Below, one piece after another: positions 1 through 42,948 of a stretch of DNA of 42,948 nucleotides. How positions within the stretch are numbered: the stretch's first letter is position 1; each line of letters begins with the position of its first letter. The notes under the pieces were generated by a model, which saw nothing but the letters and a program-made list of their open reading frames with translations, did not search any database and was not told the DNA's origin. A program made the translations under genes and the position numbers. The stretch is taken from the NCBI GenBank assembly GCA_016935975.1, contig JAFGPX010000101.1, forward strand, positions 1 through 42,948, in the 5' to 3' direction. The stretch comes from Deltaproteobacteria bacterium (GTDB lineage Bacteria > Myxococcota_A > Polyangia > Fen-1088).

Positions 1-115
1 CAGGACCATGCATGACCATAGGTGCATAGTCAACGTCCGATCACGCCGCAGGTGCCCGCCTGCGAAGGCGAATCCGCGTTCCGCCAAGGGTTTCCGGAGG
101 TCCCGCGACACACCC

Positions 116-144
116 TTGCCGCAATCGCCCACTTGGCCTAGCCT
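116..144 (+). promoter_or_regulatory. Promoter of the EF-hand-like lipoprotein gene
   Basis: A -35 TTGCCG at 116-121, a 17-nt spacer and a -10 TAGCCT at 139-144 match the sigma70 layout. The -10 ends 7 nt before the ATG at 152, so transcription would start at or next to the start codon. No Shine-Dalgarno sequence is present. Matches are partial (4/6 at the -35), so this rests on geometry shared with other genes in the window. Confidence 0.5.
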
Positions 145-151
145 ACCGCTC

Positions 152-967
152 ATGCTCCTAGCTCCAGGAAGCCGAGGCCCGGTCCGCCGACGCCTCGCGT
201 GCCCGTTCTGCCTTGCCATTTCCCTCGCCGCCCTGTCCGCTGCTTGCGGCGGCAAGCAGACGCCCGCAGCAGGGAATCCCGCGTCCGGCGTGAAGGTTTC
301 GGCCGCCGACTTCGGCGCCAAGTTCGACCGCTCGCGCTGCGACGACCAGGGCAAGCAGGCCGTCACTTTGGACGCGAACAACGACGGCAAGCCCGACGTC
401 GTCAAGCTCTTCCTCGCGGTCGCCCAGGACGGCCACACCACCCAGCAGCTCGTGTGCAAGCAGACCGACCTCGACTTCGACGGCAAGATCGATCTCGTCC
501 AGTACTACGGGACGGCGGGGGACGTCTTCATGGACGAGTACTCGATGGACTACAGCGGCAAGTTCAACGGCCGCACCTTCTTCCAGGAAGGCAAGAAGAT
601 CCGCTCGGAGAAGGACATGGATTTCAACGGCAAGCCCGACTACTTCGAGTTCTTCGAAGGCGGCAAGTTGGTGCGCGTCGAACGCGACCGGAACGACGAC
701 GGCAAGGTCGACGAGTGGCAGTACTACGAGGGCGGCCGGCTCGATCGCATCGGCTGGGACACGACGGGCGCCGGCCGCGTGGACAAGTGGGAGCGCAACC
801 CCGAAGGCGGCCCCGAGACGCCGGCCGCCGCCGCCGCCGCGGCTGCGGCCGGTGCGGTCACCCCCGCCACGCCCGCTGGCGCGGCGGATGCCGCCGCCGC
901 CGCCGCCGCCGCGAGCGAAGCCGCGCGTGGCAGTCCCAAGGTTGAAAACGATGCCTCCAAGAAGTGA
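152..967 (+). CDS. Lipoprotein with EF-hand-like DxDxDG repeats and an alanine-rich tail
   Basis: A 271-aa exported lipoprotein of unknown role. After a basic N-terminus and hydrophobic stretch comes a lipobox-like LSAAC, so the mature protein would be a lipid-anchored envelope protein. The body holds five or six short repeats with an acidic loop followed by aromatic residues: DANNDGKPD, DLDFDGKID, DMDFNGKPD, DRNDDGKVD, plus a weaker DTTGAGRVD. These resemble the calcium loops of EF-hand, dockerin or thrombospondin type 3 repeats. Calcium binding is inference. The last 60 or so residues are almost pure Ala with Pro/Gly, encoded by GCC runs. I chose ATG 152 over the upstream in-frame ATG at 8 because it begins the signal peptide and has a promoter directly before it. 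Confidence 0.75.
   Translation: MLLAPGSRGPVRRRLACPFCLAISLAALSAACGGKQTPAAGNPASGVKVSAADFGAKFDRSRCDDQGKQAVTLDANNDGKPDVVKLFLAVAQDGHTTQQLVCKQTDLDFDGKIDLVQYYGTAGDVFMDEYSMDYSGKFNGRTFFQEGKKIRSEKDMDFNGKPDYFEFFEGGKLVRVERDRNDDGKVDEWQYYEGGRLDRIGWDTTGAGRVDKWERNPEGGPETPAAAAAAAAAGAVTPATPAGAADAAAAAAAASEAARGSPKVENDASKK
821..915 (+). repeat. GCC triplet tracts coding polyalanine
   Basis: Two runs of mostly GCC/GCG codons (about 821-850 and 889-915) encode the polyalanine tail of the lipoprotein. Such triplet tracts can change length by slippage without breaking frame. Whether they vary between strains cannot be seen here. Confidence 0.7.
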
Positions 968-1027
968 CGGCCAGCACCGGGAGTAGGTTACCTGCCTGGA
1001 TTTGAACGACGCTGTGATGGTCCGCGG

Positions 1028-1333
1028 ATGGCGCTTGACGCCACGGCGACGATCCGTCTCGACCTGGACTCGCCCGCCACGCATTCGCGCATCGTCAACG
1101 CCAGCCCGCGCGGCATGTTGCTGGTCATGCCCGACGCGCGGCCGGTCGGAACCAGGATTCACGTCACCGTGCAGCTCGAGCATCCGACGAGGCAAATCAA
1201 GGTGGACGGCATCATCGTCCACTGCAGCGTGACCGAGAACATCGATCCGCGTTTCACCGCGCGAGCCGGAATCCTGGTCACCTCCTCCGAACCGGACTGG
1301 GTCGAGCTCTGCCGGCAGCTCGCGGTCAAGTAG
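1028..1333 (+). CDS. Small PilZ-like domain protein
   Basis: A 101-aa protein with the overall pattern of a lone PilZ beta-barrel: an N-terminal strand (ATIRLDLD), a segment like the PilZ second motif (IVNASPRGMLLVM, compare D/NxSxxG), then VGTRIHVTVQL, a VDGIIVHC strand and RAGILVT near the end. PilZ domains bind cyclic di-GMP or act as divergent docking modules. The arginine-rich RxxxR motif that normally precedes the barrel is not evident, so c-di-GMP binding is doubtful. ATG 1028 is the first start giving the whole domain; no clear ribosome site is seen. It lies 60 nt after the lipoprotein, in the same direction. Confidence 0.6.
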   Translation: MALDATATIRLDLDSPATHSRIVNASPRGMLLVMPDARPVGTRIHVTVQLEHPTRQIKVDGIIVHCSVTENIDPRFTARAGILVTSSEPDWVELCRQLAVK

Positions 1334-1341
1334 CAACTGAG

Positions 1342-1418
1342 TGGTGGCGGGTCTCGGACTCGAACCGAGGACCCGGCGCGTATGAAACGCCTGCTCTGAC
1401 CAGCTGAGCTAACCCGCC
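1342..1418 (-). tRNA. tRNA with CAT anticodon (tRNA-Met, or tRNA-Ile2)
   Basis: A complete 77-nt cloverleaf on the minus strand. The acceptor stem GGCGGGT pairs with ACCCGCC, discriminator A is followed by encoded CCA, the D-arm is GCTC/GAGC, and the T-arm is CTCGG-TTCGAGT-CCGAG. The anticodon loop TTCATAC reads CAT. It lacks the three G-C pairs below the loop that mark initiator tRNA, so it is either elongator Met or the lysidine-modified Ile tRNA that reads AUA. I lean to elongator Met but the sequence alone does not settle this. Confidence 0.93.
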
Positions 1419-1469
1419 ATCGGAGCTCTGCCGGCATTTCTGCGAGCAGACTGCCGGACAGCGCCGGGC

Positions 1470-1498
1470 GATTTTGCTTGCCGCGAACCGCCTGTCAA
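1470..1498 (-). promoter_or_regulatory. Promoter of the CAT-anticodon tRNA
   Basis: On the minus strand a perfect -35 TTGACA (1493-1498) is followed after 17 nt by AAAATC (1470-1475). This places the start about 50 nt upstream of the tRNA 5' end. The -10 is poor but the -35 is consensus. Confidence 0.5.
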
Positions 1499-1553
1499 GG
1501 GCAGAGAGCGACAAAAGCAGGATCCCCGATCTGGCCCTTTCTCGTACTCGTCC

Positions 1554-1582
1554 TTGACTGCCCCCCTGCCCTTCGCTAGAAG
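1554..1582 (+). promoter_or_regulatory. Promoter of the DUF507 gene
   Basis: TTGACT (1554-1559), 17-nt spacer, TAGAAG (1577-1582). The predicted transcription start falls near 1589, at the GTG (1588) or a few bases before the ATG (1594), which implies an mRNA with almost no 5' leader. Confidence 0.6.
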
Positions 1583-1587
1583 CCGCG

Positions 1588-2109
1588 GTGAGAATGCGCT
1601 TGTATGCAGGCAAGATTCCGACCATAGCGGCCGAGATCGTGAAGGTTCTGGTGGACGCCGACGAGCTGTCCGTCTTCGACAAGGGCGAGGCCGAGTTGGA
1701 CGTCCAGGCCGTGCTCAAGGAATACCTGCGGCTGGAACGGGAATGCACCGAGAAGGCCAAGGACCTACTGCAGAAGGGCAACCTACCCTACGAGCAGTTC
1801 GGCAAGATGAAGCGCCGGGTTGCCGGCGAGAAGGGCTTTGGCCTGGGCGACGAGGGGCTCGAGTGGATGACCACGCAGATGATCGAGTCGTTCATGCAGT
1901 CTCCGCACGTGGAAGAGGTCTTCGCCGACGACGCGACCCTGCGCAAGCGCATGACCGACATCCTCAGGAAGCACATGCAGATCGACGAAGAGATCGACGC
2001 CGAGGTGCGCCGCCGCATAAAGAACCTGGAAGAAGGCACGGCGACCTGGGAGGTCGAGTACCAGAAGGCGCTCGACCAGATCAAGAAGAACCGCCACCTG
2101 GGCGAGTAG
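1588..2109 (+). CDS. DUF507 family protein
   Basis: A 173-aa soluble protein matching the DUF507 family, found mainly in deltaproteobacterial and allied genomes, of unknown biochemical role. The N-terminus (RLYAGKIPTIAAEIVKVL) and the charged helical C-terminus (EEIDAEVRRRIKNLEEGTATWEVEYQ) are characteristic. No signal peptide or membrane segment is present, and the predicted structure is nearly all helix. The start is GTG 1588 or ATG 1594; both lie right at the predicted transcription start, so a leaderless mRNA is likely. It runs convergent to elbB. Confidence 0.85.
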   Translation: MRMRLYAGKIPTIAAEIVKVLVDADELSVFDKGEAELDVQAVLKEYLRLERECTEKAKDLLQKGNLPYEQFGKMKRRVAGEKGFGLGDEGLEWMTTQMIESFMQSPHVEEVFADDATLRKRMTDILRKHMQIDEEIDAEVRRRIKNLEEGTATWEVEYQKALDQIKKNRHLGE

Positions 2110-2328
2110 GGCAGCTGCCCGGCTCGCGTGAGGGTGGGCGTGTGCGCGAGCGAGTGCGCGGGCGCTACGCGGAAGGCGTGAGCGGATCGGGTGGGCGTGG
2201 GGGCCGCGCGGTTCGCGTCTCTGCGGCCGCGCCCCACACACGAAGTCGCTCACCTTCACGCCCACGCGCCCCGCGGCCCCGCGAGCCGTGCCATAGCCCG
2301 GCCCGGCGGCCCGCAGTCCTCCGACGGC

Positions 2329-3135
2329 CTACCCCGGCGCCCCCGGTTTGCGGATCACAACCCCGCCAGCCGCCTGGGGCGCGGCTTGCGGCTGCGGTCC
2401 CCGCTGTCCCGGGTCGCGCGGCGGCGGACCCTGTGCCCCGGCCTGCGGGCGCGGCTGGCGATCGCGGGCCAGCGTCACCACCTGGCGGACCAGTCGCTCG
2501 ATGGCGAAGCCCACGTCCGATAGGCGGGCCTCTTCGTACATGAAGGCCGGCGTGCACACCACGCGGTTCTTCTGGTCGACCAGGATCTCGCGCAGCGGGC
2601 ACGGGCGCACGTCGGCGCCCATGATCGCGGCATGCTTGGCCTCCTCGCAGGCCTTGGTGCCGAAGGTGACGCGCACCCCGGCCGCCGGCCCGAGCACGCG
2701 CGCGGCCAGAATAGGCGCCATGCAGACGAAGCCCATGGGCCGGTGCCGCTTCAGCATGGCCTTGAGCAGCCGGCCCACCTCGGGGTGGACCTCGCACACC
2801 ACCCCCTTTTCGGCGTAGTTCGACAGCACGGAGGCCACCCCGCCGCCACCCGGGAAGACGAGCGCGTCCAGCTCGTGATCCTGCACGCTGGCGATGTCGC
2901 GGACCCGACCGCGCACGATACGCGCCGCTTCGGTCGTCACGCGGCGAGGCGCGGCCTGACCGTCGATCGCGCCGCTCAGGTGGTCCACGACGCGGGGCTG
3001 GACCGCGTCCGGCGCCATGCAGATGGCGCGAGCCCCGGCGCGTTCGATCCAATACAGGACGAGGATCGCCTCGCTGATCTCGGAGCCGTCCGCGGCCCCA
3101 CAGCCGGAGAGAACCACGCCAACTCGGGTTGCCAT
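2329..3135 (-). CDS. elbB: ElbB-type glyoxalase, DJ-1/PfpI superfamily
   Basis: A 268-aa protein. Residues 1-220 follow the E. coli ElbB pattern closely: VGVVLSGCGAADGSEISEA at the N-terminus, LDALVFPGGGG, the conserved cysteine in GFVCMAPI, then CPLREILVDQKNRVVCTPAFM. ElbB proteins have been described as glyoxalase-like members of the DJ-1 superfamily; the older tie to isoprenoid synthesis is not well supported. The last 45 or so residues are a Pro/Gln/Gly/Arg-rich tail absent from the enterobacterial protein and probably disordered. It is the third gene of a queA-tgt-elbB cluster, 42 nt after tgt. The roughly 220 nt between its stop and the DUF507 stop hold G/C-rich inverted stretches (GGTGGGCGTG and CACGCCCACG) but no clear terminator. 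Confidence 0.85.
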   Translation of the reverse strand: MATRVGVVLSGCGAADGSEISEAILVLYWIERAGARAICMAPDAVQPRVVDHLSGAIDGQAAPRRVTTEAARIVRGRVRDIASVQDHELDALVFPGGGGVASVLSNYAEKGVVCEVHPEVGRLLKAMLKRHRPMGFVCMAPILAARVLGPAAGVRVTFGTKACEEAKHAAIMGADVRPCPLREILVDQKNRVVCTPAFMYEEARLSDVGFAIERLVRQVVTLARDRQPRPQAGAQGPPPRDPGQRGPQPQAAPQAAGGVVIRKPGAPG

Positions 3136-3177
3136 GCAGACACCGCTACCAGAAAAAGCCCCGGCTCGCCAACCCCG

Positions 3178-5393
<2,216 letters not shown>

Positions 5394-5417
5394 GAACGTA
5401 TCTCTCCCGCAGCCAGC

Positions 5418-6122
5418 ATGCCCAGAGCCGCCGCAAAATCAAGCCCCCGCACGCAAGATGACAAGGCGTCGTCTCCGGCCAGTTCGACTCGTGAGTTCGT
5501 CATCAAGAACGTGCGCGAGTTCCATGCCAGCTACCAGCCCTCGGGCGGAAACGGCGGCGTCTTCTGTCCCACGCGCAGCAAGCTCAAGCCCGGCGATCCG
5601 GTATCCGTCAGAGTGCGCCTGGGCCGACGCCAGCCGCCGATGATGATGTACGGTCGCGTGGCCTGGCGGCGGCCGGGCCGCCACTTGCTCAAGATCCGCG
5701 CCGGCATCGGCGTCGAGTTCCTGCCCAGCGAAAGGCTCAAGTGCGACTACCTGCTCGACCTGGCCAACGCGGGCACCGGCGTGCGTAGCCGGCGACGACA
5801 CGAACGTGTCCTGGTGGATCTGCCCATCACCTGGCGGCCCGTGGGCAGCACCGAGGGTCTGCCGGGCAAGCTGCGCGACATCGGCCGCGGCGGCGCCTTC
5901 GTGCTGTCACCGGCCACGGTGCCCGACGAATCGCAGGTGGTGCTCGAGTTGGTTCCCCCCGGAGCGCAGGTTCCCATGGCCTTCACCGGCCGCGTGGCCT
6001 GGACCGGCAAGACCGGGCTGGAGAACGTCTTCGGCATCGAATGGCGAGCACGCGACGCCGGCGGCGGTCGCCGCATCAAGGAGCTGGTGCGGCGCCTAAC
6101 GGCCCCGCCCGGCGGGGCCTGA
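5418..6122 (+). CDS. Tandem PilZ-domain protein
   Basis: A 234-aa cytoplasmic protein with two PilZ-like barrels. The first (about residues 25-115: FVIKNVREFHASY, SGGNGGVFCPT, PGDPVSVRVRL, GIGVEFLP) lacks the arginine motif. The second (about 120-230) has RRRHERVLVDLPI, which fits RxxxR, then DIGRGGAFV (compare D/NxSxxG), FTGRVAWT and FGIEW, so it is the likelier c-di-GMP site. This layout matches the PilZ paralogue family common in Myxococcus. The ATG at 5418 is 24 nt from the divergent queA start; the open frame continues far upstream but only as antisense of queA. Its stop lies one base from the convergent bamB-like stop. Confidence 0.82.
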   Translation: MPRAAAKSSPRTQDDKASSPASSTREFVIKNVREFHASYQPSGGNGGVFCPTRSKLKPGDPVSVRVRLGRRQPPMMMYGRVAWRRPGRHLLKIRAGIGVEFLPSERLKCDYLLDLANAGTGVRSRRRHERVLVDLPITWRPVGSTEGLPGKLRDIGRGGAFVLSPATVPDESQVVLELVPPGAQVPMAFTGRVAWTGKTGLENVFGIEWRARDAGGGRRIKELVRRLTAPPGGA

Positions 6123-6123
6123 G

Positions 6124-7287
6124 CTACCAGCGCACGTCGAGCGCGTACAACGTTCCGCTGTTGGCGAGCACGTAGAGCGCCCCGCCCTCGCGGTCGACCG
6201 TGGGAGCGGCGCACATGCCGCGTGCCGGATCGAAGACCTGCAAGACCTTGCCGGTGTGGCGATCGGCCAAGAACAAGCCCTGGCGGCTGCCGGAGAGGAC
6301 CAGGTAGGGACCGATCTCGGCGGGGACCGTCAGGTCGCCGGCATCGGACAATCCTTGTCGCCACAGGATGTTGCCCTGCGGGCTGACCGCGGACAGGCCC
6401 TCGCGCGACGACACCGCGTACAGATGCTCCGCCCCGAGGGCCAGCGCGCTCGTGCCGTCGACTAGAGCGTGCCAGAGCACCTCACCGTCTCCAAGACGCA
6501 GGCCGTACAGTCCGCCGGAAAACGACGCGGCGAAGAGCCGGTCGCCCGCGATGATGGGCGTGGCATCCACGTCCACGAACTGCTCCGAGGCGGCCGCCAG
6601 CGAACGCGACCAGACGATCTCGCCGTTGCGGGCGCGCAAGGCCACGAGGTAGCCGTCGCTGAAGCCGGCGTAGACCAGTTCGCCGTGCTGCCGAGGAGAA
6701 GCGTGGCCATGGATGGTGAATCCCTCGGGCTTATCGCGCTCGTACTGCCAGCGCATCTTGCCGTCGGCAGGATCCACCGCAAACACGCGCTCGGCCCCGG
6801 TGGCCAAATAGAGGGCGTCCGGACCGATGTCGGGCGCATGCTCGATCGGGCCCTTGAACTTCGCGGACCAGCGAATCCTCCCCTGCTCGGGCTCGACCGC
6901 ATAGAGGTATCCGTCGTCGCTGCCGAGATAGACCACGCCACGCTGCGGATCGTAGCGGGCGTCGCCGTCGACACCGCCGGCAATGCGCGTCGACCAAGAC
7001 AGCGCGCCCGTGCCGACGTCCACGCCCACGATCTCTCCCCCGCGCGAGCCGAGAACCAGATGCCGCCCGACGAGCGCGCCGGTCGCGCATTCCTCGGGTT
7101 GCGACTCGGACTGCGGATGCGGATTGACCGACGTGTGCCAGCGCATCTGCACCACGCCCGCGGGGCAGTCGCGATGCGGGGTCACCTCTCGGCGAACCGT
7201 GGCCGTGGAACACGCCAGCGCGAGGATGGCGGGCCCCAGCGCCAGAGTCGCCGCGTTCCCCTTCGTACTTGCGTGGCGGGTGGCCAC
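6124..7287 (-). CDS. BamB-like PQQ beta-propeller lipoprotein
   Basis: A 387-aa outer-membrane-type lipoprotein: GTG start, hydrophobic segment, lipobox LALAC near residue 26, then seven to eight WD/PQQ-like blades (VVYLGSDDGYLYAVEPEQGRIRW, LYLATGAERVFAVDPADGKMRW and so on). BamB is the propeller lipoprotein of the BAM complex that inserts beta-barrel proteins. The assignment as BamB rather than another PQQ-repeat protein rests on the fold, the lipobox and the position directly after a YfgM-like gene, an order also seen in E. coli (yfgM-bamB-der). The gap to the upstream gene is 3 nt, so they form an operon. No der follows here. Confidence 0.75.
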   Translation of the reverse strand: MATRHASTKGNAATLALGPAILALACSTATVRREVTPHRDCPAGVVQMRWHTSVNPHPQSESQPEECATGALVGRHLVLGSRGGEIVGVDVGTGALSWSTRIAGGVDGDARYDPQRGVVYLGSDDGYLYAVEPEQGRIRWSAKFKGPIEHAPDIGPDALYLATGAERVFAVDPADGKMRWQYERDKPEGFTIHGHASPRQHGELVYAGFSDGYLVALRARNGEIVWSRSLAAASEQFVDVDATPIIAGDRLFAASFSGGLYGLRLGDGEVLWHALVDGTSALALGAEHLYAVSSREGLSAVSPQGNILWRQGLSDAGDLTVPAEIGPYLVLSGSRQGLFLADRHTGKVLQVFDPARGMCAAPTVDREGGALYVLANSGTLYALDVRW

Positions 7288-7290
7288 GGG

Positions 7291-8052
7291 CTACTTCTCG
7301 GTGAGGATGGCCAGGCGGTCATCGATCTGTGGGCGCAAGAACGTCTTGGGCACCTTCTCGAGAATATCGCGCAGAACCTGCTCGGCGTCCTTGAGCTTCC
7401 CTTGTTTCTCGAGGATACGCGCCTTGGCGTAGAGCGCGCGGTCCAAGTACAAGCCACCGCTCTGCTGGCTGCTCTCGGCGAGAGCCGCGTAGTCGCGCAG
7501 GGCCTCGTCCAGCTTGCCTGCAGCCTCCTTGGCCACGGCGGCCCCCTCTTGCTCGATGATGCGCAGGCCCGGATCGGTTTCTCCGGCCGCCAGGGTCTCG
7601 TAGATGGTCGCGGCCTCGGCCGCCTTGCCGATGGCCACGAGCCGCCCGGCCTTGCCCAGCAGCGCCTTGCGCCCGAGCCCATCGGAGCCAAAGGCGGCCA
7701 CGAACGCGTCGGCCTCCTTGATCGCGGCCTCGACGCGCTCTTTCTCCGTCTTGAAGCGCGGCACGTCGTCCTCGTCGGATGCGATGGTCTGCGCCTTGTC
7801 GTCGTCCACCTTCTCGGGCAAGAGATCGGCGGAGGCGATGCGGTCGATGCGCGCGAAGGCCGCCGTCGCCTTGGCCGCCTGCGCCGCGCGGTAGGCGGTC
7901 GTGCCCGCCCCGACGGCGATCCCGACGATCAAGACGATCGTGACCGCGAGGACCTTCTTGCGGTGCTCGGCCATCTTGGCCCCGAAACGGTTCCAGAAAC
8001 TGACGAACTCGTCGGGCTTCTTCAGCTCTCTTCCCAGCTTTTTCTTTGCCAC
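7291..8052 (-). CDS. YfgM-like membrane-anchored TPR protein
   Basis: A 253-aa protein with a short cytoplasmic N-terminus, a single transmembrane helix (VLAVTIVLIVGIAVGAG, about residues 35-51) and a helical periplasmic domain with TPR-like repeats (GRKALLGKAGRLVAIGKAAEAATIYE; ALYAKARILEKQGKLKDAEQVL). This is the architecture of YfgM, an ancillary SecYEG/periplasmic chaperone-network protein. It is followed after 3 nt by the BamB-like gene. The start is GTG (8052-8050), only 6 nt after the -10 of a near-consensus promoter, so the mRNA should begin at the start codon itself. Confidence 0.8.
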   Translation of the reverse strand: MAKKKLGRELKKPDEFVSFWNRFGAKMAEHRKKVLAVTIVLIVGIAVGAGTTAYRAAQAAKATAAFARIDRIASADLLPEKVDDDKAQTIASDEDDVPRFKTEKERVEAAIKEADAFVAAFGSDGLGRKALLGKAGRLVAIGKAAEAATIYETLAAGETDPGLRIIEQEGAAVAKEAAGKLDEALRDYAALAESSQQSGGLYLDRALYAKARILEKQGKLKDAEQVLRDILEKVPKTFLRPQIDDRLAILTEK

Positions 8053-8058
8053 GCAGAG

Positions 8059-8087
8059 TGGATAACAGAGCCCCCGTTGCGGGTCAA
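8059..8087 (-). promoter_or_regulatory. Promoter of the yfgM-bamB operon
   Basis: On the minus strand: TTGACC (8082-8087), exactly 17 nt, TATCCA (8059-8064), then 6 nt to GTG. This is the best example in the window of a promoter whose start site coincides with the start codon. Confidence 0.7.
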
Positions 8088-8139
8088 TGCCATCCGTCTC
8101 TAGGTCCTTCGTGGTTTTTCATTTCCGACGGCCTTCGCG

Positions 8140-8145
8140 TAGAGT
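8140..8145 (+). promoter_or_regulatory. -10 element of the small outer-membrane protein gene
   Basis: TAGAGT at 8140-8145 ends 10 nt before the ATG at 8156. TTTTCA at 8116-8121 is a weak -35 at 18 nt. No Shine-Dalgarno sequence intervenes. Confidence 0.4.
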
Positions 8146-8155
8146 GACGCGGCCG

Positions 8156-8677
8156 ATGCGCCTCGCGTTCGCCCTTCCGCTCTGCGCTCTTCTCCCTGCC
8201 GCCGCCCTCGCGGCTGGACAGGGTGAGACGGCGCTGTCAGGCGGACCGGGACTGGCCGTGCTGTTCGACGGACGGACGCGCGCGGGCGTGACGGCCGATG
8301 CGCGTCTTCTCTACGGGCTAAGCGATGCCTGGTCGGCGCGGCTGGGCTTGCAGGCCGTGTGGATGCCGCCCTCGGATCGGACTTCGGCCAGCTACCTCAC
8401 GGTGCCGACGCTCGGCCTTGCCGTGGCGGCGGACGCGACGAATCTCGTGCCTTTCGCCGAGGCCGGGATGGCGTTCGTCGACCAGCGCGGCGGCGGCACG
8501 TCATCGCGGCAGCGGCTGGGCGGCCACCTCGGCGCGGGCGCCGACTACCTCGTGAGCCGGCACTTCACGCTCTCGGCGCTGGCTCGCATCGACTACTACC
8601 CGCTTCGCCTGACCGGCGGGCACGAAACGAGCCCGACGCTACTGACCTTCGCGATCCACCTAGGTCGCGTGTTCTGA
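8156..8677 (+). CDS. Small outer-membrane beta-barrel protein
   Basis: A 173-aa secreted protein. Signal peptide MRLAFALPLCALLPAAALAA ends near residue 20. The rest alternates polar and hydrophobic residues in about eight strands (VTADARLLYGLSDAWSARLGLQA, LGGHLGAGADYLVSRHFTLSALARIDYY) and ends LGRVF with a terminal aromatic residue, as BAM substrates usually do. This suggests an eight-stranded barrel of the OmpA/OprF or porin-like class. No specific family is recognised. ATG 8156 is chosen because it starts the signal peptide; an upstream in-frame start at 8087 would add a non-signal extension. Confidence 0.7.
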   Translation: MRLAFALPLCALLPAAALAAGQGETALSGGPGLAVLFDGRTRAGVTADARLLYGLSDAWSARLGLQAVWMPPSDRTSASYLTVPTLGLAVAADATNLVPFAEAGMAFVDQRGGGTSSRQRLGGHLGAGADYLVSRHFTLSALARIDYYPLRLTGGHETSPTLLTFAIHLGRVF

Positions 8678-8679
8678 CC

Positions 8680-8709
8680 TTGACGCTCCCATATTCCCGG
8701 CAGTATCGA
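8680..8709 (+). promoter_or_regulatory. Promoter of the HEAT-repeat protein gene
   Basis: TTGACG (8680-8685) directly after the preceding stop codon, an 18-nt spacer, TATCGA (8704-8709), then 8 nt to GTG 8718. This again predicts a transcript starting at or within 1-2 nt of the start codon. Confidence 0.6.
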
Positions 8710-8717
8710 AAGCTATC

Positions 8718-11228
8718 GTGCGTCCTTCACCGTTGCCCGCCGTCCTTGCCGGCCTCCTGGTCGCGTTCACCATGCCGCCGGCAGCTCGCGCCGCCGCCCT
8801 GACTCTCGCCACGCGCGATGATGGATCGATCGTGCTCAAGGAAGGCGAATCCCCGGCGGCCGCCTTCATGCCGAAAACACCGGCTGCGCAGCGCGGGCCT
8901 GCGACGCTGCGAGAAACCACGGTGTCCGGACGTGCGGTCGTGGAAGTCCGTGTTCCCGTGCGAGGCAGCGGGCCGCAACGCGAGGAGGTGTGGATTGCGG
9001 AGCGCGCCGGCACGAGCCCGAAGGTCATCTGGTGGGATCTGGCCGGCGCGGCCGATGCCGACGGCGAAACCGCCCGGGTCGTGAAGGTGTCGCCGCAAGG
9101 CATCGAGGAGTACCAAACCGCCAGACGCCTGTCGCGCTGCGATGGCGCCGAGGTCCCGCTCTTTCGCCGCGCCTGGGACTTCGCAACCCGTGGCTTTCGC
9201 CCCGCCGCACCCGCGCTGCCCGCGCGTGCGCCGACGACCCTGCAGGCGCGGCGAGGCAACGCGCCCGCGGGCAAGCCGCTCGGCGGCTTCTTCTTTGCCG
9301 CCGCTTCCTCGTCGCTCGGCGCCGGTCGCGACGCCTCCCGCCTGCGACCGCCCGCCGCGGTCAACGATGGCAACCCCGAGACGGCGTGGTCGACGGACGG
9401 GTCCGGCCGCGGCCACCTGCTCACCGCGCGCTCGAGCGGCGGTTTCGCCATCACGGGCCTGCGCCTTCTGCCCGGCGACACCACCAGCCAACCGCGCTTC
9501 CGCGCCAGCGCCAAGCCCAAGCGGCTCCTTCTCGTCCTGGGCCGCGATCCCGCCGACAACATCGAAGTCGAGCTGGTGGAGGACAGCGACGGCGGCAGCC
9601 GGCGCTTCCGCGAGCCGTTCTGGATCCCCCTGCCGAAGCCCGTCGCCGCTTCCTGCGTGACCGTAGTCGTACGCGAGGTGACTTCGGACAGGACGCCCAT
9701 GTCCGTCACGGAATTGGACGTGATGACCGAGCTCGATGGGCCGGAGGCAGCGGATCGGCTCGTGGCCAGCCTCGCCGAGGGGACGTCGTGCCAAGCCCGA
9801 CGGCCCTTGCTCGTCCCGCTCGGCGCTTCGGCCTTGGCCAAGGTCAGCAGCGCGATCGCCAGCGCGGCTCCCGGTACGGGCCGCGAGTGCCTGATCCAGG
9901 CCTTGGGCGATCTGTTGGCAGCGGGCGTGCCCCCCACGTCCGAGGCCGCCGCGGCGCTGGTGGCGGCAACGTCCGGCGCCAGTGAGACGGAGGAGCGCAC
10001 CATTGTCAAGCTGTTGCCTACCCTGCCCAACGTCCCGGTCGACGCCGTCGCGGCGACTCTGAACGACGACAAGCGCAGCGATCGGGAGCGCGTGCGCGCG
10101 GCCCGCGTCCTAGCGGCCATCGACGGGAAAGAGGCCCGGGCCAAGCTCCTGGCGGCAGTTGGCCGCGGCAGCCGGGCTTTGCGCAAGGTCTTGCGCGCGC
10201 TCCTCGCGGTCAGCAAGCCACCGGCGCTCGCAGCCGTCCTGTCTCGGCTCGAATCCACGCCCGTGGCCGAAACAACCCGCCGGGCCGACTTCCTGGCCAT
10301 CTTGGGCGCTCTGGCCACCAGGGAGCCTGCGGCCCGCCCCCAAGCCTTGATCGCGCTGCGCGACTCGGCGGCCAGCGCGGCCTCGTTCGAGGAACGAGCA
10401 CGTGCCATCCAGAGCCTCGGCCTGCTGGCCGAACCGGCGGCCATCGAGGCCCTGATCGCCGTGCGCACGAACGAAAAGGACTCCGTGCTGCGCGGCCTCG
10501 CCATCGGCGAGTTCGTCGACGCGACCGGCGCCGCGGTCACGCCGGCCCTACGCGCGGCCCTTGGCGATACGGATCCCCTGGTGCGCGAAATGGCCGCCGC
10601 CGGCCTCGGTCGCAAGCGCGACAAGGAAGCCGTCAAGCTTCTCGTCGCCGGAGCCGAACAGGAACCCTGGCCCTCCGTGCGCAAAGCCGAGATCGCGGCG
10701 CTCGGCGAGCTGTGCACGCCCGAGGGCAACGCTCTGCTTGTCCGCGCCTTCCACAAAGACGTCGAGGAGGTCCGCCAAGCGGCCCTGGGCGGTCTTGCGC
10801 ATTGCTACCAGGCCAAGGCGACCGGCCTGCTACTGCGCACCCTCGGCCGGCTGGCCGAGAGCGCCGACATGCGTTCGCTGGCCGCGCGCCTGCTGGGCGC
10901 GCGCAAGGATCCCCGCACCGTGCCCGGGCTGGCCGAGGTCCTGTCCCGCCTGCTCTCCGAGTCGCAGGCCGATTTGTCCCTGGAAGGTGTCATCGCCGAG
11001 ACGGCCATGGCGCTGGCCGCCATCCGCACGCCGCCGGCGATTTCGGCCTTGGCCGGTCTTGTTTCCGATCGACGACCCTCGGTGCAACGGATCGGTATCG
11101 ATGCCCTCGGCGTTGTCTGCGATCCTGACGCGGGCGCCGCGGCTCTGCGCGCGGCGGCCGCCGCGCAGGACGAATCGGTTTCCGCCCGCGCGGCAGCGGC
11201 GGCGGCCCACTGCCGCGAGCGCCCCTAG
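8718..11228 (+). CDS. Secreted protein with a discoidin-like domain and HEAT repeats
   Basis: An 836-aa exported protein of unknown function. Signal peptide about residues 1-25 (LPAVLAGLLVAFTMPPAARA). Residues about 190-340 look like an F5/8-type C (discoidin) beta-sandwich or the related NADase-type glycan-binding fold: AVNDGNPETAWSTDGSGRG, then ITGLRLLPGDT and a strand-rich end (VTVVVREVTS, MSVTELDV). From about residue 420 to the end come HEAT/PBS-lyase-like helical repeats (DTDPLVREMAAAGLGRKRDKEAVKLLVAG, KDVEEVRQAALGGLAHC, DRRPSVQRIGIDALG). A carbohydrate- or surface-binding head on a helical scaffold is a reasonable inference. The GTG start is supported by the promoter ending 8 nt upstream. 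Confidence 0.75.
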   Translation: MRPSPLPAVLAGLLVAFTMPPAARAAALTLATRDDGSIVLKEGESPAAAFMPKTPAAQRGPATLRETTVSGRAVVEVRVPVRGSGPQREEVWIAERAGTSPKVIWWDLAGAADADGETARVVKVSPQGIEEYQTARRLSRCDGAEVPLFRRAWDFATRGFRPAAPALPARAPTTLQARRGNAPAGKPLGGFFFAAASSSLGAGRDASRLRPPAAVNDGNPETAWSTDGSGRGHLLTARSSGGFAITGLRLLPGDTTSQPRFRASAKPKRLLLVLGRDPADNIEVELVEDSDGGSRRFREPFWIPLPKPVAASCVTVVVREVTSDRTPMSVTELDVMTELDGPEAADRLVASLAEGTSCQARRPLLVPLGASALAKVSSAIASAAPGTGRECLIQALGDLLAAGVPPTSEAAAALVAATSGASETEERTIVKLLPTLPNVPVDAVAATLNDDKRSDRERVRAARVLAAIDGKEARAKLLAAVGRGSRALRKVLRALLAVSKPPALAAVLSRLESTPVAETTRRADFLAILGALATREPAARPQALIALRDSAASAASFEERARAIQSLGLLAEPAAIEALIAVRTNEKDSVLRGLAIGEFVDATGAAVTPALRAALGDTDPLVREMAAAGLGRKRDKEAVKLLVAGAEQEPWPSVRKAEIAALGELCTPEGNALLVRAFHKDVEEVRQAALGGLAHCYQAKATGLLLRTLGRLAESADMRSLAARLLGARKDPRTVPGLAEVLSRLLSESQADLSLEGVIAETAMALAAIRTPPAISALAGLVSDRRPSVQRIGIDALGVVCDPDAGAAALRAAAAAQDESVSARAAAAAAHCRERP

Positions 11229-11264
11229 ATTCGCAGCGGCCCTGCGGATTGCCACCAACAGCGG

Positions 11265-11293
11265 TTGACCGATGCGATTGGGCGTGCAAAAAT
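11265..11293 (+). promoter_or_regulatory. Promoter of pckG
   Basis: TTGACC (11265-11270) followed at 17 nt by the A/T-rich AAAAAT (11288-11293), or slightly further on AAATAT. The ATG is at 11303. No ribosome site is present, so a very short or absent leader is predicted. Confidence 0.5.
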
Positions 11294-11302
11294 ATCCGCC
11301 CG

Positions 11303-13087
11303 ATGATCAAGTACGCGCACGTGCAAGAGTGGGTCGATCGCATGGCGGCGATGTGCCAGCCGGACAGCATCCATTGGTGCGACGGATCCGAAGCAGAGAA
11401 GCAGCGTCTTACCGCCGAGGCCTTGCAGACAGGCGAGCTCATCGAGCTCGACCAGAAGGAGCTGCCCGGTTGCGTGCTGCACCGGACCGCGGTGAACGAC
11501 GTGGCCCGCACCGAGCACTTGACGTACATCTGCACCACCTTTCAGGGCGACGCCGGCCCGAACAACAACTGGATGAGCCCCCGCGAGGCCTACCGCAAGG
11601 CCAGCGAGTATTTCAGCGGCGCCATGAAGGGCCGGACCATGTACGTCTTGCCCTTCGCCATGGGCCCCATCGGCTCGCCGTTCTCGAAGATAGGCATCGA
11701 GCTGACCGACAGCATCTACGTCGTGCTCAACATGCGCATCATGACCCGCATGGGCGAGGCGGTGCTCGACGCCCTCGGACCGGCCGGCGAATTCACCCGC
11801 TGTCTGCACAGCAAAGCCGACCTCGACGTGAACCGGCGGCTCATCCTTCACTTCCCGGAGGACAACGCCATCTGGTCAGTGGGCTCGGGCTACGGTGGCA
11901 ACGTGCTGCTCGGCAAGAAGTGCCTGGCCCTGCGTATCGCCTCCGTGCTGGCCCAGCGCGAGAAGTGGCTGGCCGAGCACATGCTCATCCTGGGCGTCGA
12001 AGCGCCCTGCGGCCGCGTCCAGTACATCGCCGCCGCTTTCCCCAGCGCCTGTGGCAAGACCAACCTGGCGATGTTGCTGCCGCCCGAGGGACTGACAAAG
12101 AAGGGCTACCGCATCTGGACCGTGGGGGACGACATCGCGTGGATGAAGGTCGACACCGACGGCCGTTTGTGGGCGGTCAATCCCGAGATGGGCTTCTTCG
12201 GCGTGGTACCGGGCACCAACTCGAAGACCAATCTCAACGCCATGGCCACCATCCGGCGCGACACCATCTACACCAACGTCGCGCTCAAGCCCGACGGCAC
12301 CGTGTGGTGGGAGGGGCACGACGATGCGCCGCCCGCCGAGGCGCTCGACTGGCGGGGCAAGGCCTGGAAACCCGGCCAGAAGGACAGAAAGGGCGAACCG
12401 CTGCCGTCCACCCACCCCAACGCGCGCTTCACCGCCCCGCTCACCAACTGCCCGACCCACTCATGGCGCTACGACCAGCACCACGGCGTGCCCATCGACG
12501 CCATCGTCTTCGGCGGCCGCCGCGCCACCTTGGCGCCGCTCGTTTACGAAGCGCTGAGCTGGGAGCACGGGGTGTACGTCGGCGCCAGCATGGCCAGTGA
12601 GCGTACGGCCGCGCAATTCGGCGCTCTCGGCGAGGTCCGGCGCGACCCCATGGCCATGCTGCCCTTCTGCGGCTACAACATGGCCGACTACTTCGGCCAC
12701 TGGCTGGAGATGGGCAAGCGCATCCGCCAGCGACCCAAGATCTTTCATGTCAACTGGTTCCGCACCGACGAGAAAATGGGCTTTCTCTGGCCCGGGTACG
12801 GCGAGAACCTGCGCATCATCGAGTGGATCCTGGCCCGCTGTCGCGGCGAGGTTTCGGGTGCCGAGACGCCGGTGGGCATCGTACCCAATCCCAAGGACAT
12901 CGACATGACCGGCCTCGACCTGTCGGCCGAGAACATGACCCAAGCGCTGGAGGTCAACGCCAAGGACTGGATCGCCGAGATCGACGCCGTCGGCCAGTTC
13001 TTCGAAACGTTCGGCACGCGCATGCCCGATGAGATGTGGCGCCAGAACGAAGCCTTGCGCATGCGCGTGCTGGCGGCCGACAGGTAG
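11303..13087 (+). CDS. pckG: Phosphoenolpyruvate carboxykinase (GTP)
   Basis: A 594-aa enzyme that converts oxaloacetate plus GTP to phosphoenolpyruvate, CO2 and GDP, committing carbon to gluconeogenesis. It belongs to the GTP-dependent class: length near 600 aa, P-loop FPSACGKTN at residues 246-254 with the class-specific cysteine (Cys250), and GDDIAWM with metal-binding Asp further on. The Arg-rich and NNNWMSP segments are also class-typical. It stands alone between its promoter and a strong terminator. ATG 11303 is preferred over the upstream in-frame ATG at 11249, which lies before the promoter. Confidence 0.97.
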   Translation: MIKYAHVQEWVDRMAAMCQPDSIHWCDGSEAEKQRLTAEALQTGELIELDQKELPGCVLHRTAVNDVARTEHLTYICTTFQGDAGPNNNWMSPREAYRKASEYFSGAMKGRTMYVLPFAMGPIGSPFSKIGIELTDSIYVVLNMRIMTRMGEAVLDALGPAGEFTRCLHSKADLDVNRRLILHFPEDNAIWSVGSGYGGNVLLGKKCLALRIASVLAQREKWLAEHMLILGVEAPCGRVQYIAAAFPSACGKTNLAMLLPPEGLTKKGYRIWTVGDDIAWMKVDTDGRLWAVNPEMGFFGVVPGTNSKTNLNAMATIRRDTIYTNVALKPDGTVWWEGHDDAPPAEALDWRGKAWKPGQKDRKGEPLPSTHPNARFTAPLTNCPTHSWRYDQHHGVPIDAIVFGGRRATLAPLVYEALSWEHGVYVGASMASERTAAQFGALGEVRRDPMAMLPFCGYNMADYFGHWLEMGKRIRQRPKIFHVNWFRTDEKMGFLWPGYGENLRIIEWILARCRGEVSGAETPVGIVPNPKDIDMTGLDLSAENMTQALEVNAKDWIAEIDAVGQFFETFGTRMPDEMWRQNEALRMRVLAADR

Positions 13088-13107
13088 ACCGGCAGCGCAC
13101 CAACGAG

Positions 13108-13138
13108 AAAGGGGCCTTCCCCTACGGGAGGCCCCTTT
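13108..13138. terminator. Bidirectional intrinsic terminator
   Basis: A perfect 10-bp stem, AAAGGGGCCT paired with AGGCCCCTTT, around an 11-nt loop, with short T-rich tails on both strands. It lies between the convergent stops of pckG and the small coiled-coil lipoprotein gene and can serve both. Confidence 0.85.
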
Positions 13139-13185
13139 GCTTCTCTTTGTCCCCCCAGCTTGTCCCCCCAGCGGGGCGGCTGCGA

Positions 13186-13488
13186 CTACCTTCTCTTGCC
13201 CTTCTTGCCCTTCTTCCCTTTCGGGGCCGGAGCGGCGTCTTCTGGTTTCGGGGCCTTGGCCGCCTCGAGTTCCTGCTTGGCCGCAGCCAACGCAGCTTCG
13301 CTGGCAGCCAACTTCGACCTGGTCGCGGCCAGGTCGGCTGCCGTTGCCGCCTGGGCCTTCGTGGCGGCGGTGACCGCCGTATTCGCCTTGTCCAGAGCCT
13401 CTCTGCACTCCTTGTCCTCGCAAGCGGTGCTGACGAGGAGCATGCCACCAAGAACCAGAGCCGATAGAGCCTTGAGCGTACGAGTCAT
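13186..13488 (-). CDS. Small coiled-coil lipoprotein
   Basis: A 100-aa lipoprotein. The signal peptide ends in a lipobox-like VSTAC at about residue 23. The mature part is an Ala/Lys-rich helix with heptad character (LDKANTAVTAATKAQAATAADLAATRSKLAASEAALAAAKQELEAAK) and ends in a strongly basic tail, GKKGKKGKRR. It resembles Lpp-like or other periplasmic spacer lipoproteins in form, not in sequence, and the basic tail could bind peptidoglycan or LPS. The ATG has a good Shine-Dalgarno AAGGAG (13495-13500) 6 nt upstream, one of the few in this window. Confidence 0.75.
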   Translation of the reverse strand: MTRTLKALSALVLGGMLLVSTACEDKECREALDKANTAVTAATKAQAATAADLAATRSKLAASEAALAAAKQELEAAKAPKPEDAAPAPKGKKGKKGKRR

Positions 13489-13617
13489 CGCGATCTCCTT
13501 GCTTGCATGAGTAAGGGGGACCTTGTGCCATCCCCGTAAGAGCCGCCGCCCTTTCTACGTGCGGAAGCGCCCTGCTGTCAAATGACGCCGAGGAGCGTCG
13601 CGGGCCTGATCAGGGTC

Positions 13618-13646
13618 TAGTCAGAGACAACCGCTTCGTCTATCCT
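13618..13646 (+). promoter_or_regulatory. Promoter of serC
   Basis: TATCCT (13641-13646) ends 7 nt before the ATG at 13654. TAGTCA (13618-13623) lies 17 nt upstream and is a partial -35 match (4/6). No Shine-Dalgarno sequence is present. Confidence 0.5.
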
Positions 13647-13653
13647 GCGCCCC

Positions 13654-14733
13654 ATGAAAAAACGTGTGTACAATTTCGCAGCTGGTCCCGCCACCCTTCC
13701 CTACGAGGTGCTCGAAGCCTCGGCCGCAGCCCTCCTGGACTTCCAGGGCAAGGGCTATGGCATCGCCGAGTGCAGTCACCGTGGCAAGGACTTCGATGCC
13801 GTGCTCGACGAGACGATCACGCGCTGTCGATCCTTGCTCGCCGTGCCCGACACGCACGACGTGCTCCTTCTGCAGGGTGGCGCCACCCAGCAGTTCGTCA
13901 TCATCCCCATGAACTTCCTTTCCGGCCCGGCCGACTACGTGGTCAGCGGCGAGTGGTCGAAGAAGTCGGCCGACATGGCGAAGACCGTCGCCGGCGACAA
14001 GATCCGCGTCATCGCCTCCAGCGAGGCCACGCACTTCGACCGCCTGCCTTCGCCCATCGACGCCGATCCCAACGCGGCCTATTTGCACGTCTGCTCGAAC
14101 GAAACCGTGCACGGCAACCGCTTCGCCGAATGGCCGTCGCACCCGACCCTGATCGTGGACGCCAGCTCGGAACTCATGTCGCGTCCCCACCCCGTCTCCC
14201 GCACCGCCCTCTTGTACGGCGGCGCCCAGAAGAACCTCGGGCTCTCGGGCGTGGTTCTCATGATCGTGCGCAAGGATCTCTACGACCGCATCCCCAAGAG
14301 CGTGCCCAAGATCCTGAACTACAAGGCTCATGCGGACGCCAAGAGCTGCCTGAATACGCCGCCCACCTTCGGCATCTACGTGCTGCTCGAGACCTTCCGC
14401 TGGATGGAGCGTCAGGGAGGTCTCGGCGCCATCGAGAAGCGCAACGCCGAGAAAGCCGGCCTGCTCTACGACGCCATCGATCAGTCGAACGGCTTCTACA
14501 AGGGCGCCGTGAGCGACAAGGCCGCGCGCAGCCACATGAACGTCACCTTCAGGCTGCCCAGCGACGAGCTGACCGACAAGTTCCTCAAGGAAGCCACGGC
14601 CAAGGAGATGGTCGCGCTCAAGGGCTACCGCACGGTCGGCGGCATCCGCGCCTCCATCTACAACGGCATGCCCGTCGAAGGCTGCCAGTTGCTCGCGGCG
14701 CACATGAAGGAATTTGCCGCCAAGAACGGATAG
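13654..14733 (+). CDS. serC: Phosphoserine aminotransferase
   Basis: A 359-aa PLP enzyme that makes 3-phosphoserine from 3-phosphohydroxypyruvate and glutamate, the second step of serine synthesis; it also serves in pyridoxal phosphate synthesis in some bacteria. Diagnostic parts are the N-terminal YNFAAGPATLP, SHRGKDF, LLQGGATQQF and the PLP-lysine motif YGGAQKNLG. Length matches E. coli SerC (362 aa). It is monocistronic here: its own promoter precedes it and a hairpin element follows. Confidence 0.97.
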   Translation: MKKRVYNFAAGPATLPYEVLEASAAALLDFQGKGYGIAECSHRGKDFDAVLDETITRCRSLLAVPDTHDVLLLQGGATQQFVIIPMNFLSGPADYVVSGEWSKKSADMAKTVAGDKIRVIASSEATHFDRLPSPIDADPNAAYLHVCSNETVHGNRFAEWPSHPTLIVDASSELMSRPHPVSRTALLYGGAQKNLGLSGVVLMIVRKDLYDRIPKSVPKILNYKAHADAKSCLNTPPTFGIYVLLETFRWMERQGGLGAIEKRNAEKAGLLYDAIDQSNGFYKGAVSDKAARSHMNVTFRLPSDELTDKFLKEATAKEMVALKGYRTVGGIRASIYNGMPVEGCQLLAAHMKEFAAKNG

Positions 14734-14744
14734 CTAGCTGGGGA

Positions 14745-14854
14745 TTCACCACAGAGGACACAGAGAACACCGAGACGGATGAGAAAGGGTTTCCGGATCC
14801 GGATCCCTGCCCCTTCCGGTCCGGCTCTGTGTCCTCCGTGTCCTCTGTGGTGAA
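14745..14854. repeat. Inverted-repeat element, CACAGAGGA family, copy 1
   Basis: A 110-bp hairpin element between serC and the ABC-F gene. The outer arms begin TTCACCACAGAGGACAC and pair with GTGTCCTCTGTGGTGAA at the other end, with one mismatch in the first 21 nt and a weaker stem continuing inward to about 32 nt. Each arm is built from a 9-nt unit close to CACAGAGGA. A related copy is at 24341-24457. No coding capacity is seen. Confidence 0.85.
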
Positions 14855-14866
14855 GAAGCACTCTCC

Positions 14867-16798
14867 ATGTCCCTCGCGCAGTTTGCCGACGTTTCCTTCG
14901 GGTATCCGGGCAAGGAGATCCTCGAAGGCGCTTCGCTGCTGATTCGGCCCGGGGACCGGCTGGCGCTGCTCGGACCCAACGGCACCGGCAAGTCCACGGT
15001 GCTCAAACTGCTGGCCGGCAGTCTGATCCCGGACGCGGGCGACGTGCGCGTGCTCGGCCGCTTCACCGTGGCCTACCTGCAGCAATCGCAGCAGCTGAGC
15101 GGCGACGGCACGGTGCTCGACGCCTTGCTCGAGCCCTTCGCGCACCTCCACGAGATGCACGACGAGATGCTGCGCCTGGAAACGCGACTAGGCGCGGCCG
15201 AGCCCGCGGAGCTCAAGCGCTATGGCGAGCTGCAGGAGCGCTACCGCATCGAGGGCGGCTACGACATCGAGAGCCGCGTACGCGATCTCGTCCTTGAGGT
15301 CGGCCTGACCAGGGGCGACCTCGGCCGCGATCTCGCCACCCTGTCGGGCGGCGAGCGCGGCCGCCTTGAGCTGGCCAAGGTGCTGGCGCGACAGCCCGAC
15401 CTCCTCCTGCTCGACGAGCCCACCAACCACCTCGACCTCGATGCCATCGAGCGGCTCGAGGCGCGCCTGGGCGAGTACCCCGGCGCCTTCGTCCTGGTGT
15501 CGCACGACCGCACCTTCGTCCAACGCACGTGCCGCGAGATCATCGAGATCGAAGACGCCAAGTTCGTTCGCTACGCCTATCCCTACGACCAGTACGTTGT
15601 CGAGCGCGACGCCCGTCTGGAACGCGCCCGCATCGAGTACGAGCGCCAGAAGGAGCACGTCGAGAAGACCGAGGCCTTCATCCGCAAGAACTTGGCCGGC
15701 CAGAACACCAAGCAGGCGCAGAGCCGCCGCCGCATGCTGGCCAAGCTCGAGCGCCTGGAGCGGCCCGAGGACAACTGGCAGCTCGCCGGCAAGATCGCCC
15801 TGAAGTTCTCGTCGGGCGGCGACCTGGGCGGCAAAGAAATCATCCGCGCACCCAACATCTCGGTCGGCTACCCCGACCGCCCGATCCTGGAGAACGTCAC
15901 CGTCAATATCTACCGTGGCGATCGCGTCGGCATCGTCGGCCCCAACGGGTGCGGCAAGAGCACCCTGGCAAAGACGCTGGTCGGCGAGCTGCCACCGCTG
16001 GCCGGCACGGTCGAGCGCGGAGCGGGCGTGCGCCTGGGGTATTTCGACCAGAAGCTGAGCACACTGCAAGAAGGACGCACGGCCATCGAGGAGATCCAGT
16101 CCGTGCGCAACGATCTCTCGCCCGAGGTCGTGCGCAGCTACCTGGCCAGGTTCCGCTTCTTCGGCGACGATCCCTTCCGCACCGTGCGCGGCTTCTCCGG
16201 CGGCGAGCGCAGCCGTTTGGCCCTGGCCAAGATGCTGCTCTTCCCGCGCAACGTGCTGGTCATGGACGAGCCGACCAATCACCTCGACATCCCGGCGCGC
16301 GAGACGCTGGAACACGCGCTCGACGACTTCGACGGCACCCTGCTGGTCGTCAGTCACGACCGCTACTTCCTGGACCGCATCTGCCGGCGATTGCTGGTGT
16401 TCACCGAGGAGGGCCTGCGAGGCCACACCGGCAACTACTCGGACTGGCGCGAGCACCAGCGCAGGCGAGATGCGTCCGCCCAGCCCGAGGCCGCAGCCGC
16501 GCCGCCGCCCCGACTCACCCAGTCCTCCACCGAGGCCATACGCCTGGCCAAGAAGGAACGCGAACGACAACAACGCCGGCTCGAGCGTCTGGTCGCCTCG
16601 CTGGAAGAGGAGATCTCCCGCGTCGAGGGCGAGCTGGCCACCCTGCGCGCCAAGCTCGGCCAAGACCACGGCGGCGACTGGAAGAAACTGCACGAGCTGG
16701 CCGACCAGGAGCGCGATCTCGATGCGGTTCTCGGCAAGCGCATGGCCGATTGGGAAAAAGCCTCGGCCGAGCTGCAGGCCTTTCTGGCTACGGAGTAG
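14867..16798 (+). CDS. ABC-F family ATPase
   Basis: A 643-aa soluble protein with two ABC domains and no membrane segment, the ABC-F plan of ribosome-associated translation factors (EttA, Uup, YheS and relatives). Domain 1 has Walker A GPNGTGKST, signature LSGGERGRLELA and LLLDEPTNHLD. A charged linker (RARIEYERQKEHVEKTEAFI) with the ABC-F arginine/lysine pattern follows. Domain 2 has GPNGCGKST, FSGGERSRLALA and MDEPTNHLD. After about residue 545 a Pro/Ala hinge leads to a C-terminal coiled coil (KKERERQQRRLERLVASLEEEISRVEGELATLRAKL), as in Uup and YheS; which of these it corresponds to I cannot decide. Its 3' end overlaps the convergent vWA gene by 11 nt. Confidence 0.93.
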   Translation: MSLAQFADVSFGYPGKEILEGASLLIRPGDRLALLGPNGTGKSTVLKLLAGSLIPDAGDVRVLGRFTVAYLQQSQQLSGDGTVLDALLEPFAHLHEMHDEMLRLETRLGAAEPAELKRYGELQERYRIEGGYDIESRVRDLVLEVGLTRGDLGRDLATLSGGERGRLELAKVLARQPDLLLLDEPTNHLDLDAIERLEARLGEYPGAFVLVSHDRTFVQRTCREIIEIEDAKFVRYAYPYDQYVVERDARLERARIEYERQKEHVEKTEAFIRKNLAGQNTKQAQSRRRMLAKLERLERPEDNWQLAGKIALKFSSGGDLGGKEIIRAPNISVGYPDRPILENVTVNIYRGDRVGIVGPNGCGKSTLAKTLVGELPPLAGTVERGAGVRLGYFDQKLSTLQEGRTAIEEIQSVRNDLSPEVVRSYLARFRFFGDDPFRTVRGFSGGERSRLALAKMLLFPRNVLVMDEPTNHLDIPARETLEHALDDFDGTLLVVSHDRYFLDRICRRLLVFTEEGLRGHTGNYSDWREHQRRRDASAQPEAAAAPPPRLTQSSTEAIRLAKKERERQQRRLERLVASLEEEISRVEGELATLRAKLGQDHGGDWKKLHELADQERDLDAVLGKRMADWEKASAELQAFLATE

Positions 16799-17882
16799 GC
16801 TTGCACCCGGCGATGTCGACGCACGGCGAGCAATCGTAGCGCGCCTCGATGCTGGCGACCTGGAAGGTTTCGATCTGCTCGCAGTACTCGCCGGTGATGT
16901 ACACGACCGGCAGATCCCCTGCGTAGACCATGTACCAGCCATTGCCGGAGGCGTGCGGTATGCGCTGGCCGTCGAGAAACACGGCGATGCTGGCGGGATC
17001 GTCGACCTTGGTCGGAAAGCGCAGAACGCAGGACGGCCGGACCACCCCGCCGAAAACCTGCTCGATGGCCAGCCGTAGCTCGTCGACATCGTTCGCGGCG
17101 TAGTAGCCCGGGCTTCCGGGCGAGGCAGGCGCGCCCCCGGCGTGCGCCAAGGCATCGATGCACGCTGCGGCTCCGCTGGCGTCGTGCGCGAGATCCGGTC
17201 CCACCCCGAGCACGATGACCCGGACCGAAGCGGCCACCAAGGCAGCCACGGCCTCCAGGGCGTCGGCGCAGGCCGGAGCGGCGAGGGCATCGCCCGTGGC
17301 CAGCACGCCGGACCGCGTGCAGGTGGGCGCCCCGTCGGTCGCCAGCAGCACGTAGCGGTCCGCCACGCCGTCGGCAAGCGTTTCGAAGTAGGCTCGTGCC
17401 GCGTGCAGCGCCCCCGCGGTGGGCGTGCTGCCCTCCATGGGCGAGGCCCCGGCAATGGCGGCGACCACGGCGGCCGCGCTATCTGCGGCGATGCCCACCG
17501 TGGGTGGTGAGGCGCAGCACGCGGCCGTGGCCTGTCCTTCACACCCTTGCCGGCCCGGGAACTCCTGATAGCCGAAGCGCACGTGCTTGGCATAGGTGGC
17601 CACGACGTCCGCCAGCAGCGAGGCCACGGCCGAGAAGCGCGTGCCCGATGCGAAAGCGGTGTCCATCGAGCCGGAACGGTCCAGCAGAAGCAACATGTCG
17701 ACCGGCTTGGCGACAAGACGCACGGACTGCGTGACCGCACAGGGAAGGGCCATCGCGGCGCCGGCTTCCAAGGAGGAGCCCAGCGCGTCGCGCGGCAAAC
17801 CGGCGTCCGGCGAGTCGGCCACCTCGGCACAAGCCAGGCCGCCCATCGCCAGAAGCGCCACGAGGGTCGATTTGCCTGCCAC
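16788..17882 (-). CDS. Von Willebrand factor A lipoprotein
   Basis: A 364-aa lipoprotein. With the GTG start at 17882 the protein begins with a short signal peptide and a clean lipobox (GKSTLVALLAMGGLAC). The vWA domain (about residues 55-290) has the metal-ion-dependent adhesion site LDRSGSMD (DxSxS), a threonine-containing MEGSTPTAGALHAA and the LLATDGAPTC strand-loop. The C-terminus is Cys-rich (DCSPCVDIAGCKP). Such vWA lipoproteins are numerous in Myxococcota; ligands are unknown. An in-frame ATG at 17927 would only add hydrophilic residues before the signal and lies upstream of the -10 element, so I reject it. The gene is divergent from the ABC operon. Confidence 0.82.
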   Translation of the reverse strand: MAGKSTLVALLAMGGLACAEVADSPDAGLPRDALGSSLEAGAAMALPCAVTQSVRLVAKPVDMLLLLDRSGSMDTAFASGTRFSAVASLLADVVATYAKHVRFGYQEFPGRQGCEGQATAACCASPPTVGIAADSAAAVVAAIAGASPMEGSTPTAGALHAARAYFETLADGVADRYVLLATDGAPTCTRSGVLATGDALAAPACADALEAVAALVAASVRVIVLGVGPDLAHDASGAAACIDALAHAGGAPASPGSPGYYAANDVDELRLAIEQVFGGVVRPSCVLRFPTKVDDPASIAVFLDGQRIPHASGNGWYMVYAGDLPVVYITGEYCEQIETFQVASIEARYDCSPCVDIAGCKPTP

Positions 17883-17888
17883 GCAGGG

Positions 17889-17894
17889 ATTGTA
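17889..17894 (-). promoter_or_regulatory. -10 element of the vWA lipoprotein gene
   Basis: TACAAT, five of six consensus bases, ends 6 nt before the GTG start. No good -35 is visible at 16-18 nt. It predicts transcription starting at the GTG. Confidence 0.5.
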
Positions 17895-17921
17895 GCGGGT
17901 TTGCGCGCGCTTTTCCGCCCC

Positions 17922-17950
17922 TTGCACGGGGGCGAAAAGCTGTGTACTCC
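17922..17950 (+). promoter_or_regulatory. Promoter of the GldA-like ABC operon
   Basis: TTGCAC (17922-17927), 17-nt spacer, TACTCC (17945-17950); the ATG follows at 17963. It is a moderate match in the divergent intergenic region shared with the vWA lipoprotein gene. Confidence 0.4.
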
Positions 17951-17962
17951 TTTTCGCCTACC

Positions 17963-18910
17963 ATGATCGAAGCGCACCAGCTCTCCAAGTACTTCGGCGA
18001 GCGGACTGCCATCCGCAATCTCTCCTTCACCATCGCCACCGGCGAGGCGGTGGGCCTGCTCGGGCTCAACGGCGCGGGCAAGACCACCACCCTGCGCGTG
18101 CTCGCCTGCCTGCTCCTGCCGACCTCGGGCAGCGTGCGCATCGACGGGATCGAGGTCACGGAGGATCCCTACGCCATCCGGCGCCGCATCGGTTTTCTGC
18201 CCGATGTGCCGCCGCTCTACCCCGAAATGACCGTGGGTCGGTTCCTCGCCTTCGCCGCTCGGCTACGCCAGATCCCGGCGCGCGAGGTGCCCGCGCGCGT
18301 GGCCGAGGCGGAAGAGAAGACCGCGCTGCGCGAGACGCACGGGGAAGTCATCGGCGAGCTCTCGCACGGCTACCGCCAGCGCGTGGGCATCGCCCAGGCC
18401 ATCGTGCACAAACCCGCCTTGCTCATCCTCGACGAGCCGGCGGCCGGCCTCGACCCGGCCCAGATCGTGGAAATGCGCGGTTTGCTGCGCGGACTACGCG
18501 GCGAGCACACCGTTCTCATCTCCAGCCACTTCCTCACCGAGATCAGCCAGATCTGCGACCGGCTGCTCGTCATGCACGAAGGCGATCTCGTGGGTCAAGG
18601 CAGCGAGGCCGAACTGGCCGCGTCCATGGGACAGGGCGGCCGCACCATCGAAGCCGAGGTACGCGGCCAGCCCGCCGACATGGCCGCGCGGCTTTCCGGC
18701 TTGGCCGGGGTCACGCAGACGCAGAGCCAAGCTACGGCCGAGGCGACGACCGTTTTCGCCATCTCGGCCACCAGCGACGTGCGCGCCGAGGTCGCGCGTC
18801 TCCTGGTCGGCTCCGGCTGCGAGCTGCTGCGCCTGCACACACGCGCCTCGGCCAACCTGGAATCCATCTTCATGGCCATGACTGGCAAGCCCAGCGGAGG
18901 CCCGCAATGA
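17963..18910 (+). CDS. ABC transporter ATP-binding protein, GldA/CcmA type
   Basis: A 315-aa ATPase: Walker A GLNGAGKTTTL, Q-loop region FLPDVPPLYPEMTVG, signature LSHGYRQRVGIAQ and Walker B LLILDEPAAGLDP. The C-terminal 80 residues form the extra domain seen in ABC-2 exporter ATPases. The ATG overlaps nothing upstream; its stop overlaps the permease start as ATGA. With the next three genes it forms a complete operon of the gldA-gldF-gldG kind. The substrate is unknown. In Bacteroidetes such systems act in gliding motility, but homologues occur widely in non-gliders, so no motility role is claimed. Confidence 0.92.
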   Translation: MIEAHQLSKYFGERTAIRNLSFTIATGEAVGLLGLNGAGKTTTLRVLACLLLPTSGSVRIDGIEVTEDPYAIRRRIGFLPDVPPLYPEMTVGRFLAFAARLRQIPAREVPARVAEAEEKTALRETHGEVIGELSHGYRQRVGIAQAIVHKPALLILDEPAAGLDPAQIVEMRGLLRGLRGEHTVLISSHFLTEISQICDRLLVMHEGDLVGQGSEAELAASMGQGGRTIEAEVRGQPADMAARLSGLAGVTQTQSQATAEATTVFAISATSDVRAEVARLLVGSGCELLRLHTRASANLESIFMAMTGKPSGGPQ

Positions 18911-19635
18911 CCGCCGTCTGGCTCATCGCGCGGCGCGAGCTTTCCGCCTACCTGCGCACCATGAGCGGCTACGTCATCGCCGCGGCCGTGCTCTTCGTGG
19001 ACGGCATCCTTTTCAACGCCTTCGCCCTGGGCGGTCAGACCGATCGCCTGTCCACCGAGGTGCTGAGCCAGTTCTTCTACTTCTCCAGTGGCACCACGAT
19101 GATCGCGTCGGTCTTTCTCTCGATGCGCCTTCTGGCCGAGGAGCGCCAGACTGGAACCATGGCGCTCTTGGCGTCGTCGCCGCTGCGCGAGCGCGACATC
19201 GTGCTCGGCAAGTTCCTGTCCGCCCTGGCCTTCCTGTCCATGTTCACCGTGGCCTCGGTCTTCATGCCCCTGCTCATCATGGTCCACGGCAAGCTTTCCA
19301 TTGGCCACGTGGCCGCGGGGTACCTCGGTCTCCTGCTCCTGGGCAGCGCCGCCCTGGCCATCGGCACCTTGGGCTCGACGCTGGCGCGCTCGCAGGTGCT
19401 CGCCGCCATCCTCTCGGGCCTGATGGTGGTGGGCCTCATCATCATCTGGCTGCTGGGCGGCGTGACCGAGCGCCCGCTCAACGATGTCTTCTTCGCCCTC
19501 GCCCTCTGGGGTCGGCACTTCCCGCCGTTCCAGGCCGGCATCATCCATCTGCGCGACGTCATCTACTACCTGGCGGTGACGTACTTCGCGCTCTTCGTCG
19601 CCGTCCGGGTGCTGGAGGCGCGGCGATGGCGCTAG
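18907..19635 (+). CDS. ABC-2 type permease, GldF-like
   Basis: A 242-aa integral membrane protein with six predicted helices (YVIAAAVLFVDGILFNAFAL, FFYFSSGTTMIASVFLSM, FLSALAFLSMFTVASVFMPLLIMV, LGLLLLGSAALAIGTLGSTLA, VLAAILSGLMVVGLIIIWLLGG, VIYYLAVTYFALFVAVRVL). The cytoplasmic segment MRLLAEERQTGTMALLASSP between helices 2 and 3 is the typical coupling region of ABC-2 permeases. The start overlaps the ATPase stop by 4 nt and the stop overlaps the next gene by 10 nt. Confidence 0.9.
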   Translation: MTAVWLIARRELSAYLRTMSGYVIAAAVLFVDGILFNAFALGGQTDRLSTEVLSQFFYFSSGTTMIASVFLSMRLLAEERQTGTMALLASSPLRERDIVLGKFLSALAFLSMFTVASVFMPLLIMVHGKLSIGHVAAGYLGLLLLGSAALAIGTLGSTLARSQVLAAILSGLMVVGLIIIWLLGGVTERPLNDVFFALALWGRHFPPFQAGIIHLRDVIYYLAVTYFALFVAVRVLEARRWR

Positions 19636-21458
19636 CCCACACGAAGCTTCCCTCGATCGGCTATGCCGCAGGCCTGGCCGCGGTCTACCTCGGCGAGCGC
19701 GTCCTCGAACCCGGCCGAGCCAGCACCACGTCCACGTTGCTCGGACTAGTGATCGTCGCGGTCGCGCTCGGGCTCGCCATTCGCCAGGGTCGGGGACGGC
19801 CAGCCGGACGCGCCCTGCCCCTGCTCTACGGCCTCGGCCTGCTGGCCCTGGCCATGCATTTCTCTCGCGCCACCCTGCCTGTCCTGCTCGGCCAGCGCGC
19901 GCTCGCCGCCAGCCTGCCTCGGCTGGACAGCGTGCTCGCCGTCTTGTGGCCGGCCGTCCTGTTCGCGAGCGCCCTGCCGGTGCTGCTCGTCGAGTTCGCC
20001 CTGGCCAGCATGGCGCGCTCCCCGGTCGCCGACGCCCGCCGGGTGCGAGCCGCCATGTTGTCGGGGTTCGGCGTCGCTTTCGCTCTCGTCCTCTGCTTCG
20101 CCCTCGTCTTCGTGGCCACCGAGCTCGGCTGGAAGGCCGATCTCTCCTTCTTCCGCACCGCGAGCGCCAGTGCCGCGACCAAACAGCTCGTTGCCGCGCT
20201 CGACGCCCCGGTCGAGGCCACGCTGTTCTACCCGCCGGGCAACGAGGTCGCCGAAGAGCTGGCCGACTACTTCGCCGATCTCAGGCGCGCCTCGGCGCGC
20301 TTTTCGGTCGCGCGCGTGGATCAGGCGGTCGATCCGGCCAAGGCCAAGGCGCTCGGCGTGTCGAACAACGGCGTGGTCGTTATCGCGCGCGGCGAGACGC
20401 GCGAGCAGATGCAGATCCCGCTCCGACTGGAAAGCGCGCGACCCAAGCTGCGCGCGCTCGACCAGGACGTCTACAAGCGCATCGTCGCCGTATCGCGCGG
20501 CAAGCGGACGGTCTATCTCGTGCAGGGGCACGAAGAACGCAGCTTCACCGCCACTGCGAACGACAACCCGCAAGCCTCGCTCGCTCGGCTCAAGGATCTG
20601 TTGACGATGCAGAACCTGGAGGCCCGCGATCTCGGCATGGCTCAGGGGCTGGGCAACGAGGTGCCCGCCGACGCGGCCCTGGTGCTACTCATCGGCCCCG
20701 AGCGGCCCATGCTGGCCGAGGAGACCGCCGCGCTCGTGCGCTACTTCCGGTCCGGCGGCCGCCTGCTCGTAGCCGCGGATCCCGAGAATGCCGCGGCGGC
20801 GACGCCGCTTCTTGCCGAGCTCTCGCTCGAGATCTCGCCCACGCCCCTGGCCAATGACCGCATGTACTGGGCCCGCACCCACCAGAAAACCGATCGCACC
20901 GGCATCGCGGCCGCGAGCTACTCCAGCCATGCCGCGCTGGCCACCCTGGCCCAGTTCGGCGCCCGGCTGCCCGCGGTCCTGCTCGGCGCCGGCGCCCTCG
21001 CGAAGACCAAGCTCGCGCCCACCCCCGGGCCCAAGGTCGACTTCGTCATCAGGACCGAAGGCAGCACCTGGGACGACAAGAACGGGAATTTCGAGTTCGA
21101 CCCGGACGGTGAGGCGCGCAAAGCCTACACCGTCGCGGCGGCCGTCACCCTGCCCAAACCAGCCGACGACAAGTCCAACGAGCCGCGTGCCTTCGTGCTC
21201 GGCGATGCCGACGCCTTCTCCGACCTCGTCATCGCCAATCGCGCCAACGCCATCTTGGTGCTCGATGCCCTGCGCTGGTTGCTCGGCGAGCCCGAGGTCG
21301 CGGGCCCGCCGGCCAGCGAGACGGACGTGCCCGTGCGCCACACGCGCAAGCAGAACGTCTTCTGGTTCTACTCGTCCGTGTTCGCGGCGCCCGGTCTGGT
21401 CCTGCTCGCCGGCTGGGCCGTCACGCGCCGGCGGCGCAGGCGGGAGGTGAAGCCATGA
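19626..21458 (+). CDS. GldG-like membrane component of the ABC transporter
   Basis: A 610-aa protein. About four to five hydrophobic helices occupy residues 1-165, a large extracytoplasmic domain covers about 170-560, and a final transmembrane helix (FAAPGLVLLAGWAVT) with a basic cytoplasmic end (RRRRRREVKP) closes the protein. The soluble part follows the GldG/ABC-transporter auxiliary pattern: RTASASAATKQLVAALDAPVEATLFY, NNGVVVIARG, KRTVYLVQGHEERSF, EETAALVRYFRSGGRLLVAADPE. The 10-nt overlap with the permease and the ATGA overlap with the DUF4340 gene indicate translational coupling. Confidence 0.85.
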   Translation: MALAHTKLPSIGYAAGLAAVYLGERVLEPGRASTTSTLLGLVIVAVALGLAIRQGRGRPAGRALPLLYGLGLLALAMHFSRATLPVLLGQRALAASLPRLDSVLAVLWPAVLFASALPVLLVEFALASMARSPVADARRVRAAMLSGFGVAFALVLCFALVFVATELGWKADLSFFRTASASAATKQLVAALDAPVEATLFYPPGNEVAEELADYFADLRRASARFSVARVDQAVDPAKAKALGVSNNGVVVIARGETREQMQIPLRLESARPKLRALDQDVYKRIVAVSRGKRTVYLVQGHEERSFTATANDNPQASLARLKDLLTMQNLEARDLGMAQGLGNEVPADAALVLLIGPERPMLAEETAALVRYFRSGGRLLVAADPENAAAATPLLAELSLEISPTPLANDRMYWARTHQKTDRTGIAAASYSSHAALATLAQFGARLPAVLLGAGALAKTKLAPTPGPKVDFVIRTEGSTWDDKNGNFEFDPDGEARKAYTVAAAVTLPKPADDKSNEPRAFVLGDADAFSDLVIANRANAILVLDALRWLLGEPEVAGPPASETDVPVRHTRKQNVFWFYSSVFAAPGLVLLAGWAVTRRRRRREVKP

Positions 21459-22522
21459 CCCTTCGCCAAGTGCTGGTGCAGGCCGGTCTGGCGGCGGCCG
21501 CGCTGGTGGCCGCCTACTTCGTCTGGCAACGCGGTCCCGAGCTGGGGCCGGACGAAGCCATCGCCCTCGACATCGCCAAGAACGATCTCGTCGGGTTGCG
21601 CTTCGCGGACGAGGAGAAGCGCACCTGGGTCGAGATCGGCCGCTCGTCCGACGAATCCGGCCCCTTCGTCACCGTGCGACTCGGACCGCAGAAAAAGCCA
21701 ACGCCCCCGAAGCCCCCCAAGAAGGCGGAAGACAAGGACCAGGACAAGGACAAGGCCAAAGAGCAGGCCAAGGACAAGCCGGACGACAGAACGCCACCGC
21801 GCCTGGTGCGGGGCAACGACAGTGCGGAGAAGCTCCTCGCGAGCTTCGCCCCCTTGCGTGCCAACCGCAGCCTAGGCGTCCTCGACGCGGCCAAGCTCAA
21901 GGAGCTGGGTCTCGATGCCGCGAACAAGCGCATCACCCTGACCCTGCGCAACGGCAAGCGGACCTTCGCCATCGTGGCCGCGCCCCCCGGCGGGACGCTG
22001 CCCTACCTGCGCGACGAGGCGAACGGCCAGGTCTACGTCGTCGCGCGCTCCTTCCTCTCGGACCTCCAGGCCGCAGCCTCGCTACTGGTCGAGCGCAAGC
22101 CGCACGCCTTCCGTCTCGAGGAAGCCGACCGCCTGCGCATCACGTTCGGCGATGTCCGCCGCGAGTTCGTCGTCTCGCGCGGCGAGGACCAAGTCCGCCT
22201 GGCCCCGACCAGCGCCCCCGACAAGCCCGAAACGGCGATCAAGACCTGGCACGACAAGGCATTCCATCTGTGGCCCGTCGAAATCCTTGGACGAGGCGAG
22301 GTTCCCGTCGAGGGGGCGCCCCAGGTCGCCCTGCGCATCGACTACAGTCTGCGCGGACGGCGCCTGGGCTTCGTCGAGATTGCGCAGGGCGCGGCCATCC
22401 GCAGCAGCGCCGAAAGCGACAAGCCGCCCTTGTACGCGCGCAGCGAGCGCACCCTGGGCTGGGTCAAGCTGGGCAGCGACGCGCAGAACCTACTCGCCGA
22501 CGCGCCGTCGCTGCTACGCTAG
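21455..22522 (+). CDS. DUF4340 protein of the GldFG-type operon
   Basis: A 355-aa protein with one N-terminal membrane anchor (VLVQAGLAAAALVAAYFVW) and a periplasmic body. The segment LDIAKNDLVGLRFADEEKRTWVEI and later repeated beta-rich stretches match DUF4340, a family that often follows gldG-like genes. Residues about 80-125 form a very charged Lys/Asp/Pro linker (KKAEDKDQDKDKAKEQAKDK), probably disordered. It is the last gene of the operon and ends 15 nt from the convergent DUF2304 gene. Confidence 0.82.
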   Translation: MTLRQVLVQAGLAAAALVAAYFVWQRGPELGPDEAIALDIAKNDLVGLRFADEEKRTWVEIGRSSDESGPFVTVRLGPQKKPTPPKPPKKAEDKDQDKDKAKEQAKDKPDDRTPPRLVRGNDSAEKLLASFAPLRANRSLGVLDAAKLKELGLDAANKRITLTLRNGKRTFAIVAAPPGGTLPYLRDEANGQVYVVARSFLSDLQAAASLLVERKPHAFRLEEADRLRITFGDVRREFVVSRGEDQVRLAPTSAPDKPETAIKTWHDKAFHLWPVEILGRGEVPVEGAPQVALRIDYSLRGRRLGFVEIAQGAAIRSSAESDKPPLYARSERTLGWVKLGSDAQNLLADAPSLLR

Positions 22523-22537
22523 GGGCTAGCCAGCCCG

Positions 22538-22909
22538 CTATTTCGCCGGCGGCGGTTCCGGTTGCTTGGCCGCGTCCAAGTCCTCTTCCATCTCGCGCAG
22601 GGCGTTGGCGCGCACGACCTTGGTGAGTTGCCGATCCAGGTCCTCGATCTTCCCGAAGCAGCGGAAGAGCAAATAGAAGATCATCAGCAAGGCCAGGTAC
22701 ATCGCGGTATCCACGCCGCGGCCGACCCCGAGCCAGTTGGCCAGCAGGTCGGTCGTTTCCGGGCGCAGGCCCACGACCACGACGCAGATCCAGAAGAGCA
22801 GCCACATCTCGACGTGCAGCATGCGCATGAGGCCGCGGCGGTAGCGGATGAGCACCCGCGACATGGCGAAAGCCGCAAAACAGATGAGTACGATTTGTAT
22901 CGCGTGCAT
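22538..22909 (-). CDS. DUF2304 membrane protein
   Basis: A 123-aa membrane protein with three helices (IQIVLICFAAFAMSRVLI, VEMWLLFWICVVVVGL, AMYLALLMIFYLLFRCF) followed by a charged helical tail (IEDLDRQLTKVVRANALREMEEDLD). This matches DUF2304, commonly encoded directly after a polyprenyl-phosphate GT2 glycosyltransferase as here; the ATG is 2 nt after that gene's stop. A role as partner or flippase-like subunit for the glycosyltransferase is inference. Confidence 0.85.
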   Translation of the reverse strand: MHAIQIVLICFAAFAMSRVLIRYRRGLMRMLHVEMWLLFWICVVVVGLRPETTDLLANWLGVGRGVDTAMYLALLMIFYLLFRCFGKIEDLDRQLTKVVRANALREMEEDLDAAKQPEPPPAK

Positions 22910-22911
22910 GG

Positions 22912-23592
22912 CTATCCGAAGAAACGCCTCCAGACGAGACGGATCGCGACCTTGACGCCCACGAAGAAGTTTTGGCCCTTGGACATGGAGTAGTCGGTGT
23001 AGATGGCCTTGATGGGCACCTCCGTGAACCGCCAGTGCTTGTCTTTCTTCTCCTTGATGAACTCGGACAGCGACTCCATGCCGTTCGTGCGCAACTCGAT
23101 GGTGCTGGCCGCCTTGCGCGACAGGCCGCGCAGGCCGCACTGGCTGTCGGTCACCCACACGCCGAAGAGCAGGAAGGTGAGCACGTTGCCGACGGTGTTG
23201 AACAGCACGCGATGCGCGGGCATGTGGCCCGAGTCCTCGCCTTTCTTCATGCGCGAGCCGATCACGAAATCGACGTCGCCCTGCGCGAGCCGCGCGAAGA
23301 TCTTGGCGGCGTCCTCGGCGCGATGCTGGCCGTCGGCGTCCATGGTCACCACCGCGTCGGCGCCCAGGCGAACGGCGGCCTCGATGCCCGTGCCCAGCGC
23401 CGCGCCCACGCCGCGATTGACCGCGTGGCGAATCACCAAGGCGCCGGCTTGCTTGGCCAGCGCGGCCGTCCGATCGCGCGAGCCATCGTCGACGACCAGC
23501 ACCCGATCCGCAATCTTCACCGCCCCGCTCACCACCTCGGCAATCGTGAGCTCCTCGTTGTAGGCCGGAATGACGACTATCTTCGGACCCAT
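22912..23592 (-). CDS. GT2 glycosyltransferase, dolichol-phosphate-mannose-synthase-like
   Basis: A 226-aa family-2 glycosyltransferase: VVIPAYNEELTIAEVV, VDDGSRDRT, NRGVGAALGTG, the metal-binding TMDADGQH (DxD), the acceptor-side DFVIGSRM and QCGLRGLSR. It probably transfers a sugar from a nucleotide donor to a polyprenyl-phosphate lipid at the inner membrane. It has no C-terminal membrane helices of its own, which fits pairing with the adjacent DUF2304 membrane protein. ATG 23592 starts directly with the catalytic domain; the frame continues upstream but only as antisense of the divergent mqnB-like gene. Confidence 0.88.
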   Translation of the reverse strand: MGPKIVVIPAYNEELTIAEVVSGAVKIADRVLVVDDGSRDRTAALAKQAGALVIRHAVNRGVGAALGTGIEAAVRLGADAVVTMDADGQHRAEDAAKIFARLAQGDVDFVIGSRMKKGEDSGHMPAHRVLFNTVGNVLTFLLFGVWVTDSQCGLRGLSRKAASTIELRTNGMESLSEFIKEKKDKHWRFTEVPIKAIYTDYSMSKGQNFFVGVKVAIRLVWRRFFG

Positions 23593-23617
23593 GGCTCGGA
23601 AGGATGTGAAGGTGGGC

Positions 23618-23623
23618 ACTATA
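23618..23623 (-). promoter_or_regulatory. -10 element of the GT2-DUF2304 operon
   Basis: TATAGT (5/6), about 25 nt before the ATG, so this transcript would have a leader of about 20 nt. TTGCCT lies about 15-16 nt further upstream as a possible -35. The start site region has no clear Shine-Dalgarno sequence. Confidence 0.4.
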
Positions 23624-23658
23624 CCAGCCCCCCCGGAAAGGCAATACTTGCCGGTGTC

Positions 23659-24387
23659 GTGAAACCGTCCCGTCCCGCACGCCCCGGTCGGGCCCCGCGC
23701 TGGCTCGTCGTTTCTGCCTGGCCCCCCGAGCTCGACCGACTGAAAGCCGGCCGGCGTGCGCTGCCTTTGTGCGTGCGAGCCCGCATCGACCTGGCCTCGG
23801 TGGGCGTGGGACTCGTCGAGGCCGGCATCGGCGCCTGCCATCTGCTTGCGCGTCATCGACCCGATGCCATGCTGCTGGTTGGCACCGCCGGCGTCTACCC
23901 TGGCCAGTCGCGAAGGCTGCCTCTGGGCGCCGTGGCGGTCGTCGAGCGGATGCTGCTGCTGCCCGATCTCGCGCCCGGGACGGCGACCTTCTCGCCGCCG
24001 GCGATGTCCGTGCGCCAACGCGCGTCCGCGAAGATCACCCGGGCCCTGCTCCGCGCTACACGGCTGCCCGTGGTCGACGCGGCTTGCCCACTGGCCATCA
24101 CGACAGGTCGCCAGGCCGCGATTCTGGCCGGCAACCGAGCGAGGTGCGCTCTGGAGAACCTGGAAGCCTTCGCCGTGGCCTCGGCCGCAAGGGCCGCGGG
24201 GGTTCCCTTCGCCGCCGTCCTGGGCGTGGCCAACCACGTCGGGCCCGCCGGGCATCGCGAGTGGAAGCGACACGGCCGCGAAGCCGCGGCTGCTGCCTGC
24301 GACGCCGTCTTGGCATTCCTCGTCGATCGAATGGACGCAAAACCACAGAGGGCGCGGAGGAAACGGAGAGCGCCGAGAAGGGAATAG
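23659..24387 (+). CDS. mqnB: Probable futalosine hydrolase (nucleoside phosphorylase superfamily)
   Basis: A 242-aa protein of the MTA/SAH-nucleosidase fold: VGVGLVEAGIGACHLL and AMLLVGTAGVYPG near the N-terminus, LGAVAVVERMLLLP, then ALENLEAFAVASAARAAGVPFAAVLGVANHVGP with the acidic/hydrophobic core of nucleosidases. MqnB splits futalosine to dehypoxanthine futalosine plus hypoxanthine in menaquinone synthesis. The mqnB choice rests on the convergent mqnD 80 nt away; another nucleosidase is possible. The GTG start lies 8 nt after TACTTG (23645-23650), another near-leaderless layout. The last 15 or so residues (KPQRARRKRRAPRRE) are read from a hairpin element, so the native C-terminus was probably replaced. 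Confidence 0.65.
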   Translation: MKPSRPARPGRAPRWLVVSAWPPELDRLKAGRRALPLCVRARIDLASVGVGLVEAGIGACHLLARHRPDAMLLVGTAGVYPGQSRRLPLGAVAVVERMLLLPDLAPGTATFSPPAMSVRQRASAKITRALLRATRLPVVDAACPLAITTGRQAAILAGNRARCALENLEAFAVASAARAAGVPFAAVLGVANHVGPAGHREWKRHGREAAAAACDAVLAFLVDRMDAKPQRARRKRRAPRRE

Positions 24388-24457
24388 CCCGGATCCGGAG
24401 CCGGGAAACCACCTCCTCCAGTCTCTGTGTTCTCTCCGTCCCGTGTGCTCCGTGGTT
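24341..24457. repeat. Inverted-repeat element, CACAGAGGA family, copy 2
   Basis: A 117-bp hairpin element. AACCACAGAG at the left end pairs with CTCCGTGGTT at the right (one mismatch); inner parts (GGAGGAAACGGAG, TGTGTTCTCTCCG) also pair. It resembles copy 1 at 14745 in its arms and in the 9-nt-spaced GGAG/ACAG motifs. It sits between the convergent mqnB and mqnD genes and overlaps the 3' end of mqnB by 47 nt. Confidence 0.8.
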
Positions 24458-24466
24458 CAATGCATT

Positions 24467-25315
24467 CTACGGCGCCCACTCGACGGTGCAGCCGGCGGGC
24501 AGCAAACCGGCCGCCGCGGCACGCGCGAACAGGACGTCGATGGCTCGCCGGACGTCGGGCGCCACGGCGCGCGTATCGTCGTTGGCGTACATGCCGAGGT
24601 AGCGATCCAGGAGCGCGGCTTCGAAAAGCGCCGCGTCGCCTCGCCGCTCCCCCGCGATGGCGCGGATCACCTGCGCCCGATGAGCGAAAGCGTAGGCGAG
24701 CGACTCGCGCAGGATCTCCGAGATCGCGGCGATGGCCTGGGCGCCGAGGGCGCGGCGGATGACGTTTGCCCCGAGTGGCAGGGGCAGGCCGGTTTCGGCC
24801 GACCACCATTGCCCCAACTCGGCGACCGCTAGGTAGCCGCGTCGCTCGAAAAGCAAGCGCCCCTCGTGGATCAACAAGGCCGCGTCGACTTGGCCGCGCT
24901 CCAAGGCGTCGAACACGGCCGCAAACGGCGCGACGGGCACGACCACGGGGACCACCTCCGGCTGCATCAGGCGCAACACCAGGAACGCCGTGGTGGACAG
25001 ACCGGGCACCGCGACCCGACGGCCGGACAACTCGTCCAGCCGCATCGGCCGCCGGCTCACCAACACCGGCCCGAAGCCGCGCCCCACGGACATGCCATGG
25101 GGCAGAAGCAGGTACTTGTCGGCGAGCGAAGGATAGGCCCCGGCCGAGACGGCCACGACGTCCGCTCCCTCCGCCGCGGCCAGCGCGTTGAGCCACGCCG
25201 TGTCCCCGCGCTGGTGGACGAAAGCGAACCCTCGCCCATCCACCGCGTCCGCGGCCAGGCCATGAAACATGAAGGCATCGTCGGCGTCGACCGAGTAGGC
25301 GAGCGTGATCCGCAC
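24467..25315 (-). CDS. mqnD: 1,4-dihydroxy-6-naphthoate synthase
   Basis: A 282-aa periplasmic-binding-protein-fold enzyme of the futalosine menaquinone pathway, converting cyclic dehypoxanthine futalosine to 1,4-dihydroxy-6-naphthoate. It follows the MqnD pattern: ITLAYSVDADDAFMFHGLAA, VSAGAYPSL, LLPHGMSVGRGFGPVLV, VDAALLIHEGRLLFERRG with the catalytic-type histidine, and LGQWWSAETGLPLPLGANVIRR. Length is near the usual 270-280 aa. There is no signal peptide, as expected for a cytosolic enzyme. The GTG start lies 6 nt after TAGAGT. MqnA, MqnC and MqnE are not in the window. Confidence 0.9.
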   Translation of the reverse strand: MRITLAYSVDADDAFMFHGLAADAVDGRGFAFVHQRGDTAWLNALAAAEGADVVAVSAGAYPSLADKYLLLPHGMSVGRGFGPVLVSRRPMRLDELSGRRVAVPGLSTTAFLVLRLMQPEVVPVVVPVAPFAAVFDALERGQVDAALLIHEGRLLFERRGYLAVAELGQWWSAETGLPLPLGANVIRRALGAQAIAAISEILRESLAYAFAHRAQVIRAIAGERRGDAALFEAALLDRYLGMYANDDTRAVAPDVRRAIDVLFARAAAAGLLPAGCTVEWAP

Positions 25316-25321
25316 GAGGCG

Positions 25322-25327
25322 ACTCTA
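25322..25327 (-). promoter_or_regulatory. -10 element of mqnD
   Basis: TAGAGT ends 6 nt before the GTG start. It is the same hexamer as at the small outer-membrane protein gene. A matching -35 is not seen. The 304 nt between mqnD and the next gene hold no other recognisable feature apart from a repeated CCACGTCCC. Confidence 0.4.
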
Positions 25328-25619
25328 CCTTCTTGGTGCGTGGGACGGACGATTTTCGCGCGCGATGACGTCCGCCTGCATGGCGGCGGCCACGCCATCC
25401 TTGAGCGGGCGCGGGCCATCGTGCTACGGATCCCTGGTCCACGTCCCGTACGGCAGGTGCCACGTCCCCGCGGCCTTGCCGCAGGTCGCCCCTCTCACGG
25501 CCGCCATGCTCGCTCTTCCGATGGCCAAGACCTGGTTCGCCTCGCCTGCTACGCTGTGGTTGCGCTCCCGTCTTCGCGCGGCGCGCTCCGCGTGATACGA
25601 AGACGAGAACCCTTCCACG

Positions 25620-26783
25620 ATGCACCTGACGACGCAGTCCCATCCACCCGCCCAGCGCACGAGCCTCTTGGCTCTCGCGGCCCTCTCGGGCCTGCTCGTG
25701 CTGGCCGGCCCCGCCACGCCGGCGGACGCCAAGGGGCAGACAGATATCGCGGCCCCAAGGCGAAACGCCAAGGCGAAAGGCGGACCGATCGCCAACAAGG
25801 CCGGCAAGACCGGCGGCAGGAAGGGCTGCAAGAGCGGCAAGAAGAAGCGCAAGAACGCCGGCAGGAAGCGCGGCAGGAAGAGGGTCCAGCTCCCGCCCCG
25901 GCACCGCCACTCTGAAAGGCGGGTCGCCGCCATGAAGGGCAATCTGCCCAACGTGCAATCGCGGGGCGCGCTCGTCGTGGATCTCGACACGGGCGAAGAG
26001 CTCTTCGCGCGCAAACCCGACGTCCCTCGGTCCATCGCCTCGATCTCCAAGCTGGCCGCCGTGCTCGTCGTCATGGACAGATCCCCGGATCTCGAAGGAT
26101 TGACCACCATCAAGAAGGTGGACGCAGAGGTAGCCCGTGGCGGCGCCAAGTCACGTCTGCTCGAGGGCCTGATACTTTCGAACCGCGACCTGCTGCATGC
26201 GTCCTTGCTCGGCTCGGACAACCGCGCCATTTCCGCTCTGGGCCGCGCGGTGGGCCTCAACGTTTCGCAGCTCACAACGGCCATGAACCGCAAGGTCGCG
26301 AGCCTGGGATTGCGCCATACGCGCTTCCGCGAGCCGACCGGACTGTCGGGAGACAACCAGTCGACCCCGCGCGAAACCATTGCGCTCCTCAGGGCCGCCA
26401 TGGCGCACCCGGTGCTCGGCCCGATCTTGCAGCGAATCGAGTACGACGCCCACCCGGTGTCGAAACCGGCCATCCGCTACGTGAACACGCACCGGCCCGC
26501 CGCTCGCGCCAACGTGCAAGTCCTCGGCGGCAAGACCGGCTACAACGATGCGGCTCGCTACTGCCTGGTCATCGTCGCAAAGATATCCGGGCGCAACTGC
26601 GGCATGGCCTTGCTCGGCACCGAGGGCGATCGCACCCGCTTCGGCGACGTCGCGCGCGTGGCCGACTGGATCGTCACCCACAAACCCAAACGCGCCCCCG
26701 CGGCGAAACCGCAGGGCCCGCCGTCTCCCGAAACCATCCTCGCCCCCCCCTCCCCCGACGCCGCCATCCAGGGCGACAGTTGA
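25620..26783 (+). CDS. D-alanyl-D-alanine carboxypeptidase (S11) with a Lys/Arg-rich insert
   Basis: A 387-aa secreted penicillin-binding enzyme that trims the terminal D-Ala of peptidoglycan stem peptides. The three active-site motifs are present and in order: SISK (Ser141, Lys144), SDN (199-201) and KTG (305-307). A signal peptide covers about residues 13-37. Between it and the catalytic domain, residues 38-105 are an unusual basic low-complexity segment (KAKGG, GRKGCKSGKKKRKNAGRKRGRKR), reminiscent of histone-H1-like tails. It may bind anionic wall polymers; this is inference. Pro-rich residues end the protein, and a canonical C-terminal amphipathic anchor is not evident. The gene runs convergent to the TMTC-like gene. 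Confidence 0.88.
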   Translation: MHLTTQSHPPAQRTSLLALAALSGLLVLAGPATPADAKGQTDIAAPRRNAKAKGGPIANKAGKTGGRKGCKSGKKKRKNAGRKRGRKRVQLPPRHRHSERRVAAMKGNLPNVQSRGALVVDLDTGEELFARKPDVPRSIASISKLAAVLVVMDRSPDLEGLTTIKKVDAEVARGGAKSRLLEGLILSNRDLLHASLLGSDNRAISALGRAVGLNVSQLTTAMNRKVASLGLRHTRFREPTGLSGDNQSTPRETIALLRAAMAHPVLGPILQRIEYDAHPVSKPAIRYVNTHRPAARANVQVLGGKTGYNDAARYCLVIVAKISGRNCGMALLGTEGDRTRFGDVARVADWIVTHKPKRAPAAKPQGPPSPETILAPPSPDAAIQGDS

Positions 26784-26805
26784 GGGCGGACCGGACCGCT
26801 CGCTC

Positions 26806-26939
26806 CAATGCCGGTCAGTTGCGGGAAAAACCGAGAGCGACGGAGGAACGGAGACGGATAGGAATGGCGGAAGGCCGAGGACTTATCGGCTTCGTTGCTC
26901 CGCTTCCTCCTGCGGATGTTTCTCGAGTGACCGGCATTG
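26806..26939. repeat. Hairpin element, second family, intact copy
   Basis: A 134-bp imperfect palindrome between two convergent genes. Its ends CAATGCCGGTCA (26806-26817) and TGACCGGCATTG (26928-26939) are perfect inverted repeats, and inner parts pair as well (GGAGGAACGGAG against CTCCGCTTCCTCC). The core GGAACGGAGACGGATAGGAA is shared with a second, interrupted copy at 38369-38668. Confidence 0.88.
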
Positions 26940-26949
26940 CCGCCAGCCC

Positions 26950-28677
26950 TCATGGCTGCGGACTCTGTGTCCCGGGCGCGCCCCCTCGTGAGACTTCCCC
27001 CAGCCCTCGCCTCAGCTCGGCCAGACCCTCGGCGTTCGGGTCGCGTATCTCGCTTGCGTAAACCATGGCCAGGTCGGGCCGCTCGCGATCCAGCTCGCGT
27101 TTGGCGAACTTCACCATGGCGGCGTCGGTTTGCGGATACATGCGCAACGCGAGCCACAGCATGGCCGGCGCGCAGCGCCGGCATTTCGAACGATCGAGGG
27201 CGTCGATGAGAACGCCCATCTTCTGCGCGTCGAAGGCCGGGTCGGCGACGACCTCCTCCCACTGGTCGCAAGTGCCGACGGGAATGCGGCCCTCGGCCTC
27301 GGCCTGCTCGCCCACGGTGCGCAACAAGCCTGCCGGCCCCTTGATGCCCCGGGGCTCGATCTCGCCGGCGCGGATGTAGCTGGCCGCAGCCTCGCGATAG
27401 CGCTTCTGGCCCCGCAAGGTTTCTCCGAGCTTCAGGTGTGCATACACAGCCCGCGGCTGCACCGCGGTCGCGCGCTGCCACAGCGAGAGCGAGTCGCGCC
27501 AAGCAGGCACGAGCTGCGCGGTAGCCGCCAACTCGGCCCCGATGGCCAGCGGCGCCAGCACCAGCACGTACGGGCGCGCCCGCGGCCAGGCGAAAAGCCT
27601 CGCCACCGGCCAAGCCAGGGCGCCGAGCGCCAGCAGGGCATAGCGATCCGCGAAGCGGAAGTAGACCGGCGTGATGTTGGCGACCGGCAACAGGCAACCC
27701 ACGAATGCGACGGCGGCGAACTTCGCGGGCCCGGGCAGCCGGCGCCAGCTCGCCACGAGCGCCAGCAAGGCCGCCGCCACCGCCAGGCCCGCGATCGCCT
27801 GCCCCGGCGCCATGGTGGGATACACGGGCGAAAGATTGACGGGCACGAGAGCGCGTCCCGCGTACACACCGATGGTGCCGAGCACGTCGAGCGCGACGGG
27901 CAGCGGCCGGCCTGCGGGAATCATGTGGTGGTGCCGCCAGATGAACGGCACCGGCAGCGCGAAGACAAAAGCGATGGCCGCGTGGGGAAGGCAGCGGCGG
28001 ATGGTGTCGCGCACGGACAACCGCCGCGCGAAGCGCAGCCAGGCAAAAAGCAGGATGGGAAAGACCACCGCCGAGGTCTTGGACAAACAGGCCAACGCGA
28101 CCAAGGCGTACGCCGCCAGCGCGGAGGCGCGCGTGCGCGGCTCGCGATCCTCGACCAGGAGGGCCGCGAAAACGAACAGCAGCGCCAGCACGTCCTTGCG
28201 GCCTACCACCCAGGCCACGGACTCCACGCAAAGCGGAGCCATGCCCAAAAGCAGGATCGCGCCCAGGGCCGACCATACCGAGACGCTCCGGCGCAGCAGG
28301 AAATAGCCGAGGCAAAGCGCCAGGGCGAAAAGCGCCATGTTCAGGGCGTGAAACCCGGGCGCCGAATTCGGCCACAACAACCGGTCCGGAAGGTAGGAGA
28401 GCAGGTGCAAAGGGTGGTAGGCCTGGAATTGGATCCGCGTCAACGCGGCCACGACGTAGGCTCCCACGGGCCCATGGAACAGGGGGTTGGCCGTGATGAA
28501 GCGGTCGTCGTCCCAATTGGTGAAACCCGCGCCCAGGGCCGGGAAATAGGCGACCAGCACGGCCACCACGATGGCGGTCACGGCGTGGCGGTCGTTGCGC
28601 TTGGCCGCCCGCGCCTCGGCCGGCGCGGTCGCGGACGATTGCCGGCTTTCGCCGCGGCGCTTGCGCGCTCTTGCCAT
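26950..28677 (-). CDS. TMTC-like polytopic membrane protein with TPR tail
   Basis: A 575-aa membrane protein with about ten hydrophobic helices. The first extracytoplasmic loop carries FTNWDDDRFITANPLF with acidic residues, and YHPLHLLSYLPDRLLW follows, the layout of GT-C type TMTC proteins (transmembrane O-mannosyltransferase-like with TPRs). Residues 410-575 are soluble and TPR-like (AVYAHLKLGETLRGQKRYREAAASYIRAGEIEP). A lipid-linked sugar transferase role is likely but the substrate is unknown. ATG 28677 is chosen because TATTCT ends 7 nt before it and because upstream residues lack membrane character; an in-frame start at 28803 would lie before that promoter element. Confidence 0.78.
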   Translation of the reverse strand: MARARKRRGESRQSSATAPAEARAAKRNDRHAVTAIVVAVLVAYFPALGAGFTNWDDDRFITANPLFHGPVGAYVVAALTRIQFQAYHPLHLLSYLPDRLLWPNSAPGFHALNMALFALALCLGYFLLRRSVSVWSALGAILLLGMAPLCVESVAWVVGRKDVLALLFVFAALLVEDREPRTRASALAAYALVALACLSKTSAVVFPILLFAWLRFARRLSVRDTIRRCLPHAAIAFVFALPVPFIWRHHHMIPAGRPLPVALDVLGTIGVYAGRALVPVNLSPVYPTMAPGQAIAGLAVAAALLALVASWRRLPGPAKFAAVAFVGCLLPVANITPVYFRFADRYALLALGALAWPVARLFAWPRARPYVLVLAPLAIGAELAATAQLVPAWRDSLSLWQRATAVQPRAVYAHLKLGETLRGQKRYREAAASYIRAGEIEPRGIKGPAGLLRTVGEQAEAEGRIPVGTCDQWEEVVADPAFDAQKMGVLIDALDRSKCRRCAPAMLWLALRMYPQTDAAMVKFAKRELDRERPDLAMVYASEIRDPNAEGLAELRRGLGEVSRGGAPGTQSPQP

Positions 28678-28684
28678 GGCGGCC

Positions 28685-28690
28685 AGAATA
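28685..28690 (-). promoter_or_regulatory. -10 element of the TMTC-like gene
   Basis: TATTCT (5/6 consensus) ends 7 nt before the ATG. The -35 region shows no TTG at the right distance. Confidence 0.45.
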
Positions 28691-28895
28691 CACGGCGGCC
28701 CCCAACTAGAATACGAATCCTTGGCCCTGCCGAGGATGGCAACTTCGTTGCCAGAAGGGCCAACCTGGTTGCCCCGCGGCAGAGCGAACCCGTCCGATAC
28801 CAAACGTTTCTCTATAGATTCCTTCGGCCTGTATCTTGCTGTAAGGTACGAGCGAACCCCAAACGCACCCGGGCTGCTTTACGAGGAGGTTTTCC

Positions 28896-30668
28896 ATGAT
28901 TCGCAATTCGATGCGCAGCACTCGCCTCTTGAGTTGGCGCTGCCTCCGCTGGGCCATCGCCATCCCTGCACTGCCGCTGATTCTGTGGGCGTGCGCGTCG
29001 CACCCGCTGGCGCAGCCCGATCCCGCGCCCGAGATGCAGACCGACGTCTACATCTCCGTGGCTCCCAACCGCCAGCTCGACCTGGTGTTCATGGTGGACA
29101 ACTCGCCCTCCATGGCGCCCAAGGTCGAGAAGATGAACGCGCAGCTCACCAAGCTCATCGTCGCGCTCAAGGATCCCAACGACGGGACCCTGCCCGATCT
29201 GCGCGTGGCCCTCATCACCAGCGATCTCGGCACGGGCGGCGCCTATCCATCCGGCAGCTGCGCCGCCAAGACCCTGCCCGACGGGACGAACAGCCCCTTC
29301 GGGGACCTGGGCCGCTTCCAGATGTTGGACAGTCCGCAAGACTGCCAGTTCGACTCGGGCGCGCTCTTCCTCGAATACAAGGCCGGCTCGCCCGTCAACT
29401 ACCCGGCCAATGCCGACATCAACCAGGTGTTCGCGTGCCTGGCTTCAAACCTCGGTACGCTCGGTTGCGGCGAAGAGCACCCACTGCAAGCCTTCGAGTT
29501 CGCGCTGGCGGCGCGTGGAGTCGGGAACGAAGAGCAGCAGCAGAAGTTCCTGCGCGGTAGCGCCTACCTCGGCTTGGTCATGCTGACCGACGAGGACGAC
29601 TGCTCTGCGGCCATGAACATGGGCTTGTTCGGCGACAAGCTCGAGCTGCGCGCCGAATCCGCCAGCTTGCGCTGTGCCACCCGCGGCCACGAGTGCGGCG
29701 GCCGCAGATTGGCTGACCAGGGCGACGACAGCGTTCCCGGCTATCCGACCGAGCACGCCTACAAGCATGCCTTCAACGACTGCAAGGCCAGAGAGGACAC
29801 TTGCCCCAACACGACCGACGGGGACGCCGAGGGCACGGACACCTCGGTGCCGACGTCATGCGCTCCGCTCAAGAACATATCGCACCTGGCCGACGAGATC
29901 CGGGCGCTCAAGAGCGATCCCGATAATCAGATTCTGGTGGCGGGCATCTTCGGCTGGCCGCTGACCGAGGACGACTTGGCAAAGGCGCAATACAAGATCG
30001 ACATGGTTCCCAACCCCAACACCGCCGATACGCTGCACCCCGAGGTTTGGGACTACTGGCCGATCTGCTACGACCCCGATCACTTCAGCCCGTCCGACTG
30101 GGACACCTTCAACGTGGCTCACGCAGGCGTCGGCGCCATGGGCGGTCTGCGCATCAAGGCGTTCATCGACGAGTTCGGCGAAAACGGCCTGGCGTTCAGT
30201 ATCTGCGAGAGGGACTTCTCGAAGTCGATGCAGGTCATCGGCGATGCCATCGCCAAGAAGCTGCAGAACCTGTGCGTCGACTACAAGCTGGTCGACACCC
30301 AGCCCGACGAACCCGGCGTGCAGGCCGACTGCCGCGTGGTCTGGAGAACCCCCTATCCGGATCCCAAGGATCCCACCAAGGTGCTCTACCAGGAGGACCC
30401 GAACTCGCTCCCGCAGTGCGAACCCGGCGCCACCAGCGGCAACGTCCCGGAGGACTGCTGGCAGCTCACCACGGACGATGTGAAGTGCCCGGTCAACGGC
30501 CAGCTCATCAACGTCCTACGCACCGCAGCCCATATCGCCGAGAGCAAGCAACTGCCCCCCGGCACCAAAGTGGGCATGCAGTGCCGTACTTGCACCGACT
30601 TCAGCGAGACGCTGTGTGAGAACGCTCCCAACTCACCGGCATGCAGGGGGTGCAGCTACGATCTGTAG
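28896..30668 (+). CDS. Large von Willebrand factor A-like lipoprotein
   Basis: A 590-aa lipoprotein: signal segment ending LPLILWAC (lipobox, Cys about residue 33), then a vWA-like domain beginning LDLVFMVDNSPSM, whose DNSPS fits the DxSxS metal site, and LRVALITSDLG and YLGLVMLTDEDDC further on. It contains many cysteines (about 20), including a C-terminal cluster CRTCTDF, CRGCSYD, suggesting disulphides outside the inner membrane. It belongs to a class of vWA-type lipoproteins common in Myxococcota; function unknown. A strong Shine-Dalgarno GAGGAGG (28883-28889) lies 6 nt before the ATG, unlike most genes here. Confidence 0.82.
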   Translation: MIRNSMRSTRLLSWRCLRWAIAIPALPLILWACASHPLAQPDPAPEMQTDVYISVAPNRQLDLVFMVDNSPSMAPKVEKMNAQLTKLIVALKDPNDGTLPDLRVALITSDLGTGGAYPSGSCAAKTLPDGTNSPFGDLGRFQMLDSPQDCQFDSGALFLEYKAGSPVNYPANADINQVFACLASNLGTLGCGEEHPLQAFEFALAARGVGNEEQQQKFLRGSAYLGLVMLTDEDDCSAAMNMGLFGDKLELRAESASLRCATRGHECGGRRLADQGDDSVPGYPTEHAYKHAFNDCKAREDTCPNTTDGDAEGTDTSVPTSCAPLKNISHLADEIRALKSDPDNQILVAGIFGWPLTEDDLAKAQYKIDMVPNPNTADTLHPEVWDYWPICYDPDHFSPSDWDTFNVAHAGVGAMGGLRIKAFIDEFGENGLAFSICERDFSKSMQVIGDAIAKKLQNLCVDYKLVDTQPDEPGVQADCRVVWRTPYPDPKDPTKVLYQEDPNSLPQCEPGATSGNVPEDCWQLTTDDVKCPVNGQLINVLRTAAHIAESKQLPPGTKVGMQCRTCTDFSETLCENAPNSPACRGCSYDL

Positions 30669-30692
30669 CCGAGCGTAGCCGGCAGCGGCGCC

Positions 30693-30720
30693 AGGCCCAC
30701 CTCTCTCGGGAGGTGGGCCT
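30693..30720. terminator. Bidirectional intrinsic terminator
   Basis: A perfect 11-bp stem, AGGCCCACCTC with GAGGTGGGCCT, around a 6-nt loop, followed by TCTGCTATTT on the plus strand. It lies between the convergent ends of the vWA lipoprotein and kinase genes. Confidence 0.85.
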
Positions 30721-30724
30721 TCTG

Positions 30725-33700
30725 CTATTTGGCCTCGCGCCGGGCCGCCCCCGCGCCGACCTGCGCCCGAGCCGGCCCCAGCACGCTCTCGGCCAGGTGC
30801 AAGGTTTCCGCGTTGTGGGGCACGTTGGCCAAGAACGCATGGCGCTCGCCGCGCGGCCCCAGGGCCTGGGCGCGCGCGGCCAGCCGCTCGCGCGCCCGCA
30901 GGAGCACCAGGCGCGCGGCCTCGATGTCCTGCCCGGCCAGCAGGCACGCGGCATAGCTCAAGCGCACCACCGTCTCGCTCTCGCCCATGGCGCCCAGCGA
31001 TTCGAGCGCGCCGTAGTACGCCTCGTGCGCCACCACCGACGCCGCCTGCACCTCGCCACGACCCAACCGCGCGCGCGCCAAGAGCGCCAGGGCGAGGGCC
31101 CGCGCGGCCGGGGCCGTGACCAGGATCGCGGCGGCCCGCTCGGCTTCGGCCGCGGCCTCGTCGAAGCGGCCCATGGCCAGCAGAACCTCCGCCAGGTAGC
31201 TGCCGGCGACCGCCTGCTCGCGCGATTCGCCGCGCGTGCCCAGGGTCAAAGCCGCTTGCCGGACCAAGCGTTCCGCCTCCGCGCTCTCGCCCCGCCAGCC
31301 CAGAACCCGGCCAAGCTCCCGCCGGCCGATGGCCGCGTTCTCGATCATGCCCAAGCGATCGGCCACCACCACCACCTCGCGCAGCAACTCCGCCGCCCGG
31401 ACCGTCTCGCCGAGCTCGGCGTACACCGCCCCGATCTCCGAACGGGTCGAGCAGGCATTGCGCTGATCGCCGGCTTGCTCGAAGAGAGCCCACGCGGTTT
31501 CCAGCTCTTCCAGGCACTTGGTCGCTTCCCCGCGGGCCCCGGCGCGCACCGCGCGCGCGCGGTGGACCAGTCCCCACGCCTGCGGCTCGATGTCCGAGAA
31601 ATAGCCAGCCAGGCGCGCCGCCTCGTCCAGCAAGGCGTCGGCCGAGGCGAGGTGGCCGGCGGTGATGAGGTGCTTGGCGCCTTCGCTCAGGCAGACCAGG
31701 AAAGCGTCGCGCGCCTCGAGCTGCGGTTCGACCGCGCGCACCTGGGCGACAAGCGCGCCCAGCTCCTGCGCCTTGCCCTGGCTGCCCAGCGCCAGGATGG
31801 TCAGGCCCGCGGCCCGGAACCACGTGGGCGATCCCGGCGCGAGCAGCCCCAGGGCCGCCCGTCCGGCCGATTCCGCCGGCAGGATCTCGCCGCGCCAGCG
31901 GTGCGCCTCGGCCTGCACCAGCAAGAGTGCCCCGCGCACCTCGCGGTCCTGGGCACCGGATGCCTCCGCGCCGAGCGCCCCCAGCCCCAAGCCGGCGCGC
32001 CCGATGGCACCGTCGAGGTCGTTGGCCTTGAGCGCCTGTTCTGCGGCATGGTGGTAGGACGAGGCGGCGCCGCGCAAGTCGTCGCAGCGACGGAAGTGCT
32101 CGGCCAGCACGATGGGCTCGGGCGTGCCGCTTTGGAGCAGCCAGCGCGCCGCCAGGCGATGGCCCAGGCGCCGGTCCTCGTCGGTGAGCATGGCGTAGGC
32201 GGCCTCGCGAATGAGCGCGTGGGCGAAGGTGAAGGCCGGGCTGCCGTCGGAGGCCACGGGCGGCGTGGCCGGGTTGACCAACTCGCGATCGGTCAAGCGC
32301 TCCAAGGCCTCGCCAACCGCGGAGCGCTCTCCGCCGAGCAGCATGGCCACGCCGTCGCGCGAGAAGTTCTCCCCGAAGACCGCGGCCGCGCGCAGCACGC
32401 GCCTGCCTTCCGGACCCTCGGCCTCGAGGCGCGCCTGCACGATACCCAGAATCGGCTCCGGCACCTCTTGCGAGCGGCCAGCCAGAGCCGCGCGCACCAG
32501 CTCTTCCAGGAAGAAGGGGTTGCCGTCGCCCCGGCGGACGATCTGCTCCACGATCTCCTGGGCGACCGGCTGGCCCCAGGCTTCGCGCACCAGACGCTCG
32601 CTCGCGCGACGTGACAGCGGCGGCAGTTGGATCACGTGCACCTGCCGCTCGGACCACAGGTTGGGAAAGACGGCCTGCAGATCGGGCCGCGCCAGGGCCA
32701 GGACCATGAAGGGCTCGTCGCGCAACCCGCGCATGGCCCCATCGAGGAGGTCGACCGTACCGGCGTCGCCCCATTGCATGTCGTCGAGCACCACCAGCAC
32801 GGGATTGACCTCGCACTCCGCACGCATCCACTCCTCGAAGGCGCGCCGGGTGGCGTCGGCCATCAGCACCGGGTTCTGCCGCGCGGCCCGCAGGGACTCG
32901 TGATCGCTCTCGGGAAAGCTGACGCCCGCGATCTCGCCGATCAACGCCGTCACGCCGCGACGCGAGTCCGCCGACAGGTGGCGGCCCACGCACTCGGCCA
33001 GCTTGCGCCGGCGCTCCTCGGCGTTGTCGATCTCCGCGATTCCGGCCAGGCGGCGGACGGCACGGCCGAGCAGGGCGAAGGGCGCGCCGGCGGCCAGCGA
33101 GTCCCCGGCCGCGGACAGCACGAGCGTGGGCGTCTGCCGCGCGCGCAGCCAGGCCATGAATTCCTGCAAGAGGCGCGACTTGCCGATGCCCGCCGGCCCG
33201 GACACCAGCACCGCGGTCGACTGGCGCTCCAGCGCCGAGTCGGTGAGCAATCCGGCCAGGAAGGACAGCTCCTGTCCTCGGCCCAGGAACAGAGCCGACC
33301 GGCCGAACAAGCCTCGCCGCAGCTCTTGCGTCACGCTCTCGGCGAGCAAGTAGGTCCCCGTCGGCTCGCGCTCCAACTCGAAGCGCGTCGCCAACTGCGG
33401 CGCGATGGCATCGTCCACCCGCACGCGGCCCGGCCGCGTGACTTGCAGGAGCTCGGCCGCCTCCTCGATCACGCTGCCCACGGCGGAGCGCCGGGACAGC
33501 CGCGCGATGCCCAGCGCCACGACCACCGCGGAATCGGGCAGGTGTCGGTGCACGAGCAGCGCCGCGCGCGCGGCCAGCACGGCTTGATCCGAGGCCACGG
33601 TCCCCTCGGGCAACGTCACCACCATGCGGCCGCCCGGCAAGCGGTATGTCTTGGCGGAGAAACGCAGGGAGAGACGCGCCTCCAACTCGGCCAGCGTCGA

Positions 33701-34747
33701 CGGGGGCCCCGGCGGCAGCACAGGCGTGATGCGCTCGCTGCGCTCCGCGGCCCGCGCCAGCCCTCCCTGCCCGGCGTGCGCGCGGCGACTGCCCGTCTGG
33801 CTGGCCCCGGTGGAGGCCATGACGATACAGCTCACCCTCTGCTCGACCACCGTGAGCTGCGGTTCGGGCGGCGGCGGCGCCCCGACGGAGTAGCCGTCGG
33901 CAAGATCGCCGAGCGCGGACAACGTGCGCAAAACCTGCGCCGCCGTGGGCCGGCGCTCGGGATTCTTGGCCAACATGCGCGCGATCAGGTCGCCCACCGC
34001 GCGCGGCACCTGGGGGACGATCTCGGAGAGGTGGGGAGGCTCCTCGAGCATGAGCTTGGCCAGAAGCACGCCGGGCTCGTGCCCGCGAAAGGTGGGCTTG
34101 CCGGTCAGGCACTCGTGCGCCACGCAGCCGAGCGAAAAGACGTCGGCCCGGCCGTCGATGGTGCTACCGCCGTCGACGGTCTCGGGCGCCAGGTACCCCG
34201 GCGTACCCACGAGGTTTCCCGTGCGCGTGAGCCGGCGATTGGCGTTCACCAAGCGCGCGATGCCGAAGTCCAAGACCTTGAGCTGGCCGATCTGGCGATC
34301 GAGCAGAAAGAGATTGTGCGGCTTGATATCCCGGTGGATGACGTCGTGGGCGTGGGCGTAGGCCAGGGCCTCCGCGGCCTGCTGCAGGAGCTTCATGGTG
34401 TCGGCCAGGCTGGGCGGCTCCCGCACCAGCCGTTGCGCGAGGTCCTCGCCCTCCAGCCACTCCATCACCAGGTAGCGCTCGTGGCCGACCACGCCGTGGG
34501 CCAGATAGCGAACGATGGCCGGGTGCTCTAGCGCCGACAGGATCTTCGCTTCCTGCAAAAAGCGCTCCCCATCCCGGTCCTCGTCCGCGCGCAGAAGCTT
34601 CACGCACACCTGCGCGTGCGACACTAGGTCGCGCGCCCGATGGACCTCCCCCATGCCGCCCGACGCAACCACGTCTTGCAGGCGAAAACGACCGGCGATC
34701 AGCCCGGATCGTTGTCGGCCCCGGCCATCGCGTCGACGGACGCCCAT
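30725..34747 (-). CDS. Ser/Thr protein kinase-ATPase-TPR signalling protein
   Basis: A 1340-aa cytoplasmic protein. Residues 20-280 are a Hanks-type kinase with every key motif: SGGMGEVHRA, Lys50, HRDIKPHN (138-145), DFG (160-162) and APE (187-189). Residues about 300-470 look like a class III cyclase homology domain (EQRVSCIVMAS, then VVVALGIARLSRRSAVGSVIEEAAELL) in which the metal-binding Asp is replaced, so it is probably inactive. Residues 480-750 form a STAND-type AAA ATPase with Walker A GPAGIGKS (517-524) and Walker B VLVVLDD (650-656). The remaining 550 or so residues are TPR-like. This resembles PknK/MalT-type integrators. ATG 34747 is favoured by CATAAT ending 7 nt upstream; ATGs at 34756 and 34855 are in frame. 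Confidence 0.9.
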   Translation of the reverse strand: MGVRRRDGRGRQRSGLIAGRFRLQDVVASGGMGEVHRARDLVSHAQVCVKLLRADEDRDGERFLQEAKILSALEHPAIVRYLAHGVVGHERYLVMEWLEGEDLAQRLVREPPSLADTMKLLQQAAEALAYAHAHDVIHRDIKPHNLFLLDRQIGQLKVLDFGIARLVNANRRLTRTGNLVGTPGYLAPETVDGGSTIDGRADVFSLGCVAHECLTGKPTFRGHEPGVLLAKLMLEEPPHLSEIVPQVPRAVGDLIARMLAKNPERRPTAAQVLRTLSALGDLADGYSVGAPPPPEPQLTVVEQRVSCIVMASTGASQTGSRRAHAGQGGLARAAERSERITPVLPPGPPSTLAELEARLSLRFSAKTYRLPGGRMVVTLPEGTVASDQAVLAARAALLVHRHLPDSAVVVALGIARLSRRSAVGSVIEEAAELLQVTRPGRVRVDDAIAPQLATRFELEREPTGTYLLAESVTQELRRGLFGRSALFLGRGQELSFLAGLLTDSALERQSTAVLVSGPAGIGKSRLLQEFMAWLRARQTPTLVLSAAGDSLAAGAPFALLGRAVRRLAGIAEIDNAEERRRKLAECVGRHLSADSRRGVTALIGEIAGVSFPESDHESLRAARQNPVLMADATRRAFEEWMRAECEVNPVLVVLDDMQWGDAGTVDLLDGAMRGLRDEPFMVLALARPDLQAVFPNLWSERQVHVIQLPPLSRRASERLVREAWGQPVAQEIVEQIVRRGDGNPFFLEELVRAALAGRSQEVPEPILGIVQARLEAEGPEGRRVLRAAAVFGENFSRDGVAMLLGGERSAVGEALERLTDRELVNPATPPVASDGSPAFTFAHALIREAAYAMLTDEDRRLGHRLAARWLLQSGTPEPIVLAEHFRRCDDLRGAASSYHHAAEQALKANDLDGAIGRAGLGLGALGAEASGAQDREVRGALLLVQAEAHRWRGEILPAESAGRAALGLLAPGSPTWFRAAGLTILALGSQGKAQELGALVAQVRAVEPQLEARDAFLVCLSEGAKHLITAGHLASADALLDEAARLAGYFSDIEPQAWGLVHRARAVRAGARGEATKCLEELETAWALFEQAGDQRNACSTRSEIGAVYAELGETVRAAELLREVVVVADRLGMIENAAIGRRELGRVLGWRGESAEAERLVRQAALTLGTRGESREQAVAGSYLAEVLLAMGRFDEAAAEAERAAAILVTAPAARALALALLARARLGRGEVQAASVVAHEAYYGALESLGAMGESETVVRLSYAACLLAGQDIEAARLVLLRARERLAARAQALGPRGERHAFLANVPHNAETLHLAESVLGPARAQVGAGAARREAK

Positions 34748-34754
34748 CAAATCC

Positions 34755-34760
34755 ATTATG
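34755..34760 (-). promoter_or_regulatory. -10 element of the kinase gene
   Basis: CATAAT (5/6) ends 7 nt before the ATG at 34747, with no Shine-Dalgarno sequence and no clear -35. Another near-leaderless layout. Confidence 0.4.
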
Positions 34761-34871
34761 CACGCGTTGGCCGACTCCGCTACCTCGCCCTCTGCTCTCG
34801 TTGCCGACGACGGGGGCTTCTCTGGGGTCGCCCCGATCGCACCCCCGGCGGCCACGACCGGGGAGCCCCCC

Positions 34872-36035
34872 CTACGTCCGACTACCCTTGAGCACCTCGC
34901 GCGCGATGACCAACTTCTGGATTTCGCTCGTGCCTTCGCCGATCTCGGCCAGTTTCACGTCGCGCAGATAGCGCTCGACCGGGAAGTCGCGGGCGTAGCC
35001 GTAGCCGCCGTGTATCTGCACGGCCGCATCGCACGCGCGCGCCGCGGCCTGCGAGGCGTAGAGCTTGGCCACCGACGACTCGCGCGTGGTGCGCTGACCG
35101 CAGTCTTGCATGACGGCCGCGCGCCACACGAGCAGCCGGGCGGCGTCCAGCTCGGTCGCCATGTCGGCCAGCATGGTGCGGATGGCCTGGAATTCCGAGA
35201 TGGGCTTGCCGAACTGCACGCGCTGCTGCGAATAGCTCCGCGCGGCCTCGAAGGCGGCGCGGCCGATGCCCACCGCCCACGCACCGATCCCGATGCGCCC
35301 GCGGTCGAGCACCCGGGCTGTGTCGACGAAACCTTGGTCGACCTGGCCCAAGCGCTGCGCGTCCGGCACCACGACGTCGTCGAGCACGATGTCGGCGGTG
35401 TCCGAGGCCCACAGGCCCATCTTCTCGACCAGGCGGCCCGGGCGCAGGCCCTGCGTGCCCTTTTCCACCACGAAAGCGGTCAGCCCCTTCTGCTTGCGCG
35501 CGGGCGTGGTCGAGGCCAGCACCACGTAGATCTCGGCCACCGAGCCCTGCGTGATGAAGCTCTTGCTGCCGCTCAGCACCCACTCGACCCCGCACGGACC
35601 TTCCCGCCTGACCGCGCGCGTGCGCGCCGCCCCCGCGTCCGAGCCCGAGCCCGGCTCGGTCAGACACCACGCCCCCAGGGCCCGGCCGCTCGCCAGACGA
35701 TGCAGATAGCGTTCGCGCTGCGCCTCCGAGCCCGCCAGGTAGATGTGGTCCATGCACAAGAGGTTGTGCGAGGCCACGGTCAAGCCCAGCGAGGCGTCGG
35801 CGCGTGACAGCTCCTCGACCGCAAGCGCGAGGTCGAGCATGCCCATGCCCGCCCCGCCGTAGCGCTCGGGAATGTGGATGCCGAGGAGTCCCAGTTGCGC
35901 GATCGGCTCGATGACCTCCATCGGGAACCGCGCCTCTTCGTTCCAGCGCGCGGCGTGCGGAATGATGGCGCGCGCGCAGAACTCGCGCACGGATCTCTGC
36001 AGGATCTTCTGTTCTTGGCTGAGCTCGAAATTCAT
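34872..36035 (-). CDS. Acyl-CoA dehydrogenase
   Basis: A 387-aa FAD enzyme that oxidises acyl-CoA to the trans-2-enoyl-CoA. N-terminal helices (LSQEQKILQRSVREFC), the WCLTEPGSGSDAG flavin motif, FITQGSVAEIYVV, the RVQFGKPISEFQAI region and the catalytic-glutamate segment LAEIGEGTSEIQKLVIARE are all typical. The position of that glutamate groups it with short-chain, glutaryl- and isovaleryl-type enzymes; the substrate cannot be set. It starts 27 nt after the secreted AgmX/cupin gene, so they may be cotranscribed, but I see no functional link. Confidence 0.93.
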   Translation of the reverse strand: MNFELSQEQKILQRSVREFCARAIIPHAARWNEEARFPMEVIEPIAQLGLLGIHIPERYGGAGMGMLDLALAVEELSRADASLGLTVASHNLLCMDHIYLAGSEAQRERYLHRLASGRALGAWCLTEPGSGSDAGAARTRAVRREGPCGVEWVLSGSKSFITQGSVAEIYVVLASTTPARKQKGLTAFVVEKGTQGLRPGRLVEKMGLWASDTADIVLDDVVVPDAQRLGQVDQGFVDTARVLDRGRIGIGAWAVGIGRAAFEAARSYSQQRVQFGKPISEFQAIRTMLADMATELDAARLLVWRAAVMQDCGQRTTRESSVAKLYASQAAARACDAAVQIHGGYGYARDFPVERYLRDVKLAEIGEGTSEIQKLVIAREVLKGSRT

Positions 36036-36062
36036 GGCTGGCTTCGCGTTGGCTGCGACTGA

Positions 36063-37298
36063 CTAGCGGCGCGGCGCCAAGGCTGCCGGCGCCGCAGGCC
36101 CGGACACGGCGAACTTCAACACCGTGATCTTCTCGTTCTTGTTGGCCGCCGCGGCCTTGATGGCGTAGGCCGTGCCGCGCGGCAGGTGGACCAGCGACTC
36201 CGCAGCGAGCGGCATGGCTTCCGCCCCCACCTTCAGGCTGCCGCCGCCCGCGACGAAGTAATACGCCAGGGTCGCCGGCGTCTTGCCCTGCAGCTCGGCG
36301 CCGTCGGCGAGCTCGTAGACCTGGAGCGACATGCCGCCGCCCGCGACGAGCGTCTTGACCGTGCCGGCATCCTTCGGCAACGCCGCCGGCTTGGCGTCGG
36401 CCGTGGTGGCGTAGACCATCTTGCCGTTCGTCGGCTTCGCGGCCGCCGGATCGCGAATCACCTCGAATTCGGCCCGGCCGCGTGGGTCCTTGGGATCGCG
36501 ATACACACGCTCGGGCCCCGGGGGCGAGAAGGCCTGCAGGAAGACCCCGGTCGATTGCCGCCCCATGTTTTCGATGACATGGGGATAGCCGGCCGGCACG
36601 TAGACCGCCGAGCCCTCCTCCATCTTCAGGGGCGCCACGCCCTCGGGGCCAAGCAGGCGGGAATGGCCCTTGACGAGGTAGAGGATCTTCGCGCTGTGCG
36701 GATGCCGGTGCATGGCCACGCGGCTGGCCGGCCCCACGCTGAGCAGGGTCAGCGAGATGCCTTGCGCCTTCACGTTCTGTTCGTCGGCCAGGATCTTCAC
36801 CGTGAAGGGCGCGCCACGCCTCGATCCGGTTCTGCCCTTCTTCGTTGCCGGTGCGCCCAGCGGACGTTCGGGCACGTCGGCAACACGAATCACGTACTGG
36901 TTGCCCTGTGGCTTGAAGGCGAACGGCAGCACCACCTTGGCCCCCGGCTCGATGCCATCGATGATCCAGCCCTGCGCCGCCTTCTCGATGCACGAAGCGA
37001 GCACGGGGCCCGCGCTCTTGTCCACCTTCTGCACCTTGGCCGCCTTGACCTTGCCACCCTTGCCCACCTCCACCGCGACCTCCACACGGCCCGCGCTATC
37101 CAGGCGATCCGCAAGCACCTTGGCGAAACACGCGTGCACGTCGCCGCCGTGCTTTTGCAGCGCCCTTTCGATGGCCTCGGCCGCCTGCCCTAGCTCGGGT
37201 GCGCAGGCCGCCTTGGATTCCGCTTGCGACGGCGACGCCGCAAGCGACATCACGCAAAACGCGGCCCCGAAAGCCGCGGTTGCGGTCCTACCGGTCAT
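36063..37298 (-). CDS. Secreted protein with AgmX/PglI-like domain and two cupin regions
   Basis: A 411-aa exported protein. Signal peptide residues 1-26 (TAAFGAAFCVMSLAASPSQA). Residues about 30-130 match the AgmX/PglI C-terminal domain pattern found in myxobacterial motility and TonB-like proteins: ALQKHGGDVHACFAKVL, GRVEVAVEVGKGGKVKAAKV, LASCIEKAAQGW. Residues about 165-290 form a cupin (VAMHRHPHSAKILYLVKGHSRL, then YVPAGYPHVIENMG) with His ligands but the usual Glu replaced, and residues 320-400 form a second, weaker cupin (LAYYFVAGGGSLKVG, LVHLPRGTAYAI). I know no described protein with this combination. ATG 37298 is chosen because it begins the signal peptide; upstream in-frame codons are basic and antisense to the divergent gene. 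Confidence 0.72.
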   Translation of the reverse strand: MTGRTATAAFGAAFCVMSLAASPSQAESKAACAPELGQAAEAIERALQKHGGDVHACFAKVLADRLDSAGRVEVAVEVGKGGKVKAAKVQKVDKSAGPVLASCIEKAAQGWIIDGIEPGAKVVLPFAFKPQGNQYVIRVADVPERPLGAPATKKGRTGSRRGAPFTVKILADEQNVKAQGISLTLLSVGPASRVAMHRHPHSAKILYLVKGHSRLLGPEGVAPLKMEEGSAVYVPAGYPHVIENMGRQSTGVFLQAFSPPGPERVYRDPKDPRGRAEFEVIRDPAAAKPTNGKMVYATTADAKPAALPKDAGTVKTLVAGGGMSLQVYELADGAELQGKTPATLAYYFVAGGGSLKVGAEAMPLAAESLVHLPRGTAYAIKAAAANKNEKITVLKFAVSGPAAPAALAPRR

Positions 37299-37450
37299 GG
37301 CTTGGTTTCTCACGGCTCTTTCGTAGATCGACCTTGGGAGAAAGTCCCGTAGTTTGTGCATGGATCGCCCGACGCGTCGGTCATTACGGCGACGAGTCGC
37401 ATCGACGCGGTTCACCTCGTGCATCGATCTGCCGATGCTTCGTCCAGATC

Positions 37451-38365
37451 ATGCGTCTTGCGCTGCAGTGCCTGCTGGCCGCCGTCGCGGCGTTCGCCGC
37501 GGACAAGGCCTCGGCGCGCACCAAAGTGCTCACGACCGAGGCCGGCTCGGTCGTGCATTGGACGCGCGACGAGATCACCGTGGGCATCGACGCCTCGGCC
37601 GCCAGCCGGAGCGTTGCGCGCGTGGACGTCGCGCATGCCATCCAGCGCGCCGCCCGAGCCTGGAACCGCGTTCCGGCGAGCCAGCCGCACCTGCGCTTCG
37701 TGGCCGAGGCGAACCCCGACGTGACCGTACGGTTCTGCCGGGGCAAGTGGCTGGGCGAGACCATCGATCTGGGACGAACGCAGTTCACCGCCAGCCCGCG
37801 CGACGGTGCCGTGACATCGGCGGTCATCGAGCTGAACGAATGCGACCACCACTTCAGTCCGCCCGGTGAAGAGGCCGTCGATCCCTTCGACCTCCAGTCG
37901 GTGATGACGCACGAATTCGGTCACGTGCTCGGCCTGGGCCACAGCGACCTGCCGACCGCCATCATGTTTCCCAGCGGCAATGGTGTTCTGGTGCGCACAC
38001 CCAGCGCCGACGACGAAACCGCCTTGGCGCTCATCTACATCGACCGCGAATCCCTCGATACCCCCGCCCCACCGTCCGGTCCGCGGCTGGTCCGCGCGCC
38101 ACCGTCGGCCGGCGCGCAGCCCGGCGCAAAGCCTCCGGCCAGCGCGGGGCGCGCGTCGCCCTCGCCCCGCCGCACCGGCGACGAGATGTCTCCCCCCGCC
38201 CCACTGCCCACGGATTCCGTGTCCGTGCTCAGCATCAAGTCGCAAGGGGGACGCGAGATGGTCGTCTACACCTGCGAGCCCACCCTGCTACCGCCCCTGG
38301 CCGAATCGCAGCCCACTTCGAAGCGGAAAGCCAAGACCCACAACCGCGCGAAAAGGCGGCGCTAG
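37451..38365 (+). CDS. Matrixin-like secreted zinc metalloprotease
   Basis: A 304-aa exported protease. Signal peptide residues 1-22 (MRLALQCLLAAVAAFAADKASA). The catalytic domain includes ITVGIDASA, the strand region, and the zinc motif VMTHEFGHVLGLGHS (HExxHxxGxxH) followed by the Met-turn IMFPSG, typical of M10/matrixin metallopeptidases. The C-terminal 120 residues are Pro/Ala/Ser/Arg-rich and disordered, ending in a basic tail (KRKAKTHNRAKRRR). There is no propeptide cysteine switch. It is divergent from the AgmX/cupin gene, 152 nt away, and convergent with the RGG-rich gene. Confidence 0.85.
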   Translation: MRLALQCLLAAVAAFAADKASARTKVLTTEAGSVVHWTRDEITVGIDASAASRSVARVDVAHAIQRAARAWNRVPASQPHLRFVAEANPDVTVRFCRGKWLGETIDLGRTQFTASPRDGAVTSAVIELNECDHHFSPPGEEAVDPFDLQSVMTHEFGHVLGLGHSDLPTAIMFPSGNGVLVRTPSADDETALALIYIDRESLDTPAPPSGPRLVRAPPSAGAQPGAKPPASAGRASPSPRRTGDEMSPPAPLPTDSVSVLSIKSQGGREMVVYTCEPTLLPPLAESQPTSKRKAKTHNRAKRRR

Positions 38366-38368
38366 CCC

Positions 38369-38668
38369 CAACGCCGGTCACCTAGCAGCCCGTGGCGAAA
38401 GTCTCCACGTCGCCGTTCGGGCGGATTCTGGCCCGTCTGCTGCGTCGCTGCTCGCTTGAATACCTCTAGTATTCGGCGCTTCGCCGCTCTGGCATCCGGG
38501 CCGAATCCATCCCGAACGGCTCGGTCCGACTTTCGCCACGGGCTGCTAGGGGGGAAACGGGAGGGAACTGAGGAACGGAGACGGACAGGAATGGCGGAAT
38601 GCCGGGGACTTTGCGGCTCCGCTCCTCCGCTTCTCACTCGTGGGTGCTTCTCAAGTCAGGGGCCTTGG
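38369..38668. repeat. Hairpin element, second family, interrupted copy
   Basis: The left end CCAACGCCGGTCA (38369-38380 region) matches CCAATGCCGGTCA of the intact copy at 26806. The body resumes after 38550 (GGGAAACGGG, then GAGGAACGGAGACGGACAGG and GGAATGGCGGAATGCCG) and runs to CTCAAGTCAGGGGCCTTGG. The two parts are separated by an unrelated 170-bp palindrome. The whole fills the 305 nt between the convergent protease and RGG-protein genes. Confidence 0.85.
38381..38550. mobile_element. 170-bp palindromic element with perfect 22-bp inverted ends
   Basis: Ends CCTAGCAGCCCGTGGCGAAA and its exact complement TTTCGCCACGGGCTGCTAGG form a 22-bp perfect terminal repeat (38381-38402, 38529-38550). 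Inside, GCCGTTCGGG pairs with CCCGAACGGC and GAATAC with GTATTC at the apex, so almost the whole element folds into one hairpin. It has no coding capacity. It looks like a miniature inverted-repeat transposable element or a large REP-type palindrome. CTAG occurs just inside both ends and may be a target duplication or part of the repeat. Confidence 0.8.
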
Positions 38669-38670
38669 CG

Positions 38671-39906
38671 CTAGTCCTTGCTATCGCTGGTCCCACCCTC
38701 GGCGGGATTCTCGTCCACCTGGGACGGTGGCTCCTCGGGCTCCGCGACTTTCGGCGGCGCGGCTGGCGCAACCTCTGCCGGCGTCTCCGGCAAGGCGGGT
38801 TCGTCCCAACCGCCGCGGCGGCGGCCCGACCAGTTGCGATCGTCCCGCCGTTGGCCGCCCCCTCCGTCTGGCCGCCTCGGCCCTGCTCCACGCCCGCCCT
38901 CCGGCGAGATTGCGGGAGCGCCCGGCCTGCCTTGCGGCCTCCCGGCGGACATCGGCGCCCTATCCCCGCCCTCGCCTTCCGGCCGAGGCCCGGTTCGTCC
39001 GGGTCTTGCCCCCGGCCGGTCGGGGCGCGGGCCACGCGGTGGACGATCACCTCTTGGGCCGGCGGCCGCGCGCGGGCCATCGAAGCGCGGCCCACGCGGC
39101 GGACGCCGGTCGCGGCGATCCGCGCCCGGCTGATCGGCATGAACGCGCCGATCCTCGGGCGCGCGGGTCAGTGTCCAACCGATTCCGGCACGCGGCACTT
39201 CGCCACGCCCCTCGCGCATGTCCCGGTCGCGGCCACCTGGCCTGTCGTTGCTGAACTTGCCGCCCTTGCCCGGCGGTCCACCCGGACCGCGTGCAAAGCC
39301 CGGCCCGCGGTCGCCAGGACGTCCGCCCCGCTCCCTGCCGCCAGGCCCGCGCCGACGCTCGCCGTCGCGGCCGTCGGAGGCCTCGCGTTGCTGGCTCTGC
39401 GGCCGGGGGGCCAGATCCACGACGTAGTAGTAATCTCCGCGCTTCTGCGCCCCCTGAGGCGGATTCTCGCCCTGCAACACGCGCACCAAACGCACCTGCC
39501 CGGCGCGCCGTCCCACGACATCGAGCGCCTCCATCAGCCGAGAAAGCCGCTCGCCTTGCACCTCCAGTGCGGCGCGCACCGCCTCGGCCTCGGGCCCGGC
39601 ACCCAGGTCCACGGGCTCCTCCGGTTCGGCCGGCGCCGCCTCGGAGGCTCCCGCTTCCCCGCCCGAGCCCTGCGCATCCGAGGCCGCCGCCGCATCCGCG
39701 CCTTGGTTTGCGTCGGGCGTTTCCGCCGACGACTCGCTCGCAGCGGTCGCCTCACCTTCTTCGGCGTCGGCCGGCTCGCCGTCTTGCGGGGCAGAAGGCG
39801 CCTCGGGCGCCGAGACGGCAACCTGCGGGTGTGCGGCCCGGAACGCTTGCTGCGCTTCCGCCGCCCGCTGCAGCAGAATTCCGGAGAACTCGGTGATGGT
39901 CTTCAT
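38671..39906 (-). CDS. RGG/GPR-rich disordered protein, candidate RNA binder
   Basis: A 411-aa cytoplasmic protein in three parts. Residues 1-100: a short helix (TITEFSGILLQRAAEAQQAF) then an acidic Ala/Glu/Ser stretch. Residues 100-170: the only ordered-looking block, a helix (AEAVRAALEVQGERLSRLMEALDVV) and strands (QVRLVRVL, DYYYVVDLA). Residues 175-380: Arg/Gly/Pro low complexity with many RGG, GPR and DRRPPRGPR units, followed by a Pro/Glu-rich end. RGG boxes in eukaryotes and some bacteria bind RNA and promote condensates; such a role here is inference. The ATG has a Shine-Dalgarno AAGGAAGG and a promoter with a 53-nt leader. Confidence 0.78.
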   Translation of the reverse strand: MKTITEFSGILLQRAAEAQQAFRAAHPQVAVSAPEAPSAPQDGEPADAEEGEATAASESSAETPDANQGADAAAASDAQGSGGEAGASEAAPAEPEEPVDLGAGPEAEAVRAALEVQGERLSRLMEALDVVGRRAGQVRLVRVLQGENPPQGAQKRGDYYYVVDLAPRPQSQQREASDGRDGERRRGPGGRERGGRPGDRGPGFARGPGGPPGKGGKFSNDRPGGRDRDMREGRGEVPRAGIGWTLTRAPEDRRVHADQPGADRRDRRPPRGPRFDGPRAAAGPRGDRPPRGPRPDRPGARPGRTGPRPEGEGGDRAPMSAGRPQGRPGAPAISPEGGRGAGPRRPDGGGGQRRDDRNWSGRRRGGWDEPALPETPAEVAPAAPPKVAEPEEPPSQVDENPAEGGTSDSKD

Positions 39907-39965
39907 GGCGTTCGCCCTTCCTTGCTTCTCTATCAGGGCTTCTGTGGCGTTCGGATGCAGCGCCT

Positions 39966-39994
39966 TTCGTAGTGGTTTTCCGGGCTTCCGTCAA
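39966..39994 (-). promoter_or_regulatory. Promoter of the RGG-rich protein gene
   Basis: TTGACG (39989-39994), 17 nt, TACGAA (39966-39971) on the minus strand, giving a transcript with a leader of about 53 nt and a Shine-Dalgarno site. It starts 10 nt after the 3' end of tRNA-Glu on the same strand. Confidence 0.6.
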
Positions 39995-40004
39995 TGGCAA
40001 GGAT

Positions 40005-40079
40005 TGGTGACCCCATCGGGACTCGAACCCGAGATTACGCCGTGAGAGGGCGCCGTCCTAACCGCTAGACCATGGGGCC
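40005..40079 (-). tRNA. tRNA-Glu (CTC)
   Basis: A full 75-nt cloverleaf: acceptor GGCCCCA with TGGGGTC, T-arm CGGG-TTCGAGT-CCCG, anticodon loop CTCTCAC reading CTC for codon GAG, discriminator G/C context as in bacterial Glu tRNAs, CCA encoded. It follows tRNA-Gln by 22 nt in the same transcript. Confidence 0.95.
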
Positions 40080-40101
40080 GTTGCGCAAGGCAACGCGAAG
40101 G

Positions 40102-40175
40102 TGGTTCGGGGATAAGGATTCGAACCTTAATAGCCAGATCCAGAGTCTGGCGTCCTGCCATTAGACGATCCCCGA
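40102..40175 (-). tRNA. tRNA-Gln (CTG)
   Basis: A full 74-nt cloverleaf starting with T1 as Gln tRNAs do: acceptor TCGGGGA with TCCCCGA, anticodon stem CCAGA/TCTGG with loop CTCTGGA reading CTG for codon CAG, T-arm AAGG-TTCGAAT-CCTT, CCA encoded. It is cotranscribed with tRNA-Glu from the promoter at 40212-40239. Confidence 0.95.
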
Positions 40176-40211
40176 GTAGTCCGCCGGCGGGCGGCCCCGC
40201 CGGGGATGACA

Positions 40212-40239
40212 TTTGTAGCAATGCGCGCGGCACTGTCAA
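40212..40239 (-). promoter_or_regulatory. Promoter of the tRNA-Gln-tRNA-Glu operon
   Basis: Consensus -35 TTGACA (40234-40239), 16 nt, TACAAA (40212-40217), then a G/C-rich stretch up to the tRNA-Gln 5' end at 40175. The strongest promoter match in the window. Confidence 0.75.
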
Positions 40240-40293
40240 GGACTGCGTGCACGACGGGTGCGCCGCAGAACGAGGCCGCGACAAATCCCTGGC

Positions 40294-40321
40294 TTGCCCC
40301 AAGCGCGAATCGGTGTAGTTT
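40294..40321 (+). promoter_or_regulatory. Promoter of the PP2C-cNMP gene
   Basis: TTGCCC (40294-40299), 16 nt, TAGTTT (40316-40321), giving a leader of about 26-35 nt. A weak GTGAG lies before the ATG at 40363. Confidence 0.4.
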
Positions 40322-40362
40322 AGCCCTCCTGCAAACGGCCGCTGCAGCCGCGAGTGAGCAAC

Positions 40363-41640
40363 ATGGATCTGAGTTTCTGGGCCGCAACCAACGTCGGACG
40401 CAAACGCACGCACAACGAGGACAACTACCTCGTCGACCAGAAGCTATCGTTGTTCATCGTGGCGGACGGCATGGGGGGCCACGCCTCGGGCGAGATCGCC
40501 TCGCAGATTGCGGTCGCCGAGATTCGCTCGGCCATCGACAGCCGGCGCGACATCCTGGAGGCCTTCGGGCGTCACGAAACCGGCGTGACCACGCACGACG
40601 TGCTCGGTGTGCTGGAGTACGCGGTCCAAGCCGCGGGATTGGCCATCTACGAGAGGGGCCAGAAGGAGCCCGACAAGCGCGGCATGGGTACCACGGCGTC
40701 GCTGTTTCTGCTCATCGGCGAACGCGGTTTCATCGCGCACGTGGGCGACAGTCGCATCTACATGGTCCGTGACGGGCGCGCCGAGCAACTCACCGAGGAT
40801 CACTCGCTCATCAACGAGCTCATCCGCCACGGCAAGGTCACCCGCGAGACGCTCGCCAAGTCGCCCTACGCGTCGTACAAGAACGCCGTCACGCGCGCGG
40901 TCGGGGTCTACGAAACCGTCCAGGTCGACACCATGGACCTCGAGGTCCTGCCCGGGGACCAGTTCCTGCTTTGCTCGGACGGGCTGCACACCTACCTCGA
41001 CGACAAGGAGATCGCGCGCCAGCTCGCCGAGGAGAACACCACGGCGATTCCCGATCGGCTGGTCGAGATCGCCAACAAGGGCGGCGGCCACGACAACATC
41101 ACGGCGCTCGTCATGCGCGTCCACAAAGAGGCCACCCCGACCGCAGACGCGCGCACGCAGGAGCTCAACCGCAAGGTCGAGGTGCTCAAGCAGATGCCGC
41201 TCTTCCGGCACCTGACCTACAAGGAAATCCTGCGCGTGCTCGCCCTCACCGAGGTCAAGGACTTCAAGCCGGCCGACGAGATCATCACCGAGGACGAGCC
41301 CGGCAGCGAGCTGTTCATCATCCTGTCCGGCAAGGTGCGTCTGCACAAAGAAGGCGCCCTGGTCACCCACGTCGGCCAAGGGGCTCACCTCGGCGAGATG
41401 GCGCTCATCGACAACGGACCGCGCTCCGTGAGCGCCACGGCAGAGGAGCCGACGCGCATGCTGGTCCTGCGCCGGCGCGACTTCAACGACCTCATTCGCA
41501 ATTTCCCGCGCCTCTCGGTCAAGCTGCTGTGGAGCTTCGTGCAGGTCCTGGGACAGCGACTGCGCAAGACCAACGAAGATCTGGCCGGCGCGCGCAACGA
41601 AGCCGCCGAGCCCATCACCCCGGTGCCCTTCGACGAATAA
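40363..41640 (+). CDS. PP2C phosphatase fused to a cyclic-nucleotide-binding domain
   Basis: A 425-aa protein (428 if it starts at GTG 40354). Residues 1-235 are a PP2C/Stp1-type Ser/Thr phosphatase with the metal-binding motifs: THNEDNY, VADGMGGHASGE, GMGTTASL, HVGDSRIY, LCSDGLH and HDNITALV. Residues about 265-395 form a Crp/PKA-type cNMP-binding fold (MPLFRHLTYKEILRVLA, PGSELFIILSGKVRLH, VGQGAHLGEMALIDNGPRSVSATA), where the phosphate-binding cassette GEMALIDNGPRS keeps its Gly, Glu and Arg. It would dephosphorylate Hanks-kinase substrates under control of cAMP or cGMP. The kinase at 30.7-34.7 kb is a possible partner by type only; they are not adjacent. Confidence 0.92.
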   Translation: MDLSFWAATNVGRKRTHNEDNYLVDQKLSLFIVADGMGGHASGEIASQIAVAEIRSAIDSRRDILEAFGRHETGVTTHDVLGVLEYAVQAAGLAIYERGQKEPDKRGMGTTASLFLLIGERGFIAHVGDSRIYMVRDGRAEQLTEDHSLINELIRHGKVTRETLAKSPYASYKNAVTRAVGVYETVQVDTMDLEVLPGDQFLLCSDGLHTYLDDKEIARQLAEENTTAIPDRLVEIANKGGGHDNITALVMRVHKEATPTADARTQELNRKVEVLKQMPLFRHLTYKEILRVLALTEVKDFKPADEIITEDEPGSELFIILSGKVRLHKEGALVTHVGQGAHLGEMALIDNGPRSVSATAEEPTRMLVLRRRDFNDLIRNFPRLSVKLLWSFVQVLGQRLRKTNEDLAGARNEAAEPITPVPFDE

Positions 41641-41649
41641 TGGGAACCC

Positions 41650-41673
41650 TGGGAGGGCTCCCAAACCCTCCCA
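41650..41673. repeat. Intergenic hairpin TGGGAGGG/CCCTCCCA
   Basis: An 8-bp perfect stem with an 8-nt loop just after the PP2C-cNMP stop codon. It has no T-tract, so it is a possible stabilising or REP-like hairpin rather than a classic terminator. Confidence 0.5.
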
Positions 41674-41685
41674 CGCTCTGGCTAC

Positions 41686-41702
41686 GGCGGGCAAAGCCCG
41701 CC
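41686..41702. repeat. Intergenic hairpin GGCGGGC-AAA-GCCCGCC
   Basis: A 7-bp perfect stem with a 3-nt loop. A third hairpin, GGGCGCG/CGCGCCC, is at 41773-41798 next to the valS stop. Together the three fill most of the 158 nt between the convergent genes. Confidence 0.5.
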
Positions 41703-41798
41703 TCCGCCAACGCGGTTGACGGGCGCCCCCAGCCGAGCGCTCCCGAAGTCGCACCGACGCCAATCCTTTCTTGGGCGCGGGCAGGATGAATCGCGCCC

Positions 41799-42948
41799 CT
41801 ACAGCCGCGCCAATGCCGCCTCGACCTTGGCCAGGGCGGCCTCGATCTCGGCCAGGCGGCCACGATCCTTTTCGAGCACCGCCGGGGGCGCCTTCTCCAG
41901 GAATTGCGGATTGGCCAGCTTCTTCTTCAGAAAGTCGCGGTCGGCCGCGAGCTTGTCGCGGTCCTTCACGAGCTTCGCGCGCTCCGCGCCGGTGTCGCTC
42001 TTGGCGGGCAACGTCAACAGGACCTCGACGTCGCCGGCCATGGCCGTCAGCACGCCGCCTTGCGGCGGTTCTCCTCCCCGCCGCACCACCAGAGCGCCCA
42101 GCCGCGCCTGCTCGGACACCAGAGCGGCGTAGCCGTCGAGGATGGTCTTCTTGTAGTCGTCGGTGACGTTGAGGACGACCCCGGGCCGCAACGACGACGG
42201 CACGTTGTTCTCGGTGCGCAGGGCGCGCACCGTCGTCACCACTTTCTGCACCAGGGCCATGGAGGCCTCGCTGGCGTCGTCGAGGTAGCGTAGATCGGCG
42301 ATGGGGTAAAGCGTGATGACGATGCTCTGCGGCGCCCCCTGCGGCTTGGGTAGCTTCTGCCACAGCTCCTCGGTGAGAAAGGGCATGAAGGGATGCAGCA
42401 GGCGCATGGCGGTATCCAGAGCGGTGACCAGCGTACCCTGGATCTTCCAGCGCTCGTTCGCCTTTTCCGGATCCTGCAGGCGGGCCTTGGCCAGCTCGAT
42501 GTACCAGTCGCAGATCTCGTTCCAGATGAAGTGGTACACCGCTTGCGCCGCTTCGGCGAAGCGGTAGTCCTCGAGCGCGGTGTTAATCTCCTCGGTGGCG
42601 CGCTGGACGCGCGAAAGGATCCAGCGCTCGGGCAGGTCGAACTCGACGCTGTCCGGCCCCTCGGCCGTGCGATCCGCGAACTGGTCGGGATCGTAGTCGG
42701 CGAGGTTTCCGAGCACGAAACGGGTCGCGTTCCAGATCTTGTTGGCGAAACGCCGCGCGTCCTCGACGTTGCTCCACGAGAAACGGATGTTCTTGCCCTG
42801 CGCGGCTTGCGTGGTCAGCCAGGCCAGGGCGAAACGCAGGGCATCCGCGCCGTGCTTCTGCACGACGTCGAGCGGGTCGATGGTGTTGCCCTTGACCTTG
42901 GCCATCTTCTCGCCCTTCTCGTCGGTGACCATGGTGTGCAGGTACACC
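41799..42948 (-). CDS. valS: Valyl-tRNA synthetase, C-terminal part (5' end outside window)
   Basis: The last 382 or so residues of a class I synthetase that charges tRNA-Val. Reading begins in the catalytic domain at VYLHTMVTDEKGEKMAKVKGNTIDPLDVV, the KMSKS region. The anticodon-binding helical domain follows (FANKIWNATRFVLGNL, WILSRVQRATEEINTALEDYRFAEAAQAVYHFIWNEICDWYIELAK, LLHPFMPFLTEELWQKLP), and the C-terminal coiled coil (AKLVKDRDKLAADRDFLKKKLANPQFLEKAPPAVLEKDRGRLAEIEAAL) is typical of bacterial ValS. The signature reads KMAKV instead of KMSKS, so Ser is replaced by Ala. The gene runs off the window edge, so the start is not visible. Confidence 0.95.
   Translation of the reverse strand, partial: VYLHTMVTDEKGEKMAKVKGNTIDPLDVVQKHGADALRFALAWLTTQAAQGKNIRFSWSNVEDARRFANKIWNATRFVLGNLADYDPDQFADRTAEGPDSVEFDLPERWILSRVQRATEEINTALEDYRFAEAAQAVYHFIWNEICDWYIELAKARLQDPEKANERWKIQGTLVTALDTAMRLLHPFMPFLTEELWQKLPKPQGAPQSIVITLYPIADLRYLDDASEASMALVQKVVTTVRALRTENNVPSSLRPGVVLNVTDDYKKTILDGYAALVSEQARLGALVVRRGGEPPQGGVLTAMAGDVEVLLTLPAKSDTGAERAKLVKDRDKLAADRDFLKKKLANPQFLEKAPPAVLEKDRGRLAEIEAALAKVEAALARL

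Follow-up and report, generated by a model that had tools for sequence, protein, structure and literature searches.

RNA-binding proteins with RGG or GAR regions (e.g., hnRNP U, FUS and fibrillarin) couple a folded module to a long disordered region rich in arginine and glycine, through which they bind RNA. An RGG box has been defined as a series of two (di-RGG) or three (tri-RGG) units spaced 0–4 residues apart (PMC9957100). In Caulobacter, the C-terminal region of RNase E, the scaffold of BR-bodies, contains charge blocks and undergoes RNA-driven condensation (PMC10412687). The hfq gene is missing from myxobacteria, in which other proteins may act as chaperones (PMC5684412).

The window (i.e., the whole stretch of DNA that was analysed, 42,948 nucleotides, which is contig 163 of a 5.39-Mb assembly that is 94% complete) encodes on its minus strand a protein of 411 residues that is rich in glycine (66), alanine (59), arginine (57) and proline (54). 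We propose, giving the proposal about an even chance, that this is a lineage-specific nucleic-acid-binding protein, most likely one that binds RNA and is probably well expressed, in which a small domain would be joined to a multivalent basic tail. Like the RGG/GAR proteins, it has a predicted folded module followed by a long Arg/Gly-rich region of predicted disorder, and two orthologues (L045 and L046) carry tri-RGG chains; unlike them, it is bacterial, has no known RNA-binding domain, bears two isolated RGG and Pro-rich GPR units, and has six F/Y/W in a tail of 247 residues. With the RNase E region it shares predicted disorder and separated acidic and Arg-rich blocks, but it lacks a nuclease domain (no Pfam match to the RNase E catalytic domain), and its acidic block is inserted inside a small domain of its own. 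As in the winged-helix proteins MntR, MarR, ArsR and FtsK gamma, the predicted fold has two helices ahead of a beta hairpin; the protein differs from these in an extra strand before helix 1, in a stretch of predicted disorder that separates helices 1 and 2, and in the lack of any significant score. Hfq, cold-shock and RRM chaperones resemble the protein in possible role only, with no sequence match.

The features of the locus are:

38671..39906, minus strand: coding sequence, 411 aa (open reading frame, orthologues, dN/dS)
39832..39906, minus strand: residues 1–25, predicted N-terminal portion of the folded domain, strand and helix (AlphaFold2, block pLDDT 90–97; conservation)
39598..39831, minus strand: residues 26–103, predicted disordered Ala/Glu/Pro acidic insert inside the domain (prediction, orthologue comparison)
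39409..39597, minus strand: residues 104–166, predicted C-terminal portion of the folded domain, with two helices and three strands (block pLDDT 89–97; alignments)
38674..39408, minus strand: residues 167–411, Arg/Gly/Pro-rich tail, predicted disordered, net charge +13 (sequence, predicted model)
39157..39204, minus strand: residues 235–250, GEVPRAGIGWTLTRAP, conserved GxGW motif with a low-complexity stretch on either side (conservation)
38797..38823, minus strand: residues 362–370, RRRGGWDEP (alignment)
39916..39923, minus strand: ribosome site AAGGAAGG, 9 nt before the ATG (sequence)
39966..39994, minus strand: promoter TTGACG-17-TACGAA (recurrence of TTGACG-17-TA upstream of orthologues)
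40005..40079, minus strand: tRNA-Glu(CTC), a neighbour whose adjacency to the gene is not conserved
40102..40175, minus strand: tRNA-Gln(CTG), a neighbour served by a separate promoter at 40239 (sequence)

The predicted domain and its likeness to winged helices

The original prediction placed one small ordered block at residues 100–170, behind an acidic N-terminal arm. The order was predicted correctly for residues 104–166 but the boundaries were not: In the AlphaFold2 model these residues fold with residues 1–25 (block pLDDT about 89–97), such that two separate segments form a single, bipartite beta-alpha3-beta3 domain. The arm is indeed acidic (residues 31–100, net charge −18), although it is better described as a predicted disordered insert within the folded domain, one that is absent from short orthologues and reaches 140 residues in others. 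Ahead of this stretch the model has a strand (residues 2–8) and a helix (9–25), and after it two helices (105–114 and 118–137) and three strands (138–145, 154–156 and 159–165). A short orthologue (L045, 322 aa, modelled by AlphaFold2 with 40 orthologues) is predicted to form a compact domain of residues 1 to about 91 (block pLDDT 93–98), with the element order E-H-H-H-E-E-E (strand 2–8; helices 9–24, 29–40 and 44–57; strands 64–71, 80–82 and 85–91). Invariant residues of the first half-domain are M1, K2, T5, E6 and F7, and orthologues with an intact start open with MK[T/N]xTEF, the exceptions being one MKMLTEF and one sequence with a 5' extension, LRTVTEF.

The protein had been said to belong to no recognisable family, and database searches agree. 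The full 411 residues matched no Pfam family at E ≤ 10. There was likewise no match to an NCBIfam family (RNA-binding families included) or to the curated RRM, CSD, KH, S1, Hfq and ProQ profiles in these two collections, and no significant match among PDB sequences or in a viral fold library. A Pfam search with 19 core and 14 short-form sequences returned weak, scattered matches and no RNA-binding family. The ordered block matched no known family with a non-RNA role, no homologue of known function was found, and a literature search yielded no description of the family.

Comparison of folds was more suggestive. A winged-helix domain combines three helices with a wing formed by a beta hairpin. 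When the short-form model was compared with the PDB using Foldseek, most of the first 50 matches were to what we take to be winged-helix proteins (MntR, MarR/MepR, ArsR-type, Rrf2 and TFE-alpha), albeit with a best E of 0.68 and all matches above 0.6. The predicted short-form fold is thus winged-helix-like in outline, a likeness that is not significant and on which we claim no membership. Should it be real, the protein could be a DNA-binding nucleoid-associated or transcription-related factor, its domain seated on DNA and its basic tail on the backbone. We consider this unlikely, though it is the alternative that fares best. It draws on the prevalence of DNA-binding and transcription proteins among those matches and on the FtsK gamma winged helix, which appears among the weak profile matches; however, an ArsR profile that aligned in register had a probability below 1% and was set aside as not significant, the full-length model gave scattered matches that did not reproduce the winged-helix result, and the minor-groove AT-hook core (RGRP) is missing from most family members, by which an AT-hook reading was also rejected.

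The basic tail and its charge balance

Our preferred reading, that of an RNA-binding protein, draws in part on the tail, which the original prediction called RGG-box-like on account of repeated RGG and GPR units. The tail is Arg/Gly/Pro-rich (net charge +18 over residues 171–380), and GPR is enriched (6 against 1.6 expected, z 3.7), but its two RGG units lie far apart and are at chance level (1.9 ± 1.3 expected from composition). Its longest chains are a single RGG and a di-RG, falling short of the RGG-box definition, whereas chains of six and seven RGG units occur in L045 and L046. Tail charge is positive throughout and is +12 or more wherever the tail is long. One orthologue (L118) has no RGG at all and more lysine than arginine in its tail (0.19 vs. 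0.12), yet is still strongly basic; therefore, basic character is kept independently of RGG units, and the conserved feature is a basic, usually Gly-rich low-complexity tail of which RGG is one realisation among several. Within the tail, G241, G243 and W244 are conserved in at least 90% of the 40 orthologues, and RRRGGWDEP is common to four genera of the family, the window's own among them (g1, g3, g6 and g7, with g3 having RRGGWDEP).

In the window's family, the charges of insert and tail nearly cancel (sums of −6 to +2 among 11 complete members), and over seven genus means the two are correlated with r = −0.90, uncorrected for phylogeny. Outside this family the balance is looser, and there are short forms without an insert, so the charge balance is a feature of the window's family only.

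This cancellation might point to self-association or to association with a partner, and the conserved GxGW motif and the bipartite domain resemble docking elements. Both would suit a protein–protein assembly factor (e.g., a ribosome- or envelope-associated adaptor) whose tail is a spacer or sticker that makes no contact with nucleic acid. We regard such a role as improbable: The short forms of a second family (f12) have no acidic insert and still maintain a tail of +14 to +21, which argues that the tail is not just the charge partner of the insert.

Gene, expression and surroundings

Orthologues of the gene were recovered by protein search in 21 of 59 near relatives, with the genome of the window itself counted among them. 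A core profile detected it as a single copy in 15 of the 18 genomes of the window's family, all seven high-quality ones among these, and in 25 of 30 genomes of f12. Across the Myxococcota class, 49 of 318 sampled genomes matched, with one match per genome, and once a weak match that proved unrelated on reading (G489, locus L132) was dropped, the orthologues span eight taxonomic families. Since the only match at the level of the phylum (G321, locus L080) was likewise unrelated on reading, the family appears to be confined to its class, where it is carried by some genomes related to the predatory myxobacteria, although absences in the class and phylum searches, which scored just 15–18 candidates per genome, are less certain. 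All named records with orthologues are uncultured, metagenome-type assemblies, labelled mostly as Myxococcales, Myxococcota or Kofleriaceae.

For closely related pairs within the window's family, dN/dS was 0.05–0.12 for the domain, 0.13–0.19 for the tail and 0.21–0.48 for the insert; the comparison with the sister species gave 0.115, 0.187 and 0.48, respectively, making the insert the fastest-evolving part, and in one f12 pair both domain and tail stood at 0.3. Judged by these ratios, purifying selection acts on the domain and on the tail. Because orthologues exist and dN/dS is well below 1, the comparative data identify the reading frame as a real gene. That it is instead a spurious GC-rich frame opposite the true gene, antisense ORF 38599–39972, has next to no chance of being correct: GC is unusually high, third-position GC (0.77) is below that of neighbouring genes and the antisense frame is longer (457 aa), but orthologues preserve the frame, start motif and domain, promoter and ribosome site are conserved, and dN/dS between close pairs rules the longer frame out.

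The original prediction also credited the gene with its own promoter, a good ribosome site and high expression; the first two have held up, and the third in part. The promoter begins 88 nt upstream of the ATG, and TTGACG-17-TA, always with a 17-nt spacer, precedes 11 of 18 orthologues from several genera (0.11 expected by shuffling). A generic promoter scan found nothing at the gene, because the −10 element is not TATAAT-like; it was the comparative search that revealed it. The ribosome site is present as described. The codon log-ratio (0.034) exceeds that of each of the other 26 window genes that were tested and is within the ribosomal-protein range, although this genome has only a weak codon bias and repetitive composition could contribute to the value. 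Promoter and codon use thus agree that the gene is probably well expressed. In several f12 members, a −10-like element was seen by eye some 6–15 nt before the ATG (e.g., L122, L125 and L126 have a GGTTTGGTGTAGCAA-like element just a few nt before it), which suggests that these messages are leaderless.

The gene sits directly after tRNA-Gln and tRNA-Glu, the only Rfam matches being tRNAs, and it had been linked to a tRNA operon. This link did not survive: The tRNA genes have a promoter of their own (TTGACA-16-TACAAA, of the same TTGAC-TAC type as that of the gene), and the adjacency is not conserved. The sister species (G002) has no tRNA within 955 nt upstream of the gene, and in three other genomes (G004, G007 and G014) the tRNA genes lie about 4–7 kb off, beside the same PP2C/cyclic-nucleotide gene. 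On this evidence, the tRNA operon stands next to the gene by accident.

Other neighbours were set aside as clues to function, in that none adjoins the gene in all orthologue lineages and there is no conserved operon with RNA genes. Some local arrangements do recur. In g2, g4 and g5 (L039, L040, L041, L044 and L047), the gene comes after a small same-strand neighbour whose product (about 100 aa) looks secreted and has a conserved C-x2-CH motif; the gene that follows it in f12 and in L048 encodes a protein of about 165 aa that also looks secreted (no Pfam match in the member tested). A matrixin-type metalloprotease gene (PF00413; 37199–38362 in the window) is convergent with it in several genera of the family. 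Between these two genes lies a 176-bp palindromic element (38378–38553) with perfect 23-bp inverted arms (38381–38403 and 38528–38550), which has 80 matches spread over roughly 40 sites of the genome, many of them at the ends of contigs, and looks like a dispersed repeat of the MITE/REP type that breaks the assembly.

A candidate RNA-binding scaffold without Hfq

The original prediction's comparison to ribonucleoproteins was apt with respect to architecture, in that a folded domain and a long R/G-rich tail recur across eight families and some members bear long RGG chains. The reading as an RNA-binding scaffold gains support because domain and tail are kept together in 40 aligned orthologues, because the tail is under selection and remains basic even without RGG, because chains of 6–7 units do occur, and because the charges of insert and tail offset each other in the window's family; it gains further from the tRNA-type promoter and ribosomal-protein-end codon use, and from the absence of Hfq in relatives together with the charge-block precedent of RNase E. 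The winged-helix likeness, if real, would suit DNA or protein partners equally and so weakens it, as does the want of a homologue of known function and of a conserved operon with RNA genes, and the charge-block argument is itself weakened by a correlation over seven genera that is uncorrected for phylogeny.

If RNA is the ligand, as we infer, the beta-alpha3-beta3 domain would contact RNA or a partner specifically, numerous weak contacts with RNA would come from the long basic tail, and the GxGW motif could serve for docking or as a sticker. Within the window's family, the acidic insert, by offsetting the charge of the tail almost exactly, would set up separate blocks of charge. These could promote self-association, as in a condensate, or rival RNA in binding the tail, as has been proposed for the C-terminal region of C. 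crescentus RNase E.

Hfq was absent from all 29 relatives searched, with 5 of 14 control genomes positive. Relatives without the R/G-tailed gene are also without Hfq; therefore, the family is not a simple Hfq replacement and is only a candidate. More specifically, and with considerable doubt, we put forward a new bacterial family of RNA chaperones or RNP scaffolds in part of the Hfq-less Myxococcota, made of a new small domain, in some members with a tail-balancing acidic insert, and an RGG/GPR tail. Myxobacteria use small RNAs but lack Hfq, and what serves as their RNA chaperones is an open question (PMC5684412), for which a conserved, single-copy, RNP-like and probably well-expressed protein in Hfq-less relatives offers a concrete candidate. 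The family also forms a natural series, with no, short or long inserts and with RGG-rich, GPR-rich or Lys-rich tails, that is suited to testing how a low-complexity protein of bacteria is tuned through its charge blocks. As a separate observation on low-complexity sequence in this genome, its ribosomal protein uL5 (L135 2390–3145, G000:C204) appears to have an N-terminal extension of about 60–70 residues rich in lysine, alanine and glutamate.
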